NCBI RefSeq assembly: GCF_028898845.1
Contig: NZ_CP118574.1
Location: 3,844,001-3,908,000, forward strand
Direction of reading: 5' to 3'
Source of the DNA: Streptomyces sp. WZ-12
GTDB taxonomy: Bacteria; Actinomycetota; Actinomycetes; Streptomycetales; Streptomycetaceae
DNA: 64,000 nt
A program made the position numbers and the translations under genes. Of the stretch, positions 1 to 64,000 are shown in pieces. The notes under the pieces were generated by a model. That model worked only from the letters and a program-made list of their open reading frames with translations, was not told where the DNA came from and did no database searches. How positions within the stretch are numbered: the first letter of the stretch is position 1; every line of letters begins with the position of its first letter.

Positions 1-456
1 GTCCCCGCCGTCCCTACGGGCGGTGGTGGTGATCCGGTGGGAGTTGGAGCCGGCGTCCGGCTCGGTGATGCCGAAGGCCATCTTGCGGCTGCCGTCGGCC
101 AGCCCCGGCAGCCAGGTGCGCTTCTGCTCCTCGGTGCCGAAGCGGGCGATGACCGTGCCGCAGATCGCCGGCGAGACCACCAGCATCAGCAGCGGGCAAC
201 CGGCCGCCCCCAACTCCTCCAGCACCAGGGAGAGTTCGGTTATTCCGGCGCCCCCGCCGCCGTACTCCTCCGGGAGGTTGACGCCGAGGTAGCCGGCCTT
301 GGCGGCCTCCCGCCACAGCTCGTCGGTGTGCCCGCCGTCGGCGACGACGGCCGCGAAGTACTCCCGGCCGTAGCGCTTGCCGAGCGCGGCGACGGCGGCG
401 CGCAGGGCGCGGTGTTCCTCGGACTCGATCACGGGGTTGCTCAGGGCGTTGCTCAT
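1..456 (-). CDS. Acyl-CoA dehydrogenase, N-terminal part (gene runs off the left edge)
   Basis: The visible 152 residues are the N-terminal helical domain and the start of the beta domain of an FAD-dependent acyl-CoA dehydrogenase, which introduces the alpha,beta double bond into an acyl-CoA. Diagnostic segments are FGTEEQKRTWLPGLADG and GITEPDAGSN; the second is the family signature near the flavin and substrate site. The ATG at 456 follows a good ribosome site (AGGAG, about 5 bases before). It lies 73 bases downstream of the carboxylase alpha subunit on the same strand, so it is probably the last gene seen of the acyl-CoA catabolic operon. The catalytic Glu and C-terminal domain are outside the window. 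The substrate cannot be told from this part. Confidence 0.93.
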   Translation of the reverse strand, partial: MSNALSNPVIESEEHRALRAAVAALGKRYGREYFAAVVADGGHTDELWREAAKAGYLGVNLPEEYGGGGAGITELSLVLEELGAAGCPLLMLVVSPAICGTVIARFGTEEQKRTWLPGLADGSRKMAFGITEPDAGSNSHRITTTARRDGGD

Positions 457-529
457 GACGGCTCCTGGGGCGGTGAGTGAGTGCCTACGGGTAACGGGGC
501 CGCGACACGGCCCCGTTGGGCGCGCCGGA

Positions 530-2446
530 TCAATCGGTGACGACGGCGAGCAGCGTGCCCACCTCGACCTGTTGGCCCGTGCGGACGGGAAGGGCGGTCA
601 GCGTGCCGGCCACCGGTGCGGTGATCTTGTGCTCCATCTTCATGGCCTCCAGCCACAGCAGCACCTGGCCGGCCGTGACCCGGTCGCCCTCGGCCAGCCC
701 GTCCGCGATCCGGACGACCGTGCCGGGCATCGGGGCCAGCAGCGAACCGGGCTCCCTACGGGCGGCGGGGTCCGGGAACCGGGGCAGTGCGGTCAACGCC
801 CGGGCGCCGGACGCCGCATCGACGTACACCCGGTCGCCGTACCGGGCGACCGCGAACGCCCGCCGCACCCCGTCGACCTCCAGCACCACCTCGTCCGCGG
901 CCAGGCCGAGCAGTCGGACGCCGGGGAAGCCCTCGGCGTCCAGCCCGTCCCGCCCGAGGCGGTAGCGGACCTCGTGGACGGCCTCCCCGTGGGCGTAGCG
1001 CTTGGTCTGCGGGCCGGCGGGGACGTTGCGGAAGCCGCCGAAGCGGGAGCGGCCGTGTGCGTCGGCGAGCGCGGCGGCCAGCGCGCAGAGCGCGTCGCCG
1101 GCGGTCTCCGGGGCGGTCAGGGCGCCGAGGTTGCGGTCGTAGAACCCGGTGTCCAGTCCGCCGGCGCCGGCGAATTCGGGGTGCCGCAGCGAGCGGACGA
1201 GGAGGTCGCGGTTGGTGACCGGGCCGTGGATCTCGGCCCGGTCCAGGGCGCCGGCCAGCTTGCGGATCGCCTCGGCGCGGGTCGGCGCCCAGGCGATGAC
1301 CTTGGCCAGCATCGGGTCGTAGTGGACGGTGACCTGATCGCCGTCCCGTATGCCGGAGTCCAGCCGGACGCCGTCCGGTACCTCGATCCGGTGCACGGTG
1401 CCCGTCTGCGGCTGCCAGCCGGCCGCCGGGTCCTCCGCGTAGAGCCGGGCCTCGACGGCGTGGCCGCGCGGCTCGGGCAGCGCGGCCGGCAGCGGTCGGC
1501 CCTCGGCGACGGCCAGTTGGAGGGCCACCAGGTCGAGCCGGTAGATCTCCTCGGTGACCGGGTGCTCCACCTGGAGCCGGGTGTTCATCTCCAGGAAGTA
1601 CGCCCGGCCGTCGCCGGACACCAGGAACTCGACGGTGCCCGCGCCCCGGTAGTCGATGGCCCGCGCGGCCTGCGCGGCGGCCCGGTGCAGGGCGTCCCGG
1701 AGCCCGTCGGGCAACCCGGGTGCCGGGGCCTCCTCGATGACCTTCTGGTGCCGGCGCTGGAGCGAGCAGTCCCGGGTGCCCAGCGTCCAGACCGTGCCGT
1801 GCGCATCGGCGAGCACCTGCACCTCGACGTGGCGCCCGCCCTCCACATACGGCTCGACGAAGACCTCGCCGTCCCCGAACGCGGCCGCCGCCTCCGCCCG
1901 CGCCGACGCCAACTCGCCGTCCAGGGCTTCGAGTTCGCGCACCATGCGCATGCCCCGTCCACCGCCACCGGCCGCCGCCTTCACCAGCAGCGGCAGGTCC
2001 CCCGCGCCGGCCGCGGCCGGATCGACCGGCGCCAGCAGCGGCACCCCCGCCGCCGCCATCAGCTCCTTCGCGCGCGTCTTGGACGCCATCGCCGCGATCG
2101 CGGCCGGCGGCGGCCCGATCCACACCAGCCCCGCGTCCGCCACCGCCGCGGCGAACTCCCGGCTCTCGGAGAGGAAGCCGTACCCCGGGTGGACCGCGTC
2201 CGCCCCGGCCGCCAGCGCCGCCTTGACGATCAACTCGCCGCGCAGATAGGTCTCCCCGGCCGCCTCGCCCGGCAGCCGGACCGCGACGTCCGCCTCCCGC
2301 ACGTGCGCGGCCGCGGCGTCCGCGTCGGAGTACACCGCGACGGTGGCGATGCCCCGTTCACGGCAGGTGCGGAAGATCCGCCGGGCGATCTCCCCGCGGT
2401 TGGCGACGAGCACCGAACGGATCTCACCGGAATCAGTCGTTGTCAC
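530..2446 (-). CDS. Acyl-CoA carboxylase alpha subunit (biotin carboxylase plus biotin carrier domain)
   Basis: A 638-residue protein that carboxylates its own biotin using ATP and bicarbonate. The N-terminal biotin carboxylase fold starts SVLVANRGEIARRI; the ATP-grasp region carries KAAAGGGGRGMR, and the active-site region holds FLEMNTRLQVEHPVTE. The C-terminal carrier domain has the biotinylation motif EAMKMEH with the modified lysine near residue 603. This length and order match 3-methylcrotonyl-, geranyl- and propionyl-type alpha subunits. The GTG start at 2446 follows TGAGG, only 7 bases after the beta-subunit stop, so the two are co-translated. Given the AtuA-like neighbour, a branched or isoprenoid acyl-CoA is the likelier substrate. 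That substrate assignment is inference. Confidence 0.93.
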   Translation of the reverse strand: MTTTDSGEIRSVLVANRGEIARRIFRTCRERGIATVAVYSDADAAAAHVREADVAVRLPGEAAGETYLRGELIVKAALAAGADAVHPGYGFLSESREFAAAVADAGLVWIGPPPAAIAAMASKTRAKELMAAAGVPLLAPVDPAAAGAGDLPLLVKAAAGGGGRGMRMVRELEALDGELASARAEAAAAFGDGEVFVEPYVEGGRHVEVQVLADAHGTVWTLGTRDCSLQRRHQKVIEEAPAPGLPDGLRDALHRAAAQAARAIDYRGAGTVEFLVSGDGRAYFLEMNTRLQVEHPVTEEIYRLDLVALQLAVAEGRPLPAALPEPRGHAVEARLYAEDPAAGWQPQTGTVHRIEVPDGVRLDSGIRDGDQVTVHYDPMLAKVIAWAPTRAEAIRKLAGALDRAEIHGPVTNRDLLVRSLRHPEFAGAGGLDTGFYDRNLGALTAPETAGDALCALAAALADAHGRSRFGGFRNVPAGPQTKRYAHGEAVHEVRYRLGRDGLDAEGFPGVRLLGLAADEVVLEVDGVRRAFAVARYGDRVYVDAASGARALTALPRFPDPAARREPGSLLAPMPGTVVRIADGLAEGDRVTAGQVLLWLEAMKMEHKITAPVAGTLTALPVRTGQQVEVGTLLAVVTD

Positions 2447-2453
2447 GGGAACC

Positions 2454-4052
2454 TCACATCCGGAAGACGCCGAAGCCGCCCCGCGCGCCCTCGACCGGCG
2501 CGGTGTGGACGGCGGACAGGCACAGGCCGAGGACGGTGCGGGTGTCGCGCGGGTCGATGACGCCGTCGTCGTACAGCCGCCCGGACAGGAACATCGGCAG
2601 CGACTCGGACTCGATCTGCTGCTCCACCATGGCGCGCAGCCCCGCGTCCGCCTCCTCGTCGTAGGGCTGCCCCTTCGCCGCGGCCGAGGCGCGCGTCACG
2701 ATGGAGAGCACCCCGGCGAGCTGCTGCGGCCCCATCACCGCGGACTTGGCGCTCGGCCAGGCGAACAGGAACCGCGGGTCATAGGCCCGCCCGCACATCC
2801 CGTAGTGCCCGGCCCCGTACGAGGCGCCCAGCAGGACGGACAGGTGCGGCACCCGCGAGTTCGACACCGCGTTGATCATCATCGCGCCGTGCTTGATGAT
2901 GCCGCCCTGCTCGTACTCCTTGCCGACCATGTAGCCGGTGGTGTTGTGCAGGAAGACCAGCGGGATGTCCCGCTGGTTGGCCAACTGGATGAACTGCGCC
3001 GCCTTTTGGGACTCCTCGCTGAACAGCACCCCCTGCGCGTTCGCCAGGATGCCCACCGGATAGCCGTGCAGCCGTGCCCACCCGGTCACCAGGCTCGCCC
3101 CGTACAGCGGTTTGAACTCGTCGAAGTCCGACCCGTCGACGATCCGCGCGATCACCTCCCGCGGGTCGAACGGCGCCTTGAGGTCGCCGGGCACGATCCC
3201 CAGCAGCTCCTCCTCGTCGTACCTCGGCGGCTCGGCGGGCCCCGGATCGGCGTGCGCCTTGCGCCAGTTGAGCCGCGCCACCACCCGCCGGGCCTGCCGC
3301 AGTGCGTCGGGCTCGTCGAGGGCGAAGTAGTCCGCCAGCCCCGACGTCCGGGCGTGCATCTCGGCCCCGCCCAGCGACTCGTCGTCGCTCTCCTCGCCGG
3401 TCGCCATCTTCACCAGCGGCGGCCCGCCGAGGAAGACCTTGGCCCGCTCCTTCACCATGATCACGTGGTCCGACATCCCGGGCACGTACGCGCCCCCGGC
3501 CGTCGAGTTCCCGAAGACCACCGCCACCGTCGGAATCCCGGCCGCGGACAGCCGCGTCAGGTCCTTGAAGAGCGCCCCGCCCGGGATGAAGATCTCCTTC
3601 TGGCTCGGCAGGTCGGCCCCGCCGGACTCCACCAGGCTGACCACCGGCAGCCGGTTGGCGAACGCGATCTCATTCGCCCGCAGCGCCTTCTTCAGCGTCC
3701 ACGGATTGCTCGCCCCGCCGCGCACCGTCGGATCATTCGCCGTGATCAGGCACTCCACGCCCTCGATCACCCCGACCCCGGTGACCAGCGACGCGCCCAC
3801 CGCGTAGTCGCTGCCCCACCCCGCGAGCGGCGACAGCTCCAGGAACGGCGTGTCCGGATCGACCACCAACTCGATCCGTTCCCTGGCCAGCAACTTGCCC
3901 CGTTTGCGGTGCCGTTCGACGTACTTCTCCCCGCCGCCCGCCAACGCCCTGGCATGCTCCCCCGCCACCTCCCCCAGCTTCTCCCGCATCGCCGCCCGCC
4001 GCTCGCGGTACTCGGCGCCGGCGGTATCGAGCGCACTCCTCAGCACCGTCAC
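2454..4052 (-). CDS. Acyl-CoA carboxylase beta subunit (carboxyltransferase)
   Basis: A 532-residue carboxyltransferase that moves CO2 from carboxybiotin to an acyl-CoA; it should pair with the alpha subunit 7 bases downstream. The crotonase-like fold has two oxyanion Gly patches, recognisable at ESGGADLPSQ and NSTAGGAYVPGMSD in the N-half, and NTTGYMVGKEYEQGGIIKHG in the C-half. This last stretch resembles methylcrotonyl/geranyl-CoA carboxylases more than propionyl-CoA carboxylases. The start is set by GTG at 4052, which overlaps the stop of the upstream gene as GTGA and has GGAGGTG 5-6 bases before it. A longer reading from 4094 would have no such signal and would overlap the upstream gene. 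Confidence 0.92.
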   Translation of the reverse strand: MTVLRSALDTAGAEYRERRAAMREKLGEVAGEHARALAGGGEKYVERHRKRGKLLARERIELVVDPDTPFLELSPLAGWGSDYAVGASLVTGVGVIEGVECLITANDPTVRGGASNPWTLKKALRANEIAFANRLPVVSLVESGGADLPSQKEIFIPGGALFKDLTRLSAAGIPTVAVVFGNSTAGGAYVPGMSDHVIMVKERAKVFLGGPPLVKMATGEESDDESLGGAEMHARTSGLADYFALDEPDALRQARRVVARLNWRKAHADPGPAEPPRYDEEELLGIVPGDLKAPFDPREVIARIVDGSDFDEFKPLYGASLVTGWARLHGYPVGILANAQGVLFSEESQKAAQFIQLANQRDIPLVFLHNTTGYMVGKEYEQGGIIKHGAMMINAVSNSRVPHLSVLLGASYGAGHYGMCGRAYDPRFLFAWPSAKSAVMGPQQLAGVLSIVTRASAAAKGQPYDEEADAGLRAMVEQQIESESLPMFLSGRLYDDGVIDPRDTRTVLGLCLSAVHTAPVEGARGGFGVFRM

Positions 4053-5752
4053 AGCAGCACCTCCGGTATCTCCACATGGCGGGAGCGCAGCCACTCCCCC
4101 AGCGCCTTGGCCTGCGGGTCGAACCGCGCCTGCGCGGCGACCCCCTCCCCCAACAGCCCCTCGACGGTGAAGTTCACCGCCCGCAGATTCGGCAGCACCG
4201 TGCGCCGCACCTCCAACTCGGCGACCTCCGGCAGCAGTTGTCGCACCCGCTCGACCGTCAGCTCATGCGCCAGCCACCGCCACGCGTCCTCCGTCCGGAC
4301 CCACACCCCGACGTTCGCCGCCCCGCCCTTGTCCCCACTACGGGCCCCGGCGACGATCCCCAGGGGAACCCGCCGGGTCGGCCCGTCCGGCAACGGCACC
4401 GGAAGCTCCGCCGCCACCACCTCCAACTCACCGACAACGGGCGGCACATGCGGCACCTCCACCCGCTCCCCGTCGTCCCTCACGGCCACCTGCCGCACGC
4501 CCTCCGCCGCCACGTACGCCGCCTCGAACACCCCGTAAGGGGCGCCCTTCCCCGGCGGCGCCGTCACGTGGAAACCGGGATAACTGGCCAACGCCAGCTC
4601 GATCGCCGCCCCGCTCACCGCCCGCCCCACGGCCTCCGGGTCCGGATCCCGCACCACCAGCCGCAGCAGCGCACTGGCCTCCTCCTGCACCCCCGCGTCC
4701 GCGCGACCGGTCCGCGCCAGCGACCAACGCACCTCCCGCGGACGGCGCTTCACACGCCCCAACGCGTCCTCCACCTGCCCCCGCACCAGCGCCGCCTTGG
4801 CGTCGATGTCGAGCCCGGTGAGCACGAACACCACCTCGTTGCGCCAGCCGCCCATCCGGGTCAGCCCGACCTTCAGCGTGGCCGGCGGCGCCTCCCCCCG
4901 CACCCCGTCGATCCGCACCCGGTCCGGCCCGACCTCCGCCAGCCGCACGGTGTCCAGCCGCGCCGTCACATCCGGCCCCAGGTAGCGCGCACCCCCCGTC
5001 TCGTACAGCAACTGGGCGGTGACCGTCCCCACGCTCACCGCGCCCCCGCTCCCCGGGTGCTTGGTGATGACAGCGCTGCCATCGGCATGAATCTCCGCCA
5101 CCGGAAACCCAGGCCGCCGCACGTCCCCCAACTCCCGGAAGAACGCGTAGTTCCCACCCGTCGCCTGCGTCCCGCACTCCACCACGTGCCCCGCGACCAC
5201 CGCGCCCGCCAGCCGGTCGTAGTCGTCCGCCGCCCACCCGAAGTGCGCCGCGGCCGGCCCACTGACCAGCGCCGCATCCGTCACCCGCCCGGTCACCACG
5301 ACGTCCGCGCCCGCCCGCAGACACTCCGCGATGCCAGCACCCCCCAGATACGCGTTGGCGGTGAGGACCCCCTCCCCCCACCCCCGCCCCACCAGGTCAT
5401 CACCCTCGACATGCGCCACCCGCACCGGAACCCCGACCCGCTCCCCCAACTCCCGCAGAGCGCGGGCGAGTCCGGCCGGATTCAGTCCCCCCGCATTGGT
5501 GACGATCCGCACGCCGCGCTCGACGGCGAGCCCCAGCCCCTCCTCCATCTGCCGCAGGAACGTCTTGGCGTACCCCCACCGCGGATCCTTCAGCCGGTCC
5601 CGCCCCAGGATCAACATCGTCAACTCGGCCAGGTAGTCGCCGGTCAGGACGTCCAGCGCCCCACCCGTCAACATCTCCCGCACGGCCTCGAACCGATCCC
5701 CGTAGAAACCGGACGCGTTCCCGATCCGCAGCGGCTCCCGCACGCCCGTCAC
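4049..5752 (-). CDS. AtuA-family (DUF1446) acyclic terpene utilisation protein
   Basis: A 567-residue protein of the AtuA/DUF1446 family. In Pseudomonas the family is encoded with the acyclic terpene (citronellol/geraniol) degradation genes; its biochemical role is not settled. The N-terminal start REPLRIGNASGFYGDR is typical, followed by TNAGGLNPAGLA and GADVVVTGRVTDAAL. The C-terminal part (about residues 445-560, from PLGIVAGARSGDKGGAANVG) is the small second domain found in actinobacterial members. The GTG start at 5752 overlaps the stop of the TIGR03084 gene as GTGA, and its own stop overlaps the carboxyltransferase start. This tight coupling with a biotin-dependent carboxylase supports a shared branched acyl-CoA pathway. 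Confidence 0.87.
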   Translation of the reverse strand: MTGVREPLRIGNASGFYGDRFEAVREMLTGGALDVLTGDYLAELTMLILGRDRLKDPRWGYAKTFLRQMEEGLGLAVERGVRIVTNAGGLNPAGLARALRELGERVGVPVRVAHVEGDDLVGRGWGEGVLTANAYLGGAGIAECLRAGADVVVTGRVTDAALVSGPAAAHFGWAADDYDRLAGAVVAGHVVECGTQATGGNYAFFRELGDVRRPGFPVAEIHADGSAVITKHPGSGGAVSVGTVTAQLLYETGGARYLGPDVTARLDTVRLAEVGPDRVRIDGVRGEAPPATLKVGLTRMGGWRNEVVFVLTGLDIDAKAALVRGQVEDALGRVKRRPREVRWSLARTGRADAGVQEEASALLRLVVRDPDPEAVGRAVSGAAIELALASYPGFHVTAPPGKGAPYGVFEAAYVAAEGVRQVAVRDDGERVEVPHVPPVVGELEVVAAELPVPLPDGPTRRVPLGIVAGARSGDKGGAANVGVWVRTEDAWRWLAHELTVERVRQLLPEVAELEVRRTVLPNLRAVNFTVEGLLGEGVAAQARFDPQAKALGEWLRSRHVEIPEVLL

Positions 5753-6552
5753 CGCCGCGCCTCGCCCGGCGCCCGCCCGGCCCCCGCCGGTCCGGCGAAG
5801 GACTGCGCGATCCCGAGCCACCGCTCGGCGTCCGCCCCCACCGCCACCAGCGCCACATCGTCCCGATGCACCCGCTGCGTCACCAGCAGACAGAAGTCCA
5901 ACGCCGCCCCGCTCACCCGCTGACCGGCGTCCTCCGGCCCGAACGCCCACTGCTCCCCACCCGGACCGACCAACTCCACCCGGAACTCCCCCTCCGGCGG
6001 CGTCAGTCCACGCACCGCATACGCGTAGTCCCTGGCCCTGACACCGATCCGCGCCACATGCCGCAACCGGGCCGTCGGCACCCGTCGCACCCCCAGCGCA
6101 TCCGCCACGTCCTGCCCGTGCGCCCAGGTCTCCATCAGCCGCCCGGTGGCCATCGACGCCACGCTCATCGGCGGCCCGTACCACGGGAGTTTCTCGCCCA
6201 CCGGCCGCCCCGCCAGCACCGTGAGCAACTCGGCCCGACTGGCCCGCCACCGCCCCAACAACTCCGCCGCCGGCAGCCGCGCCCCGCGCTCGGCCCCCTC
6301 GTCCACGAACGTCTCCGGCGCCGCCAACGCCGCCGCCACCTCCCGCCGGAACCCCTCGGGGTCCACCGCGGACTGCACCGCCCGCTCGTCCGTCCACAAC
6401 AGGTGCGCAACCTGATGCGCGATGCTCCACCCGACGGCCGGCGTGGCCCGCCGCCACTCCCCCTCCGGCAACCCCGCCACCAGCCCGTCCACTTCCTCAC
6501 CCTCGGCCCGAAGATCCTCAAGGACCTCCCGAACCTCCCGCGGATCGGCCAT
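5749..6552 (-). CDS. TIGR03084-family metal-binding protein (DinB/maleylpyruvate isomerase-like)
   Basis: 267 residues. The N-terminal half is a four-helix DinB-like bundle with histidines spaced for a metal site (WSIAHQVAHLLWTDE and, later, METWAHGQDVADALG), as in mycothiol-dependent maleylpyruvate isomerases. The C-terminal half is the small wHTH-3-like domain. The exact reaction is unknown; a thiol-dependent or metal-dependent isomerase/transferase is possible. The ATG at 6552 has GAGGAGA about 7 bases upstream. It is the first gene of the operon leading into the AtuA protein, both carboxylase subunits and the acyl-CoA dehydrogenase, so it probably serves the same acyl-CoA route. Confidence 0.88.
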   Translation of the reverse strand: MADPREVREVLEDLRAEGEEVDGLVAGLPEGEWRRATPAVGWSIAHQVAHLLWTDERAVQSAVDPEGFRREVAAALAAPETFVDEGAERGARLPAAELLGRWRASRAELLTVLAGRPVGEKLPWYGPPMSVASMATGRLMETWAHGQDVADALGVRRVPTARLRHVARIGVRARDYAYAVRGLTPPEGEFRVELVGPGGEQWAFGPEDAGQRVSGAALDFCLLVTQRVHRDDVALVAVGADAERWLGIAQSFAGPAGAGRAPGEARR

Positions 6553-6730
6553 CGCCCGGTCTCCTCATCCACGCCGAAAGCCCATCTCCCCTACGGGCAG
6601 GGCACGTTGAACGCTGCGGTGATGCGGCCCCGAGAGTGCCAGCGCAACGAGAAACAATCAAGCACGCCTGCATGATTTTCTGCCATGCCGCACCAAGGAA
6701 CGTCTCGGCGCGCCGACCCCGCGCCCCGAA

Positions 6731-6934
6731 CTACCTCCGGACAGGCACGACTTCGGCCGCATAACGCACGAACGCCACCCAGGCGACGGGGCCGAGGGTC
6801 AGGTGGGGACCGGTTGCGTCTTTGGAGTCACGTATGTGGACGCACGAGGCAGCCGGACCGGTGGCAACCTCGACGCATTCGCCACCCTCGGAACCGCTGT
6901 AGCTCGACTTACGCCACGTCAGGTCGATGTTCAT
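6731..6934 (-). CDS. DUF397 small protein, copy 2
   Basis: A 67-residue DUF397 protein with the family pattern W-x-KSSYSGSEGGECVEVA, then VHIRDSKDATGPHLT and a closing W-x-x-F. DUF397 proteins are short partners encoded next to XRE/DUF5753 regulators in streptomycetes, as at the whiJ and abaA loci, where they affect development and antibiotic production. The ATG at 6934 has GAGGTAGGA directly before it; reading further upstream would add 26 residues without family similarity. It lies 83 bases downstream of a near-identical DUF397 gene and is clearly a tandem duplicate. The first conserved Trp is followed by Arg here and Cys in the sister copy. Confidence 0.88.
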   Translation of the reverse strand: MNIDLTWRKSSYSGSEGGECVEVATGPAASCVHIRDSKDATGPHLTLGPVAWVAFVRYAAEVVPVRR

Positions 6935-7017
6935 TCCTACCTCGCCAACTGCTCGACGATTTGGGTGGATTGCTTGATGGGCAACGCCAGTGCGCGGATC
7001 AACCGCATCCACGCGCC

Positions 7018-7212
7018 CTAGGAGTTGAACCCAGCGGCGTCGCGGACGAAAGCAGCCCAGGCGACGCGGCTGACGGTGAGGTGGTGGCCGGTTGCGTCTT
7101 TGGAGTCACGTATGTGGACGCGCGAGGCAGCCGGGCCGGTGGCAACCTCGATGCATTCGCCGCCGGCGGAGCCGCTGTAGCTCGACTTGCACCACGTCAG
7201 TTCGTTGTTCAT
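7018..7212 (-). CDS. DUF397 small protein, copy 1
   Basis: A 64-residue DUF397 protein: KSSYSGSAGGECIEVATG, then VHIRDSKDATGHHLT and AWAAFVRDAAG. It starts 3 bases after the end of the upstream DUF5753 regulator gene, so it is co-transcribed and probably coupled. The second DUF397 gene further downstream is a close duplicate; most of the middle of the protein is identical. In the WhiJ model the DUF397 protein modulates the helix-turn-helix partner. That is known for other loci and only inferred here. Confidence 0.9.
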   Translation of the reverse strand: MNNELTWCKSSYSGSAGGECIEVATGPAASRVHIRDSKDATGHHLTVSRVAWAAFVRDAAGFNS

Positions 7213-7215
7213 TTC

Positions 7216-8031
7216 CTACCCCACCAACTTCTCGATGAATTGCATGGATTCCCTGGTGGACAGGGCCTGCGTACGGATCATGGCATAGCGTTCCACGAGT
7301 TCGGAGGCCTTCTTCCGGTCGGACACGAGCTGACTCCTTGCATGGCCCTCGACGTAACCCAGCGTGCGCGAATCGGGCATCTCCAGCAAGACCAACGCGC
7401 CGTCGATACACGGATGTTCCTCGGTGTCCGTAGGCATAACCTGAAGGGATACATTGCGCAGTTGTAGCTGCTCCAAGATCCTTGCCATCTGCTCTCGGTG
7501 GATCTTCCGACCGCCGATCGGACGCTCCAGCGCACACTGCTCGACGACGAAGTGCACCGGCGGCCGGCCCCCGCGGGTGAGTAGCCCCTGCCTTTCGAGC
7601 CTGCCTGCAACCAGTCGCTCCACCTGGTCGTCGGCATGAACAGGGACATGTGATTCGATCACCGCACGCGCATAGTCCTCCGTCTGCAATAGCCCCGGCA
7701 CGACCAGCGTCTCGTACGAGCATCGACGCTCACACGACCGCTCCAACTTCGCCAAGTCCCGGAAGAACGGCGGGTACTGTGCCTCCTCCAGCAGTGGAAT
7801 CGCGGCCCGGAGCACTCCCCTCGCGCCCAGCACCTCGTCCGCGCGCTCGACCGTCTCCGCCTCCGGGATGCGCTGGGCCAACTCGTACGCCTTGATGGTG
7901 TGGGACGCGTAGCCAAGTCGGCGCCCCAACTCCTCGCGACTCAGCGAGTTCATTTCGCGGAAGAGCTTCAACTGAGTCCCGAACACCCGCAGCGCCGTCG
8001 ACACCCGCTCCCCACCATCGCCTGCATTCAT
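7216..8031 (-). CDS. XRE-family regulator with DUF5753 domain
   Basis: A 271-residue DNA-binding protein. An N-terminal helix-turn-helix (about residues 15-70: LKLFREMNSLSREELGRRLG then ASHTIKAYELAQRIPE) is followed by a DUF5753 ligand/partner domain with the hallmarks VVPGLLQTEDYARAVI and ARILEQLQLRNVSLQVMP. The ATG at 8031 has AAGGAGG 5 bases upstream; the longer in-frame reading lacks family similarity. It forms an operon with two DUF397 genes and is divergent from two small genes at 8118 and 8351. This layout is that of WhiJ/AbaA-type developmental switches. Autoregulation and control of the divergent pair from the 86-base gap are likely but not shown. Confidence 0.92.
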   Translation of the reverse strand: MNAGDGGERVSTALRVFGTQLKLFREMNSLSREELGRRLGYASHTIKAYELAQRIPEAETVERADEVLGARGVLRAAIPLLEEAQYPPFFRDLAKLERSCERRCSYETLVVPGLLQTEDYARAVIESHVPVHADDQVERLVAGRLERQGLLTRGGRPPVHFVVEQCALERPIGGRKIHREQMARILEQLQLRNVSLQVMPTDTEEHPCIDGALVLLEMPDSRTLGYVEGHARSQLVSDRKKASELVERYAMIRTQALSTRESMQFIEKLVG

Positions 8032-8117
8032 CACGCCTCCTTGGGCACAGCGACAGACACGCTCCGTACGCGCGTCATTACTTTTCAGGCTATGCAGACC
8101 CGTCGACGCTGGGAGGC

Positions 8118-8354
8118 ATGAATCAGCAGAACCCCTCATCCGGGGACAGTGCTTTGGCCCAAGGACAGCAGGCCGCGCAGGAGTTGGCGTCGGCATTAGC
8201 AACAGCCGGGTTCGTCTTTCCGTCGCTCCGCGGCGGTTATCCCGTCATGGAACGGGGGCGGGTCGAACTGGGCGGAATTTCCGCTTCCGAGGTGTTCCGG
8301 CTGGCCGCCTGGATTCGTGAGCGTACGGAAATGCGCCGCGGGCGGCCCCGGTGA
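8118..8354 (+). CDS. Small conserved-type protein with a TTA codon, divergent from the DUF5753 regulator
   Basis: 78 residues with no recognised domain. A central hydrophobic stretch (ELASALATAGF) is followed by PSLRGGYPVMERGRVELG and a helical end EVFRLAAWIRER. Small proteins of this type are common beside DUF397/DUF5753 loci. The ATG at 8118 has GGGAGG 4 bases before it. Codon 27 (8196-8198) is TTA, rare in Streptomyces, so translation should need the bldA tRNA and be delayed in growth. Its stop overlaps the next start as GTGA. Function unknown; a partner or target of the divergent regulator is plausible. Confidence 0.72.
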   Translation: MNQQNPSSGDSALAQGQQAAQELASALATAGFVFPSLRGGYPVMERGRVELGGISASEVFRLAAWIRERTEMRRGRPR

Positions 8355-8542
8355 AGATCAGCCCGCGTCGGATGACGCTCTCCGTCTACCGGGTATCGAC
8401 GACCGGCAAGCGCACCCCGCTCCGTACCGTCGTCGTCCGGGCCGACGACCCAGCACAGCTCGTCGACGACATGCCGGGCCGCTTCCCACCCTGCGCGTGT
8501 CCGGCGTGCAGGCCCACCGGCGGAAAGTCGGCAACGGCGTAG
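8351..8542 (+). CDS. Small hypothetical protein coupled to the TTA-codon gene
   Basis: 63 residues: KISPRRMTLSVYRVSTTGKR, a short beta-rich stretch (TPLRTVVVRADDP) and a C-terminal CACPACRP segment that could bind a metal. The GTG start at 8351 overlaps the stop of the preceding gene (GTGA), so its translation should depend on the upstream TTA codon being read. No family recognised. The stop codon touches the left arm of a 23-base inverted repeat that may end transcription. Confidence 0.62.
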   Translation: MKISPRRMTLSVYRVSTTGKRTPLRTVVVRADDPAQLVDDMPGRFPPCACPACRPTGGKSATA

Positions 8543-8661
8543 GCCGGAGGGGATGTCCCGGGGTGCGCCCGCAGGATCTGGAGCAAAGCCCCGGGCATTC
8601 CTCATCTCACAGACCAGAGGCGCCCGCACCGAGGACGTACCCCGGGACAGCCCCTCCGGCC
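8542..8661. repeat. Large inverted repeat, 23-base arms, between convergent genes
   Basis: Arms at 8542-8564 and 8639-8661 pair over 23 bases with one mismatch (GGCCGGAGGGG...GTCCCGGGGT against its complement). They are separated by 74 bases that contain a second, weaker pairing. The repeat begins at the stop of the small gene ending at 8542 and lies before the convergent EamA gene end (8741). It could act as a bidirectional terminator, but the arms are far longer than needed and the loop is long, so a decayed mobile hairpin element is an alternative. Confidence 0.7.
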
Positions 8662-8740
8662 CCACCCCGTAAGGGAACCCGCAAGGGGCCCGCCCCCACC
8701 AAGCCGCAGCTACCAAACAGCGGCCGAAGCCGACCTCAAC

Positions 8741-9880
<1,140 letters not shown>

Positions 9881-9912
9881 ACCCCCACGCTAAGGCCCCC
9901 GATCCGGCACCT

Positions 9913-9925
9913 GAAATGCCATTTC
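9913..9925. promoter_or_regulatory. Palindrome between eamA-type gene and lysR-type gene
   Basis: GAAATG-C-CATTTC, a perfect 6+6 palindrome with a one-base centre, in the 68-base divergent spacer. It sits near the -35 position of both putative promoters (TATGCT at 9935-9940 for the LysR gene; TAGCGT on the minus strand at 9892-9887 for the transporter). It is the natural candidate operator for the adjacent LysR protein. Function is inferred from position and symmetry only. Confidence 0.5.
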
Positions 9926-9948
9926 GCCCGCTGTTATGCTCCGCACGC

Positions 9949-10803
9949 ATGAGCACCGAGCTGCGCCATTTCCGCTGCTTCCTCGCCATCGCCGACACCC
10001 TCAGCGTGACCCGCGCCGCCGAACGCCTCCACCTCACCCAGCCCGCCGTCTCCCGCACCCTCCGTCAGCTTGAGGAGACCCTCGGCACCCGCCTCGTCGA
10101 ACGCACCACCCACCACCTCGCCCTCACCCCGGACGGCCTCGCCTTCCGCGACCAGGCGGCCCTGGCCGTCTCCGCCTTCGACCGCGCCCTGGCCCACGGC
10201 CGCCACCGCACCGGCTGGCCGCTCCGCCTGGGCCACGCCTGGTCCGCGGCCGGCGCGGACACCACCACGCTGCTCCGCCGCTGGCACGAGGAACACCCGG
10301 ACACCCCCCTCGAACTCCTCCGCATCGACGACCGCACGGCCGGCCTCGCCCGCGGCGACGTCGACGCGGCCCTCCTCCGCGGCGAGGTGCACGTCCCCGG
10401 TCTGGTCACCGAGCAGCTCACGACCGAGCCCCGGGTGGCCGGCCTCCCCGCCGACGACCCCCTGGCCGCCCGCCCCGCCCTCTCCCTCGCCGACCTCGCC
10501 CACCGCACCCTCGCCCTGAACACGGTCTCCGGCACGACCACCCTGGACCTCTGGCCCCCGGACGCCCGCCCCTCCGCCACGATCACCATCGGCAACACCG
10601 ACGACTGGATCGCCGCCATCACCGGCGGTCGCGCGATCGGGGTCACCACCTCGGCCACCGCCGGCATGCACCCGCACCCGGCGATGGCCTACGTCCCGCT
10701 GACCGACGCCCCACCCGTCCCGGTCGTCCTCGCCTGGCGCGACGGCCCTGGCCACCCCCGCATCCCGGACCTGGTGACCCTGGCCCACGAGGTCCTGGGC
10801 TAG
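9949..10803 (+). CDS. LysR-family transcriptional regulator
   Basis: 284 residues. The N-terminal winged helix is classical: LRHFRCFLAIADTLSVTRAA, then LHLTQPAVSRTLRQLEETLG. The C-terminal periplasmic-binding-like effector domain runs from about residue 90. ATG 9949 is chosen because family similarity begins there and TATGCT lies 8 bases upstream with no Shine-Dalgarno, suggesting leaderless mRNA. Divergence from the EamA-type exporter across a spacer with a palindrome suggests it controls that exporter in response to the exported metabolite. Ligand unknown. Confidence 0.92.
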   Translation: MSTELRHFRCFLAIADTLSVTRAAERLHLTQPAVSRTLRQLEETLGTRLVERTTHHLALTPDGLAFRDQAALAVSAFDRALAHGRHRTGWPLRLGHAWSAAGADTTTLLRRWHEEHPDTPLELLRIDDRTAGLARGDVDAALLRGEVHVPGLVTEQLTTEPRVAGLPADDPLAARPALSLADLAHRTLALNTVSGTTTLDLWPPDARPSATITIGNTDDWIAAITGGRAIGVTTSATAGMHPHPAMAYVPLTDAPPVPVVLAWRDGPGHPRIPDLVTLAHEVLG

Positions 10804-10887
10804 CCCCGCCCCCAACGGACCCGCGGACGCCCGGAGACCAACGGATACAGACCCACACCGTCCCCAGCCCTCCCGCTAACCCGCCCG

Positions 10888-13800
10888 CTACCCCTCTAGT
10901 TCTCCCTCCACCTCCCGACCCTGATCCAACGCCTCCGCCAGCACCTCCGCGAGATGCCGCCCCCGGCGCCCGCCGAGTTGAGCGCGGTCGCCCAGCTGGG
11001 CGAGTTGCGTCCGGCAGGAGAAGCCGTCGGCGAGGAGCTCGGCGTCCGGGTCCGCGGCCCGGACGGCGGGCAGGAGTTGGTCCTCGGCACAGGCGACCGA
11101 GACGTCGTAGTGGCCGCGTTCGAAGCCGAAGTTGCCGGCGAGGCCGCAGCAGCCACCGCTCAACGTGCCCTCCAGGCCGGCCCGTTCACGGAGTCGCCGG
11201 TCGGCGGCGTCGCCGAGCACGGCGTGCTGGTGGCAGTGGGTCTGGCCGGCGACCGGCCGGTCGAGGCGGGGCGGGTCCCAGTCGGGGGCCAGTTCCTCCA
11301 GGACCTCCGCGAAGGTGCGGACGGAGGCGGCGAGTCGGGCCGCCCTGGGGTCGTCGGAGAGCAGCTCCAGCAGGTCGGTGCGGAGGGCGGCGGCGCAGCT
11401 CGGTTCGAGGACGACCAGGGGGCGGCCGGGGCGCACCAGCGGGCTCAGCGCGTCCAGGGTGCGCCGCATCACCGCCCGGGCCTGGGTGAGTTGGCCGGTG
11501 GAGACGTAGGTCAGGCCGCAGCACAGGCCGGGGCGGCGGAGGCGGGGCAACGGGGAGCGCGTCCCGAGGGGGGCGGTGGGCGGCAGCAACGGGCGCAGCC
11601 CGGCGGCCTCCAGGACCCGGACGGCGGCCCGTCCCACCTCCGGGGAGAGGTGGTCGGTGAAGGTGTCGGGCCACAGGACCACCGTCCTGCCGCCGGTGGG
11701 CGCACCCGCCGTGGCGTGCCGACGCCACCACCACCGTCGGAACGTCTCCCGCGCCAGTGCCGGGATCTCCCGCTCCGGCGCGATCCCGGCCACCCGCTTG
11801 GCGACCGCGGCCAGCGGCGTGCGGGCCAGCGCGTTGAGGACCGGCGCCGCGGGGGCCGCGGCGCGCAGCCACTGCGGCAGGCGGCCCATGGCGTAGTGGG
11901 CGGCGGGCCGGATCCGGCCCTCGTAGTGGTGGTGCAGGAACTCCGCCTTGTAGGTGGCCATGTCGACGCCAACGGGGCAGTCGCTGCGGCACCCCTTGCA
12001 GGAGAGGCACAGGTCGAGGGCGTCGCGTACCTCCGGGGCCCGCCAGCCCTCGGTGACCACCTCGCCCGCCAGCATCTCGTGCAGCAACCGGGCGCGCCCG
12101 CGCGTGGAGTGCCGCTCCTCACCGGTGGCGCGGAAGGACGGACACATGACGTCCGCCGACCCCGAACCCAGCGTCTCCGTACGGCACTTGGCGACGCCGA
12201 CGCAGCGCCGCACCGCGGCCGAGAAGTCGCCGTCGTCGTGCGGGTAGCCGAACTCCACCGGGACCGGCCCTTGGGGCAGCGGGGCGAAGCGGAGGTTGGC
12301 GTCGAGGCGGGCGGGGCGGACCAGGATGTCGGGGTTGAGGCCACCGGCCGGGTCCCACAGGTCCTTGAACCGCCCGAAGAGGCCGACCAGTTCGTCGCCG
12401 TACATCCGGGGCAGCAGCTCGGCGCGGGCCTGTCCGTCGCCGTGTTCGCCGGAGAGCGAGCCGCCGTGCGCCACCACCAGGTCGGCGAGGTCGCCGGAGA
12501 ACTCCCGGAAGCGGCGGATGCCGGGCGGGGTGAGCAGGTCGAAGTCGATCCGGACGTGGATGCAGCCGTCCCCGAAGTGCCCGTAGGGGGTGCCGCGCAG
12601 CCCGTATTGGGCGAGCAGACCCCGGAAGTCCCTTAGGTAGTGACCCAGTTGGGCGGGCGGTACCGCGCAGTCCTCCCAACCCGGCCACGCCTCTCTGCCG
12701 TCCGGCATCCGGGTCGCCGTGCCGGAGGCGTCCTCGCGGATGCGCCAGAGGGCGCGCTGGTCGGCCGGGTCGGTGACGACGAGGTGGTCGCCGGCGCCGT
12801 CCGCCCGCGCCGCGCGGCACAGCGCCTCGGCCCGGGCGGCGGCCTCGGCGGGGCTCGCCCCGCCCATCTCGACGAACAACCAGGCGCCGCCGGCGGGCAG
12901 CCCGGCCGCGCCCGCCCCGACGAGGTCGGTGGCCATGCCCTCGACCGTCAGCGGGGAGTGCGGCAGCAGGGTGTGCGCGGCGTCGGCGGCGGCGCCCTCG
13001 TCCGGGTAGCCGAGGACGGCCAGCGCGCGGGCGGCGGGCGCCTCGACGAGCCGGACGGTGGCCCCGGTGAGGACGCCGAGGGTTCCCTCGCTGCCGGTGA
13101 GGGCGCGGGCCAGGTCGGTGCCGGACTCGGGGAGCAGCGCGTCCAGGGCGTATCCGGAGATGCGGCGCGGGAGGCCGGTGGGGTATCCGGTGCGCAGCAG
13201 CGCCAACTCGCCGTCCACCAGCGCCTTGACGCCGTCCCGCAGCCGCGGCGGGAGGCCGGTGGGGCGGCCCTCGTGGTCGGTGCCGCGGCCGGCCCGCACC
13301 GGCTCGCCCCCGTAGGTGAGCAGGTCCAGGGTGTGGACGTTGTCGGCGGTGGTGCCCCAGGCCACCGAGTGGGAGCCGCAGGAGTTGTTGCCGATCATGC
13401 CGCCGAGGGTGCAGCGGCTGTGGGTGGACGGGTCGGGCCCGAAGGTCAGGCCGTGCGGGGCGGCCGCCGCCCGGAGGTCGTCCAGGACGACGCCGGGCTG
13501 GACGACGGCGGTGCGGGCCTCCGGGTCGAGGGCGACGATCCGGCGCAGATGGCGGGTGAAGTCCAGGACGACGCCGGTGCCGGTGGCCTGCCCGGCGATG
13601 CTGGTGCCGCCGCCGCGCGGCACCACCGCAACGCCGCGTTCCCGGCAGACCTTCAGGGCCGCGGCGACGTCCTCGGCGTCCATGGGCGCGACCACCGCGT
13701 CCGGGACCCGCCGGTAGTTGGAGGCGTCCATCGTCATCAGCGCCCGGTCCCCGGCGGCGGCCGAGACCTCGCCCCGTACCGCCGCGGCCAGTTCGCGCGC

Positions 13801-13926
13801 CAGGTCCCGCCGGGCGGCCGCCGCCCGGTCGGTCCCGGACCGGCCCGGGCGGTGCCCGCCGCCGCTCCGCCCGCCCGCTTCCGGCCCGCCGTCCTCGTAC
13901 TTGTCCGTCTCCGTGCGATCAGCCAT
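10888..13926 (-). CDS. FAD-linked oxidase fused to Fe-S/CCG oxidoreductase (D-lactate/glycolate dehydrogenase type)
   Basis: A 1012-residue fusion. Residues about 75-215 are the FAD-binding type-4 domain (VVPRGGGTSIAGQATG, GGMIGNNSCGSHS); about 270-545 the FAD-oxidase C-terminal domain (YGHFGDGCIHVRIDFDL, SGEHGDGQAR); about 580-680 the ferredoxin-like part with cysteines in AKCRTET, DVMCPSF and CLSCKGCRSDCPVGVD. Two CCG domains follow (GLCCGLTYVSTG and GGCCGLAGNFGFERGHYD). The order matches YdiJ-like D-2-hydroxyacid dehydrogenases that oxidise D-lactate or D-2-hydroxyglutarate and pass electrons to the quinone pool or another acceptor. The start at 13926 has only a weak G-rich ribosome site; the first 40 residues are low-complexity and may be partly untranslated. 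Confidence 0.9.
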   Translation of the reverse strand: MADRTETDKYEDGGPEAGGRSGGGHRPGRSGTDRAAAARRDLARELAAAVRGEVSAAAGDRALMTMDASNYRRVPDAVVAPMDAEDVAAALKVCRERGVAVVPRGGGTSIAGQATGTGVVLDFTRHLRRIVALDPEARTAVVQPGVVLDDLRAAAAPHGLTFGPDPSTHSRCTLGGMIGNNSCGSHSVAWGTTADNVHTLDLLTYGGEPVRAGRGTDHEGRPTGLPPRLRDGVKALVDGELALLRTGYPTGLPRRISGYALDALLPESGTDLARALTGSEGTLGVLTGATVRLVEAPAARALAVLGYPDEGAAADAAHTLLPHSPLTVEGMATDLVGAGAAGLPAGGAWLFVEMGGASPAEAAARAEALCRAARADGAGDHLVVTDPADQRALWRIREDASGTATRMPDGREAWPGWEDCAVPPAQLGHYLRDFRGLLAQYGLRGTPYGHFGDGCIHVRIDFDLLTPPGIRRFREFSGDLADLVVAHGGSLSGEHGDGQARAELLPRMYGDELVGLFGRFKDLWDPAGGLNPDILVRPARLDANLRFAPLPQGPVPVEFGYPHDDGDFSAAVRRCVGVAKCRTETLGSGSADVMCPSFRATGEERHSTRGRARLLHEMLAGEVVTEGWRAPEVRDALDLCLSCKGCRSDCPVGVDMATYKAEFLHHHYEGRIRPAAHYAMGRLPQWLRAAAPAAPVLNALARTPLAAVAKRVAGIAPEREIPALARETFRRWWWRRHATAGAPTGGRTVVLWPDTFTDHLSPEVGRAAVRVLEAAGLRPLLPPTAPLGTRSPLPRLRRPGLCCGLTYVSTGQLTQARAVMRRTLDALSPLVRPGRPLVVLEPSCAAALRTDLLELLSDDPRAARLAASVRTFAEVLEELAPDWDPPRLDRPVAGQTHCHQHAVLGDAADRRLRERAGLEGTLSGGCCGLAGNFGFERGHYDVSVACAEDQLLPAVRAADPDAELLADGFSCRTQLAQLGDRAQLGGRRGRHLAEVLAEALDQGREVEGELEG

Positions 13927-14022
13927 GCCCCCAGCCTGCCCACTAGGGGGCGTCCCGGATCAAGAGTCGGGGCCGGGACGGGCGACCGGCCATCGCCCCG
14001 CGCCGCCGCGTCCCCGCCTCTC

Positions 14023-16022
<2,000 letters not shown>

Positions 16023-16035
16023 CGCCGATGTCGGC

Positions 16036-16260
16036 GTGCCCCCACGTTGTCGGCTCTCCCGCCGCGCGGGTTGCTGTCCTTTGCGCCTGCGGCGCGGGCC
16101 GGTCCGCTGCCGGTCCGCTGCGCGGGGCGGGTCGAATTGTCTGGTCCGCTGCGCGGGGCTGTCGGCTGCGGTGACGGGCCTCCGGGGGCGGCATGCCAGA
16201 CTGCTTCGCTTTACGTCTGGCACACCACCCCCTCCGGCCCGTCCCCTCCCGTTGAGTGGG
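16036..16260 (-). repeat. Hairpin repeat element, copy A1 (inverted)
   Basis: Complementary-strand copy of a roughly 230-base intergenic element. Its hairpin has arms TGCCAGAC (16194-16201) and GTCTGGCA (16215-16222) around the 13-base loop TGCTTCGCTTTAC, the complement of GTAAAGCGAAGCA. The outer end, at 16041-16055, is CCCACGTTGTCGGCT. Over its whole length it is an inverted, diverged copy of A2 (for example GGGAGGGGACGGGCCGGAGG in reverse near 16227-16250). It has no convincing coding content; short readings here are accidental. Confidence 0.75.
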
Positions 16261-16300
16261 TGGATTTCTCTGGGATGGGGCTGGCCACTGTGGTCCGCTG

Positions 16301-16384
16301 ACGGTCACCGCCCGGTTGCTTGGGCCGCCTGTCCTCTTACGGTCACCACTCAGGCTCACACGCCTATGTCTCCTGACGGTCACC
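16301..16384. repeat. Three direct repeats ACGGTCACC at 37-38-base spacing
   Basis: The spacer between hairpin copies A1 and A2 contains ACGGTCACC at 16301, 16339 and 16376, the latter two extended as ACGGTCACCACTCA. The regular 37-38-base period suggests a protein-binding or recombination-related array, or a decayed tandem duplication. The rest of the 180-base spacer shows no gene. Confidence 0.6.
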
Positions 16385-16440
16385 ACTCAACCCAGCGACC
16401 CGAGTTGACCCACCGGGAGAAGACTCCACTCACCGTTTTT

Positions 16441-16686
16441 CACCCACCCCCAACGGGAGGGGACGGGCCGGAGGGGTGGGTGTGCAGGACGTAAAGCGAA
16501 GCAGTCCTGCACACCCACCCCGCAGGCCCGTCACCGCACCCCAACAGCCCCGCGCAGCGGACAACAACCCCACCCGCCCCGCGCAGCGGACCGGCAGCGG
16601 AGCCGCAACCCGCGCGGCGGGAAAGCCAACACGTGGGAACCAGCCGGCCGCAGGCCCACGGCGGGACAGCCAACCACGTGGGAACC
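16441..16686 (+). repeat. Hairpin repeat element, copy A2
   Basis: Plus-strand copy. A perfect 18-base stem (16473-16490 with 16504-16521) encloses the loop GTAAAGCGAAGCA (16491-16503). The 3' end carries GCGGCGGGAAAGCCAACACG (about 16616-16633) followed by TGGGAAC, and this end is duplicated about 44 bases later (AGCCAACCACGTGGGAAC, 16668-16685). Direct copies of GCGCAGCGGAC also occur within. With A1 it forms a large head-to-head inverted pair filling the gap between serC and the SGNH hydrolase gene. Confidence 0.78.
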
Positions 16687-16715
16687 CAGCCCAGCGCAGC
16701 GCTTACGCTGGGCCG

Positions 16716-17396
16716 ATGAGGATCATGTGCGTCGGGGACTCGATGACCATCGGCCGCTCCGGCGACTACACGTGGCGTTACCGCATGTGGCAGCACCTGA
16801 GCGCCACGTATCCCCGCCCGCACCGTTTCGTCGGGCCGCGGCGGGCCCTTCATGATCCGGCCACCGACAGCCCGGACTCCGCCGCCTACGCGGACCCCGC
16901 CTTCCCCGAGGCCGCTCGGTGTCACCTCGCCGGCTGGGGCGAGGGTTGGCTGCACATGGCGCCGGCCATCGAGGACGCCGTGCGGACGTACCGGGCCGAC
17001 ACCCTGCTGGTGTCGCTCGGCCTGATCGACCTCGGTTTCTACACCGACCCGGAGCAGACCGCCGAGAACGTGCGGCGCTTCGTGGCCGGTGCGCGGGCCG
17101 CCCGGCCGGGCGTGCGGGCGGTGTTGCTGCCGGTGATACCCAACGTGCGGGCGCTGGCGGACCCGCCCTTCGGCGCCCAGTGCGCGCGCTTCAACGAGCT
17201 GTTGGCGAAGGCGGTGGCCGACCTCTCCACCCCGAACTCGCCGCTGCTGCTGGCCTCCGAGCCGGCCGGGTGGGAGATCGACCGGTCGACGTACGACGGC
17301 ACGCACCCGTCGGCGCTCGGCGAGCACCTGCTCGCGGGCGCGTTCGCCGACGCGATGCACCAGGCGTGGGAGGTCGGCGGCCCCTACGCCCGCTAG
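16716..17396 (+). CDS. SGNH/GDSL-family hydrolase
   Basis: 226 residues. Block I is CVGDSMTIG with the nucleophilic Ser; block V is YDGTHPSALG with catalytic Asp and His near the C-terminus. These mark the SGNH hydrolase fold (esterase/acylhydrolase). No signal peptide is visible with this start, so it should be cytosolic. ATG 16716 has TACGCT at 16704-16709, a gap of 6 and no ribosome site, indicating a leaderless transcript that starts just outside repeat A2. Substrate unknown. Confidence 0.85.
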   Translation: MRIMCVGDSMTIGRSGDYTWRYRMWQHLSATYPRPHRFVGPRRALHDPATDSPDSAAYADPAFPEAARCHLAGWGEGWLHMAPAIEDAVRTYRADTLLVSLGLIDLGFYTDPEQTAENVRRFVAGARAARPGVRAVLLPVIPNVRALADPPFGAQCARFNELLAKAVADLSTPNSPLLLASEPAGWEIDRSTYDGTHPSALGEHLLAGAFADAMHQAWEVGGPYAR

Positions 17397-17482
17397 CCGG
17401 GGCCGGCGCAGAACCCCGCCGTCGTCGACCGCCCGCCCGAGCCCTTGCCTTGAGCGGACTCCAACCGCTTGGCTGGGCGACC

Positions 17483-18484
17483 ATGAGGTACACGCAGTTG
17501 GGGCGCACCGGACTCAAGGTCAGCCGCATCGTCCTCGGGACGATGAACTTCGGGCCGCAGACCGACGAGGCCGACAGTCACGCCATCATGGACGCGGCGC
17601 TGGACGCCGGTATCAACTTCTTCGACACCGCCAACGTCTACGGGTTCGGCGCCGACAAGGGCCGTACCGAGGAGATCATCGGCTCGTGGTTCGCCAAGGG
17701 CGGCGGGCGGCGGGACAAGACCGTGCTGGCCACCAAGGTGTACGCGAACATGGCGCCGGAGGGGCCGCCGGCCTGGCCCAACCACGACAAGCTCTCGGCG
17801 CTCAACATCCGCCGGGCCGTGGACGCCAGCCTCAAGCGGCTGGGCACCGACCACATCGACCTGTACCAGTTCCACCACGTCGACCGGGACACGCCCTGGG
17901 ACGAGATCTGGCAGGCCGTCGACGTCCTCGTCCAGCAGGGGAAGATCCTCTACGTGGGCTCCTCCAACCACGCCGGTTGGCACCTCGCCCAGGCCAACGA
18001 GGCGGCCGCGCGCCGCGGTTCGTACGGGCTGGTCAGCGAGCAGTGCCTCTACAACCTCGCCGAGCGGCGGGCCGAGATGGAGGTCATCCCGGCCGCGCAG
18101 GGCTACGGGCTGGGCGTGATCCCCTGGTCGCCGTTGCACGGCGGGCTGTTGGGCGGGGCGCTGCGGAAGGCGGAGGAGGGCGGCGGGTCGGGCCGGTCGG
18201 GCTCCGGCCGGTCGGCGGACGCACTGGCCAACTCCGCGATCCGGGCGCAGATCCAGTCCTACGAGGACCTGGTCGACCGGCACGGTCTGGCGCCGGGCGA
18301 GGTGGCACTGGCGTGGCTGCTGACCCGGCCGGGGGTGACCGGTCCGATCGTGGGCCCGCGCACCGCCGAGCAGCTCGCCTCGGCGCTGCGCGCGGTGGAG
18401 CTGGAGTTGTCGGCGGAGCTGCTGGCGGGGCTGGACGAGGTCTTCCCCGGGCCCGGGCCGTCGCCGGAGGCGTTCGCCTGGTGA
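17483..18484 (+). CDS. Aldo/keto reductase
   Basis: A 333-residue NAD(P)H-dependent reductase of the AKR TIM-barrel family. It starts MRYTQLGRTGLKVSRIVLGT; the tetrad is visible as Asp and Tyr in FFDTANVYGFG, Lys in LATKVY and His in QFHHVD. The C-terminal cofactor loop is GPIVGPRTAEQLASALRAVE. It resembles general carbonyl/sugar reductases (YghZ/Gsy-like) with unknown physiological substrate. There is no clear ribosome site; TTGGCT 8 bases before the ATG could be a -10 for leaderless mRNA. An inserted Gly/Ser-rich loop near residues 232-246 is unusual. Confidence 0.92.
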   Translation: MRYTQLGRTGLKVSRIVLGTMNFGPQTDEADSHAIMDAALDAGINFFDTANVYGFGADKGRTEEIIGSWFAKGGGRRDKTVLATKVYANMAPEGPPAWPNHDKLSALNIRRAVDASLKRLGTDHIDLYQFHHVDRDTPWDEIWQAVDVLVQQGKILYVGSSNHAGWHLAQANEAAARRGSYGLVSEQCLYNLAERRAEMEVIPAAQGYGLGVIPWSPLHGGLLGGALRKAEEGGGSGRSGSGRSADALANSAIRAQIQSYEDLVDRHGLAPGEVALAWLLTRPGVTGPIVGPRTAEQLASALRAVELELSAELLAGLDEVFPGPGPSPEAFAW

Positions 18485-18517
18485 GCGGCGGCGGGTGACG
18501 GCACAGGTCGGTGCGGA

Positions 18518-18604
18518 TCAGCGCAGTGCGGCCGCCACGATGACGACGATCAGCAGCACGGCGAGCAGCCCGGACATGATCCGGTTACGGGTCTTGGGAT
18601 CCAC
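18518..18604 (-). CDS. 28-residue single-span membrane peptide
   Basis: A very short gene: GTG at 18604, protein beginning VDPKTRNRIMSG, then a hydrophobic span LLAVLLIVVIVAAAL and a final Arg. The basic N-terminus predicts N-in topology. The -10 box TACGCT (minus strand, 18616-18611) lies 6 bases before GTG, the same layout as many genes here, which supports a real, leaderless gene. I recall similar tiny peptides in other streptomycetes, but no function is known. Confidence 0.68.
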   Translation of the reverse strand: MDPKTRNRIMSGLLAVLLIVVIVAAALR

Positions 18605-18672
18605 CCTTTGAGCGTAACCGGGGCGCCGGCGGGCGCCGCACCGGCCCGGTCCCAACGGCCGGCCGGGCGGCG

Positions 18673-19239
18673 TCAGGCGCCCAGCGGCCAGCGTCCGATC
18701 GGCTCGTAGTGCGGCTGGGCGCCCGGGACGCCGGGCGTCGGCGGGTGGCTGCGGACCAGGGCGATCTCCTCGACCGTCCAGGCGCTGCCCGCGAAGTCGG
18801 CGAGCGCCGCTGCGTAGGGGGCGAGGTCGAGGCGGCCGGTGCGGTTCCTGGCCAGGGTGAGGTGCGGGGTGTAGGGGCGGTGCTCGCCCCTGGACAGGCC
18901 GGCCCGGCGGCCGGCGGCCTCGGCGGCGTCCGCGAGGTGCCGCATGGCCGGCCGGTCGCCGTCCGCCCCGGCCCACACCACCCGGTCGCCGAACCGGCCG
19001 CCGCCGGCGATCCGCAGCTCGTAGGGGGCGTGCCGGTGGGCGGCGCGGGCCAGCCGCTCGCGCAGTTCGGGGAGGGCGTCGTCGGGCACCTCGCCGTAGA
19101 AGGCCAGGGTGAAGTGCCAGCCGTCGTGGCCGGTCCAGCGCAGCCGGTCGGCGCCCGGCAGTCGCTTCAACCGGCCGATCTCCGCGGCGAGTTGCCCGAG
19201 GCTGTGGTCGGGGGGCAGCACGGCGGCGAAGAGTCTCAT
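18673..19239 (-). CDS. thpR: RNA 2',3'-cyclic phosphodiesterase (2'-5' RNA ligase family)
   Basis: A 188-residue 2H-phosphoesterase. Both catalytic HxT motifs are present: HFT at residues 42-44 and HLT at 126-128. The family opens cyclic 2',3'-phosphates on RNA and in vitro joins tRNA halves by a 2'-5' bond. The length is standard and the N-terminus MRLFAAVLPP is typical. It is monocistronic, flanked by the tiny membrane peptide gene and an MFS transporter gene. Confidence 0.92.
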   Translation of the reverse strand: MRLFAAVLPPDHSLGQLAAEIGRLKRLPGADRLRWTGHDGWHFTLAFYGEVPDDALPELRERLARAAHRHAPYELRIAGGGRFGDRVVWAGADGDRPAMRHLADAAEAAGRRAGLSRGEHRPYTPHLTLARNRTGRLDLAPYAAALADFAGSAWTVEEIALVRSHPPTPGVPGAQPHYEPIGRWPLGA

Positions 19240-19278
19240 GGGGCCAGTCTTGCCCCACCCCCGCCGCCGCGCAGCGTG

Positions 19279-20664
19279 CTAGGCGGCGGCCGTCAGCTTC
19301 CCCTCCGACGTCTCGCCGGGCGGGCCCACCCGCGGGACGAAGGCGACGTGCCGGTGCCCGCGCCGCAGGTCGATCTTGAGGCGGAGCCCGCCGGACCGGG
19401 CCAGGGCCAGGCCGACCAGGACCGCGGCCGCCATGGAGATCGCGCCGCCGGCGAGGAAGCCGACCTGCGGGCCGTAGGCGTCGGTGACCCAGCCGACGAC
19501 CGGTGCGCCGAGCGGTGTGCCGCCCATGAACACCATCATGAACAGGCTCATCACCCGGCCGCGCATGGCCGGGTCGGTGGCCATCTGGACGCTGGAGTTG
19601 GCGGTGACGTTGATGGTCAGGCCGACCATGCCGATGGGGACGAGCAGCGCCGCGAAGACCCAGAACCCGGGGGCCAGGGCCGCGACGCACTCCAGCAGGC
19701 CGAAGACCAGGGTCGCGCCGACCAGCATCCGCAGCCGGGAGCCGGCCCGGCGGGCGGCGAGCAGCGCGCCGATCAGCGAGCCGGCCGCCATCAGCCCGTT
19801 GAACAGCGCGTAGGTGCCGGCGCCGGCGTGGAAGACCTTGTAGGTGAAGGCGGTCAGCCAGATCGGGAAGTTGAAGCCGAAGGTGCCGATGAAGCCGACC
19901 AGGACGATGGGCCAGATCAGTTCGGGGTGGTGACGGACGTAGGCCAGGCCCTCCCGGAGCTGCCCCTTGCTGCGCGGGACGCGGTCCACCTTGTGGAGCT
20001 CGGCGGTGCGCATCATCAGCAGGCCGGTGAGCGGGGCGAGGAACGACAGACCGTTGAAGAGGAAGGCCCAGCCGCTGCCGAAGGCGGTGATCAGGACGCC
20101 GGCGACGGCCGGGCCGATCAGTCGGGCGGACTGGAAGTTGGCGGAGTTCAGGCTGACCGCGTTGCGCAGGTCGCGCTGGCCGACCATCTCGGAGACGAAC
20201 GCCTGCCGGGCCGGGTTGTCGACGACGGTGACCAGGCCGAGCAGGAAGGCGCCGGCGTAGACGTGCCAGACCTGGACGTGCCCGGTGAGGGTGAGGCCGG
20301 CCAGCGCCAGGCCGATCAGCCCCATCGCGGACTGGGTGCACAGCAGCAGCTTGCGCTTGCCGAAGCGGTCGGTGAGGACGCCGCCGTAGAGGCCGAAGAG
20401 GAGCATCGGCAGGAACTGGAGCGCGGTGGTGATGCCGACCGCGCCGGAGGAGCCGGTGAGGCTGAGCACCAGCCAGTCCTGGGCGATGCGCTGCATCCAG
20501 GTGCCGGTGTTGGAGACGACCTGACCGGTGGCGAAGAGGCGGTAGTTGCGGATGCGGAGGGAGCTGAACATGCCCGTCCGCGGCGCGGGGTCACCGGCGT
20601 CACGGCCGGGGGCGTCGTCGGAGTTCGGTGCGGGGGCGGAGTGTGCTCCGGGTCCCGTACTCAA
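19279..20664 (-). CDS. MFS transporter (MFS_3/EntS-like)
   Basis: A 461-residue permease with about 12 spans starting near residue 33. Features: IRNYRLFATGQVVSNTGTWM, GGVLTDRFGKRKLLL (loop 2-3 motif) and VVDNPARQAFVSEMVG, typical of MFS_3 exporters of siderophore/drug type. The likely start is TTG at 20664, with GGAGG about 10 bases before, 27 bases after the marR stop; an ATG at residue 32 is possible but far from any ribosome site. Forming an operon with the MarR gene suggests a MarR-repressed efflux pump. Confidence 0.9.
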   Translation of the reverse strand: MSTGPGAHSAPAPNSDDAPGRDAGDPAPRTGMFSSLRIRNYRLFATGQVVSNTGTWMQRIAQDWLVLSLTGSSGAVGITTALQFLPMLLFGLYGGVLTDRFGKRKLLLCTQSAMGLIGLALAGLTLTGHVQVWHVYAGAFLLGLVTVVDNPARQAFVSEMVGQRDLRNAVSLNSANFQSARLIGPAVAGVLITAFGSGWAFLFNGLSFLAPLTGLLMMRTAELHKVDRVPRSKGQLREGLAYVRHHPELIWPIVLVGFIGTFGFNFPIWLTAFTYKVFHAGAGTYALFNGLMAAGSLIGALLAARRAGSRLRMLVGATLVFGLLECVAALAPGFWVFAALLVPIGMVGLTINVTANSSVQMATDPAMRGRVMSLFMMVFMGGTPLGAPVVGWVTDAYGPQVGFLAGGAISMAAAVLVGLALARSGGLRLKIDLRRGHRHVAFVPRVGPPGETSEGKLTAAA

Positions 20665-20691
20665 CGTGGGTTCGCCTCCTAGGGCAGGGAT

Positions 20692-21129
20692 CTACAGCTG
20701 TGCGAGTTTCTCCAGCACGGGCGCGGCGGCCCGCAGCTTGGCCCACTCGTCCTCGTCCAGCCCGGAGGCCAGCTCGGCGAGCCAGGCGTTGCGCCGGCGG
20801 CGGCTCTCTTCGAGCATCGCCTCGGCCTGTTCGGTCTGGGTGACCACCTTCTGGCGGCGGTCGTCGGGGTGCGCCTCAAGCCGGACGAGTCCCTTGGCCT
20901 CCAGCATCGCCACGATGCGGGTCATCGACGGCGGCTGCACGTGCTCCTTGCGGGCCAGCTCGCCGGGGGTGGCGCGACCGCACCGGGCGAGGGTCCCGAG
21001 CACCGACATCTCGGTGGGGCTCAGGGACTCGTCGACCCGCTGGTGCTTGAGGCGGCGCGACAGGCGCATCACGGCGCCGCGCAGCGCGTTTACGGCGTCA
21101 GCGTCGGCGCCGTTGGACAGTTCCGGCAT
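20692..21129 (-). CDS. MarR-family transcriptional regulator
   Basis: About 145 residues, winged helix-turn-helix (LSPTEMSVLGTLARCGRATP, ELARKEHVQPPSMTRIVAML, wing HPDDRRQKVVTQTEQ). The start at 21129 is favoured because TATGCT (minus strand 21142-21137) lies 7 bases before it with no ribosome site; the upstream ATG at 21141 lies inside this -10 box. Downstream is an MFS gene in the same operon, so it is probably a ligand-responsive repressor of efflux that also represses itself at the palindrome just upstream. Confidence 0.92.
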   Translation of the reverse strand: MPELSNGADADAVNALRGAVMRLSRRLKHQRVDESLSPTEMSVLGTLARCGRATPGELARKEHVQPPSMTRIVAMLEAKGLVRLEAHPDDRRQKVVTQTEQAEAMLEESRRRRNAWLAELASGLDEDEWAKLRAAAPVLEKLAQL

Positions 21130-21136
21130 GGTCGTT

Positions 21137-21166
21137 AGCATAGCTCATTAGCCTTTCTAAAGAAAG
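21137..21166 (-). promoter_or_regulatory. marR promoter and operator-like palindrome
   Basis: The minus-strand -10 is TATGCT (21142-21137). Just upstream lies CTTTCT-AA-AGAAAG (21153-21166), a 6+6 inverted repeat between the -10 and -35 positions. Position and symmetry fit an autoregulatory MarR operator; binding is inferred. Confidence 0.55.
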
Positions 21167-21267
21167 CGCCCGTCCACGGTTCTCCCGGTGCCCCGGAATC
21201 ACCCATATGAGTGAGGACGTCTGGGAAAGCGCCACACCTGACCGCGCCCTGCGAGGACCGTGTCCGT

Positions 21268-21468
21268 ATGGGATCGAGAGTGCTCAGCCTGCGCGTGGAC
21301 GGGGAGCTACTGGAGCGCATTCGGCGGCATGCCGCAAAACGCGGAATGAGCGTCCAGGACTATGTGGTCCGGACGCTCATCCGCGAGGACTTCGACGAAC
21401 GACTGTCGATCTCGGTCGACGAGACCGAGCGACTGCACGGCTGGGGGTCGGCGGCCAGCCCCTCGTGA
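21268..21468 (+). CDS. Ribbon-helix-helix small DNA-binding protein
   Basis: 66 residues. RVLSLRVDGELLERIRRHAA forms a strand plus helix and KRGMSVQDYVVRTLIRE the second helix, the ribbon-helix-helix layout of CopG/Arc proteins and many antitoxins. No toxin gene adjoins it, so an orphan regulator is more likely than an antitoxin. The ATG at 21268 has GAGG about 11 bases upstream; an upstream in-frame start would add 19 unrelated residues. Its stop lies within the arm of a hairpin terminator. Confidence 0.78.
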   Translation: MGSRVLSLRVDGELLERIRRHAAKRGMSVQDYVVRTLIREDFDERLSISVDETERLHGWGSAASPS

Positions 21469-21506
21469 CGGGGGCGGCCGCGGGCCCCGGCCGGCCCTCC
21501 CGTCAC
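21465..21506. terminator. Hairpin between convergent RHH gene and NCS2 permease gene
   Basis: GTGACGGG (21465-21472) pairs with CCCGTCAC (21499-21506) around a very GC-rich inner segment that can pair further. It overlaps the stop codon of the plus-strand gene and precedes the 3' end of the minus-strand permease gene. No U-run follows, as is usual in Streptomyces; it could act on both strands. Confidence 0.55.
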
Positions 21507-21546
21507 CCGACCTCCGCCCCCAGAAGACGGCGCTACGCGCCGGCCC

Positions 21547-23019
21547 CTACCTGACCCCGAGCACCTGCTCGATCGGGTTGAGCAGGAAGTAGACGAGGAA
21601 GCACACCCCGACCGCGTTCAGCAGCCACGGGATCTCCTTGAAGCGTCCGGTGACCGACCGCAGCAGGATGAAAGCGAGCACGCCGAGGCCGATGCCGTTG
21701 GTGATGCTGTAGGTGAACGGCATCGAGACGATGGTCAGGAACGCCGGGACGGCGACGGTGAAGTCGCTCCAGTCGATGTCCCGCACGTTCGCGGACATGA
21801 TCAGGAAGCCGACGACCAGCAGCGCGGGCGTGGCGGCCTGCGAGGGGACGACGGTCGCCAGCGGCGTGAAGATCAGCGCGAGCAGGAACAGCCCGCCGGT
21901 GACCAGGTTCGCCAGGCCGGTGCGGGCGCCCTCGCCGACGCCGGCGGTGGACTCCACGAAGCAGGTGTTGGCGGAGGCGGAGCCGAAGCCGCCGCCGGCG
22001 ACCGCGATGCCGTCGGCCATCAGGATGCGGCCCATGTTGGGCAGGTTGCCGGTCTCGTTGTCCAGCAGCCCGGCCTCCTCGCCGACGCCGATGATGGTGC
22101 CCATCGCGTCGAAGAAGCCGGACAGCAGCACGGTGAAGACGAACAGGCAGCCGGTCAGCACGCCGACTTCCTTGAAGCCGCCGAAGAGGCTGATGTGTCC
22201 GATCAGTCCGAAGTCGGGCGCCCCGATGATCTTGTCCGGGACGTTCGGGACGGCCAGACCCCAGGCCGCGTCCGGGATGGTGGCCACCGCGTTGATGATG
22301 ATCGCGACGACGGCCATGGTGACCATGCCGATCAGGATCGCGCCCTTGGTCTTGCGGACCGTCAGCACGAACATCAGCGCCAGGCCGAGCACGAACACCA
22401 GCACCGGCCAGCCCTTGAGCTGACCGCCCTCGCCCAGGCTGAGCGGGACGGTGGTGTGCGCGGCGTCCGGATTGCGGCTGACGAAGCCCGCGTCGACCAG
22501 GCCGACCAGCGAGATGAACAGGCCGATGCCGATCGCGATGGCCCGCCGCAGCCCGTTGGGGATGGCGTCCATCACCCGCTGCCGCAGCCCGGAGGCGACC
22601 AGGATCATCAGCACCAGACCGGCGAGCACCACCATGCCCATCGCGTCCGGCCAGCTCATCTTGGGGGCGAGCTGGAGCGAGACCACGGCGTTGATGCCCA
22701 GGCCGGCCGCGATGGCGATCGGGACGTTGCCCATCAGGCCCATCAGGATCGTTCCCAGGCCGGCCATCAGGGCGGTGGCGGTGACCAGCTGGCCGTTGTC
22801 GAGGTGGTGACCGTACTTGTCGACGCCGGCCCCGAGGATGATCGGGTTCAGCACGACGATGTACGCCATGGCGAAGAACGTGGCCAGTCCGCCGCGCAGT
22901 TCGCGGCCGACCGTCGACCCCCGCTCGGAGATCTTGAAGAAGCGGTCGAGTCCGTTCCTGGGCGGCTGAGCGCCAGGGCTCTTCACGGTGTCGACCGGCG
23001 TGGGGGTCGAGGGCGACAT
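21547..23019 (-). CDS. NCS2-family adenine/guanine/hypoxanthine permease
   Basis: A 490-residue purine permease (AzgA/PbuG-like). It has about 12-14 spans; signature stretches are RGGLATFFAMAYIVVLNPII, NVPIAIAAGLGINAVV, SGFFDAMGTIIGVGEEAGLL and GGFGSASANTCFVESTAGVG, the last two forming the substrate site region. It imports purine bases by H+ symport. The ATG at 23019 has GAGGT 6 bases upstream; the in-frame extension to 23097 is not conserved. A relatively AT-rich leader lies upstream. No classical purine riboswitch was recognised there. Confidence 0.94.
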   Translation of the reverse strand: MSPSTPTPVDTVKSPGAQPPRNGLDRFFKISERGSTVGRELRGGLATFFAMAYIVVLNPIILGAGVDKYGHHLDNGQLVTATALMAGLGTILMGLMGNVPIAIAAGLGINAVVSLQLAPKMSWPDAMGMVVLAGLVLMILVASGLRQRVMDAIPNGLRRAIAIGIGLFISLVGLVDAGFVSRNPDAAHTTVPLSLGEGGQLKGWPVLVFVLGLALMFVLTVRKTKGAILIGMVTMAVVAIIINAVATIPDAAWGLAVPNVPDKIIGAPDFGLIGHISLFGGFKEVGVLTGCLFVFTVLLSGFFDAMGTIIGVGEEAGLLDNETGNLPNMGRILMADGIAVAGGGFGSASANTCFVESTAGVGEGARTGLANLVTGGLFLLALIFTPLATVVPSQAATPALLVVGFLIMSANVRDIDWSDFTVAVPAFLTIVSMPFTYSITNGIGLGVLAFILLRSVTGRFKEIPWLLNAVGVCFLVYFLLNPIEQVLGVR

Positions 23020-23097
23020 GCAGGACCTCAGTCGTACGGGCCGGAGCGGGCGGCCCGTCGGGAAAGCCGGGACGCGCACGGGCGGCGGAGCAAACAA

Positions 23098-23304
23098 CCA
23101 ATGAACCGGAACAGCATGGAGGGATCAGATTGGAGGAATCAACGATCCGAACCAGTCAGTTTCGGAAAGGTTCAGTATGAATAAACAATTCGTTGATCGC
23201 TATCTCCGCGCGTAGACCCCTGTGCGGCCTGCCCGGAGGCCCCCGCGGGCGCCCGGTCCGCGGTCCCGGATCGCCGCCGCACCCGGCCCCGTAAGCTGAA
23301 CCCC
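23098..23304. other. AT-richer leader/promoter region between purine permease and DUF2530 gene
   Basis: Bases 23100-23205 are clearly less GC-rich than their surroundings (for example TATGAATAAACAATTCG). Read on the minus strand this is the leader of the permease gene, with TTGTTTATTCATACT as possible promoter core and a small hairpin CCGAA-N9-TTCGG. A 27-codon open reading at 23101 on the plus strand lacks coding character. The right end holds TAAGCT (23292-23297), the -10 of the DUF2530 gene. Confidence 0.45.
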
Positions 23305-23574
23305 ATGTGGAAGAAGTCCGAACTGCGCGCCGCCCCGCCGCCGCTCGAAGGTCCCGTCGTCGGCACGATCACCGGCGGCACCGTCATCTGGTTCGTGCTC
23401 TTCCTCGCCCAACTCCCCTTCTACGGCTGGTACGCCGACCACGGGCACACCTGGTTCCTGTGGACCTGCCTGGCCGGCGGCGGGCTCGGCCTGCTCGGCG
23501 TCTGGTACGTCCGCAAGCGCGACGCCGCGATCAAGCGGGCCGCCGCCGCGGCCACCGCCTCCGAGGTCTCCTGA
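23305..23574 (+). CDS. DUF2530 membrane protein
   Basis: An 89-residue actinobacterial protein with two spans (VVGTITGGTVIWFVLFLAQL and TWFLWTCLAGGGLGLLGVWY) and a basic C-terminal tail YVRKRDAAIKRA. Length and pattern match DUF2530. Function unknown. The -10 TAAGCT with a 7-base gap to ATG and no ribosome site suggests leaderless mRNA. It is divergent from the NCS2 permease gene. Confidence 0.85.
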   Translation: MWKKSELRAAPPPLEGPVVGTITGGTVIWFVLFLAQLPFYGWYADHGHTWFLWTCLAGGGLGLLGVWYVRKRDAAIKRAAAAATASEVS

Positions 23575-23605
23575 CGCCCCACCCGCCCCACCGGACGCCG
23601 CCCGC

Positions 23606-23629
23606 ACCTTCGAAGGTTGCCGCGCAACC
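23606..23629. promoter_or_regulatory. Two overlapping palindromes upstream of the P-type ATPase gene
   Basis: ACCTTCGAAGGT (23606-23617) is a perfect 12-base palindrome; GGTTGC-CGC-GCAACC (23615-23629) is a perfect hairpin sharing its GGT. They lie 75-98 bases before the ATPase start and about 35 bases after the DUF2530 stop. They may be a metal-regulator operator or a terminator for the DUF2530 gene. Confidence 0.4.
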
Positions 23630-23703
23630 GGACAGAATCCCGCAGATCACTTCTGTCGACCGCCAGCGGGTGAAGCGGGCAATCCGCCCGTAACGTCTAG
23701 GGC

Positions 23704-26121
23704 ATGACGGACCCGGCGAAGACCGAAGTCGAGGAACCGGAGCCCGGCGGCCGGCCCGCCAGCGGGGGCCGGGAGGTGGCGCGCCGCGGGTTGACCGCCG
23801 CCGAGGTCGCCGAGCGGGTGGCCAGGGGCGAGGTCAACGACGTTCCCCTGCGGTCCTCCCGCTCGACCGCGGACATCGTCCGCGGCAACGTCTTCACCCG
23901 CTTCAACGCCATCATCGGCGTCCTGTTCGTGATCATCCTGATCGTCGGCCCGCTCCAGGACGGCCTGTTCGGCTTCGTCATCATCGCCAACACCGGCATC
24001 GGCATCATCCAGGAGCTGCGCGCCAAGAAGACGCTGGACGGCCTGGCCCTGATCGGCGAGTCCCGGCCGGTCGTCCGGCGCGACGGGGCGGCCGTGGAGG
24101 TGCCCACCTCCGAGGTGGTCCTCGACGACGTCCTCGAACTCGGCCCCGGCGACAAGGTGATCGTCGACGGCGAGGTGCTGGAGGCCGACGGCCTGGAGGT
24201 CGACGAGTCGCTGCTCACCGGCGAGGCGGACCCGGTGGTGAAGAAGCCGGGTGACCCGATGATGTCCGGCAGCTTCGTGGTCGCCGGCAACGGCGCGTTC
24301 ACCGCGACCAAGGTGGGCCGGGAGGCGTACGCGGCGCGGCTCGCCGAGGAGGCCAGCCGGTTCACCCTGGTCCACTCCGAACTGCGCAGCGGCATCAGCC
24401 AGATCCTCAAGTACGTGACGTGGATGATGGTGCCGACCGCGCTGGGGCTGATCTTCAGTCATCTGCTCACGCTGGGGCTGCCGGCCGATGCCGCGGTGCG
24501 CCGGATGGTCGCCGGGATCGTGCCGATGATCCCCGAGGGGCTGGTGCTGCTGACCTCGGTCGCCTTCGCGATCGGCGTGATCCGGCTGGGCCGCCAGCAG
24601 TGCCTGGTACAGGAGTTGCCGGCGATCGAGGGCCTGGCGCGGGTGAACGTGGTCTGCCTGGACAAGACCGGCACCCTCACCGAGGGCGGCATGGACGTCC
24701 GTGAACTGCGGCCGCTGGAGGGGCAGGACGCGGACCACCTGCGGCGGGTGCTCGGCGCGTTCGGCGCCTCCGACCCGCGCCCCAACCCCTCCCTCCAGGC
24801 CATCGTCGACGCCTGCCCGGCCCCGGAGTCCTGGCAGTGCACCTCCACCCTCCCGTTCTCCTCCGCCCGCAAGTACAGCGGCGCGGCCCTCACCGCGCCC
24901 GACGGGGAGCACGGTGACTGGCTGCTCGGCGCGCCCGACGTGCTGCTCCCCGCCGACGACGCGCTGCTGCCCGAGATCGATCAACTCGGCGCCCAGGGCC
25001 TGCGCGTGCTGCTGCTGGCCCGCGCCACCCGGCCGCTGGACCACCCCGACGTCGCCCGCGAGGTGCGCCCGGTCGCCCTGGTCGCCCTAGAGCAGCGGCT
25101 GCGCGCGGAGGCCCCCGACACCCTGCGCTACTTCGCGGACCAGGGCGTCCAGGCGAAGGTGATCTCCGGCGACAACGCGGTGTCGGTGGGGGCGGTCGCC
25201 GGCAAGCTGGGGCTGCCCGGCGCCGACTCCCCCGTGGACGCGCGGCAGTTGCCGCACGACGATCCGGAGGCGCTGGCGCGGGCCGTGGAGGAGGGCGCGG
25301 TCTTCGGGCGGGTCACGCCCCAACAGAAGCGGGAGATGGTCGGCGCGCTGCAGTCCCGCGGCCACTACGTCGCGATGACCGGCGACGGCGTCAACGACGT
25401 GCTGGCCCTCAAGGACGCCGACGTCGGCGTCGCCATGGGCTCCGGCTCCGAGGCGACCCGGGCGGTCGCCCAGATCGTGCTGCTGAACAACAGCTTCGCG
25501 ACGCTGCCCTCGGTGGTCGCCGAGGGCCGCCGGGTGATCGGCAACATCACCCGGGTCGCCACCCTCTTCCTCACCAAGACCGTCTACTCGGTGCTGCTGG
25601 CCGTCCTGGTGGCCTGCTGCCAGATCCCCTACCCGTACCTGCCCCGGCACCTGACGCTGCTGTCGACGCTGACCATCGGCGTCCCGGCCTTCTTCCTCGC
25701 GTTGGCGCCCAACACGGAGCGCGCCCGGCCGCACTTCGTCCGCCGGGTGATGCGCTACGCCGTCCCGTCCGGCCTGATCACCGGCGTCGCGGCGTTCGCC
25801 ACCTATCTGCTGGCCCGCTCCTACTACACCGGCCCGGACGCCCTGAGCGCACAGACCAGCGTCGCCACCCTGACCCTCTTCCTCACCGCGCTGTACGTCC
25901 TGGCGATCATCGCCCGCCCCTACACGTGGTGGCGGATCGGCCTGGTCCTGCTGATGGGTCTGGGCTTCCTGGTCGTCCTGGCGACGCCCTGGCTCCAGCG
26001 CTTCTTCGAACTGCGGCTGGTCGGCACGACGATGCCGTGGACGGCGGTGGCCATCGCGGCGGTGGCGGCGGTGCTGCTGGAGGTGGCCTGGCGGTGGGTG
26101 GGGAGACGGTTCCCCGCGTGA
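23704..26121 (+). CDS. Cation-transporting P-type ATPase (CtpE-like)
   Basis: 805 residues. It has the phosphorylation motif DKTGTLTEG with Asp320, actuator motif LLTGEADPV (the usual TGES changed to TGEA), hinge TGDGVNDVLALKDADVGVAM, and membrane motif MIPEGLVLLTS in helix M4. About 10 spans. PEGL in place of the CPC or PEGLP motifs, and the overall layout, match the CtpE group, for which Ca2+ uptake has been described in mycobacteria. Transported ion here is inferred. TAACGT lies 7 bases before ATG, without a ribosome site. Confidence 0.9.
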   Translation: MTDPAKTEVEEPEPGGRPASGGREVARRGLTAAEVAERVARGEVNDVPLRSSRSTADIVRGNVFTRFNAIIGVLFVIILIVGPLQDGLFGFVIIANTGIGIIQELRAKKTLDGLALIGESRPVVRRDGAAVEVPTSEVVLDDVLELGPGDKVIVDGEVLEADGLEVDESLLTGEADPVVKKPGDPMMSGSFVVAGNGAFTATKVGREAYAARLAEEASRFTLVHSELRSGISQILKYVTWMMVPTALGLIFSHLLTLGLPADAAVRRMVAGIVPMIPEGLVLLTSVAFAIGVIRLGRQQCLVQELPAIEGLARVNVVCLDKTGTLTEGGMDVRELRPLEGQDADHLRRVLGAFGASDPRPNPSLQAIVDACPAPESWQCTSTLPFSSARKYSGAALTAPDGEHGDWLLGAPDVLLPADDALLPEIDQLGAQGLRVLLLARATRPLDHPDVAREVRPVALVALEQRLRAEAPDTLRYFADQGVQAKVISGDNAVSVGAVAGKLGLPGADSPVDARQLPHDDPEALARAVEEGAVFGRVTPQQKREMVGALQSRGHYVAMTGDGVNDVLALKDADVGVAMGSGSEATRAVAQIVLLNNSFATLPSVVAEGRRVIGNITRVATLFLTKTVYSVLLAVLVACCQIPYPYLPRHLTLLSTLTIGVPAFFLALAPNTERARPHFVRRVMRYAVPSGLITGVAAFATYLLARSYYTGPDALSAQTSVATLTLFLTALYVLAIIARPYTWWRIGLVLLMGLGFLVVLATPWLQRFFELRLVGTTMPWTAVAIAAVAAVLLEVAWRWVGRRFPA

Positions 26122-26169
26122 GGCGCGCGCAGCACGCCGGGCATGCGCCCGCGACCAACACCGGGCCGT

Positions 26170-26342
26170 CGGCGCCTACTTGCCACTGGCTTCCGCCAGA
26201 AGTCGCCGACCTGACCCGGCCCCCCTACGGCAGAGTCGCCGTCCGCGACTCCAAGGAGCCCAGTGGTCCGGCTTTTCTGATCAAGCCGGAGGGGTGGACA
26301 ACCTTCGTCGCTGCCGTTGCCCACGAGGTTTTCCCCGCCTGA
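26170..26342 (+). pseudogene. DUF397 remnant (C-terminal half)
   Basis: The plus strand downstream of the ATPase reads EVADLTRPPYGRVAVRDSKE, PSGPAFLIKPEGWTTFVAAV and a short end, which is the C-terminal half of a DUF397 protein (VRDSK-x-P-x-GP then W-x-x-F). The N-terminal W-x-KSSYS part is missing and no start codon or ribosome site fits. The frame is open further upstream only through the ATPase gene. It is probably a decayed gene from a former DUF397/DUF5753 locus. Confidence 0.6.
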
Positions 26343-26405
26343 GTCACCCCGTGCAGCTTCCGCGACGACCCCTGTCGCCCGACAGGGGCCGTCGCGGCGC
26401 CAGCC

Positions 26406-29400
26406 TCAGTCGAACCAGCGCGCCCGGGCCAGCTCGTCGACCCGCTCCGGGTCCTCCAGCAGCGCCGCGACCTCGAAGCGGCGCGGCCACTGCCCGCTCG
26501 CCCAGGCCAGCCCGGCCGCCACGCCCTCCAGCGTCGCGGCGTGCAGGGTGCCGTCCGGGGTCCACCGCCAGTCCAGTTCGGCGGCGCCGTCGGGCCCCTC
26601 GACCCGCAGCTCCTCGTGCTCGACGTACGAGGCGGGGGTGGCCGGGCCGAGCAGCGCCCGCACCGCCCCGGGCACCTCGTGCACCGCGCCCTCGGAGCGG
26701 ACCTCCGCGGCGATCTCCTCGCTCAGCCGCCGCACCTGGAACAACTCGGCCAGCTCCACGGCCCGGGCCGGCCGCACCGGCAGCAGCGCGCGTCCGCCCG
26801 CCAGCGGCATCAGGTCCGGGGCATCGGCGACCAGCGCGTCCACCGCGTCCACCACCCGGACCGCCCCGTCGACGACGGCCCGCAGCTCGTCCGGCAGCGT
26901 CACCTGGTCCGGGTCGAGCTCCGCCAACAGGCCGTACAGGGCGTGGAGTTGCCCGATGCCCACCGTGAGGTCGGGGTCGGCCAGGCGGGCCAGCAGCTCG
27001 GCCGAGCCGCCCGGCTCGTCGAGCAGCGCTCCGACCGAGGTGCGCACCCCGAGGGCGCGCAGCACCTGGGCGTCGACCCGCCCCGCGTCCGCCGCCTCGT
27101 ACAGGCCGGCCAGCAGCGGGTCGCCGCCGGCGGCGCGCAACCCGGCGGGGCGGCGCCCGTCCAGCACCGGGTGACCGCGCAGCCACCAGGCGGTGTACGG
27201 CCGCACCGACTCCGTGGTGCCGTCCGGCAGCAGCACCCGCACCGGGGCGGTCAGGGCGTCCCGCAGCGGCGGCTGGGAGAGCAGTTCGAGGACCTGCGGC
27301 CAGGCGTCGTCGGCGACCAGGTCGAGGTCGCGGACCGCGACCAGTTCGGTGACGACCGGCGGCACAGCGGCCCACTCGTCGCCCGATTGCAGCGCGTCGA
27401 GGAGGTCCTCGCACCACACGTCGACCGCGTCCAGCAGCCCGGCGTCGTCCGGCTCGGGGAAGTCGCTGTCGCGCGGCTCCAGTTCGTCCGGGTCGAGCAC
27501 CACATCGGCGGCCCGCACCAGCGCGAAGGTGGCCAGCACGCCCACCGCGGCGAGCGGCTGCTCGCCCCAGCGCCGCGCCAACTCGGCGTCGCACCCGGCG
27601 AGTTCGCCCGCACGGATGATCCGCTCGAAGTCGCTACCGGGCAGCACCAGTTCACCCGCCGGCGCCAGCTCGCCGTCCTCGTCCGGCAGCGCCAGCGCGG
27701 CCAGCCAGGGCTCGTCTCCGGCCGTCAGATTGGCGTCCCGGACCAGCCCGAGGACCGTCTCGGCCAGCTCCTCGGCGCCCAGCGGCACCCCGGCGCCCGG
27801 CGCCAGCTCGTCCTCCAGGATGTCGTAGGCGTCCTCGTCGGCGTCCAGCGAGTTGGCGACCGCGGCCCGCACTTGAGGGGTCGTCAGCACGGCGCGCGGG
27901 GCGGCCGGGGTGGCGCCCAACTTCTCCAGGAGCGGGTGCACCGCGTCGGGGTGGGCGACCTTGAGGCCGAGCCGGGTGAGCGCGCCGTGCCTCCCCGCGC
28001 CCTCGTCCGCGGCGTCCCCGCCGGGCAGCGGCAGCAGCACCTGGCGCGGCCCGATGGCGGTCCGCCCGGTGCCCGCCAACGGCACCGGGAGGCCGCTGAG
28101 CCGGTCCGGGTCGGTGCCGGCCAGCGCGTCGTAGAGCCGCCGCCACCACTGCGGCGAGCGCTCCACGCCCGCCAGCCGGTCGATCATCTCGGTGAGCGGC
28201 ACCCGGCCCACGCCCAACGCCCGCAGCTCCGAACGCCGTTCGAGGCCGGCCGGCAGCAGACTGGGGAACAGCTCCGCCAGCACCGCGACGGTCGCCGCGC
28301 CCGCGCCCTCCAGCAACTCGGCATCCACCGGACGCAGGACGCACCGCTCGGCGGCCTCCTCCTCGTCCCACCCGGCGGCCTCCGCCGCCCCGACGCCGGC
28401 CGCCGCGCTCGGCAGGAACCGCACCCGGGGCAGCAACTCCAGTACCTGCCGCCGCAGTTCGCCGTCCAGCCAGCCCTTGCCCAGCGGCCCCGGAACGAGG
28501 TCCAGGGTGCCGGTCGACACCGGCTGCCAGGCGCCGAGCAGCTCCGCGTACGCGGCGGCCACCCGGCCCACCAGGAAGTCCGCGAGCGGCCCCGGGGCGA
28601 CGTGCCGCCGGGTCGGCTCCAACGGGAACGAGGCGATCAGCAGCGCCGGGAGCCCCAGCGGCTCGTCGGTCGGGGTCGGCGCGTGCAGCACCGGCGCGGT
28701 GCCCGGCCGCACCGGCGCCCCGGCCTCGTCCACCGGCACCGCCCAGGTCACCGACCAGGACGGCCGCAGCCTCTCCTCGACCGGCCGGTCCGCCAACAGC
28801 GCCGCGTCCAGCGAGCCGCCCGCACTCGCCACCCGCCACCGGGTGCTCCCCCGCTCGCTGTCCTCGATCAGGACGTGTGCGTCGTCCTGACGCCGGGTCA
28901 ACGTCCGGGCGCCCTCCGGCGTCTCCACCACGACCTCGGCCAGCCCCGGCAGGGTCAGCAGCAGCGCCGCGTCGATCCCGGCCAGCAGCCGCTCGGCGAG
29001 GTCCTGCGCGGCGCCGTCGCGCAGCGGCAGCACCACCGCGGTGTCGTACCCCTCGGGCGCGGTGCCCTCCGCCGGCAACGGCAGCCGCAGCAGCGGCACG
29101 TGGCCCTCGCGGCGGCGCAACTCACCACCCAGTCCCGGACTGTGCGCGGCCACCGCCTCGGTCAGCTCCCGGGCCTCGGCGAGCGACCAGCGGACGCCAC
29201 CGGTGCGGCCCACCAGCGCCGGCTCGTCGCTGACCGCCAGCACCGCGGCGAACCCGACGCCGAACCGGCCGACCGTGCCGGCCGCCACGCTGCTCTCCCG
29301 CTTCGCCGAGGCGCGCAGCGTGGAGAGCGATTCGACGCCGGTCGCGTCCACCGGGGCACCGGTGTTGGAGGCGACGAGCACCGCGGGCGCACCGCCGTTC

Positions 29401-29651
29401 GCGGCGTGCAGGGTCAGCCGCAGCCGGCCGGGGACACCGGCCCTGGCCGCCGCGTCCGCCGCGTTCTGCGCCAGCTCCACGGCGAGCCGGTCGCGGTAGC
29501 CGCCGAGCGCGAGGTCCTCCTCGGCGTTGGCGTCCTCCCGGAACCGGGCCGGCGAGGCGGCCCAGGCGTCCAGCACCCCGCGCCGCAACCGGGCCGTACC
29601 GAACGGGTCGGCGCCGTCGTCCGCGCCCCGCACCCACGGCATACCTGCCAC
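26406..29651 (-). CDS. Large sacsin/Hsp90-type ATP-binding protein
   Basis: About 1081 residues. The N-terminus is a GHKL ATPase fold like sacsin and Hsp90: N-box with RLAVELAQNAADAAAR (residues about 55-70), LVASNTGAPVDATGVESLST, and GTVGRFGVGFAAVLAV. The remaining 850 residues are acidic and Leu/Ala-rich and match nothing I can name. It may be a chaperone-like ATPase; no role is known in Streptomyces. The GTG at 29651 (GAGGGAGA 8 bases before) is preferred to the ATG at 29642. A hairpin repeat locus lies directly upstream, so its promoter must be near or within that repeat. Confidence 0.85.
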   Translation of the reverse strand: MAGMPWVRGADDGADPFGTARLRRGVLDAWAASPARFREDANAEEDLALGGYRDRLAVELAQNAADAAARAGVPGRLRLTLHAANGGAPAVLVASNTGAPVDATGVESLSTLRASAKRESSVAAGTVGRFGVGFAAVLAVSDEPALVGRTGGVRWSLAEARELTEAVAAHSPGLGGELRRREGHVPLLRLPLPAEGTAPEGYDTAVVLPLRDGAAQDLAERLLAGIDAALLLTLPGLAEVVVETPEGARTLTRRQDDAHVLIEDSERGSTRWRVASAGGSLDAALLADRPVEERLRPSWSVTWAVPVDEAGAPVRPGTAPVLHAPTPTDEPLGLPALLIASFPLEPTRRHVAPGPLADFLVGRVAAAYAELLGAWQPVSTGTLDLVPGPLGKGWLDGELRRQVLELLPRVRFLPSAAAGVGAAEAAGWDEEEAAERCVLRPVDAELLEGAGAATVAVLAELFPSLLPAGLERRSELRALGVGRVPLTEMIDRLAGVERSPQWWRRLYDALAGTDPDRLSGLPVPLAGTGRTAIGPRQVLLPLPGGDAADEGAGRHGALTRLGLKVAHPDAVHPLLEKLGATPAAPRAVLTTPQVRAAVANSLDADEDAYDILEDELAPGAGVPLGAEELAETVLGLVRDANLTAGDEPWLAALALPDEDGELAPAGELVLPGSDFERIIRAGELAGCDAELARRWGEQPLAAVGVLATFALVRAADVVLDPDELEPRDSDFPEPDDAGLLDAVDVWCEDLLDALQSGDEWAAVPPVVTELVAVRDLDLVADDAWPQVLELLSQPPLRDALTAPVRVLLPDGTTESVRPYTAWWLRGHPVLDGRRPAGLRAAGGDPLLAGLYEAADAGRVDAQVLRALGVRTSVGALLDEPGGSAELLARLADPDLTVGIGQLHALYGLLAELDPDQVTLPDELRAVVDGAVRVVDAVDALVADAPDLMPLAGGRALLPVRPARAVELAELFQVRRLSEEIAAEVRSEGAVHEVPGAVRALLGPATPASYVEHEELRVEGPDGAAELDWRWTPDGTLHAATLEGVAAGLAWASGQWPRRFEVAALLEDPERVDELARARWFD

Positions 29652-29704
29652 GTTTCTCGTCTCCCTCGTGATGACGTGTCTGCCCCGACCGTACTGTCCC
29701 GACG

Positions 29705-30077
29705 GGGTTCCCACGTTGTCGGCTGCCCCGCCGCGGGGGTTTGCGCCGTGGGCGGGAGGTTGTGGGGTGGGTGCCGGATGCGGGGGGAGTGAAGAACGAG
29801 GCTCCGGGTGGACGTCCCCAACCCACGCCTCTGGCCTCAGGGTTACCACGACGGCCTGGTGGTCCCCCCACCCACCACCGGGCGGGCACCGCCCAACATC
29901 ACGGGAGAGGGTGGGCCTGCGGCGCCTGTGTTGTGGACGTAAAGCGAAGCAGTCCACAACACCGGCGCCGCAGGCCCACTCCCGCCACCACGAACAGACC
30001 GCGGCGCCCCCGCCCAACAACCCCCTCGCCAACAGCGAGCAACCCCCACGGCGGGAAACCCACAAACGTGGGAAGCA
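29705..30077. repeat. Hairpin repeat locus B
   Basis: A 27-base stem with one mismatch (29912-29938 with 29952-29978) encloses the same 13-base loop GTAAAGCGAAGCA (29939-29951) as at locus A, although the stem sequence is different. Outward-facing ends repeat those of locus A: CCCACGTTGTCGGCT at 29710-29724, and at the right ACGGCGGGAAACCCACAAAC (about 30049-30068) followed by GTGGGAA. The region fills the gap between the sacsin-like gene and the DUF3027 gene. No gene is seen in it. Confidence 0.78.
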
Positions 30078-30094
30078 GGCCCAGCGCCGAGCGC

Positions 30095-31012
30095 CTAGCT
30101 GTGGCCGAGCTCCTCGGCCGGCCCGCCGTCCTCAACGGAGCCGCCATCGGCCGCCGGCCGGATCGAGACCGGCTCGACAACGGTCTCGTCCAGCACCGGC
30201 TCCGCCGGCCGCGGAGGCTTCGGCATGACCGCCGCCTCCGAATGCGCCCCGCAGCCGTACGACAGCGAGACGACGCGGCCGTCCGCGGGGGAGAACTCGT
30301 TGGCGCAGACGCCGAACGCCGGTCGCAGCGAGCCGGCCATCGGCGCCAGGAAGCCGCAGGTCATACAGGTGGCGGGGGCCGACTGGGCCATCTGGGTCTT
30401 GGGGCCGAAGGACTCCTCCCAGCGGTCCGCGGCGGCGTGCAGGCCGTAGCGGGACAGGACCCGGGCGCGGCCCATGCCCAGTTCCTCGGCGACCGCGGCG
30501 ATGCTGCCGCGGGCCGGCACCGGCTGGACCGCGGGCGAGCCGGCGACGACGTCGGCCTCCTCGGTGTCGGCGACGTCGGCGGCCATGCCCTCGGCGACCG
30601 GGGAGTTCGGCGGCGGGGTGTCCTCGCCACTGAAGCCGGGCTCCAGGCGGAGGTCGTCGGCCTCGGTGGGCAGCAGGTCGCCGGGGCCCATGTCGCCGGG
30701 GCGCAGCCGCTCGCTCCAGGGCACCCACTCGGGGGCCAGCATGGCGTCCGGGCCGGGCAGCAGGACGGACTCGTCCAGCGTGACGACCTTGGCGCGGGAG
30801 GCCCGGGCGACGGTGACGGCGTAGCGCCAGCCGCGGTAGCCGGGCTCCCTGCAGTCGAAGAGGTGGGTGACGACGCGGTCCCCCTCGGCAACGGCCGTGA
30901 TGTGGTCGCCGACCATGCCGGGCGTCCCGACCTCTTCGGCCGCGGTGCGGGCGAGGTCAACCGCCTCGGCGCACAGGCGGTCAGGGGTACGGCTTCGCAT
31001 CGCTGCACTCAC
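30095..31012 (-). CDS. DUF3027 protein
   Basis: A 305-residue actinobacterial conserved protein. The N-terminal domain (residues 10-105) includes GMVGDHITAVAEGDRVVTHL and WRYAVTVARASRAKVVTLDE, ending EWVPWSERLRPGDMGPGDLL. The C-terminal half holds ELGMGRARVLSRYGLHAAAD and a possible zinc site CMTCGFLAP...GVCANEFSP...YGCGAHSEA. Function unknown; the cysteines suggest a metal-binding or nucleic-acid role. The start GTG at 31012 is 1 base from a perfect 12-base palindrome. Confidence 0.88.
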   Translation of the reverse strand: MSAAMRSRTPDRLCAEAVDLARTAAEEVGTPGMVGDHITAVAEGDRVVTHLFDCREPGYRGWRYAVTVARASRAKVVTLDESVLLPGPDAMLAPEWVPWSERLRPGDMGPGDLLPTEADDLRLEPGFSGEDTPPPNSPVAEGMAADVADTEEADVVAGSPAVQPVPARGSIAAVAEELGMGRARVLSRYGLHAAADRWEESFGPKTQMAQSAPATCMTCGFLAPMAGSLRPAFGVCANEFSPADGRVVSLSYGCGAHSEAAVMPKPPRPAEPVLDETVVEPVSIRPAADGGSVEDGGPAEELGHS

Positions 31013-31406
31013 AAGAATCGATTCTCTCTTCCACGCCGTCTCACGAGCGCGCCAGCCGGAGCTGTCCTGGTCCTGTCCGGACGACCGGTGGGTACCGGGG
31101 GCGGGCGGAGCGGACCTGGGGACCGCGTCGACGTCCGCGCCCGGCTGGATCGTTCGGTCAAGCGCACCTCTTACGTCCTATTCTGCGCGATCGCAGGGAA
31201 ATGAGGTACGCGGCCGGAAGGGACCGCCGGTGGCGCTCTGGACACGCTACCCCTTCAGCGCTGTGCGACCCCTCGGCGGGAGCGGCAAATCTCTTCGAGG
31301 GTGACCCGGCGGGTGGGCCGGCGCCCGATCCGGGCGCCCGCGGACGCCCCGCCCAGGGTCAGGGAGAAAACGCCGTATCTGCGGCGAGTTGGGGCACTAT
31401 GGCCGG
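31013..31406. other. Divergent intergenic region between DUF3027 and MFS genes
   Basis: 394 bases with no gene seen. AGAATCGATTCT (31014-31025) is a perfect palindrome touching the DUF3027 start. TATTCT (31179-31184) next to TGCGCGATCGCA (31185-31194 core GCGATCGC) could be a plus-strand promoter with an adjacent palindrome. The rest looks unremarkable. Confidence 0.4.
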
Positions 31407-32792
31407 GTGGCTGCCGCGAGGGCGTCGAGGGGGTCGCGGGCCCGCCGGGCGGGCCGGGCGGCCGGGCGCGCGCTGCACCGGCCGCTGACCGGCGCGGCCC
31501 GGGGAGTCCGGCGCGCCACCCACGCACAGGGCGCGGGGGAATCCGGGCTGGCCAAGCTGATCGAGCTGCACGCGGTGAACTCCGCGGGTGACGTGTTGAT
31601 CACCATCGCGCTGGCCTCGACGGTCTTCTTCTCGGTGCCGACGCACGAGGCGCGGGGGCGGGTGGCGCTGTATCTGGCGGTCACCATGGCCCCGTTCGCG
31701 CTGCTGGCGCCGGTGGTGGGGCCGCTGCTGGACCGGCTGCCGCACGGCCGCCGGGCGGCGATGGCGGGCGCGATGCTGGCCCGCGCGGTGCTGGCGCTGA
31801 TGCTGACGGGGGCGGCGGCCGGCGGCGGGCTGGCGCTGTACCCGGAGGCACTGGGCGTGCTGGTGGCGTCGAAGGGGTACGGGGTGGTGCGCAGCGCGGT
31901 GGTGCCGCGGCTGCTGCCCCGGCAGATCTCGCTGGTGCGGGCCAACTCCCGGGTGACGCTGGCCGGGCTGCTGGCGACCGCGGCGGCGGCGCCGCTGGGC
32001 GCCGGGCTGCATCTGATCGGGCCGGCCTGGCCGTTGTACGCGGCCTGTGCGGTGTTCGTGGCCGGGACGTTCCTGTCGTTCTCGTTGCCGCACAAGGTGG
32101 ATTCGGGCCGGGGCGAGGCCCGGGCCCGGTTGGCGTCCCGGAACGGCGCGGGGACGGCCGGCCCGGGCGGCCGACGGGCGCGGCCCGGCCTGCGGACGGT
32201 CGGCCCGTCGGTGCTGCACGGCCTCCAGGCGAACGCGTCGCTGCGCGCGCTCTCCGGCTTCCTCACCTTCTTCCTGGCGTTCCTGCTGCGCGAGCGCCCG
32301 TTGGGCGGGCTGGGCCCGGCGGTGTCGCTGGCGCTGGTCGCGGTGGCGGCCGGCGCCGGTAATGCGTTGGGCACGGCGGTCGGCGCCTGGTTGAAGGCGC
32401 GCGCCCCGGAGCTGATCGTCGCGGCGGTGCTGGGGCTGGCGCTGGGCGTCATGGTGGTGGCGGCGCTGTTCTACGCGGTGTTGGCGGTCCTGGTGGTGCC
32501 GGCGGCCGCGGCCGCCGCGGGGCTGTGCCAGGCGCTGGGGAAGCTGTCGCTGGACGCGATGATCCAGCGCGATGTGCCGGAGGCGGTGCGGACGTCGGCG
32601 TTCGCCCGGTCCGAGACGGTGCTCCAGATGTCGTGGGTGGTGGGCGGCGCGCTCGGCATCGCGTTGCCGCTGCTGGGCGTGCTGGGGCTGGCGATGGCCG
32701 CGGTGCTGGTGGCGGTGGGTGCGGTGCTGGCCGTGCGGGGGCTGCTCGACGCGGGCGGGCGGGGCGGGCGGCCGACGCCCCGGGTGGCGTGA
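31407..32792 (+). CDS. MFS-type membrane protein
   Basis: About 461 residues with 10-12 spans from residue 55 on (SAGDVLITIALASTVFFSVP, LYLAVTMAPFALLAPVVGPL, DRLPHGRRAAMAGAMLARAV). An MFS_1/MFS_3-like transporter conserved next to DUF3027 and DUF2771 genes in streptomycetes. The start is uncertain: GTG at 31407 is taken, with CACTAT 6 bases before it; TTG at 31389 is possible. The first 50 residues are Arg/Ala-rich and likely cytosolic. Substrate unknown. Confidence 0.82.
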   Translation: MAAARASRGSRARRAGRAAGRALHRPLTGAARGVRRATHAQGAGESGLAKLIELHAVNSAGDVLITIALASTVFFSVPTHEARGRVALYLAVTMAPFALLAPVVGPLLDRLPHGRRAAMAGAMLARAVLALMLTGAAAGGGLALYPEALGVLVASKGYGVVRSAVVPRLLPRQISLVRANSRVTLAGLLATAAAAPLGAGLHLIGPAWPLYAACAVFVAGTFLSFSLPHKVDSGRGEARARLASRNGAGTAGPGGRRARPGLRTVGPSVLHGLQANASLRALSGFLTFFLAFLLRERPLGGLGPAVSLALVAVAAGAGNALGTAVGAWLKARAPELIVAAVLGLALGVMVVAALFYAVLAVLVVPAAAAAAGLCQALGKLSLDAMIQRDVPEAVRTSAFARSETVLQMSWVVGGALGIALPLLGVLGLAMAAVLVAVGAVLAVRGLLDAGGRGGRPTPRVA

Positions 32793-32883
32793 CGGCGTCG
32801 CTGGCGCCCTCCGGCGGCGCGCGCGGGTGCGGCGCGCCGCACCCGCGCGTGGCGAGCACCGGGACGCCCGATAGCCTGCCCGT

Positions 32884-33393
32884 ATGACCGCTGCGTTGAT
32901 CTCCCGGGGCAAGGGCCGCCGCGCCGCCGCTGCCCTCGGTGCCGTGTCCCTGGGCCTGCTCACCCTCTCCGCCTGCCAGCAGCCGACCGCGCTGGCGACC
33001 GTGACCGTCGGCACGAAGACGGTGACGGCGGAGGTGACCCCCGGCTGCGACGGCGACGGCAAGTCCCTCGACCAGGCGGCCCTCAAGACCTGCATCACCA
33101 AGAAGGGCGGCGACACCATCACGGTGCGCCCGGGTGAGCAGGTCCGCGTGGGCGTCGACCCGAAGGTGGCCAAGGCCGGCTGGTTCGTCATCGGCGGGCA
33201 GCCGCTGATGCGCGCGCCGAGCACCGAGACGTACCGCACCTTCAACGCGGACGACCTCTTCAAGCAGACCAACCCGGCGACCGGCCAGACCGGTTCGCTG
33301 GACGAGGTGACGCTGCTGGTCGCCGAGGCCGGCAAGAGCACCGGCCAGGGCCCGGTGGCCATGTGGCACTTCAACCTCAAGCAGAAGGACTGA
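32884..33393 (+). CDS. DUF2771 lipoprotein
   Basis: 169 residues. Basic start, hydrophobic segment AAALGAVSLGLLTL and lipobox LSAC with the lipidated Cys near residue 31, so exported and anchored to the outer face of the membrane. The mature part is mostly beta (TVRPGEQVRVGVDPKVAKAG, PVAMWHFNLKQKD). The pattern matches DUF2771; function unknown. TAGCCT at 32872-32877 lies 6 bases before ATG: leaderless. It precedes mqnB by 49 bases on the same strand. Confidence 0.85.
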   Translation: MTAALISRGKGRRAAAALGAVSLGLLTLSACQQPTALATVTVGTKTVTAEVTPGCDGDGKSLDQAALKTCITKKGGDTITVRPGEQVRVGVDPKVAKAGWFVIGGQPLMRAPSTETYRTFNADDLFKQTNPATGQTGSLDEVTLLVAEAGKSTGQGPVAMWHFNLKQKD

Positions 33394-33442
33394 GCGCACT
33401 GAGCGCACGGGCCGGGGACCGGCACGCGGGGCAGGGCGCCTG

Positions 33443-34216
33443 ATGCGGGCGCTGGTCGTCACCGCGGTGGCCGCGGAGCGCGACGCGGTGTGCGCCGCGC
33501 TGGCCGTCGACGAGGCCGCGGACGGCCCTCGCGTCGCGACGCTGCCGGGCGGCGGCGCACTGCACCGCGCGCCCGCCGGCGCCCCGGCCCCGGACGTGCT
33601 GGCCGCCGGCGTCGGCCCCGCCGCCGCGGCCGCCGGCACCGCCACCGCGCTGACCGCCGCGGCCCTGGCCGGCACCCCCTACGAGCTGGTGGTCTCGGCC
33701 GGCATCGGCGGCGGCTTCGCGCCCGCCGCACCGCTGGGTTCGCTGGTCGTGGCGGACGCGATCGTCGCCGCCGACCTGGGCGCCGAGACGCCCGAGGGCT
33801 TCGTGCCGGTCACCGAGCTCGGCTTCGGGACGGTGGCGCACCGCCCCGACCCGGCGCTGGTCGCGGCCGTCGCCGCGGCGTCCGGCGGGGCGGTCGGCCC
33901 GGTCATCACGGTGTCCACGGTCACCGGCAGCGCCGCCCGCGCCGCCGAGCTGGCGACCCGTCACCCCGGCGTGCTGGCCGAGGCGATGGAGGGCTTCGGG
34001 GTCGCCGAGGCGGCCGCCGCGCACGGCCTACCGGTGCTGGAGGTCCGTGCGATCTCCAACGCGGTCGGCCCCAGGGACCGCGCCGCCTGGCGGATCGGCC
34101 CCGCCCTCGCCGCGCTCACCGACGCCTTCCGCGCCTTCCCCGGAGCCGTGACCGGCGTCCGCGCGGCGGCCCCGGATGCGGCACCGCCGCCCCACACCCC
34201 CCGGAGGACCCCATGA
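33443..34216 (+). CDS. mqnB: Futalosine hydrolase
   Basis: A 257-residue nucleoside-phosphorylase-fold enzyme that splits futalosine into hypoxanthine and dehypoxanthine futalosine in the alternative (futalosine) menaquinone pathway. Features: ELVVSAGIGGGFAP, FGTVAHRPDP, MEGFGVAEAAAAHGLPVLEV and RAISNAVGPRDRAAWRI. It overlaps mqnD by four bases (ATGA), which confirms the assignment. Other pathway genes (mqnA, mqnC) are not in the window. Confidence 0.94.
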   Translation: MRALVVTAVAAERDAVCAALAVDEAADGPRVATLPGGGALHRAPAGAPAPDVLAAGVGPAAAAAGTATALTAAALAGTPYELVVSAGIGGGFAPAAPLGSLVVADAIVAADLGAETPEGFVPVTELGFGTVAHRPDPALVAAVAAASGGAVGPVITVSTVTGSAARAAELATRHPGVLAEAMEGFGVAEAAAAHGLPVLEVRAISNAVGPRDRAAWRIGPALAALTDAFRAFPGAVTGVRAAAPDAAPPPHTPRRTP

Positions 34217-35064
34217 CCGGCCCGCTGTCCATCGCCTACTCGCCGTGCCCGAACGACACCTTCGTCTTCGACGCCCTGGCGCACGGCCGGGTCCCGGGCG
34301 CGCCCGAGTTGGCGGTCACCTTCGCCGACATCGACATCACCAACGGCCTGGCCGAGCGCGGCGAGTTGGACGTGCTGAAGGTGTCGTACGCGGTGCTGCC
34401 GTGGGTGTTGGAGGAGTACGCGCTGCTGCCCTGCGGCGGGGCGCTGGGCCGCGGCTGCGGCCCGCTGGTGCTGACGCGTCAGCCGGGCGGCGCGGCGGAC
34501 CTGGTGGGCAAGACGGTCGCGGTGCCCAGCGAGCGGTCCACCGCGTACCTGCTGTTCCGGCTGTGGGTGGCGGACCAAGTGCCGGGCGGGGTGGGCGAGG
34601 TCGTGGTGTTGCCGTTCCACGAGATCATGCCGGCCGTGCGGGACGGCAAGGTCGACGCCGGCCTGGTCATCCACGAGGCCCGCTTCACGTACCAGGACTA
34701 CGGGCTGAACTGCCTGGCGGACATGGGCGAGCACTGGGAGCGGACCACCGGGCTGCCGATCCCGCTGGGCGCGATCATCGCCAAGCGGTCGCTGGGTGAC
34801 GGGGTGCTGCGCGGGCTGGCCGATGCCATCCGCACGTCCGTCCGGATGGCCTGGGACGACCCGGAGGCGTCCCGGCCGTACGTCCTGGAGCACGCCCAGG
34901 AGATGGACCCGAAGGTCACCGACCAGCACATCGGGCTGTACGTCAACGAGTTCACCGCCGACCTCGGCGAGGACGGCTACGCCGCGGTGCGCGGGCTGCT
35001 CACGCGTGCCGCGGCCGAGGGACTGGTGCCGCCCCTCGGCCGCGATGCGCTGAGGTTCGTCTGA
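34213..35064 (+). CDS. mqnD: 1,4-dihydroxy-6-naphthoate synthase
   Basis: A 283-residue enzyme that converts cyclic dehypoxanthine futalosine to 1,4-dihydroxy-6-naphthoate, the late step of naphthoquinone ring formation. It opens with the family signature IAYSPCPNDTFVFDALAHGR and contains DVLKVSYAVLP, GRGCGPLVL, VPSERSTAYLLFRL and KVDAGLVIHEARFTYQDYGL. GGAGG 5 bases before ATG 34213, overlapping the mqnB stop. Cytosolic, co-expressed with mqnB. Confidence 0.96.
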   Translation: MTGPLSIAYSPCPNDTFVFDALAHGRVPGAPELAVTFADIDITNGLAERGELDVLKVSYAVLPWVLEEYALLPCGGALGRGCGPLVLTRQPGGAADLVGKTVAVPSERSTAYLLFRLWVADQVPGGVGEVVVLPFHEIMPAVRDGKVDAGLVIHEARFTYQDYGLNCLADMGEHWERTTGLPIPLGAIIAKRSLGDGVLRGLADAIRTSVRMAWDDPEASRPYVLEHAQEMDPKVTDQHIGLYVNEFTADLGEDGYAAVRGLLTRAAAEGLVPPLGRDALRFV

Positions 35065-35069
35065 CGGTC

Positions 35070-35453
35070 CTAGACGTCGAGTTGGTCGGCGACCGCCCGC
35101 AGCATGCCGGCGATCTTGCCGCCGTGCGCCTTGTCGGGGTAACGCCCGCGCTCCAGTTGCTGGGTGACGCTCTCCAGGAGCGTGGTGAGGTCCTGGACGA
35201 TCGAGGCGAGTTCGTCGGGCTTGCGGCGCTGGGCCGCGGCGACCGAGGGGGCCGGATCGAGGAGGATGACGCTCAGTGCCTGGTCACCACGCTGGCCTGC
35301 GACGACGCCGAACTCCACGCGCTGGCCCGGCTTGAGCGCGTCCACGCCGTCGGGCAGCACCGACGAGTGCACGAAGACGTCACCGCCGTCGTCGCGGGAG
35401 AGAAAGCCGAAGCCCTTCTCGCTGTTGAACCACTTGACCTTGCCGGTAGGCAC
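35070..35453 (-). CDS. Cold-shock domain protein with C-terminal extension
   Basis: 127 residues. The first 67 are a cold-shock domain (TGKVKWFNSEKGFGFLSRDD with RNP1, DVFVHSSVL with RNP2) that binds single-stranded RNA/DNA. The rest is a helical extension (ELASIVQDLTTLLESVTQQL) usual in the long actinobacterial Csp form. The GTG at 35453 has GAGG about 7 bases upstream; longer readings are not conserved. It ends 5 bases from the convergent mqnD stop. Confidence 0.93.
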   Translation of the reverse strand: MPTGKVKWFNSEKGFGFLSRDDGGDVFVHSSVLPDGVDALKPGQRVEFGVVAGQRGDQALSVILLDPAPSVAAAQRRKPDELASIVQDLTTLLESVTQQLERGRYPDKAHGGKIAGMLRAVADQLDV

Positions 35454-35661
35454 GTCTGTCCTCGTCCTCGTACTCGTCGGGAAAATGCTGGGCTGGTTTT
35501 GCCGGCGGCGCTGCGGGCGCCGCGGCGGGGAAAAATGGGTCTGGATAACAGTGCAGCGGGCCGCCAAGCCCGCCTACACCAAGGCTAATGGTCCGGGGCC
35601 CGGTGACAAGACGTCGCCAGGGGGATCCTCGGCGGCTCTGCGCCGGACTTACCCTGGTCAG

Positions 35662-35928
35662 GTGTCTGACGAAACTCCCCAGGCCGGGGATCTGCTGGTC
35701 CGAATCGGCGCGATCGTATTCCTAGTTGGCGCGCTGGCCACTCTCGCCACAGTGCTGCCGCTGTTCCTCGGCACGCACCCGCTGCCGTGGGAGTTCTACT
35801 GGGTGTCCATGCTGATGGGCGCCGGTTTCCTGATCGCGGGTGCCGGAGTGGTGCGTTCCGTGGCCGCCCAACGCCGTCAGGCGCAGGCCGCGGTCGGCCC
35901 GTCCCCGTCGGCGCCGTCCGCCGGGTAA
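35662..35928 (+). CDS. Small two-span membrane protein
   Basis: 88 residues: cytosolic start SDETPQAGDLLVRIG, span AIVFLVGALATLATVLPLFL, an outer loop with LPWEFYW, a second span SMLMGAGFLIAGAGVV and a basic tail. TACCCT at 35650-35655 is 6 bases before the GTG start and no ribosome site is present: leaderless. Its 3' end overlaps the convergent HAD gene by 52 bases. Function unknown. Confidence 0.8.
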   Translation: MSDETPQAGDLLVRIGAIVFLVGALATLATVLPLFLGTHPLPWEFYWVSMLMGAGFLIAGAGVVRSVAAQRRQAQAAVGPSPSAPSAG

Positions 35929-36551
35929 CGAGCGGAATCCGCCACGTAACGATCCAGCCACGACGGGAAGTCCGTCAGGTCGTCGAGCAGCACCCGGGCG
36001 CCGGCCGCGCGCAGTTCGGCGGCGTCGCACGGGCCGGTGGCGACCGCGACGGAGAGCGCGCCCGCGGCCTGCGCGCCGCGCACGTCGCCGGTGTGGTCGC
36101 CCACGTAGATCCGTGCGCCGTGCTCGCGCAGCGCCTCGGCCTTGGCCTCCGCCCACAGCGAGCCGATGACCGCGTCCGCGGCGATGCCCAAGTGGGTCAG
36201 GTGCAGCTTGGCGTTGGGCTCGAACTTGGCGGTGACGACGACGGCCCGGCCGCCGACCGCGTGCACCGCGTCGATCGCCTCCCGGGCGCCCGGCATGGCG
36301 AGCGAGCCCGCGATCGCGTGCGTCGGGTACAGCTCCCGGTAGAGGTCGCTGATCTCCGCCACCCGCTCCTCGGGGAACCACCGGCGGATCTCCTGCTCCA
36401 GCGGCGGTCCGAGCCGGGTGATCGCGGCATCGGCGTCGACGTACGTCCCGGTGCGGGCGGCGAGCGCCTCGTAGGCGGCCTTGATTCCGGGGCGGGAGTC
36501 GATCAGCGTCATGTCGAGGTCGAACCCGACGGTCAGGGGGTGCGCAGCCAT
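35877..36551 (-). CDS. HAD-family phosphatase
   Basis: About 224 residues of the Gph/PGPase-like HAD group. Motif I is GFDLDMTLIDSRPG with the nucleophile Asp; motif II region AVVVTAKFEPNAKLH; motif III Lys near SLWAEAKAEAL; motif IV VGDHTGDVRGAQAAGALSVA. It hydrolyses small phosphomonoesters; substrate unknown. ATG 36551 is favoured as CACAAT lies 7 bases before it; ATG 36560, inside this box, would add three residues. Confidence 0.88.
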   Translation of the reverse strand: MAAHPLTVGFDLDMTLIDSRPGIKAAYEALAARTGTYVDADAAITRLGPPLEQEIRRWFPEERVAEISDLYRELYPTHAIAGSLAMPGAREAIDAVHAVGGRAVVVTAKFEPNAKLHLTHLGIAADAVIGSLWAEAKAEALREHGARIYVGDHTGDVRGAQAAGALSVAVATGPCDAAELRAAGARVLLDDLTDFPSWLDRYVADSARYPADGADGDGPTAACA

Positions 36552-36594
36552 GCCTGCCATTGTGCCTGCGTGCCGACCCGACCGGGACGTACCG

Positions 36595-36613
36595 TTAGCC
36601 TTGCCTTACCTAA
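36595..36613. promoter_or_regulatory. Iron box (DmdR/IdeR-type operator)
   Basis: TTAGCCTTGCCTTACCTAA matches the 19-base actinobacterial iron box (TTAGGTTAGSCTAACCTAA) at most positions, with intact TTAG and CCTAA ends. It lies 80 bases before the first siderophore permease gene and about 45 bases before the divergent HAD gene. Iron-loaded DmdR/IdeR should repress the import operon; this is inferred from the match and the gene content. Confidence 0.82.
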
Positions 36614-36692
36614 CCCGCGGCCGCCGTGCATGGACCGCGGGTCCGTACCAACAGCTCCAGACCGCGTGAATGGACCCGACACCCGTGATGCC

Positions 36693-37703
36693 ATGCCCGT
36701 GACGCACCGAAAGCGGAGCCGGCGGCTCGTCCTGACGGCGGGGGCGGTGGTGGCGCTGCTGCTGGCCGTGGTCTTCTCGCTCGCCGTCGGCAGCCGCGCG
36801 TTCGCGCCGTCCGCGGTCCTCGACGCCCTCGTGCACGGCGGCAGCGACGACGCCGCACAGGTCGTGCGGTTCCTGCGGCTGCCGCGCACCCTGATCGGCC
36901 TGATGGTCGGCGCCGCGCTGGCGATGGCCGGCACGGTCATGCAGGGCCTGACCCGCAATCCGATCGCCGACCCCGGCATCCTCGGCATCAGCCAGGGCGC
37001 GGCGGCCTCCGTGGTCGCCGCCATCGCCTTCGCCGGCGTGCACACCCTGACCGGCTACGTGTGGTTCGCGTTCGCCGGCGCGGGCGTCGCCGCCGTCGTC
37101 GTCTACGGCATCGCCACCCGCGGCCGGGGCGGTGCCACGCCCGTCAAGCTGGCGCTCTCCGGCGCCGCGATCAACGCGCTGCTGGTGTCGGTGTCGATGG
37201 CGATCCTGACCACCAAGGCCGCGGCGCTGGACGAGTTCCGGTTCTGGCAGGTCGGCTCGCTGACCGGTCGGGACGCCGCGGTGGCCGCCCAGATCTGGCC
37301 GTTCCTGCTGGTCGGCGCGGTGCTGGTGCTGTCGGTTGCGCGCGGCCTGGACGCCCTGGCGCTGGGCGAGGATGTCGCCCGTGGGCTCGGGCAGAAGGTC
37401 GCCGTGGTGCGGATCGTCGGCGGGCTGGGCGCGACGGTGCTGACCGGCGCGGGTGTCGCGGCCGCCGGCCCGATCGCGTTCGTCGGCCTGGCCGTGCCGC
37501 ACCTGGCCCGGGCGTTGGTGGGCGGCGACCACCGCTGGGCGCTGCCGATGGCCGCGCTGCTCGGGCCGGTCGTGGTGCTGGTCTCGGACACCGTCGGGCG
37601 GGTCCTCTTCCCGCCGTCGGAGGTCCCGGCCGGCGTGATGACCGCGCTGATCGGCGTGCCGTTCCTGGTCACTCTGGTCCGGCGGCGGGCGGTGGCGGCA
37701 TGA
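36693..37703 (+). CDS. Iron-siderophore ABC permease 1 (FecCD type)
   Basis: A 336-residue FecCD/BtuC-family permease, about ten spans. Features: [70 protein letters not shown]. It forms the channel heterodimer with the next gene. The ATG at 36693 gives the usual family length; in-frame GTG 36666 or ATG 36630, nearer the iron box, are alternatives. First gene of the iron-regulated operon. Confidence 0.91.
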
Positions 37704-38803
37704 CGGCACCCACCCACTCCCCCGCCGCTCCCGCCGCCCGCCCGGTGGCCCGCCCCGCCGGCTACGCGCTGGTCCGGGCCGGCCGCGGCTCCTTCCTGCT
37801 GCACCGCCGCGCCACCGTCGTCGCCGCCGCGCTGGCCGCCCTGCTGGCCGTGGTGTGCGTGGCGTACCTGTGCGCCGGCGAGAGCTGGGTGGCGCCCTCC
37901 GAGGTGCTCAGGGTGCTGGTGGGCGAGGAGTCCGCGCAGCAACTCGTGGTCAGGACGCTGCGGTTGCCGCGGATGGTGGTCGGGCTGCTGGTCGGCGCGG
38001 CCTTCGGGGTCGCCGGCGGGCTGATCCAGACCGTCGCCCGCAATCCACTGGCCAGCCCCGACATCATCGGCGTGACCCAGGGCGCGGGCGCGGTGACGGT
38101 CGGCGCGATGACCTTCGGCGTCACGTCCTCCGCGATGCTGCCGTACGTCTCGGTGGCCGGCGGGGTGCTGGCGGCCGCGCTGGTCTACGCCTTCGCCTGG
38201 CGCGGCGGGCTGCACGCCACCCGCTTCGTGCTGATCGGCATCGGCTTCGCGGTGGCGCTGCGCTCGGTCACCCAACTGTTCCTGACCAAGGGCGACTACC
38301 TGGTGGCCCAGCAGGCCCAGGTATGGATGACCGGTTCGCTCAACGGGCGCGGCTGGGCGGAGGTGGCGCCCCTGGGATGGGCGCTGCTGGTGCTGCTGCC
38401 GGCCGTCCTGTGGGCGGCGCGGGCCCAACGGACCGTCTCCCTGGACGACGACACCGCGACCGCGCTCGGCATCCATCTGGGCCGCACCCGGCTCGGGTTG
38501 GTGGCGGTCGGGGTGGTGCTGGCGTCGATGGCGACCGGCGCGGCCGGGCCGGTGGACTTCGTGGCGCTGCTCGCCCCGCAGATCGCCCGCCGGCTGACCC
38601 GGACCGCGCAGATCCCGCTCTTCTGCTCGGCGCTGCTGGGCGCCGTCATCGTCGTCCTCGGCGATCTGCTCGCCCGCAAGCTGCTCGCGCCGACCGAGCT
38701 GCCGGTGGGCGTGCTGACCGCCGCGGTCGGCGCCCCGTATCTGATCTGGCTGATCGTCAGGGGCCACCGGGCCCGTGGCCGGGCCACAGGAGGACAAGCG
38801 TGA
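37700..38803 (+). CDS. Iron-siderophore ABC permease 2 (FecCD type)
   Basis: A 367-residue partner permease. [53 protein letters not shown] and [20 protein letters not shown] are the family's conserved segments. The N-terminal 45 residues are cytosolic and Ala/Pro-rich. It overlaps the first permease gene as ATGA and the ATPase gene as GTGA, so subunit ratios are set by coupling. Confidence 0.92.
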
Positions 38804-39663
38804 CCGGTACCGGCACACCGCGGCCCACCGCCGAGGCGGCCGCCGCCACCCAGGAACCCGCCGGGGCCCGCCTGACGGCCCGCGACCTCACCCTCTCCTA
38901 CGAGGAACGCACCGTCGTCGAGGGCCTGGACCTGGACGTGCCCGACGGCGCGGTCACCGTCGTCGTCGGCCCCAACGCCTGTGGCAAGTCGACCCTGTTG
39001 CGCGCCCTGGGGCGGCTGCTGCGGCCGCGCCGCGGCGCGGTCCTCCTGGACGGCACGGACCTGGCCCGCATCCCCACCCGGAAGATCGCCCAGTCGCTCG
39101 GCCTGCTCCCGCAGACCCCGGTCGCGCCCGAGGCGATCACCGTCGCGGACCTGGTGGCCCGCGGCCGGCAGCCGCACCAGCGCTGGTGGCAGCAGTGGTC
39201 CGGGCAGGACGAGCGGGCGGTCGCCGAGGCGATGGCCCGCACCGACGTGGCGGCGCTGGCGGACCGCCCGGTCGACGAACTCTCCGGCGGCCAGCGCCAG
39301 CGGGTGTGGATCGCCATGGCGCTGGCCCAGGAGACCGATCTGCTCCTCCTGGACGAGCCGACGACCTATCTGGACATCGCCCACCAGGTGGAGGTCCTGG
39401 ACCTGGTGCGCCAGCTCAACCACGACCGCGGCCGCACCGTCGTCGCCGTCCTGCACGACCTCAACCAGGCCGCCCGCTACGCCGATCACCTGGTGGCCAT
39501 GAAGGCGGGCCGGGTCGTCGCCCAGGGCCGCCCCGCGGAGGTCGTCACGGCCGACCTGGTCCAGGAGGTCTTCGGCCTGGCGTCGGTGGTCGTGCCGGAC
39601 CCGGTAACCGGCTCGCCCCTGGTGGTTCCGGGCCGCCCCTGGGAGGGGAAACCCCGGCAGTGA
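38800..39663 (+). CDS. Iron-siderophore ABC transporter ATP-binding protein
   Basis: A 287-residue FepC-type ATPase that powers import. Walker [17 protein letters not shown], signature [20 protein letters not shown], Walker [18 protein letters not shown]-loop [14 protein letters not shown]. Asn-Ala-Cys in Walker A is typical of the siderophore group. GTG 38800 has GGAGG 6 bases upstream and overlaps the permease stop. Cytosolic, bound to the two permeases. Confidence 0.95.
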
Positions 39664-39724
39664 CGCACGTTCCCCGGGGCACCCACCCCGCCGACCGTCC
39701 CGCCGTCGAGCCGAAAGGGCAGCG

Positions 39725-40837
39725 ATGACCCACTCCCCCCACCCGGCGATGACCCACTCCCCCGACCCGGCCAACTCCCGCTCCACCGCGGCCGCCGGCC
39801 GGTCCCGCCGCACCGCCGCGCGCGCCGCGGCCGCCGTCGCCGCCGGCGCGCTGCTGCTCACCGCCTGCGGCAACGGCAACGACTCCGGCGCCTCCGCCGC
39901 CGGCCCCAACGGCAGCTTCAAGGCGGCCAGTTGCCCGGCGCAGCCCACCACCTCCTGGCCCGAGCCGGCACCCAAGGGCGGCGGCAGCCACCCGGTCCAC
40001 ACCGCCATGGGCGAGGTGAGCGTCCCCGACGCCCCCCGGCGCGTGGTCGTGCTGGACACCGCCGAGTTGGACTCCGCGCTCACCCTGGGCGTCACCCCCG
40101 TCGGCGCCACCCGCACGGACGCCGACTCCGGCTTCCTGGACTACCTGCCCAAGGACAAACTGGCCGGCATCAAGGACGTCGGCAAGATCGGCGCCCCCAA
40201 TCTGGAGGCGGTCGCCGCCCTCAAACCCGATCTGATCCTCACCAGCAAGGTCCGCGACGGCCAGCGCTACGCCGAGCTGAAGAAGATCGCGCCGACCGTC
40301 ATGACCGAGACCACCGGCTACCCGTGGAAGCAGAACTTCGCCGTCCACGCCGCCGCGTTGAACAAGATCCCCGAGGCCAAGCGGACCGTCGCCGCCTACC
40401 AGGCGCACGCCGAACGCGTCACCCAGTCCCTCGGCGGCCCGGCCAAGGCCCGCGCCCTGCGCACCAACGTCGTCCGCTTCGTGGACGGCGCCGACACCCG
40501 CGTCTACGGCTGCCGGAGCTACATCGGCACCCTCCTCGACGACATCGGCACCGGCCCCACCTCCGTCGTCGACGGCGCCCAGGACGGCCTGATGGTCGAG
40601 GTCAGCCCGGAGCAGATCACCAAGGCCGACGCCAACGCCGTCTTCTACTCCACCTACGGCAGCCCCGAGAAGTCCAAGGAGGCCCAGATCACCACCGGCC
40701 CCCTGTGGAAGAACCTCCGGGCGGTCAAGGACGGCAAGTCGCTCCGCGTCGACGACCAGCTCTGGATCCAGGGCATCGGCTACACCGCCGCCGACAAGAT
40801 CCTCGACGAGATCCAGCAGCGCCTGGCCAAGAAGTGA
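39725..40837 (+). CDS. Iron-siderophore substrate-binding lipoprotein
   Basis: 370 residues. A basic N-terminus, hydrophobic AAAVAAGALLLTAC with lipidated Cys, then a type III periplasmic-binding fold (RRVVVLDTAELDSALTLGVT, GAPNLEAVAALKPDLILTSK, ADKILDEIQQRL). It captures ferric siderophore outside the membrane and delivers it to the permeases. AAAGGG is 6 bases before ATG 39725. The first 24 bases are tandemly repeated (MTHSPHPA/MTHSPDPA), giving a second in-frame ATG at 39749, either of which may be used. Confidence 0.93.
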   Translation: MTHSPHPAMTHSPDPANSRSTAAAGRSRRTAARAAAAVAAGALLLTACGNGNDSGASAAGPNGSFKAASCPAQPTTSWPEPAPKGGGSHPVHTAMGEVSVPDAPRRVVVLDTAELDSALTLGVTPVGATRTDADSGFLDYLPKDKLAGIKDVGKIGAPNLEAVAALKPDLILTSKVRDGQRYAELKKIAPTVMTETTGYPWKQNFAVHAAALNKIPEAKRTVAAYQAHAERVTQSLGGPAKARALRTNVVRFVDGADTRVYGCRSYIGTLLDDIGTGPTSVVDGAQDGLMVEVSPEQITKADANAVFYSTYGSPEKSKEAQITTGPLWKNLRAVKDGKSLRVDDQLWIQGIGYTAADKILDEIQQRLAKK

Positions 40838-40845
40838 CGTGCCGC

Positions 40846-40871
40846 GGGCGGCGGTTGGGGCCGCCGCCCGG
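40846..40871. terminator. Bidirectional hairpin terminator
   Basis: A ten-base stem, CGGGCGGCGG with CCGCCGCCCG, around the loop TTGGGG, 8 bases after the lipoprotein stop and 8 bases before the convergent gene's stop. Position and stability fit a rho-independent-like terminator without a U-tract, common in Streptomyces. Confidence 0.7.
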
Positions 40872-40879
40872 GCCGCGCC

Positions 40880-42253
40880 TCAGCCCGCCGCCGTCCGCCG
40901 CATCCGCCACAGCAGGAACAGCGCCGAGGCGATCGCCGCCACGCGCACCGCGACCGGGAGACCGGCGAGGAGTTCCTGCCCCAGGTGGCCCGGGGGAATC
41001 GGGTCGCCCCAACGGCCGGTGGCCCGGCCCCAGATCCAGCCGATCAGGCTGCCGCCGACGAGGCCGGGCACGCCCAGCGCCGCGAACTTGGTCTCCCGGC
41101 GGCTGAGCCGGTGCGAAATGTAGGCGAGCCCCCAGCCGCCGGCCAGCGCCAGCCAGGAGCCGACCACCGCGCCGGCCACCAACAGCAGCACCGCCAGCGT
41201 CAACACCGGGCTGAGCCAGGCCCGTAGCGGCATCGGCACCGGCTTGCCCGCGCCGTCCTGCACGGGCTCCGCGGCGGGCGCGGGCCCGGCCGGGGCGGCC
41301 GCCCGCCGGGGCCCGAGCGTCCGCCGCAACAGGGCCGGCAGGATCGGGCCCGGGGCCTTGGCGCCGTCCCCCTCCGGCACCGTGGACGGGGCCGTGGAAA
41401 GGTCCTGGGACGGGCTCTTCGACGGGTCCTGCGCCAGGTCCTTCGAGGGGGCCTTCGAGGGGGCCTTCGAGGGGGCCTTCGTCAGCCCCCAGGCCAGGCC
41501 CTTGGGGAGGCCCTTCACCAGCGACGGCGTGCCCTTGCCGTCCCCGCCGTCCCCGTCCTTGCCCTCGCCCCCGGCCTCCTTCTCGTCCTCGTCCTCGTCC
41601 TCGGGGTGGTCCCAGACCTCGGGGATCTCGATGCCGCCGACGAAGCCGGGCACCGTGTCCGCCGCCCCGGAGGCCATGGGCTCCATCCCGAAGGGCGCGG
41701 CCTCCACCCGCCACCAATCAGGCGGGTCCTCGGCGTCCCCCAGTTCGTCGGCGCCGGCCAGATGGGGCGGGGCGCCGACCGACGGGGCCGGGGCGGCCGG
41801 CGGGTCGAGGCGCTTCTTCAGGAAACCGGGCCGGCGGCCGCCCGGCTCCGGCTCGTCGCCGTCGCGCGGCGCGGGCACCTTGCCCAGCAGTCCGCCCAAC
41901 TTCTCGCGGGCGCCGGCCCATTGCGCGGGGCGGCCCGGTTCCGCGGGAGCGGGTGCGGGGGCCGGTGCGGGCGCCGGGGTTGCCGGCCGGGGCGTCCCGC
42001 CGCCCTCCGGGCCGGCCCCGCCCTCCTTCTCGGCCGCGGCCCGCACCACCGCCTCCGGCGTCCCCAGCCGGGCCAGCATCCGTTTCACGCCGGACACCGA
42101 ATCGGCCTTCTGCTCGGCCTTCTGCGCGTCGATCTCGGCCCGCAGCGAGGCCACCAGCCGCATCCGGGCGCCCGACGGCAGCCCCCACTGCTGGGCCAGG
42201 TCGCCCACCCGGCTCAGATAGTCAAAGACGAGCTGCTCGCTCTCGATCCCCAC
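40880..42253 (-). CDS. Membrane protein with long disordered linker
   Basis: 457 residues, no named domain. N-terminal helical part: ESEQLVFDYLSRVGDLAQQW and RMRLVASLRAEIDAQKAEQK, resembling short helical domains found before sensor-type membrane proteins in streptomycetes. A 230-residue Pro/Gly/acidic linker follows, with an EDEDEDE run and a 12-base DNA repeat (41441-41476) coding KAPS units. The C-terminal part has four hydrophobic spans (VLTLAVLLLVAGAVVGSWLA onward). The start GTG 42253 is chosen because the conserved segment begins there; its ribosome site is weak. Confidence 0.72.
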   Translation of the reverse strand: MGIESEQLVFDYLSRVGDLAQQWGLPSGARMRLVASLRAEIDAQKAEQKADSVSGVKRMLARLGTPEAVVRAAAEKEGGAGPEGGGTPRPATPAPAPAPAPAPAEPGRPAQWAGAREKLGGLLGKVPAPRDGDEPEPGGRRPGFLKKRLDPPAAPAPSVGAPPHLAGADELGDAEDPPDWWRVEAAPFGMEPMASGAADTVPGFVGGIEIPEVWDHPEDEDEDEKEAGGEGKDGDGGDGKGTPSLVKGLPKGLAWGLTKAPSKAPSKAPSKDLAQDPSKSPSQDLSTAPSTVPEGDGAKAPGPILPALLRRTLGPRRAAAPAGPAPAAEPVQDGAGKPVPMPLRAWLSPVLTLAVLLLVAGAVVGSWLALAGGWGLAYISHRLSRRETKFAALGVPGLVGGSLIGWIWGRATGRWGDPIPPGHLGQELLAGLPVAVRVAAIASALFLLWRMRRTAAG

Positions 42254-42462
42254 GAAAACCCCTGCGGCGTGCGCTGGTTGCTGCTCCGACGGTACCGCGT
42301 GCCCCACCCCGGCACCGCGGCGTACCCGGGCCCGGGCACACCCGCCCGCCCGCGCCCGCGCCGGGCGTCCCGCCCCCGTCGCCCCCGCCACCACCCCGCC
42401 CGTCCCGATCCGCGCCCGTCGCCTGCTCCCGCCGCCACCCCCGCCCGGCTACCGTTGGACCA

Positions 42463-45048
42463 ATGACCACCGCTACCCCCCGCACCCTCGCCGAGGAGCT
42501 CCGGACGCGTTCCGACGACGGGCTCGCCGGGCTGCTGCGGGCCCGGCCCGACCTGCTCAACCCGGTACCCGGCGACCTGACGCAGCTCGCCACCCGGGCC
42601 GGCACCCGGGCATCGGTGGTCCGCGCCGTGGAACGACTCGACGCCTTCGCCCTCCAGACCGCCGAGGCGCTGGCGGTCGCGCCGGACCCGTGCCCGTACC
42701 CGACGCTGGCGGCGCTGATGGCCGGGGACGCCGGCGACGCGGCGGTCGCTGCCGCGCTGCCCGGGGCGGTGGCTGAGCTGCGCGCCCAGGCGCTGGTGTG
42801 GGGCCCGGACGACCGGCTGCGCCTGGTCCGCACCGCCCGCGAACTGCTCACCCCGAGCCCCGCCCGCCCGTCGCCGACCGGCCTCGGCCCGACCGTTGCC
42901 GAGGCCACCGCCGGGACGTCGCCCGGCCGGCTCCAGGAACTGCTGGCCGCGGCCGGCCTGCCCGGCACCCACGACCCGGTGTCCGCGGTCGCCGCCCTCA
43001 CCGACCTCTTCTCCGACCGCGCCCGGATGGCCGCGCTGCTGGACGCGGCGCCCGCCGAGGCCGTCGCCGTCCTGGACAGGCTGCTGTGGGGCCCGCCGTA
43101 CGGGGCGGTCACCGACCGGCCGGCCGCCCATCTCACGTGGCTCCTCGACCGCGGCCTGCTGCTCCCGGCCGGCGCCCGCAACGTCGTCCTCCCCCGGGAG
43201 GCCGCGCTCCACCTGCGCGCCGGGCGCGCGCACCACGCGCCGGAGCCGACGCCGCCCGACCTCGCCCCGGCCGCCACCGCCCGCGATCCACAGCTTGTGG
43301 ACAACACCGCCGCGGGCCAGGCGTTCACCGCGCTGGCCACCATCGAGGAGCTGCTCAAGGAGTGGGACCTCGGCGGCCCGCCCGTCCTGCGCGCCGGCGG
43401 CCTGAGCGTCCGCGACCTCAAGCGGACCGCGACCGCCCTGGACACCACCGAGCAGCTCGCCGCCTTCTGGCTCGAACTCGCCTACGCGGCCGGGCTGATC
43501 GCCTCCGACGGCGAGGCCGACGAGCGCTACGCCGCCACCCCGGCCGCCGAGGAGTGGCTCCAACTCCCCGACCCCGAGCGCTGGTCGATCCTGGTCACCG
43601 CCTGGCTGCCGGCCACCCGCGCCCCCGGAGTGGTCGGCACCGCCGACACCAAGGGCCGCGCCCTGGCCGCCCTCGGCCCGCACCTCGACCGCTCCCCCGC
43701 CCCCGAGGTCCGCCACCGCGTCCTGTCCCTCCTGGCCACGCTCCCGCCCGGCAGCTCCGTACCGGAGCCGGCCCTGCTCGCCCGCCTGCGCTGGGAACGC
43801 CCCCTCCGGGCCGCCGCACCGGCCGCCCAGCCCCCGGCGTCGGCCCCCGCGCCCGCGTCCCCGGACGCCCCGACCGGGCCCGCACCCGTCGACGACCTGC
43901 GCTCCCGGCTCGCCCAATGGACGCTCACCGAGGCCGAGTTGCTGGGCGTGACGGGCCGCGGCGCGCTCGCCGCCCACGGCCGCGCCCTCATCGGCGCCGC
44001 CCCGGACGCGCCCATGGCGGGCACCGAGGAACCGTCCCGCCCGCTCACCCCCGCCGAGGCGGCCACCGCAGCCGGCCGCGCCGCCGTCCTGCTCGCCCCG
44101 CTGCTGCCCGAACCGCTCGACCACGTCCTGCTCCAGGCCGACCTGACCGCCGTCGCCCCCGGCCCGTTGCAGCGCCCGCTCGCCGAGGCGCTCGGCACCC
44201 TGGCCGACATCGAGTCCAAGGGCGGCGCCACGGTCTACCGCTTCACGCCGGGCTCGGTGCGCCGCGCCCTGGACGCCGGCCGGTCCGCCGCCGAGCTCCA
44301 GGAGTTCCTGACCGCCCACTCCCGCACCCCGGTGCCCCAGCCGCTCGCGTACCTCATCGACGATGTGGCCCGCAGACACGGCCAGTTGCGGGTCGGCGCC
44401 GCCACCGCCTACGTCCGCTGCGACGACGACGCGCTGCTCTCCGAGATCCTCGCCGACCGCCGCGCCGCCGCCCTGCGGCTGCGCCGGCTGGCCCCGACCG
44501 TGCTCGCCGCCCAGTCCGCCCCGGACCAACTCCTCGACGGCCTAAGGGCGATGGGCTTCGCCCCGGCCGCGGAGTCCGCCGCCGGCGACGTCCTGATCGC
44601 CCGCGCCGACGCCTACCGCACCCCGCCGCGCACCGCCCCCACCCCCGTGCCCGACGGCCCGCCGCCGCCCGACACCACCCTCCTTACGGCCGCGGTCCGC
44701 GCCATCCGCGCCGGCGACCTCGCCGCCACCGCCGAACGCAAACCATCCCCGGGCCCCCGCCCCGCGACGCCGTCGACCCCCGCCGACACCTCGCCCCGCA
44801 CCCCGGGCGCCCTGCCCCGCACCACCTCCGCCGAGACCCTGGCCACCATGCAGGCCGCGGTCCTCACCAGCTCCCCCGTCTGGATCGGCTACGTCAACGC
44901 GGACGGCGCCGCCAGCCAGCGGGTGATCGCCCCCGTCCGCGTCGAGGGCGGCTTCGTCACCGCCTACGACCACACCTCCGACGAGGTCCGCACCTACCCC
45001 CTCCACCGCATCACGGGCGTCGCGGAACTGGCCGACGACGCGGTCTGA
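42463..45048 (+). CDS. Helicase-associated (XPB/Ssl2 N-terminal-like) protein with WYL-like C-terminus
   Basis: An 861-residue actinobacterial protein containing the helicase XPB/Ssl2 N-terminal-like domain (about residues 560-700; HVLLQADLTAVAPGPLQRPL, KGGATVYRFTPGSVRRALDA, HGQLRVGAATAYVRCDD), preceded by winged-helix-like segments. A WYL-like module (IGYVNADGAASQRVIAPVRV, GGFVTAYDHTSDEVRTYPLH) ends it. It has no helicase motor. It lies 162 bases before XPB helicase on the same strand and is probably its partner. TACCGT at 42450-42455 with a 7-base gap to ATG suggests leaderless mRNA. Confidence 0.85.
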   Translation: MTTATPRTLAEELRTRSDDGLAGLLRARPDLLNPVPGDLTQLATRAGTRASVVRAVERLDAFALQTAEALAVAPDPCPYPTLAALMAGDAGDAAVAAALPGAVAELRAQALVWGPDDRLRLVRTARELLTPSPARPSPTGLGPTVAEATAGTSPGRLQELLAAAGLPGTHDPVSAVAALTDLFSDRARMAALLDAAPAEAVAVLDRLLWGPPYGAVTDRPAAHLTWLLDRGLLLPAGARNVVLPREAALHLRAGRAHHAPEPTPPDLAPAATARDPQLVDNTAAGQAFTALATIEELLKEWDLGGPPVLRAGGLSVRDLKRTATALDTTEQLAAFWLELAYAAGLIASDGEADERYAATPAAEEWLQLPDPERWSILVTAWLPATRAPGVVGTADTKGRALAALGPHLDRSPAPEVRHRVLSLLATLPPGSSVPEPALLARLRWERPLRAAAPAAQPPASAPAPASPDAPTGPAPVDDLRSRLAQWTLTEAELLGVTGRGALAAHGRALIGAAPDAPMAGTEEPSRPLTPAEAATAAGRAAVLLAPLLPEPLDHVLLQADLTAVAPGPLQRPLAEALGTLADIESKGGATVYRFTPGSVRRALDAGRSAAELQEFLTAHSRTPVPQPLAYLIDDVARRHGQLRVGAATAYVRCDDDALLSEILADRRAAALRLRRLAPTVLAAQSAPDQLLDGLRAMGFAPAAESAAGDVLIARADAYRTPPRTAPTPVPDGPPPPDTTLLTAAVRAIRAGDLAATAERKPSPGPRPATPSTPADTSPRTPGALPRTTSAETLATMQAAVLTSSPVWIGYVNADGAASQRVIAPVRVEGGFVTAYDHTSDEVRTYPLHRITGVAELADDAV

Positions 45049-45210
45049 GCCCGGCTCCCGCGGCGCCCCACGAGCCCGTCCGCCGGACCCGGGCCGCCCT
45101 GTCAGTGCGATGCGGCACACTGGACGTTTGGCACGTTCGACCGCCCCCGGCGGCCCACGTCCCCACGACTGTGCACCACAGCCCGCACCACAGAGCGAAA
45201 GGCGAGGCGC

Positions 45211-47010
45211 GTGAACGGACCCCTCATCGTCCAGAGCGACAAGACGCTGCTGCTGGAGGTGGACCACGAGCAGGCGGACGCCTGCCGTCGGGCCATCGCG
45301 CCGTTCGCCGAGCTGGAGCGGGCGCCGGAGCACATCCACACCTACCGGGTCACCCCGCTCGGGCTGTGGAACGCGCGGGCCGCCGGCCACGACGCCGAGC
45401 AGGTCGTGGACGCACTGGTGCAGTTCTCCCGGTACCCGGTGCCGCACGCGCTGCTCGTCGACGTCGCCGAGACCATGTCGCGCTACGGGCGGCTGACGCT
45501 CACCAAGCACCCCGCGCACGGCCTGGTGCTCTCCACCACCGACCGCCCCGTCCTGGAGGAGATCCTCCGCTCCAAGAAGGTGCAGCCGCTGGTCGGCGAC
45601 CGCATCGACCCGGACAGCGTCGTGGTGCACCCGTCCGAGCGCGGCCAGATCAAGCAGACGCTGCTGAAGCTGGGCTGGCCGGCCGAGGACCTGGCCGGTT
45701 ACGTCGACGGCGAGGCGCACCCGATCGAGCTGGACCAGAACGGCTGGGCGCTGCGCCCGTACCAGGAGCAGGCCGTGGAGGGCTTCTGGCACGGCGGCTC
45801 GGGCGTCGTGGTGCTGCCCTGCGGCGCCGGCAAGACGCTGGTCGGCGCCGGCGCGATGGCGCGGGCCAAGGCGACCACGCTGATCCTGGTCACCAACACC
45901 GTCTCGGCCCGGCAGTGGAAGCACGAGCTGGTGAAGCGGACGTCCCTGACCGAGAGCGAGATCGGCGAGTACAGCGGCACGAAGAAGGAGATCCGCCCGG
46001 TCACCATCGCCACGTACCAGGTGCTGACGACCAAGCGGAAGGGCGTCTACCCGCACCTGGAGCTCTTCGACTCCCGTGACTGGGGCCTGATCCTCTACGA
46101 CGAGGTGCACCTGCTGCCCGCCCCGGTCTTCAAGTTCACCGCCGATCTCCAGGCCCGGCGCCGGCTGGGGTTGACCGCGACCCTGGTGCGCGAGGACGGG
46201 CGGGAGTCGGACGTCTTCTCGCTGATCGGGCCCAAGCGGTTCGACGCCCCGTGGAAGGAGATCGAGGCGCAGGGCTACATCGCGCCGGCGGACTGCGTCG
46301 AGGTGCGGGTGGACCTGACCGACTCGGAGCGGCTGGCGTACGCCACGGCCGAGACGGAGGAGAAGTACCGCTTCTGTGCCACCACGGGCAGCAAGCAGCG
46401 GGTGACCGAGGCGCTGGTGCGGCGGCACGCGGGCGAGCAGACGCTGGTCATCGGCCAATACATCGACCAGCTCGACGAGTTGGGCGAGCACCTCGACGCG
46501 CCGGTGATCAAGGGCGAGACCTCCAACGCGCAGCGCGAGAAGCTCTTCGACGCCTTCCGCGAGGGCGAGCTCTCGGTCCTGGTGGTGTCCAAGGTCGCCA
46601 ACTTCTCCATCGACCTGCCGGAGGCCACCGTCGCGATCCAGGTGTCCGGCACCTTCGGCTCCCGCCAGGAGGAGGCCCAGCGGCTGGGCCGCGTCCTGCG
46701 CCCCAAGGCGGACGGCCACGAGGCCCGCTTCTACTCGGTCGTCGCCCGCGACACCATCGACCAGGACTTCGCCGCCCACCGCCAACGCTTCCTCGCCGAA
46801 CAGGGCTACGCCTACCGCATCGTGGACGCCAGCGAGCTGCTCGCGACGGGCAACGCCGACACGGACGGGGACGAGCTGGACGACCTGATGGGTGGGGACG
46901 AGCTCGTGAGCGGTGACGAGTTCGTGAGCGGTGACGGGCTCGTCAGTGGGGACGAACTCCCGGGCGGGGGTGGCCTGGCGGCCGGGGAGGACGATCCGGC
47001 GACGGCGTGA
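45211..47010 (+). CDS. DNA repair helicase XPB (bacterial form)
   Basis: A 599-residue superfamily 2 helicase. N-terminal damage-recognition-like domain, then motor motifs: LRPYQEQAVEGFW (Q-type), Walker A LPCGAGKTLVG, DEVH box, TATLVRED (motif III), and QRLGRVLRPKADGHEARFYS (motif VI). Bacterial XPBs are 3'-5' DNA helicases thought to act in repair or transcription-linked processes. The GTG at 45211 fits the family start NGPLIVQSDKTLLLEV. The last 45 residues are acidic repeats from four 18-base units (46894-46965) and are probably disordered. Confidence 0.95.
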   Translation: MNGPLIVQSDKTLLLEVDHEQADACRRAIAPFAELERAPEHIHTYRVTPLGLWNARAAGHDAEQVVDALVQFSRYPVPHALLVDVAETMSRYGRLTLTKHPAHGLVLSTTDRPVLEEILRSKKVQPLVGDRIDPDSVVVHPSERGQIKQTLLKLGWPAEDLAGYVDGEAHPIELDQNGWALRPYQEQAVEGFWHGGSGVVVLPCGAGKTLVGAGAMARAKATTLILVTNTVSARQWKHELVKRTSLTESEIGEYSGTKKEIRPVTIATYQVLTTKRKGVYPHLELFDSRDWGLILYDEVHLLPAPVFKFTADLQARRRLGLTATLVREDGRESDVFSLIGPKRFDAPWKEIEAQGYIAPADCVEVRVDLTDSERLAYATAETEEKYRFCATTGSKQRVTEALVRRHAGEQTLVIGQYIDQLDELGEHLDAPVIKGETSNAQREKLFDAFREGELSVLVVSKVANFSIDLPEATVAIQVSGTFGSRQEEAQRLGRVLRPKADGHEARFYSVVARDTIDQDFAAHRQRFLAEQGYAYRIVDASELLATGNADTDGDELDDLMGGDELVSGDEFVSGDGLVSGDELPGGGGLAAGEDDPATA

Positions 47011-47025
47011 GCGCCTTCCCCGCCG

Positions 47026-48327
47026 TCAGCCCGACGGGGTGGCGGCGGGGCTCCGGCCGCTGGTGCGCGGGAACGGGACGCGGCGGTCGGCGGTGATGCC
47101 GCCCGGGACGCCGGCGCGCGGTGGCGTCCGGTACGCCCACCAGATCAGCGCGGCCAACAGCGCGAGGCCGAGCAACGGGTAGGGGGCGGCGAGCGGCTGC
47201 TGCCACCAGGAGAAGTGCAGGGCCACGGTGCCCTGGTGGTACTGGAGCCACATCGTGCGGGCGCTGAAGGCGACCGCCACGGCGCCCACCAGCGCCCACC
47301 GCCAGGGGTCCCGCCGGGCGTGCGCGGCCAGCGCGACCAGCAGCGGAACGCACCAGACCCAGTGGTGCGACCAACTGATCGGCGAGACCAGCAGCGCGGT
47401 GACGGCGGTGGCCAACACGCCCCAGAGGTCGTGGCCGCGGCGGACGTAGACCTGACGGGCGGCCCAGAGCCCGGCCACCGCGGTGATCGCGGCCGCCGCC
47501 AGCCACCAGGCGCCCGGTTCGGCGGTGTGCAGGAGCCGGGCGACGAGCCCCTGGAGCGACTGGTTGTCGACGATCCACACCTTGCCGACCCGCTGGGTCT
47601 CGAACATCCGCTGCGTCCAGAACTCCACGGTCGCCCCGGGCAGCACCAACGCGCCCAGCAGCACCGACGCCACGAACCCGGCGAGGGCGGTGAACGCGGC
47701 CTTCACCCGGCCGGTGATCAGCAGATAGACCGCGAAGATCGCGGGGGTGAGCTTGATGCCCGCGGCGAGGCCGGTGGCGAAGCCCTTGAAGCGGGCGCCG
47801 TCCGGACGGGAGAGGTCCCAGAGCACCAGGCAGGTCAGGGCGAGGTTGACCTGCCCGAAGACCAGGGTCTGGAAGACCGGTTCGAGCCAGAGGCCGACGG
47901 CGGTGGTGGCGAGGACCAGCGGCGCGGAGTACGCGGCCCGGCGCAGGCCGGCGGCCTTGCAGGAGAGGTGGATCAGCAGCGCCAGGAGGGCCGCGTTGAC
48001 CAGGACGCAGGTGATCTTGAGAGTGGTGAGCGAGATCCAGGTGGTGGGGACGAACAGCAGGGCGGCGAACGGCGGATACGTCGCCGGGAGCGCCCACTTG
48101 GTGACCGTGAAGCCGTAGAGATCACCGCCGGTCGCGGCGGCGTGCCCCTCGGCGCGGTAGACCTCTATGTCGGACATCGGGAGCTGCACGGCCAGGGAGA
48201 GCGCATACAGCCCGGCGAAGGACAGCGCCAGCAGCGCCACGCCTATCCCCAGTCGGCCGGGGCTCGCCATGCTCTGCGCCCATGTGCGTCTCCACGTCCA
48301 CGTCCCCGTCCCGTCGGCGGCAGACAC
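47026..48327 (-). CDS. GT87-family polyprenol-phosphate-dependent mannosyltransferase-like protein
   Basis: 433 residues, about 10-12 spans. GT87/PimE-type features: an acidic outer loop after span 1 (QLPMSDIEVYRAEGHAAATG with Asp-Ile-Glu), YPPFAALLFVP, FGQVNLALTCLVLWDL, GIKLTPAIFAVYLLITGR and SPISWSHHWVW. Such enzymes use lipid-linked sugars on the outer face of the membrane. The GTG at 48327 has GGAGGGG about 8 bases upstream; an ATG 19 codons later is an alternative. Sugar and acceptor unknown. Confidence 0.88.
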   Translation of the reverse strand: MSAADGTGTWTWRRTWAQSMASPGRLGIGVALLALSFAGLYALSLAVQLPMSDIEVYRAEGHAAATGGDLYGFTVTKWALPATYPPFAALLFVPTTWISLTTLKITCVLVNAALLALLIHLSCKAAGLRRAAYSAPLVLATTAVGLWLEPVFQTLVFGQVNLALTCLVLWDLSRPDGARFKGFATGLAAGIKLTPAIFAVYLLITGRVKAAFTALAGFVASVLLGALVLPGATVEFWTQRMFETQRVGKVWIVDNQSLQGLVARLLHTAEPGAWWLAAAAITAVAGLWAARQVYVRRGHDLWGVLATAVTALLVSPISWSHHWVWCVPLLVALAAHARRDPWRWALVGAVAVAFSARTMWLQYHQGTVALHFSWWQQPLAAPYPLLGLALLAALIWWAYRTPPRAGVPGGITADRRVPFPRTSGRSPAATPSG

Positions 48328-48550
48328 CCGTTGACCCCTCCTCGTCGCCCTGAGCGCGCTCGCTGCGGCGACGCTAGTGGATCGAGACCGACCGTCCGTA
48401 ACGCTTTCCGGTCAACCGGATGTCCATGCGGAATCGGGCGTCACACGCACGAAAGGTACGCGATCGCGATCCCGCCTGCCCGTGCGGTACGTATGGCGGC
48501 CGTACAGCCGTGGGTAGCGGTGCGCAGCCGTGCGTAGTGGTTGGTGTTCT

Positions 48551-48800
48551 CAGACTCTCGTACGTGCTCGGACTCTCGTACGTGCTCGGACTCGTTTGTG
48601 CTCGGACTCGTTTGTGCTCGGACTCGTATGCGTGCCGATGTGTGCGGACGGACTCGGATGCGTGGCGATGTGTGGACGGACTCGTGTGTGCGCGGCGTGC
48701 GGACTCATGTGTCCGGGCTCGCGTGTGTGCGGACGTGCCGGTGTGCGGACGTGGCCCGTGCGGGCTCGTGCGCGCCGGCTCGTGTGCGCGCCGGGTGGTG
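48551..48800. repeat. Tandem and degenerate repeats around CTCGGACTCGT
   Basis: In the 506-base gap between the glycosyltransferase and a small gene. At 48551-48640 an 18-base unit (CTCTCGTACGTGCTCGGA) occurs twice, then a 16-base unit (CTCGTTTGTGCTCGGA) twice. Beyond that the pattern decays into CTCGTGTG/GTGCGGAC-type units to about 48800. Reading frames through it code for repetitive Thr/Ser/His/Arg peptides and I do not regard them as genes. The gap's remaining bases (48328-48550) show nothing notable. Confidence 0.7.
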
Positions 48801-48833
48801 CCCACGCCCTCGGCTAGGCGGGGCGCCGGTGGG

Positions 48834-49040
48834 TCACCGCTCGGTGTACTCGCCCATCACCACCACGCTGAAGGCGGCGGCGGTGAAGACCTTGACCGCG
48901 CGCAGGGCGTTGCCCAGCGCGTGACGGTGCTCGGGTGCGTCCGCCGAGCCGTTGGCGGCGGCGCCGAGGGACGTGTCGCCCTTGGTCGAGCGGAGTGGGA
49001 CGGCGTGGACAGGGGCTGAGGTGAACGTTGCGCTGCTCAT
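48834..49040 (-). CDS. Small conserved-type protein
   Basis: 68 residues. The N-terminus SSATFTSAPVHAVPLRSTKG is followed by an Ala/Gly linker and a conserved-looking helix ALGNALRAVKVFTAAAFSVV ending MGEYTER. GGAGG is 2-3 bases before the ATG at 49040, so translation is well supported. I recall similar short proteins in streptomycetes; no function known. It is divergent from helR. Confidence 0.75.
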   Translation of the reverse strand: MSSATFTSAPVHAVPLRSTKGDTSLGAAANGSADAPEHRHALGNALRAVKVFTAAAFSVVVMGEYTER

Positions 49041-49217
49041 GCCTCCATCATCGTTTTCGCGCGATTGGCGCACATCGCCCCACAGTGCGATCTCTTCGCG
49101 GCTCGGCATCCGCCTCTGGGTCCACCCCATCCCCTACGGGAGACCTACGGGACTCGGGGTTCTCCGCCGCGAGTACGGCACGAGGAGGAGGCGCGCGGCC
49201 GCCCGCCGGAAAACCCG

Positions 49218-49248
49218 TTGGCACCTTGGCCTGGCCGCTGACTACAAT
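49218..49248 (+). promoter_or_regulatory. Putative helR promoter
   Basis: TTGGCA (49218-49223), a 19-base spacer and TACAAT (49243-49248), about 135 bases before the helR GTG. Between promoter and start, GCCGACCGGT and ACCGGCCGGC (about 49278-49303) form an imperfect hairpin in the leader. The remaining bases of the 343-base gap 49041-49383 show no gene. I did not find a rifamycin-associated palindrome of the type reported upstream of some helR genes. Confidence 0.5.
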
Positions 49249-49383
49249 CGCGCGCCTGCCTGCCTCCCGCCTGGGCAGCGCCGCCGACCGGTCGGAAACC
49301 GGCCGGCCCTTCGCATCATGCCGCAGCCCACCGTCGCACCGGCGCCGCATGCCGTTGAATGACCGCCCACCGGAGGCAAGCCC

Positions 49384-51708
49384 GTGCCCTCGCACGCCCA
49401 CCCGTCGCCCGACCACCACCCCTCAACGCCGGCGCTACGCACCGAAAGCCCCACACCGTCACCCGACCACCACCCCTCAACGCCGGCGCTACGCACCGAA
49501 AGCCCCACACCGTCACCCGACCACCACCCCTCAACGCCGGCGCTACGCACCGAAAGCCCCACACCGTCGCCCGGCGACGCCCACGGCCTGGAGCCCGCTC
49601 CGCCAGCCCCCGCCCCCGTCCCCGATCAGGGCTCCGCGCCCGGCGCGGCATCCGACCCGCTCCAGCGGGAGCGTGCGCACCTCGCCGCCTCCCGGGCCGC
49701 CCTGCGCGCCATGCGGGAGGACGCGCAGTCCCTGAACATCGCGGACGTCACCGCGAACTGGGTCAACGCCGAGGTCCTCCAGGGCGAGATCGACGCCCGC
49801 ATCAAGGCGCTCGCCGACCTCTCCGGCACCCCGCTGTTCTTCGGCCGGCTCGACTACCTCCACGCCCCGGGCGTGGACGTCGCCGAGGGGGCCGACGGGG
49901 AGAACTTCTACGTCGGGCGCCGGCACGTGCACGACTCCGACGGCGACCCCATGGTCATCGACTGGCGCGCCCCGGTCTCCCAGCCGTTCTACCGGGCCTC
50001 CAAGAAGGACCCGCTGGACCTCAAGCTGCGCCGCCGCTTCGGCTACACCGGCGGCGAGTTGACCGCCTACGAGGACGAGCACCTGACCGACCCGGCCGAG
50101 GCCGAGACCACCAGCGCCCTCCTCCAGGCGGAGATCGAGCGTCCGCGCGTCGGCCCGATGCGGGACATCGTCGCCACCATCCAGCCCGAACAGGACGAGA
50201 TCGTCCGGGCCGGCATCGGGGGCACGGTCTGCGTCCAGGGCGCGCCCGGCACCGGCAAGACCGCGGTGGGCCTGCACCGGGTCGCGTATCTGCTGTACGC
50301 CCACCGGGAGCGGCTGGCCCGCTCCGGCACCCTGGTGATCGGCCCGAACCGCTCGTTCCTCCGCTACATCGAGCAAGTGCTGCCCACCCTGGGGGAGTTG
50401 GAGGTCAAGCAGGCCACGATCGACGACCTGGTCGGCCATGTGGAGGTGCTCGGCGCGGACGACGCGGCCGCGGCCACGATCAAGGGCGACGCGCGGATGG
50501 CCGAGGTGCTGCGCCGGGCGGTCCGCTCGCACGTCACGGCGCCGCAGGAGCCCTGCGTGGTGGTCCGTGGCTCCCGCCGCTGGCGCGTTCCGGCGTACGA
50601 ACTGGAGGAGATCGTCCAGGAATTGCGGGACCGCGACATCCGTTACGGCGCGGCCCGCGAGGCGCTTCCGCAGCGGATCGCGCACGCCGTGCTGGTCCGG
50701 ATGGAGCAGGCGGGCGAGGCGCCCGATGACCGGGTGCAGGACGCGGTGGCCCGTAATGCCGCGGTGAAGGAGGCGGTCAAGGCGATCTGGCCGCCGGTCG
50801 ATCCGGCGAAGCTGGTGCTGCGGCTGCTGGGCGACGCGGACTTTCTCGCCGAACACGCCGAGGGGGTCCTCTCCGACGAGGAGCAGCAGACGATCCTGTG
50901 GGCGCCGCCCGGATCGGGGAAGAAGCCGCCGCGCAGCGTGCGGAGCGCCAAGTGGTCAGCCGCGGACGCGGTGTTGATCGACGAGGCGATGGACCTGGTG
51001 AGCCGCACGCACTCGCTGGGCCATGTGGTGCTGGACGAGGCGCAGGACCTGTCGCCGATGCAGTACCGCGCGGTGGGTCGCCGCTGCACCACGGGGTCGG
51101 CGACGATCCTGGGGGACATCGCCCAGGGCACCACCCCGTGGGCGACCGACACCTGGCGGCAGGCGCTGGCCCACCTGGGCAAGCCCGATTCCGCCGTGGA
51201 GGAGCTGACCCAGGGCTTCCGCGTGCCGCGTGAGGTCATCGGCTACGCGTCCCGTTTGCTGCCCGCGATCGCGCCCGATCTGAAGGAGGCCACCTCCATC
51301 CGCGAGTCGGCGGGCGACTTCGGGATCCGCGCGGTGCAGCCGGCGGACCTGGACGCGACGGTCCTGGCGGCCTGTCGGGACGCGCTGGTCAAGGAGGGTT
51401 CGATCGGCCTGATCGCGGCGGACGCGCGTATTCCGCTGCTGCGCGCGGCACTTGAGGAGGCCGGCATCAACGCGCTGCCCCCGGGCGCGGAGACCTCGGC
51501 CGACGCCCGGTTGACGCTGGTGCCCGCCACTCTGGCCAAGGGCCTGGAGTACGACTACGTGGTGCTGGACGAACCGGCCGCGATCGTGGCCGGCGAGCCG
51601 GACGAACGGACCGGCCTGCGCCGCCTGTACGTGTGCCTGACCCGCCCGGTCTCCGGCCTGACGATCGTCCACGCGGCGGCCCTGCCGGGGCAGTTGGGGA
51701 ACGGCTGA
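49384..51708 (+). CDS. helR: HelR/HelD-type RNA polymerase recycling ATPase
   Basis: 774 residues, SF1 (UvrD-like) helicase fold that binds RNA polymerase. An N-terminal coiled coil begins at about residue 90 (RERAHLAASRAALRAMREDA). Then: PMVIDWRAPVSQPFYRASKK, Walker A CVQGAPGTGKTAVGLHRVAY (about residue 285), VVLDEAQDLSPMQYRAVGRR (motif II), ATILGDIAQGT, and a VPATLAKGLEYDYVVLDEP end. HelR proteins dislodge stalled polymerase and can give rifampicin tolerance. The GTG at 49384 has GGAGG 7 bases upstream. The first 85 residues are a disordered extension dominated by a minisatellite repeat. Confidence 0.93.
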   Translation: MPSHAHPSPDHHPSTPALRTESPTPSPDHHPSTPALRTESPTPSPDHHPSTPALRTESPTPSPGDAHGLEPAPPAPAPVPDQGSAPGAASDPLQRERAHLAASRAALRAMREDAQSLNIADVTANWVNAEVLQGEIDARIKALADLSGTPLFFGRLDYLHAPGVDVAEGADGENFYVGRRHVHDSDGDPMVIDWRAPVSQPFYRASKKDPLDLKLRRRFGYTGGELTAYEDEHLTDPAEAETTSALLQAEIERPRVGPMRDIVATIQPEQDEIVRAGIGGTVCVQGAPGTGKTAVGLHRVAYLLYAHRERLARSGTLVIGPNRSFLRYIEQVLPTLGELEVKQATIDDLVGHVEVLGADDAAAATIKGDARMAEVLRRAVRSHVTAPQEPCVVVRGSRRWRVPAYELEEIVQELRDRDIRYGAAREALPQRIAHAVLVRMEQAGEAPDDRVQDAVARNAAVKEAVKAIWPPVDPAKLVLRLLGDADFLAEHAEGVLSDEEQQTILWAPPGSGKKPPRSVRSAKWSAADAVLIDEAMDLVSRTHSLGHVVLDEAQDLSPMQYRAVGRRCTTGSATILGDIAQGTTPWATDTWRQALAHLGKPDSAVEELTQGFRVPREVIGYASRLLPAIAPDLKEATSIRESAGDFGIRAVQPADLDATVLAACRDALVKEGSIGLIAADARIPLLRAALEEAGINALPPGAETSADARLTLVPATLAKGLEYDYVVLDEPAAIVAGEPDERTGLRRLYVCLTRPVSGLTIVHAAALPGQLGNG
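49405..49566 (+). repeat. Three 54-base in-frame minisatellite units within helR
   Basis: Three near-identical 54-base units (49405-49458, 49459-49512, 49513-49566), each coding the 18 residues SPDHHPSTPALRTESPTP. Being a multiple of three, copy number can change without frameshift. The units differ only at the first Ser codon (TCG or TCA). Confidence 0.95.
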
Positions 51709-51725
51709 CGGCGGGCTGGCCGGGC

Positions 51726-51763
51726 CCGCCCGACGGCTCCTCGTCCGGGGAGCCGTCGGGCGG
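51726..51763. terminator. Strong bidirectional hairpin between helR and the FG-GAP gene
   Basis: A perfect 15-base stem, CCGCCCGACGGCTCC with GGAGCCGTCGGGCGG, around the loop TCGTCCGG, 18 bases after the helR stop. A second GC-rich hairpin (GGGCGC...GCGCCC, 51802-51826) follows before the convergent gene end. This is the clearest terminator in the window. Confidence 0.85.
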
Positions 51764-51841
51764 CGCTTGCGCAGAATCGAGCGCCCCGGCACGGAAACGG
51801 GGGCGCGCGCCCGCTCAGGCGCCCGCCCCCGCCTCCCGTCC

Positions 51842-54130
51842 TCAGGAGAGGGTCTGGCCCGGATAGATCGAGATTCCCGTCTTCTCCCGCGGGGCGAACG
51901 GCGCCCGCCAGTTGCCGGTGCCGTGGTAGACGTACGCGTCGCCGTTGGACGAGGTGACCAGGAGGTCGGCCTTGCCGTCGTTGTTCGCGTCACCGATGCC
52001 GACCATCTGGGAGTACGCCCCCCAGCCGCCGCCGATCCGCCGCCGGCCGTCGAAGTTGCCGTCACCCTTGCCCAAGTACAGCCACAGCACACCGGACTTG
52101 TCCCGCGCCACCAGGTCGCCGTGCGGGGCACCGGCCACGTCGCCGACCGAGGTGATCTGGTCGTAGGCGTTCCAGCCGCCGCCGACCTTCACCCGGGGGG
52201 CGAACGGCGCCTTCCAGTTGCCCGTGCCCTTGTAGAGCCAGAGGACCCCGGCGGAGTCGCGGGCCAGCAGGTCGGCGCGGCCGTCGCCGTTGACGTCACC
52301 GCCACCGGTGAGCTGGGTGTAACCACCCCAGCCGCCGCCGATCTTGACGCGGCCGTCGAAGTTGCCGTCACCCTTGCCCAAGTACAGCCACAGCACACCG
52401 GACTTGTCCCGCGCCACCAGGTCGCCGTGTGGGGCACCGGCCACGTCGCCGACGGCGGTGACCTGGTTGTAGGTGTCCCAACCGCCCCCGATCCGGGCCG
52501 CGTCAGGGCTCTTCAACTTCCCGTTCTCGGGGTCGAGGTAGGTGTCCTCGCGCTTCATCTCGCCCCAACTGCCGCGGAGCAGCAGGTCCGGCGTTCCGTT
52601 GTCGGAGTAGTCGTGCGGAGCGGGCGGGCGCGACACCGTGAAGGTGCCGTCCGCGTCGAGGGCCGGCCCGATGCCGTTGCGCGGCTTGGCCGTCAGCTTC
52701 CAGGTGTAACGGCCGTTGGGGGCCGCCTGGTTGGGGGCGTAGGAGGGGCCGAGCAGACCGTCCCAGTCCAGGTCCACCCAGATCGGCCCCCTGTCCTCCC
52801 ACTTGGCGGGGTCGATCGGCAGCTCGAACTCGCGGGACGCGCCGGAGGCGGTGTGGCGCAGGGTGACGGTCACGTCGGCGTTGCCGTGCGAGAGCTGCCA
52901 ACGCGGCTTCCAGTGCCCCTTGTTCAGCTCGACCACGTTCGGGACCTGGGCGCCCACCAGGGCGAGCCCGGTCCGCTCGCCGGTGCTGGCGAGCAGCTTG
53001 GCGACGGGCGCACCGTCGGTCCCGGGGGAGACGCGGTAGAGCCCCTCCCCGTTTTCCGTGGTGCCGCCCATCACCAGCAGGTCGCCGTCCGGGGTGGGGG
53101 TGAGCGAGGAGGCGTGGTCCAGCACCTTGCGGCCCTTGCCGCCGCCGATCGGGACGGCCCGGAAGGCCGGATCGCCGCTGCCGTGGCCCTCGTTGGCCCG
53201 CCAGGCGTTCCCGTACAGCGCCCAGTCGCCGACCAGGCCCACCTTGGGGGTGACGACGCGGTCGAGGTCCGTCTCCCACAGAGCCCCGTTCATCGTCATC
53301 GTCACCAGCGTCGTCTTGGTGTCGTCCACAACCGATGGGCCGGCGACCGCCAAATGTCTGTTGGACAACGCGATGCTGGCCGTGTATCCGCCGATCACGC
53401 CTGGGCCGGTAATGACCTTGGCGTGACGCAGATCGGCCACGGTGAACTCGTACAAGTGCCGGTCCTGGGCGCCGGGCGGCATGGTCGAGTAGCGCAATAC
53501 GATCCGGCCGTCGAAGCCCGCCTCCAGGTCGACCTCCCGCGTGGCGTCGGGCAGCCCGGTGATCACCTGGTCGGTGACCTTGTCGCCCGCGGCCTCAAGG
53601 ACGTGCGCCCGTACGGTGCCCCTGCCCTTGTCCCGCTCGTACGCGACCACCCGCGACCCCACGGTGCCCAGGTAGTGGTAGCCGTACGTGGTGAGGTCGA
53701 TGAGGGTGGACGACCCGGTGGCCATGTCCCGCAGGGTGATCTTCTGGGAGGCGCCCATGACCGGGTCGTCCCCGAGGGCCACGATGTCGGACGCCGTGCC
53801 GTGCGTCGTCTCGTAGGAGGACAGGCGGTCGTCCTGGGCCAGCTTGGTCGTCGTGCCGTCCGCGTACCGGGTCCACCGCACGGTGTGTTGGGCGTCGACG
53901 GAGAGGAAGCCGGTGCGGCCCGCGCTGACGATCTCGGAACCGGCGGCGATCTTCAGCGCCGGATCGGGGGCGGTGGTCGCGGAGGCGGCGGGGGTGGCGG
54001 CGACGGCGGGCGCGACGAGGGGGCCGGCGGTGACCGCCAGGGCCAACGCGACGGCTCCGGTCACGAGTTGACGCGAACGGCCGGCCGACCCGGGGGTGCG
54101 GGGCCGACGGGGTATGGCGGACTGGGTCAT
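51842..54130 (-). CDS. Secreted FG-GAP/VCBS-repeat protein
   Basis: 762 residues. Signal peptide of about 44 residues (basic start, hydrophobic VTGAVALALAVTAGPLVAPA, cut near AVA-AT). Residues 60-380 look like a beta-propeller, 400-540 an Ig-like/FlgD-type section (NGRYTWKLTAKP), and 545-760 are FG-GAP repeats with Ca2+-binding-type loops (GDVNGDGRADLLARDSAGVL, GDANNDGKADLLVTSSNGD). AGGAGGG is 4-5 bases before ATG 54130. A 103-base internal duplication (52045-52147 and 52351-52453) is nearly perfect. Probable extracellular adhesion or carbohydrate-related protein; role unknown. Confidence 0.9.
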   Translation of the reverse strand: MTQSAIPRRPRTPGSAGRSRQLVTGAVALALAVTAGPLVAPAVAATPAASATTAPDPALKIAAGSEIVSAGRTGFLSVDAQHTVRWTRYADGTTTKLAQDDRLSSYETTHGTASDIVALGDDPVMGASQKITLRDMATGSSTLIDLTTYGYHYLGTVGSRVVAYERDKGRGTVRAHVLEAAGDKVTDQVITGLPDATREVDLEAGFDGRIVLRYSTMPPGAQDRHLYEFTVADLRHAKVITGPGVIGGYTASIALSNRHLAVAGPSVVDDTKTTLVTMTMNGALWETDLDRVVTPKVGLVGDWALYGNAWRANEGHGSGDPAFRAVPIGGGKGRKVLDHASSLTPTPDGDLLVMGGTTENGEGLYRVSPGTDGAPVAKLLASTGERTGLALVGAQVPNVVELNKGHWKPRWQLSHGNADVTVTLRHTASGASREFELPIDPAKWEDRGPIWVDLDWDGLLGPSYAPNQAAPNGRYTWKLTAKPRNGIGPALDADGTFTVSRPPAPHDYSDNGTPDLLLRGSWGEMKREDTYLDPENGKLKSPDAARIGGGWDTYNQVTAVGDVAGAPHGDLVARDKSGVLWLYLGKGDGNFDGRVKIGGGWGGYTQLTGGGDVNGDGRADLLARDSAGVLWLYKGTGNWKAPFAPRVKVGGGWNAYDQITSVGDVAGAPHGDLVARDKSGVLWLYLGKGDGNFDGRRRIGGGWGAYSQMVGIGDANNDGKADLLVTSSNGDAYVYHGTGNWRAPFAPREKTGISIYPGQTLS

Positions 54131-54391
54131 CTGCCCTCCTGGCGAGGCGTGGTGCGGGCCGGAGGGTGGCCGGAAGGACGCGAATCCCCCAAGCCGATGG
54201 AATTCGCTCCCCCATGCCGATTCGCGTAAATCCTACCAATGGGTAGTTCGCGGGCGCTGTCCGTTTTTTTCGCCCCCGGAGCGGAGATGTTCCGCCTCTA
54301 CGGGCCCGCGCGCGTAACGCCCCGCGGCGCTACGGGCGATCGCGGGTCGGCCCGACGAACTCCCCGGACCGGCCCGCCCGTTCGACGCCGC

Positions 54392-55114
54392 TCAGACCGG
54401 CGAGACCACCGGCGCGTCCAGGGCCGCCCGCCACTCCCGTACGGCGGCGGCGTCCACCGGGCCGCTCCAGCCAGCGGGGCGGGCCGCGCCCCCGATGTGG
54501 AAGGCGTCCAGCCCGGCCGCCCGCAGCTCCGGCAGGTGCCCCAACTGGAGCCCGCCGCCTACCAAGATCCGCGGCGCGTACCCGGGTTCGTCGGCCGCGG
54601 TGCGCGCCTGCTCGCCGATCAGCGTCGCCAGCCCCGCGCCGACGCCCTCCGCGGCACCCGCGGTCAGATAGGTGTCCAGCCCGGACGGGCCGGCGAGGCC
54701 CGCCAGCTCCCGGCGGAGCGCGTCGCGGTCGGCGGCCCGGTCGACGGCCCGGTGGAAGGTCCACCGGCACCCGTCGATCGCCCCGGCCAGCGCCCGCACC
54801 GCGGCCAGGTCCGGCCGCCCGTCCGGCGTCAGGAAGCCCAGGACGAACTCCTCGGCGCCCTCGGCCCGCAGCGCCGCCGCCTGTGCGCGCAGCGCGTCCA
54901 CGTCGCCCGCGGCGAAGCCGTCGGCGGCGCGCAGCATCACCCGCAGCGGGATGTCGACGGCCGCCCGGATCGCGGCGAACGTGGTGCGCGACGGGGTCAG
55001 TCCGTCCGCGGCCATGTCCGCGACCAGTTCCAGGCGGTCGGCACCGCCGGCCTGCGCGGCGACCGCGTCCTCGGGACCGAGCGCGATCACCTCCAGGAGC
55101 GCGCGCTGATTCAT
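54392..55114 (-). CDS. cutC: CutC-family protein
   Basis: A 240-residue TIM-barrel protein of the CutC family, historically linked to copper homeostasis, though that role is disputed. Signature segments: LLEVIALGPEDAVAAQAGGA, DRLELVADMAADGLTPS, EEFVLGFLTPDG, TFHRAVDRA and RILVGGGLQLGHLPELRAAG. ATG 55114 gives the usual N-terminus; the extension to 55198 is not conserved. Divergent from the signalling-like cluster at 55417. Confidence 0.9.
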   Translation of the reverse strand: MNQRALLEVIALGPEDAVAAQAGGADRLELVADMAADGLTPSRTTFAAIRAAVDIPLRVMLRAADGFAAGDVDALRAQAAALRAEGAEEFVLGFLTPDGRPDLAAVRALAGAIDGCRWTFHRAVDRAADRDALRRELAGLAGPSGLDTYLTAGAAEGVGAGLATLIGEQARTAADEPGYAPRILVGGGLQLGHLPELRAAGLDAFHIGGAARPAGWSGPVDAAAVREWRAALDAPVVSPV

Positions 55115-55416
55115 ACGACCCAACCTTCCGATGACGAACGACGTGGCAAGAGCGCGCGGGGCGCGGGCCCGGGGCGGCGCCCGCCCCACACCCCACAACA
55201 GGTCTAGTCCAATACCCAGCCTAAGCGCTCACCCCTCACCGCACCGCCATGCACCTCGCAACGTGACGGAAAACCACCCGTTCCCTCCCCTCCCATCCTC
55301 CCGAAACCACTCAATGAAGGGAGTGTGAATCAGCGCCCACATGGGTAACACGCCTTTCCTGTAAGGGCGTTGCTCCCATCCGCCGCTCGCCCGCACCCCG
55401 AGGACGGAGAGGCCCA
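55115..55416. other. Divergent gap between cutC and the three-gene unknown cluster
   Basis: 302 bases, no gene seen. Near its right end AACACGCC-TTTCCTGTAA-GGGCGTT forms a stem-loop (about 55349-55371) in the presumed leader of the cluster, and GGAGAGG at 55405-55411 is the ribosome site of the first gene. The left part is C-rich and featureless. Confidence 0.4.
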
Positions 55417-55884
55417 ATGACCGACCTTGCCACCGTTTCCACCGAAATAGCCCCATATCTCGCCATAGCGGCCAACAGCCTGGGCACCTCCGTCCTCACC
55501 GCCGCCCAGGACCGGATCGCCGAACGCACCGTGACCGCCGGCGAGGGCTTCTTCCGCCGCCTGCTGCACCGCCGCGACACCGCCCTCGGCGAAGACCCCG
55601 CGCAGCCGCTCCTCGACGCCGACCGCGCCGACGCCCTCGACCGCCTGCTGGCCACCCTCGACGACGGCGACCGCCGGCTGCTCGCCGCCGCCCTGACCGC
55701 CTGGCTGAACTCCCCCGAGCACGACGCCGACGGCTTCCGCCGGCACGTCGCCCAACTCGCCGCCGGCGGCCCGCGGATCACCTACAACAACCCCACCGCG
55801 ACCGGCCAGGGCTCCATCGCCGCCGGCGAGATCCACGGCACCATCAACATGGGAGGCGGCCCCCAGACGCGGGACGACGCATGA
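55417..55884 (+). CDS. Cytosolic helical protein with C-terminal Gly/Asn amyloid-like motif
   Basis: 155 residues, no named family. Residues 10-115 are helical: YLAIAANSLGTSVLTAAQDR, AERTVTAGEGFFRRLLHRRD, then DDGDRRLLAAALTAWLNSPE. The C-terminus ends in a Gly/Asn-rich motif: YNNPTATGQGSIAAGEIHG followed by TINMGGG. The same motif (NN-x-T-x2-G-x2-SIAAG-x-I) occurs at the N-terminus of the next protein. GGAGAGG is 5 bases before the ATG, and the stop overlaps the next start (ATGA). The helical part may be an adaptor; the tail resembles RHIM-like/bacterial amyloid-signalling segments. Function is inferred only. Confidence 0.78.
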   Translation: MTDLATVSTEIAPYLAIAANSLGTSVLTAAQDRIAERTVTAGEGFFRRLLHRRDTALGEDPAQPLLDADRADALDRLLATLDDGDRRLLAAALTAWLNSPEHDADGFRRHVAQLAAGGPRITYNNPTATGQGSIAAGEIHGTINMGGGPQTRDDA

Positions 55885-56624
55885 GCACCCGGCGACCACC
55901 CCGCCCGCCCCAGGGACCCACCCACAACAACGCCACCAGCCACGGCGACCACTCCATCGCCGCGGGCAACATCCGCAACGTCGTCATCCGCTGGGCCCTG
56001 CAACACCCCAGCGCCCGCTGGCTGCCCCTGCTCCTGGCCTGCGCCGCCCTGCTCCTCGCCGGCACCACCTGGCCGGACGGCCCGGCCACCCAGTACGCCC
56101 TGTGGGCCGTCCTGGTCGCCCTCTCCCTGGCCACCGCCGCCGCCCGCGTCCTCGTCCAACGCCCCCGCGACGCCCGGATCGTGGCCGCCCTCTCCCTCGT
56201 CTCCGTCCTGGCCAGCGTCGGCGGCTGGCTGGCCTTCCGGAACGTGGCCACCCACGGCGAGCTCGACGTGACCGGCAAGATCACGCTCCAGGGCCGGCAA
56301 CCACTGGACGACACCGCCCACCGCACCGTCACCCTGCGCCTGGAACCCTCCTCCCTGAAGGGGAGCCGCAACGCCCTCCGCGTCACCCTGGCCATCGAGG
56401 ACCAGGACCCCGCCGGCCCGACCTGCGTCCCGGACTCCTCCGCCACCGCCTCGCTGATCAGCTCCGGCGTGCCCTCCCAGCAGCAGAGCGTCAACCCCGA
56501 CGGCACCGCCGACTTCGACCTGGGTGCGCAGGCCGACGCCGTACGGATCGAGGTCACGCTGACCACCGGCCCCGGTTGCCGGATGAACGTCCGACCCACG
56601 CGGGTCACGCTCCACGACCGGTGA
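55881..56624 (+). CDS. Three-span membrane protein with N-terminal amyloid-like motif and outer beta domain
   Basis: 247 residues. The cytosolic N-terminus holds THNNATSHGDHSIAAGNIRN, matching the tail of the preceding protein at 11 of 22 aligned positions. Three hydrophobic spans follow (about 45-63 WLPLLLACAALLLAGTTW; 68-90 YALWAVLVALSLATAAARVL; 97-118 ARIVAALSLVSVLASVGGWL). The odd number puts the 125-residue beta-rich C-terminus outside (HGELDVTGKITLQGRQPLDD; two cysteines, CVPDSS and GCRMNV, could form a disulfide). It is coupled to the gene before by ATGA, and a solute-binding lipoprotein gene follows after 29 bases. Confidence 0.8.
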   Translation: MSTRRPPRPPQGPTHNNATSHGDHSIAAGNIRNVVIRWALQHPSARWLPLLLACAALLLAGTTWPDGPATQYALWAVLVALSLATAAARVLVQRPRDARIVAALSLVSVLASVGGWLAFRNVATHGELDVTGKITLQGRQPLDDTAHRTVTLRLEPSSLKGSRNALRVTLAIEDQDPAGPTCVPDSSATASLISSGVPSQQQSVNPDGTADFDLGAQADAVRIEVTLTTGPGCRMNVRPTRVTLHDR

Positions 56625-56653
56625 ACCACCGCACGCACGAGAAACGGGGACCC

Positions 56654-57514
56654 ATGCACTTCCGCACCACCGGCATCGCGGCCGCGCTCGCGCTCACCGC
56701 GCTCACCGCCACCGCGTGCAGTTCCAGCGAGCCCGCTTCGCTCTTCGCCTCCGGAAAAGTCCTGGTGGGCGTGAAAAGCGATCAGCCGGGCACCGGATAC
56801 TTCCCGGACGGCTACAACCCGTCCGGATTCGACATCACCCTCGCGCGGCACATCCTCAAGACCGTTGGCGCGGAACCGGATTTCAGCGCCGTCCCCTCCG
56901 AGGACCGGCTCACCGTGCTCACGGGGAAGAAGAAGGACCTGATCATCGCGACCTTCTCCATCACCCCCGACCGCATGAAACAACTCGATTTCGCGGGCCC
57001 CTACGCCAATACCCGACAGGGAATCATGGTCCGCAAGAACGACCACCGCATCACCAAACCCTCCGACGTCATCGGCAAACGCGTCTGCGCCTGGCCAGGC
57101 ACCACCTCGTACAACACCCTCAACGGCCCGGAGGGCGCGGGCATGAAGGTCTACCAGTCGCAGACCGCCCAGGGCTGCATCACCGACCTGCTGAACAAGA
57201 CCGCCGACGCCGTCTCCACCGACCAGATGATCCTCTACGGATTCACCCAGGAACACCGCGACCTCAAGGTCATCCCCAACATCACCTACGGGCCCTTCAA
57301 CCAATACGGCATCGCGATGGACAAGGGACACCACGCCGACTGCGTCAAAATCCGCGACGCGCTGAAGGATTATGTCTCGGGCAGCAGTTGGAGCCAGGAC
57401 TTCTCCACCACCCTCCCGTCCATTCCGCATGCCGACCCCGATTGGGAGGGCCACTACAAGCCCCGCACGGCCAACATCGACGCCCTCTCCTGCCGCGCCA
57501 AGCCCGCCTTCTGA
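56654..57514 (+). CDS. Solute-binding lipoprotein (SBP_bac_3, GlnH-like)
   Basis: 286 residues. Lipoprotein signal LALTALTATAC with the lipidated Cys near residue 22. A type II amino-acid-binding fold follows: GKVLVGVKSDQPGTGYF, PSGFDITLARHILKTVGAEP, LIIATFSITPDRMKQLDFAG, YANTRQGIMVRKND, GKRVCAWPGTTSYNTL. Polar amino acids are the usual ligands. No permease or ABC ATPase gene adjoins, so it is likely a sensor subunit rather than part of an importer, comparable with GlnH, which signals through GlnX to PknG. The last gene of the cluster, 29 bases after the membrane protein. Confidence 0.88.
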   Translation: MHFRTTGIAAALALTALTATACSSSEPASLFASGKVLVGVKSDQPGTGYFPDGYNPSGFDITLARHILKTVGAEPDFSAVPSEDRLTVLTGKKKDLIIATFSITPDRMKQLDFAGPYANTRQGIMVRKNDHRITKPSDVIGKRVCAWPGTTSYNTLNGPEGAGMKVYQSQTAQGCITDLLNKTADAVSTDQMILYGFTQEHRDLKVIPNITYGPFNQYGIAMDKGHHADCVKIRDALKDYVSGSSWSQDFSTTLPSIPHADPDWEGHYKPRTANIDALSCRAKPAF

Positions 57515-57532
57515 CCGGACACAATGACGCCC

Positions 57533-58213
57533 ATGACCGACCCCCGCCCCACCCTGGCCGCCCGTTGGACGGCCACCGTCGCGCAGGCCCGCGACACCGC
57601 CCAGGAAGGCCCCGACCCCGCCCCGTACGCGGACAACCTGCTGCGCCGCTGGGCCGAGCCACAGCGTCGCTACCACACCACCGACCACCTCATCGCCGTC
57701 CTCGACCGGATCGACGAACTCGCCGCGCACGCCGAGGACTTGCCCGCCGTCCAGTTGGCGGCCTGGTTCCACGACGCCGTCTACCGGCCCGACCGCTCCG
57801 AGAACGAGGAGCGCAGCGCCGCCCTCGCCGAGCGCGCCCTCCCCGAACTGGGCGTCGACGCGACCCGCACCGCCGAGGTGGCCCGCCTCGTCCGCCTCAC
57901 CGTCACCCACGACCCGGCGCCCGAGGACCGCAACGGCGCCGTGCTGTGCGACGCCGACCTGGCCGTCCTGGCCGGCGGCCCCGACGCGTACGCCGCCTAT
58001 GCCGCCGCCGTCCGCGCCGAGTACGGCTTCGTCCCCGACCCGGACTTCCGGGCCGGCCGCGCCACCGTGCTCCGCCAACTCCTCGCCCTCCCCCGCCTGT
58101 TCCGCACCCCGTGGGCACACGACCAGTGGGAGGGCGCGGCCCGCCGCAACCTGGCGACCGAACTCGCCCTCCTGGAGAGCGGCGGCGCCCCCGTTACCGG
58201 CGACGGCGACTAA
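57533..58213 (+). CDS. HD-domain metal-dependent phosphohydrolase-like protein
   Basis: About 226 residues. Motifs: RRYHTTDHLIAVLDRIDELA, LAAWFHDAVYRPDRSENEER (His-Asp pair) and AVLCDADLAVLAGGPDAYAA (distal Asp), as in predicted HD-superfamily hydrolases of this length. Substrate unknown. ATG 57533 is preferred because CACAAT lies 7 bases upstream; ATG 57524 would add three residues. It follows the lipoprotein gene by 18 bases but seems to have its own promoter. Confidence 0.85.
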   Translation: MTDPRPTLAARWTATVAQARDTAQEGPDPAPYADNLLRRWAEPQRRYHTTDHLIAVLDRIDELAAHAEDLPAVQLAAWFHDAVYRPDRSENEERSAALAERALPELGVDATRTAEVARLVRLTVTHDPAPEDRNGAVLCDADLAVLAGGPDAYAAYAAAVRAEYGFVPDPDFRAGRATVLRQLLALPRLFRTPWAHDQWEGAARRNLATELALLESGGAPVTGDGD

Positions 58214-58301
58214 CCGGGGCGGGAGGGCGCGCTCCACCACGTGGCGAACGCCACCCCACGAACGGGAATGCCGGCCCCCGCCCGCACCGTTGTCACCTGT
58301 C

Positions 58302-59657
58302 ATGCCAGCACCATCCGTCCCCCCTCCCCGCACCCGCCTCCCCATCGCCGTGTACGTCCTCGGCCTGTCCGTATTCGCCCTGGGTACCAGCGAGTTCATG
58401 CTCTCCGGCATCCTCCAGCCGCTCGCCCGTGATCTGCGGGTCTCCATCCCACAGGCCGGACTGCTGGTCTCCGCGTTCGCCATCGGGATGGTGGTCGGCG
58501 CCCCCGTGCTGGCCGCCGCGACGCTCCGCCTGCCGCGCCGCACCACTCTGATATCCCTGCTCGCCGTCTTCGGCCTCGGCCAGGCAGCGGGCGCGCTGGC
58601 ACCCTCCTACGGCATGCTCTTCGCCTCCCGCGTGGTCAGCGCGCTGGCCTGCGCCGGTTTCTGGGCGGTGGGCGCGGCCGTGGCCGTCTCGCTCGTCCCG
58701 GTGACCGCCCGGGCCCGCGCCATGGCCGTCATGGTCGGCGGCCTGAGCATCGCCAACATCGCCGGCGTGCCGGCCGGCGCCCTGCTCGGCCAGCACGCCG
58801 GCTGGCGCTCCGCCTTCTGGGCGGTGGCCGTGCTCTCCGTGATCGGCCTCGTCGGCGTCATCGCCCTGGTGCCGCGCACGGAGGTGCCGACCGGCGAGGA
58901 CCGCCCGCAGCTCCGCCGCGAGCTGACCATCTACAAGGACAAGCAGGTCTGGCTGGCACTGATCGCCACCGCCATGAACGGCGCCGCGGTCTTCGCCCTC
59001 TTCTCGTACCTCTCCCCGCTGCTGACCGAGACCGCCGGCCTCGCCGAGAGCTGGGTCCCGACGGTGCTCGCCCTGTTCGGCGTCGGCGCGCTGATCGGTA
59101 CGTTCATCGGCGGCCGGATCGCCGACGCGCACCTCTTCGGCACGCTCTTCACCGGCATCTCGGCCTCCACCCTCGTCCTCACCATCCTGGCGCTGACCGC
59201 GCACAGCCCGGTCGCCGCGGTGGCCCTCGCCCTGATGCTCGGCGTCACGGCGTTCACCACGGCCCCGGCGCTCAACGCCCGGATGTTCAACGTGGCGAAC
59301 GCCGCCCCGACCCTCGCCGGCGCCACCACCACCGCCGCGTTCAACATCGGCAACACCCTCGGCCCCTGGCTGGGCGGCCTGGCGATCAGCGCCGGCTGGG
59401 GCTACCCGTCCGTCGCCTGGACCGGCGCCGCCCTCGCCGCCGTCGCCGTCCTGACCACCGCCGTCGCCTACCGCCTCCACCGGGCCACGGGGCGCTCGCG
59501 GGTCGTGGCGTCGTCCGCGGGGGGCGCCGGGGCGTTGGGGGCGGGGGGTGGGGAGGTGGGGGCGGCCGCCGCCGCTCGCCGCAGGGCCCCCTCCCCCACC
59601 GGCAGCGGGGCCCCCTCCCCCACCTCCACCACCGCTGAGGCCGCGGACAACCGCTGA
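58302..59657 (+). CDS. MFS exporter (Cmx/CmrA chloramphenicol-efflux type)
   Basis: 451 residues, 12 spans. It begins with the group signature PIAVYVLGLSVFALGTSEFM, and continues GILQPLARDLRVSIPQAGLL, motif C-like GGLSIANIAGVPAGALLGQH, and TTAAFNIGNTLGPWLGGLAI. Members export chloramphenicol or similar compounds; other AraJ-like members export sugars or arabinosides. The last 55 residues are a disordered Gly/Ala/Pro tail from a decaying GC-rich repeat (AGGGCCCCCTCCCCCACC twice, 59583-59622). No ribosome site before ATG 58302. Confidence 0.9.
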   Translation: MPAPSVPPPRTRLPIAVYVLGLSVFALGTSEFMLSGILQPLARDLRVSIPQAGLLVSAFAIGMVVGAPVLAAATLRLPRRTTLISLLAVFGLGQAAGALAPSYGMLFASRVVSALACAGFWAVGAAVAVSLVPVTARARAMAVMVGGLSIANIAGVPAGALLGQHAGWRSAFWAVAVLSVIGLVGVIALVPRTEVPTGEDRPQLRRELTIYKDKQVWLALIATAMNGAAVFALFSYLSPLLTETAGLAESWVPTVLALFGVGALIGTFIGGRIADAHLFGTLFTGISASTLVLTILALTAHSPVAAVALALMLGVTAFTTAPALNARMFNVANAAPTLAGATTTAAFNIGNTLGPWLGGLAISAGWGYPSVAWTGAALAAVAVLTTAVAYRLHRATGRSRVVASSAGGAGALGAGGGEVGAAAAARRRAPSPTGSGAPSPTSTTAEAADNR

Positions 59658-59708
59658 CGGTCCCGCCGCCTCCCCGGTCCGGCCGCTGCGCTCAGCGGCC
59701 GGACCGGC

Positions 59709-59999
59709 TCACTTCTTCAGGTACTTCCGCACACTCAGCACCGCGACGCAGGCGCCGATGACGGACGCCGCCAAGGCGCCCACAACAACGACGGTGCCGG
59801 CGCCCGTCGCTATCGCGCGCAGGCATCCCACGATCCCGGCGATCGTGAACCCGACCCCCAGCACCAACGGACGGTTCCCCGAGGGTCTGACGAAGTCGAT
59901 CAGCGCCGACTTCACACCGTCGACCAACTTCTCGTCGTCTCTCCAGCGGCCCTTCCCACCGCTACGCCCCGCACCGGGACCGTTCTCTGCGTCTCCCAC
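59709..59999 (-). CDS. Small two-span membrane protein
   Basis: 96 residues. A charged cytosolic head (GKGRWRDDEKLVDGVKSALI), two spans (PLVLGVGFTIAGIVGCLRAI and VVVGALAASVIGACVAVL) and a basic end RKYLKK. GGAGG lies 6 bases before the GTG at 59999. No family recognised. It stands alone between the Cmx-type exporter (convergent) and the DUF4031 gene. The region 60000-60211 upstream is C-rich and shows no gene. Confidence 0.75.
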   Translation of the reverse strand: MGDAENGPGAGRSGGKGRWRDDEKLVDGVKSALIDFVRPSGNRPLVLGVGFTIAGIVGCLRAIATGAGTVVVVGALAASVIGACVAVLSVRKYLKK

Positions 60000-60211
60000 G
60001 ACGCCTCCCCCTCTCCCCGGCTGCTCGCCGGACTACCAACCCAGCCTCTCGGCCGGCCTCTCCTTGCCCACGGCCGTGGCCGCGCGGGACCACCCCCGCG
60101 AACGTCACAGCCACCCCTCCCCCGAATCCCCACAAGCACACGTCGCGCAACCGCCCCACCGCACGGCCACTCCACAGACGCCCCAAGCCCGCCCGTCACA
60201 CGCACACGCCG

Positions 60212-60481
60212 TCACCCGGTGCGCCGCCCCTTCGGGCGTCGCAGGCCCGCATCCGTGAGCCGGCGGACCAGCTCCTTGGAGCCGATCTCCAACGCCCCCG
60301 CCCGCACGGCATCGTCGTACCGCTCGGCCGGCAGGTCGTAGTGGTCGCGCTCGAAGGCGCGCCGCGGCGCGCCTATCGACGCCGCGAAACGGTGCAGTTC
60401 GTCGAACGACCGGTCACTCACCAGGTGCGACCACATACGACCGTGCCCCGGCCAGATGGGCGGGTCGATGTAGAGCGTCAC
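60212..60481 (-). CDS. DUF4031 protein
   Basis: An 89-residue DUF4031 protein: LYIDPPIWPGHGRMWSHLVS, FDELHRFAASIGAPRRAFER, DHYDLPAERYDDAVRAGALE. The conserved His and Asp residues hint at a metal-dependent hydrolase-like role, but the family is uncharacterised. The GTG at 60481 is 1 base after the stop of the upstream gene (TGAGGTG), so translation is coupled. Confidence 0.9.
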   Translation of the reverse strand: MTLYIDPPIWPGHGRMWSHLVSDRSFDELHRFAASIGAPRRAFERDHYDLPAERYDDAVRAGALEIGSKELVRRLTDAGLRRPKGRRTG

Positions 60482-60482
60482 C

Positions 60483-60845
60483 TCAGTCCCCCGCCGGCGC
60501 CCGCAACCGCCCCACCGGGGCGACGGACACCGCCGTCTTCGGACACACCCAGTGCGGGTCCGGGCCCAACTCCGGCTCCACGTCGAGCGCGTGCGGGTCG
60601 CCGCCCTCCGTGCACACCGGGCACAGCGGCCACCGCCCGTAGCGCTCCAGCAGTGCGTCCTGTACGTCCTGCGCTATCAACCCCGCGACGAACGAGGCGC
60701 CCTCAGGCCACTGCTCCACCCACCATCGGCGATGCGTCACCGCATCCTCGACGAGCGAGACGATCTCTGCGTCCGCGACGTCGTCTGCCACCAGGTCGGC
60801 GAGCACCAGCGCTCGCGCGGCGTGCAATGCCTGTTCCAGCTCCAT
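60483..60845 (-). CDS. Hypothetical protein with C-terminal cysteine pairs
   Basis: 120 residues. The helical N-terminal two-thirds (ELEQALHAARALVLADLVAD, AGLIAQDVQDALLERYG) are followed by WPLCPVCTEGGDPHALDVEP and DPHWVCPKT, a likely zinc-binding pair (Cys-x2-Cys ... Cys). No family recognised. ATG 60845 is chosen with GAGG close before it. It forms a two-gene operon with the DUF4031 gene. Confidence 0.75.
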   Translation of the reverse strand: MELEQALHAARALVLADLVADDVADAEIVSLVEDAVTHRRWWVEQWPEGASFVAGLIAQDVQDALLERYGRWPLCPVCTEGGDPHALDVEPELGPDPHWVCPKTAVSVAPVGRLRAPAGD

Positions 60846-60941
60846 GACCTCATTCTCGCGCGAGCAGCCGACCGGGCCGAAGTTATCCACAGGCTGGTCG
60901 CCAACGCCGCCACGGTCCGTCCACAGGCGTCACGGAGGGTG

Positions 60942-61005
60942 TTGACGCGCCACCGGCGCTGAAAATAGCTTTCAGTCATGAACAGTGCAGTGAAGGAAAC
61001 TTTCA
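60942..61005 (+). promoter_or_regulatory. rpiR-type gene promoter with two operator-like sites
   Basis: TTGACG (60942-60947), an 18-base spacer and TAGCTT (60966-60971), then 6 bases to the ATG at 60978. Site 1, CTGAAA-ATAGC-TTTCAG (60959-60975), covers the -10. Site 2, TGAAG-GAAAC-TTTCA (60991-61005), lies just inside the gene, 31 bases (three helical turns) away. This arrangement fits autorepression by a dimeric RpiR protein binding on one DNA face. Confidence 0.68.
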
Positions 61006-61931
61006 ACGACCGCAGGTCGACTCCGGCACCGGCCCCGCCGGCGGCCGCGCCGGCCCCACCCGCCCCCGCGGCGCTGGCCGCCAAGGTCCGTACGCTCGCG
61101 CCGACGATGACGCGCTCCATGCAGCGCGTAGCGGAGACGGTCGCCGGCGACCCGGCCGGCTGCGCCGCCCTGACCGTCACGGGCCTCGCCGAGCGCACCG
61201 GCACCAGCGAGGCCACCGTCGTGCGCACCTCCCGCCTCCTCGGCTACCCGGGCTACCGCGACCTCCGCCTGGCCCTGGCCGCCCTCGCCGCGCAGCAGGC
61301 GACCGGCAGCGCGCCCGCCGTGACGGCCGATATAGCGGTCGACGATTCCCTGATCGATGTCATCGCCAAGTTGGCGCAGGAGGAGCGGCAGTGCCTCGCC
61401 GACACCGCCACCGCGCTGGACGTGACGCAGTTGGAGGCGGCCGTCGCCGCCCTCGCCTCCGCCCGCCGGATCGACGTCTACGGAATAGGAGCCTCCAACC
61501 TCGTCGCCCAGGACCTGGTCCAAAAGCTGCTGCGCATCGGCCTGATCGCGCACGCCCACTCCGACCCGCACCTCGCCGTCACCAACGCCGTGCAGATGCG
61601 GGCGCGCGACGTGGCCATCGCGATCACTCACTCCGGCCGCACGACCGACGTCATAGAGCCGCTGCGGGTCGCCTTCGAGCACGGCGCGACGACGATCGCC
61701 ATCACCGGCCGCCCGGACGGTGAGATCGCCGCCTACGCCGACCACATCCTGACGACGTCCACGGCCCGCGAGAGCGAGCTGCGCCCCGCGGCCATGTCCT
61801 CCCGCACCAGTCAACTCCTCGTCGTCGACTGCCTCTTCATAGGCGTCGCCCAGCGCACCTACGAAACGGCCGCCCCCGCCCTCTCCGCGTCATACGAGGC
61901 CCTGGCCCACCGCCACAACCCCCGCCACTGA
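60978..61931 (+). CDS. MurR/RpiR-family transcriptional regulator
   Basis: 317 residues. N-terminal HTH_6 domain (VAETVAGDPAGCAALTVTGL, AERTGTSEATVVRTSRLLGY) and C-terminal SIS sugar-phosphate domain (RRIDVYGIGASNLVAQDLVQ, DVAIAITHSGRTTDVIEPLR). It should sense MurNAc-6-P or GlcNAc-6-P and control murQ and the PTS genes downstream. A Pro/Ala-rich stretch at residues 14-35 is unusual. ATG 60978 fits the TAGCTT box 6 bases upstream (leaderless); the two palindromes at its promoter suggest autoregulation. Confidence 0.93.
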   Translation: MNSAVKETFNDRRSTPAPAPPAAAPAPPAPAALAAKVRTLAPTMTRSMQRVAETVAGDPAGCAALTVTGLAERTGTSEATVVRTSRLLGYPGYRDLRLALAALAAQQATGSAPAVTADIAVDDSLIDVIAKLAQEERQCLADTATALDVTQLEAAVAALASARRIDVYGIGASNLVAQDLVQKLLRIGLIAHAHSDPHLAVTNAVQMRARDVAIAITHSGRTTDVIEPLRVAFEHGATTIAITGRPDGEIAAYADHILTTSTARESELRPAAMSSRTSQLLVVDCLFIGVAQRTYETAAPALSASYEALAHRHNPRH

Positions 61932-62024
61932 CCGGCCGGCCCCGCGCAGTGGGCTTCGTACCGCGGGCCCCGAGGCGGCACGTACGGGCATCACGACACC
62001 CCGGGCGAGCCAGCCGAAAGCGCG

Positions 62025-62112
62025 GCACACCCACCGTCGGGCAGACGCACACCCATCGACAGGTGGCTGCGCACCCACCAACGGGCAAATGCACGCCCAC
62101 CAGCGACGGAAA
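62025..62112. repeat. Four tandem 22-base units upstream of murQ
   Basis: Four exactly 22-base units (62025-62046, 62047-62068, 62069-62090, 62091-62112), each beginning GC(A/G)C(A/G)CCCA(C/T)C. The period equals two helical turns. It lies in the 256-base gap between the regulator gene and murQ, 75 bases before the murQ start. Possible regulator-binding array or leader element. Confidence 0.65.
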
Positions 62113-62187
62113 GAGCGAAGGCAACCCACCAACACCAGCCGCACCACCACTCACCACCCCGTCCCACCCCACCTCCAAGGAGCCCCC

Positions 62188-63153
62188 ATGCCACCCACCG
62201 ACCCCAACTACACGGCCCTGCGAACCCAGTTGGAGTCCCTCACCACCGAGGCGTTCCGCCCCGAGCTCTCGGACATCGACCGCCGCCCGACCCTCGACAT
62301 CGCCCGCCTGATGAACGACGAGGACGCCACCGTCCCCGCCGCCGTCGCCGAACGCCTCCCGGAGATCGCCGCCGCCATCGACGCCACCGCCGCCCGTATG
62401 GCCCGCGGCGGCCGCCTGATCTACGCCGGTGCCGGTACGGCCGGCCGCCTCGGCGTCCTGGACGCCAGCGAATGCCCGCCCACCTTCAACACCGACCCCT
62501 CCGAGGTCCTCGGCCTGATCGCGGGCGGCCCCACCGCCATGGTCACCGCCGTCGAAGGAGCCGAGGACAGCAAGGAGTTGGCCGCCGGGGACCTGACCGC
62601 GCTGGCCGTAGCCGACCGCGACGTCGTCGTCGGCATCTCCGCCTCCGGCCGCACCCCCTACGCCGTCGGCGCCGTCGAGCACGCCCGCGCCATCGGCGCC
62701 CTGACCATCGGCCTGTCCTGCAACGCCGACTCCCCCCTCGCCGCGGCCGCCGAGCATGGCATCGAGATCGTCGTCGGCCCCGAGCTGATCACCGGCTCCA
62801 CCCGCCTCAAGGCGGGCACGGCGCAGAAGTTGGTGCTCAACATGATCTCGACGATCACCATGATCCGCCTGGGCAAGACCTTCGGAAATCTGATGGTTGA
62901 CGTCCGCGCCTCCAACGACAAGCTACGGGCCCGCTCCCGCCGCATCGTCGCGCTCGCCACCGGGGCCTCCGACCTGGAGATCGAGGCCGCCCTCACCGAG
63001 ACCGGCGGCGAGGTGAAGAACGCCATCCTCGTCCTGCTCGGCGGCGTCGACGGCCACGAGGCCGGCCGCCTCCTCGACACCTCCAGAGGCCACCTCCGCA
63101 CCGCCCTCCAGTCCTCGCGCACCCCCGCCACCGGCCACCCTCACCACAACTGA
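62188..63153 (+). CDS. murQ: N-acetylmuramic acid 6-phosphate etherase
   Basis: 321 residues. Cleaves the lactyl ether of MurNAc-6-P to GlcNAc-6-P and D-lactate in recycling or use of cell-wall sugar. SIS-domain features: YAGAGTAGRLGVLDASECPP, VVGISASGRTPYAVGAVEHA, TAQKLVLNMISTITMIRLGK and NLMVDVRASNDKLRARSRRI. AAGGAG 5-6 bases before ATG 62188; a reading from 62089 lacks similarity. It sits between the RpiR regulator and the PTS gene. Confidence 0.96.
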   Translation: MPPTDPNYTALRTQLESLTTEAFRPELSDIDRRPTLDIARLMNDEDATVPAAVAERLPEIAAAIDATAARMARGGRLIYAGAGTAGRLGVLDASECPPTFNTDPSEVLGLIAGGPTAMVTAVEGAEDSKELAAGDLTALAVADRDVVVGISASGRTPYAVGAVEHARAIGALTIGLSCNADSPLAAAAEHGIEIVVGPELITGSTRLKAGTAQKLVLNMISTITMIRLGKTFGNLMVDVRASNDKLRARSRRIVALATGASDLEIEAALTETGGEVKNAILVLLGGVDGHEAGRLLDTSRGHLRTALQSSRTPATGHPHHN

Positions 63154-63220
63154 CGCCCAGCCCCCATCCGCCAACCCACCACCCCTCCCCTCCCGTTGAC
63201 CACACAGCAAGGCACCGCCC

Positions 63221-64000
63221 ATGACCGAAGAAAAGCACCGCGCCACCGCTGCCGCGCTCCTCCCCCTCGTAGGCGGCGCCGGCAACGTCACCTCCGTCGC
63301 CCACTGCATGACCCGCCTCCGCCTGGGCATCAAGGACCGCTCCCTGGTCCAGGACGACGCCCTCAAAGCGCTCCCCGCCGTCCTGGGCGTCGTGGAGGAC
63401 GACACCTACCACATCGTGCTCGGCCCCGGCACGGTCGCCCGAGTCACCCCCGAGTTCGAACGCCTCCTCAACGAGCCCCCGGCCCACGCCCCCACAACCA
63501 CGCCCACCCCTCCAACCACACCCGCACGCACACCCACACCCACACCCACACCCACACCCCAGGCAACCAACGAATCCGCCGCCACCGACCTAGCCGCCCG
63601 GGGCGCCGCCCTCAAGGCGCGGCAGAAGGCCCGCAACGCCACCCCGGTGAAGCTGTTCCTCCGCCGCATCGCCAACATCTTCGTGCCGCTCATCCCCGCC
63701 CTCATCGGCTGCGGCATCATCGCCGGTCTCAACGGCCTGCTCACCAACGCCGGTTGGCTGCCCTCCCTGGTCCCGGCCCTGACGGCCATCGCCTCCGGCT
63801 TCATGTCCCTGATCGCGCTCTTCGTCGGCTACCACACCGCGAAGGAGTTCGGCGGCACGCCCGTCCTCGGCGGCGCCGTCGCCGCCGTCACGGTCTTCCC
63901 GGGCATCGCCCACGTCACCGCGTTCGGCCAGCAGTTGGCCCCCGGCCAAGGGGGCGTCCTCGGCGCCCTGGCCGCCGCCCTGCTCGCCGCCCAGTTGGAG
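63221..64000 (+). CDS. PTS EIIBC component, probably MurNAc-specific (3' end beyond window)
   Basis: The visible 260 residues contain an EIIB domain (residues 8-85) with the phosphocysteine Cys28 in SVAHCMTRLRLGIKD, a Pro/Thr linker from an ACACCC hexanucleotide repeat (63529-63560), and the first spans of EIIC (FLRRIANIFVPLIPALIGCG, ASGFMSLIALFVGYHTAKEF). The glucose/GlcNAc/MurP-like superfamily and the rpiR-murQ context favour MurNAc import as MurNAc-6-P. AAGG lies 9 bases before the ATG. The coding frame is open to the window end. Confidence 0.9.
   Translation, partial: MTEEKHRATAAALLPLVGGAGNVTSVAHCMTRLRLGIKDRSLVQDDALKALPAVLGVVEDDTYHIVLGPGTVARVTPEFERLLNEPPAHAPTTTPTPPTTPARTPTPTPTPTPQATNESAATDLAARGAALKARQKARNATPVKLFLRRIANIFVPLIPALIGCGIIAGLNGLLTNAGWLPSLVPALTAIASGFMSLIALFVGYHTAKEFGGTPVLGGAVAAVTVFPGIAHVTAFGQQLAPGQGGVLGALAAALLAAQLE

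Follow-up and report, generated by a model that had tools for sequence, protein, structure and literature searches.

Gene organization and encoded proteins

The window, that is, the whole analysed stretch of 64,000 nucleotides, belongs to a genome 9.5 Mb in size, assigned to the Streptomyces type from named homologues, and contains three + strand genes in tandem, here called P1, P2 and P3, whose close packing had been described in an earlier note on this DNA and is confirmed at the coordinates listed in Table 1. The ATG of P2 overlaps the stop codon of P1 by 4 nt. An HD-phosphohydrolase-like gene, assigned by eye and without a significant Pfam match, is located 9 nt downstream of P3 (window positions 57524-58213); half of the named loci introduced below (11 of 22) share this gene, which is missing from the remaining trio contexts.

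Table 1. Genes, motifs and predicted domains of the trio (positions in the window)
Feature	Position	Strand	Description or basis
P1, putative effector	55417..55884	+	155 aa; helical domain at about residues 1-116, then low-confidence C-terminal tail with motif
P1 C-terminal motif, residues 124-145	55786..55851	+	pLDDT <50 over residues 118-155
P2, putative membrane receptor	55881..56624	+	247 aa; motif at the N-terminus, then three predicted spans and an outer beta domain
P2 N-terminal motif, residues 16-37, predicted cytosolic tail	55926..55991	+	motif alignment, co-variation
P2 predicted membrane spans, residues 45-62, 67-91, 98-125	56013..56255	+	AlphaFold2 helices
P2 extracytoplasmic beta domain (Cys182, Cys233), residues 134-247	56280..56621	+	model, alignment
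P3, family 3 solute-binding lipoprotein	56654..57514	+	286 aa; lipobox-like Cys22; Pfam SBP_bac_3

For P1, family searches gave no significant protein family match and no kinase match. Its predicted structure contains helices within residues 3-115 at a mean pLDDT of 63.5, and at this low confidence the structural comparison yielded no clear fold match; the motif-bearing tail is modelled at the still lower values given in Table 1. At least 55 relatives of P1 and at least 36 relatives of P2, each including the query, were collected by homologue search, and the motif is conserved in the aligned sets of 48 and 35 proteins, respectively. Streptomyces appears in every source name of these relatives that gives an organism.

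In family searches P2 gave no NTPase family match, and it is predicted to be a membrane protein rather than an NLR (NB-ARC/NACHT). Its AlphaFold2 model (mean pLDDT 72; residues 9-33 at low confidence) places a helix at residues 26-41, the three helices interpreted as membrane-spanning, and strands between residues 134 and 245, in agreement with the three spans and outer beta domain that had been claimed from the sequence. The Arg-rich loop between TM2 and TM3, its charge being read from the sequence, suggests a topology with the N-terminus inside and the C-terminus outside. Both cysteines of the beta domain are invariant in 13/13 aligned P2 proteins.

P3 belongs to the SBP_bac_3 family (Pfam, E 2e-20) and is related to GlnH of M. 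tuberculosis (6h1u, E 1.4e-18). Its Arg107, Thr151 and Asp190 occupy positions common to amino-acid-binding proteins. Across 63 distinct P3 proteins, the Arg in the SITPDR stretch, the Thr in GTTS and the Asp in STDQ are each kept in 61. Four further cysteines are kept in 62-63 of the 63, and a lipobox-like site is present in 56 and missing in 7. None of the 22 named loci, covered with as much as 8 kb of flank in either direction, shows the signature of an ABC ATPase (Walker A plus LSGG motif), and the description of P3 as an amino-acid-type binding lipoprotein with no ABC ATPase nearby is supported.

Taxonomic distribution and genomic context

The 22 named loci were obtained by scanning named genomes with the P2 profile. 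P3 follows P2 in all of them, and matches to the P1 model, which was partly built from four of these same loci, lie upstream of P2 in 22/22, one (L031) being shortened, so that the trio is conserved across genomes as had been anticipated. The CutC and/or HD-MFS flanks of the window recur in 11 of the 22 loci and are absent from the other 11, which argues that the trio itself is the unit.

In the genus sample, a match to the P2 model was detected in 45 of 392 genomes, or about a tenth of the sampled Streptomyces genomes, corresponding to 46 loci after the joining of split matches. P3 was found beside P2 in 44 of these; the two exceptions are a locus at a contig end (L074) and a weak, unconfirmed match (L084). 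An adjacent partner was identified at 30 loci, 29 via the P1 model and one (L071) via a matched motif. In the family sample, P2 was present in 24 of 249 genomes, spread over 4 of the 17 genera, and P3 adjoined it in all 22 loci examined, part of which overlap with the genus sample. The class-wide sample gave P2 in just 9 of 394 genomes. Neither P1 nor the motif is seen at about a dozen of the P2-P3 loci, and the P2-P3 pair must therefore have other outputs.

Several loci depart from the common arrangement. In one (L082; G219, 2282-3493), the motif of the P2 homologue is replaced by an additional N-terminal domain with weak cyclase likeness (E 0.06), and P3 still follows; the receptor may here be coupled to an alternative output module. 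Three P2-P3 pairs lacking the motif (L070, L075, L078) are positioned 3' of a LacI-type regulator gene, as judged by eye, and possibly form a separate sensor subfamily. At L089 (G353, 2975-3826), P2 has a CutC-like gene in its vicinity, just as it does in the window, no P1 was found nearby, and the N-terminus of P2 bears a different motif-like sequence with no adjoining partner.

Variation also affects P1. Internally shortened P1 genes, in which the beginning of the helical domain and a vestige of the tail survive, were observed in L031 (Embleya hyalina), L159, whose P1 sequence is identical to that of L031, and L162, with P2 and P3 remaining in place. In L145 (G285, 3148-4194), a single reading frame runs from a P1-type helical domain into a membrane span and then pentapeptide-like repeats. 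A second, unlinked copy of P1 was noted in L146 (G175:C17:157000-165000, 3360-3956), in a genome that also has the trio; this copy carries a trio-like motif, the next gene encodes a different membrane protein, and the copy is possibly a second effector recruited in trans.

Matching and co-variation of the P1 and P2 motifs

The match between the C-terminus of P1 and the N-terminus of P2, reported in the earlier note with 11 identities, is real but comprises 10 identities over 22 positions. Taken on its own, the window pair is only suggestive and of modest significance, since 9 of 2000 shuffles score as high as the full-length local alignment of the two proteins. The family-wide tests place the P1-P2 motif match far beyond chance. 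At the DNA level, the two motif segments of the window are identical at 43 of 66 positions, and duplication or conversion may therefore add to their similarity.

For the co-variation test, the P1 C-termini (50 aa) were aligned with the P2 N-termini (75 aa) and the partners were permuted, with the loci grouped by identity of the P2 ectodomain, which makes the grouping blind to the motif. In the cleanest set, 49 pairs with partners identified by the P1 model alone, own pairs scored 54.2 versus 33.2 for cross pairs (z 14; reached in 0 of 20000 permutations). The own partner was the best one in 14 rows and 15 columns, a row count that is low because close relatives share motifs. The signal persisted among 27 representatives with ectodomains less than 70% identical (z 10.4; 0 of 20000 permutations as good) and among 12 representatives below 50% (own 47.2 versus cross 28.2; z 5.7; 0 of 20000), where the own partner ranked first in 7/12 rows and 8/12 columns and was not the best in 5/12 rows. 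For the six representatives below 40%, own partners were best in 6 rows and 5 columns, and 28 of 20000 permutations were as good. It had been expected that the motif would be found in orthologues, where it is indeed present and co-varies between the partners. Inclusion of L071, L088, L166 and L170 extends the set to 53 pairs, for which 31 representatives gave z 13, 16 representatives gave z 8.6, and among the 9 representatives below 40% the own partner ranked first in all 9 rows and in 7 columns, all of these values being biased upward because the four added partners were selected by position and motif match. Four control region pairs in the 53-pair set, among them the helical part of P1 versus the P2 N-terminus and the P1 tail versus the P2 ectodomain, showed no co-variation (z -1.5 to 1.4).

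A motif model for which only P1 tails were used, with a threshold above the 99th percentile of shuffles, matched the P2 N-termini in 38 of 44 loci with P1 and in 0 of 18 loci without a P1 match. The latter group includes L071 and L088, where the adjoining partner matches in motif but is of another type, L074, in which the N-terminus is partly masked, and L089 and L082. Because the model contains the tails of the 44 partners themselves, the test was repeated with loci left out: 40 of 44 P2 N-termini beat at least 99 of 100 of their own shuffles when their own locus was omitted, and 35 of 44 did so when all loci more than 50% identical were omitted. The remaining P2 N-termini, 6/44 with the full model and 9/44 with relatives left out, fell below the threshold.

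Five loci (L071, L088, L163, L166, L170) have quite different motifs, each common to both partners; shuffles as good as the real match numbered 0 of 2000 for L071 and 1 of 2000 for L088. The upstream protein is recognised by the P1 model in L163 and is not recognised in the other four, in which both the motif and the effector therefore differ while P2-P3 stays.

Relationship of P1 to NLR-type gene pairs

Outside the trios, P1 shows a different association. The P1 model matched 44 places in 40 of 295 genomes, 22 of them trio P1s, at places that coincide with P2 loci of the genus sample, and 22 outside trios. Among 20 of these 22 non-trio places that were examined, 17 adjoin a next gene with a motif-like start, the match between the upstream tail and this start being judged by eye. 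All 17 next genes have a STAND/AAA NTPase match (NB-ARC, NACHT, AAA_16 or nSTAND) with a Pfam E-value of 1e-3 or better, 9 of them above Pfam's cut-off, and 13 of the 17 have TPR repeats. Three more P1 homologues, namely those at the other two of the 22 places and one further case, adjoin genes of the NB-ARC (E 8e-9), NACHT and AAA_16/NB-ARC types; in the NACHT case the match is just under the cut-off (E 7e-6), and NPHP3_N is above the cut-off in the same gene. With a motif model made from the NLR-linked tails, 24 of 44 trio P1s exceeded the threshold, 23 of these within the tail, as did 21 of 44 trio P2s. Since its homologues occur beside NLR-type NTPases, P1 is homologous to the effector member of NLR-type pairs whose motifs match. 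For the same reason P1 is better read as an effector than as the adaptor it was originally taken for.

Pairs of this kind follow the layout of the Bell/BASS-NLR amyloid signalosomes of filamentous bacteria, of which Dyrka et al. 2020 is reportedly the founding paper. In the layout described for Bell/BASS, the effector carries a C-terminal motif and the adjacent receptor gene a matching N-terminal motif (PMC7889193; PMC8086366; PMC12261475). From this layout, rather than from a published model, we infer that the P1 domain would correspond to the published Bell domain and that the trio motif could be assigned to a BASS class. A review poses as an open question whether signalling amyloids also operate in NLR-independent bacterial pathways (PMC7889193). 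In the open literature searched, no bacterial amyloid-type receptor other than NLRs was found to be described, which does not prove absence.

Proposed signalling mechanism

On the strength of these sequence comparisons, it is likely that the trio represents an NLR-free amyloid-type signalling module in which the signal passes from P3 through P2 to P1. P3, with its established family and pocket signature, would capture an amino-acid-like ligand at the cell surface and would engage the outer beta domain of P2, as the constant linkage of the two genes suggests. As a result, the cytosolic N-terminal motif of P2 may be clustered or released, and would then recruit P1 via the matching motif at the P1 C-terminus. 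Such homotypic pairing of the P1 and P2 motifs is supported by their co-variation and by the motif exchange, and by analogy with BASS it could involve cross-beta templating between the two proteins. Clustering would activate the helical domain of P1, which probably halts or kills the compartment at the membrane, the least certain step of the scheme. We lean slightly towards a more specific form of this reading, namely an NLR-independent, envelope-ligand-gated amyloid signalosome with a death-type effector and an exchangeable motif plug, the motif type being swapped together with the effector while the receptors keep their sensing half. Of the three-part sensing system first proposed for this locus, the trio, the shared motif and the P3 signature are thus retained, but not the adaptor role of P1, the likeness to GlnX beyond layout, or the number of identities.

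It is unlikely that the motifs instead form a matched non-amyloid docking pair, by which P1 would sit on P2 as a cytosolic subunit or adaptor through short beta-strand pairing, with a metabolic signalling output like that of GlnH-GlnX-PknG. The placement of the motifs at the effector C-terminus and the receptor N-terminus follows the Bell/BASS layout (PMC7889193), and the homologous P1 domain adjoins NLR-type NTPases, even though co-variation would fit specific docking of whatever kind, P3 and the GlnH of M. tuberculosis (6h1u) are related, and the P2 homologue with the weakly cyclase-like N-terminus (L082) shows that other outputs occur. Quite improbable is a second alternative, in which P2 and P3 form a conventional ligand-sensing or uptake-related pair, P1 with its motif is a loose passenger, and the motif likeness is a product of local duplication or gene conversion. 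The P2-P3 loci without P1 and the DNA identity of the window motifs are in line with it; against it, own-pair matching persists at ectodomain identities below 50% (z 5.7), the P1-type motif was seen in none of the P2 proteins where P1 was unrecognised (0/18), and an ABC ATPase was found nearby in none of the 22 loci. That the match arises by chance or from the base composition of a high-GC genome can practically be dismissed, given family-wide permutation values of z 5.7-14 and flat control regions, despite the modest result for the single window pair (9 of 2000 shuffles).

If the trio is indeed an NLR-free signalling module, a membrane or envelope receptor would fill a role assigned so far in bacteria to receptors inside the cell. 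The trio may then serve as a concrete candidate for NLR-independent bacterial signalling amyloids with a plausible chemical input, so that both the question of NLR independence and that of the signalosome input become testable in harmless Streptomyces, with the naturally swapped motif pairs as built-in specificity controls.

Comparison with known systems

The trio differs from ABC amino-acid transporters in having no ABC ATPase near P3 in any of the 22 named loci. Some caspases of multicellular bacteria have transmembrane helices followed by an extracellular periplasmic-binding-protein domain (2020, PMC7159879), an arrangement that resembles the sensing half of the trio; in contrast to the trio, these domains are fused to the caspase, and the word amyloid is absent from the main text of that report.

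The GlnH-GlnX-PknG system of mycobacteria and corynebacteria likewise combines a solute-binding lipoprotein, a membrane relay and a cytosolic output (PMC9769921), and P3 is a GlnH-type solute-binding lipoprotein related in sequence to GlnH. The resemblance of P2 to GlnX holds for the overall layout only, because published GlnX crosses the membrane four times and its outer domains are entirely helical (PMC9769921), whereas the model of P2 shows three predicted spans and an outer domain made of beta strands throughout. Unlike that system, the trio contains no kinase, P1 being without a kinase match.

With Bell/BASS, the trio shares a small putative effector, predicted to be helical, with a C-terminal motif and an adjacent or overlapping receptor gene with a matching N-terminal motif; the P1 domain is also homologous to the small proteins adjoining NLR-type NTPases, and the motifs are related. 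The difference lies in the receptor, which in the trio is a predicted three-span protein with an outer beta domain and an associated solute-binding lipoprotein, and in which no NTPase was found. It looks as if the NLR receptor of the Bell/BASS signalosome had been replaced here by a membrane receptor together with a solute-binding lipoprotein.
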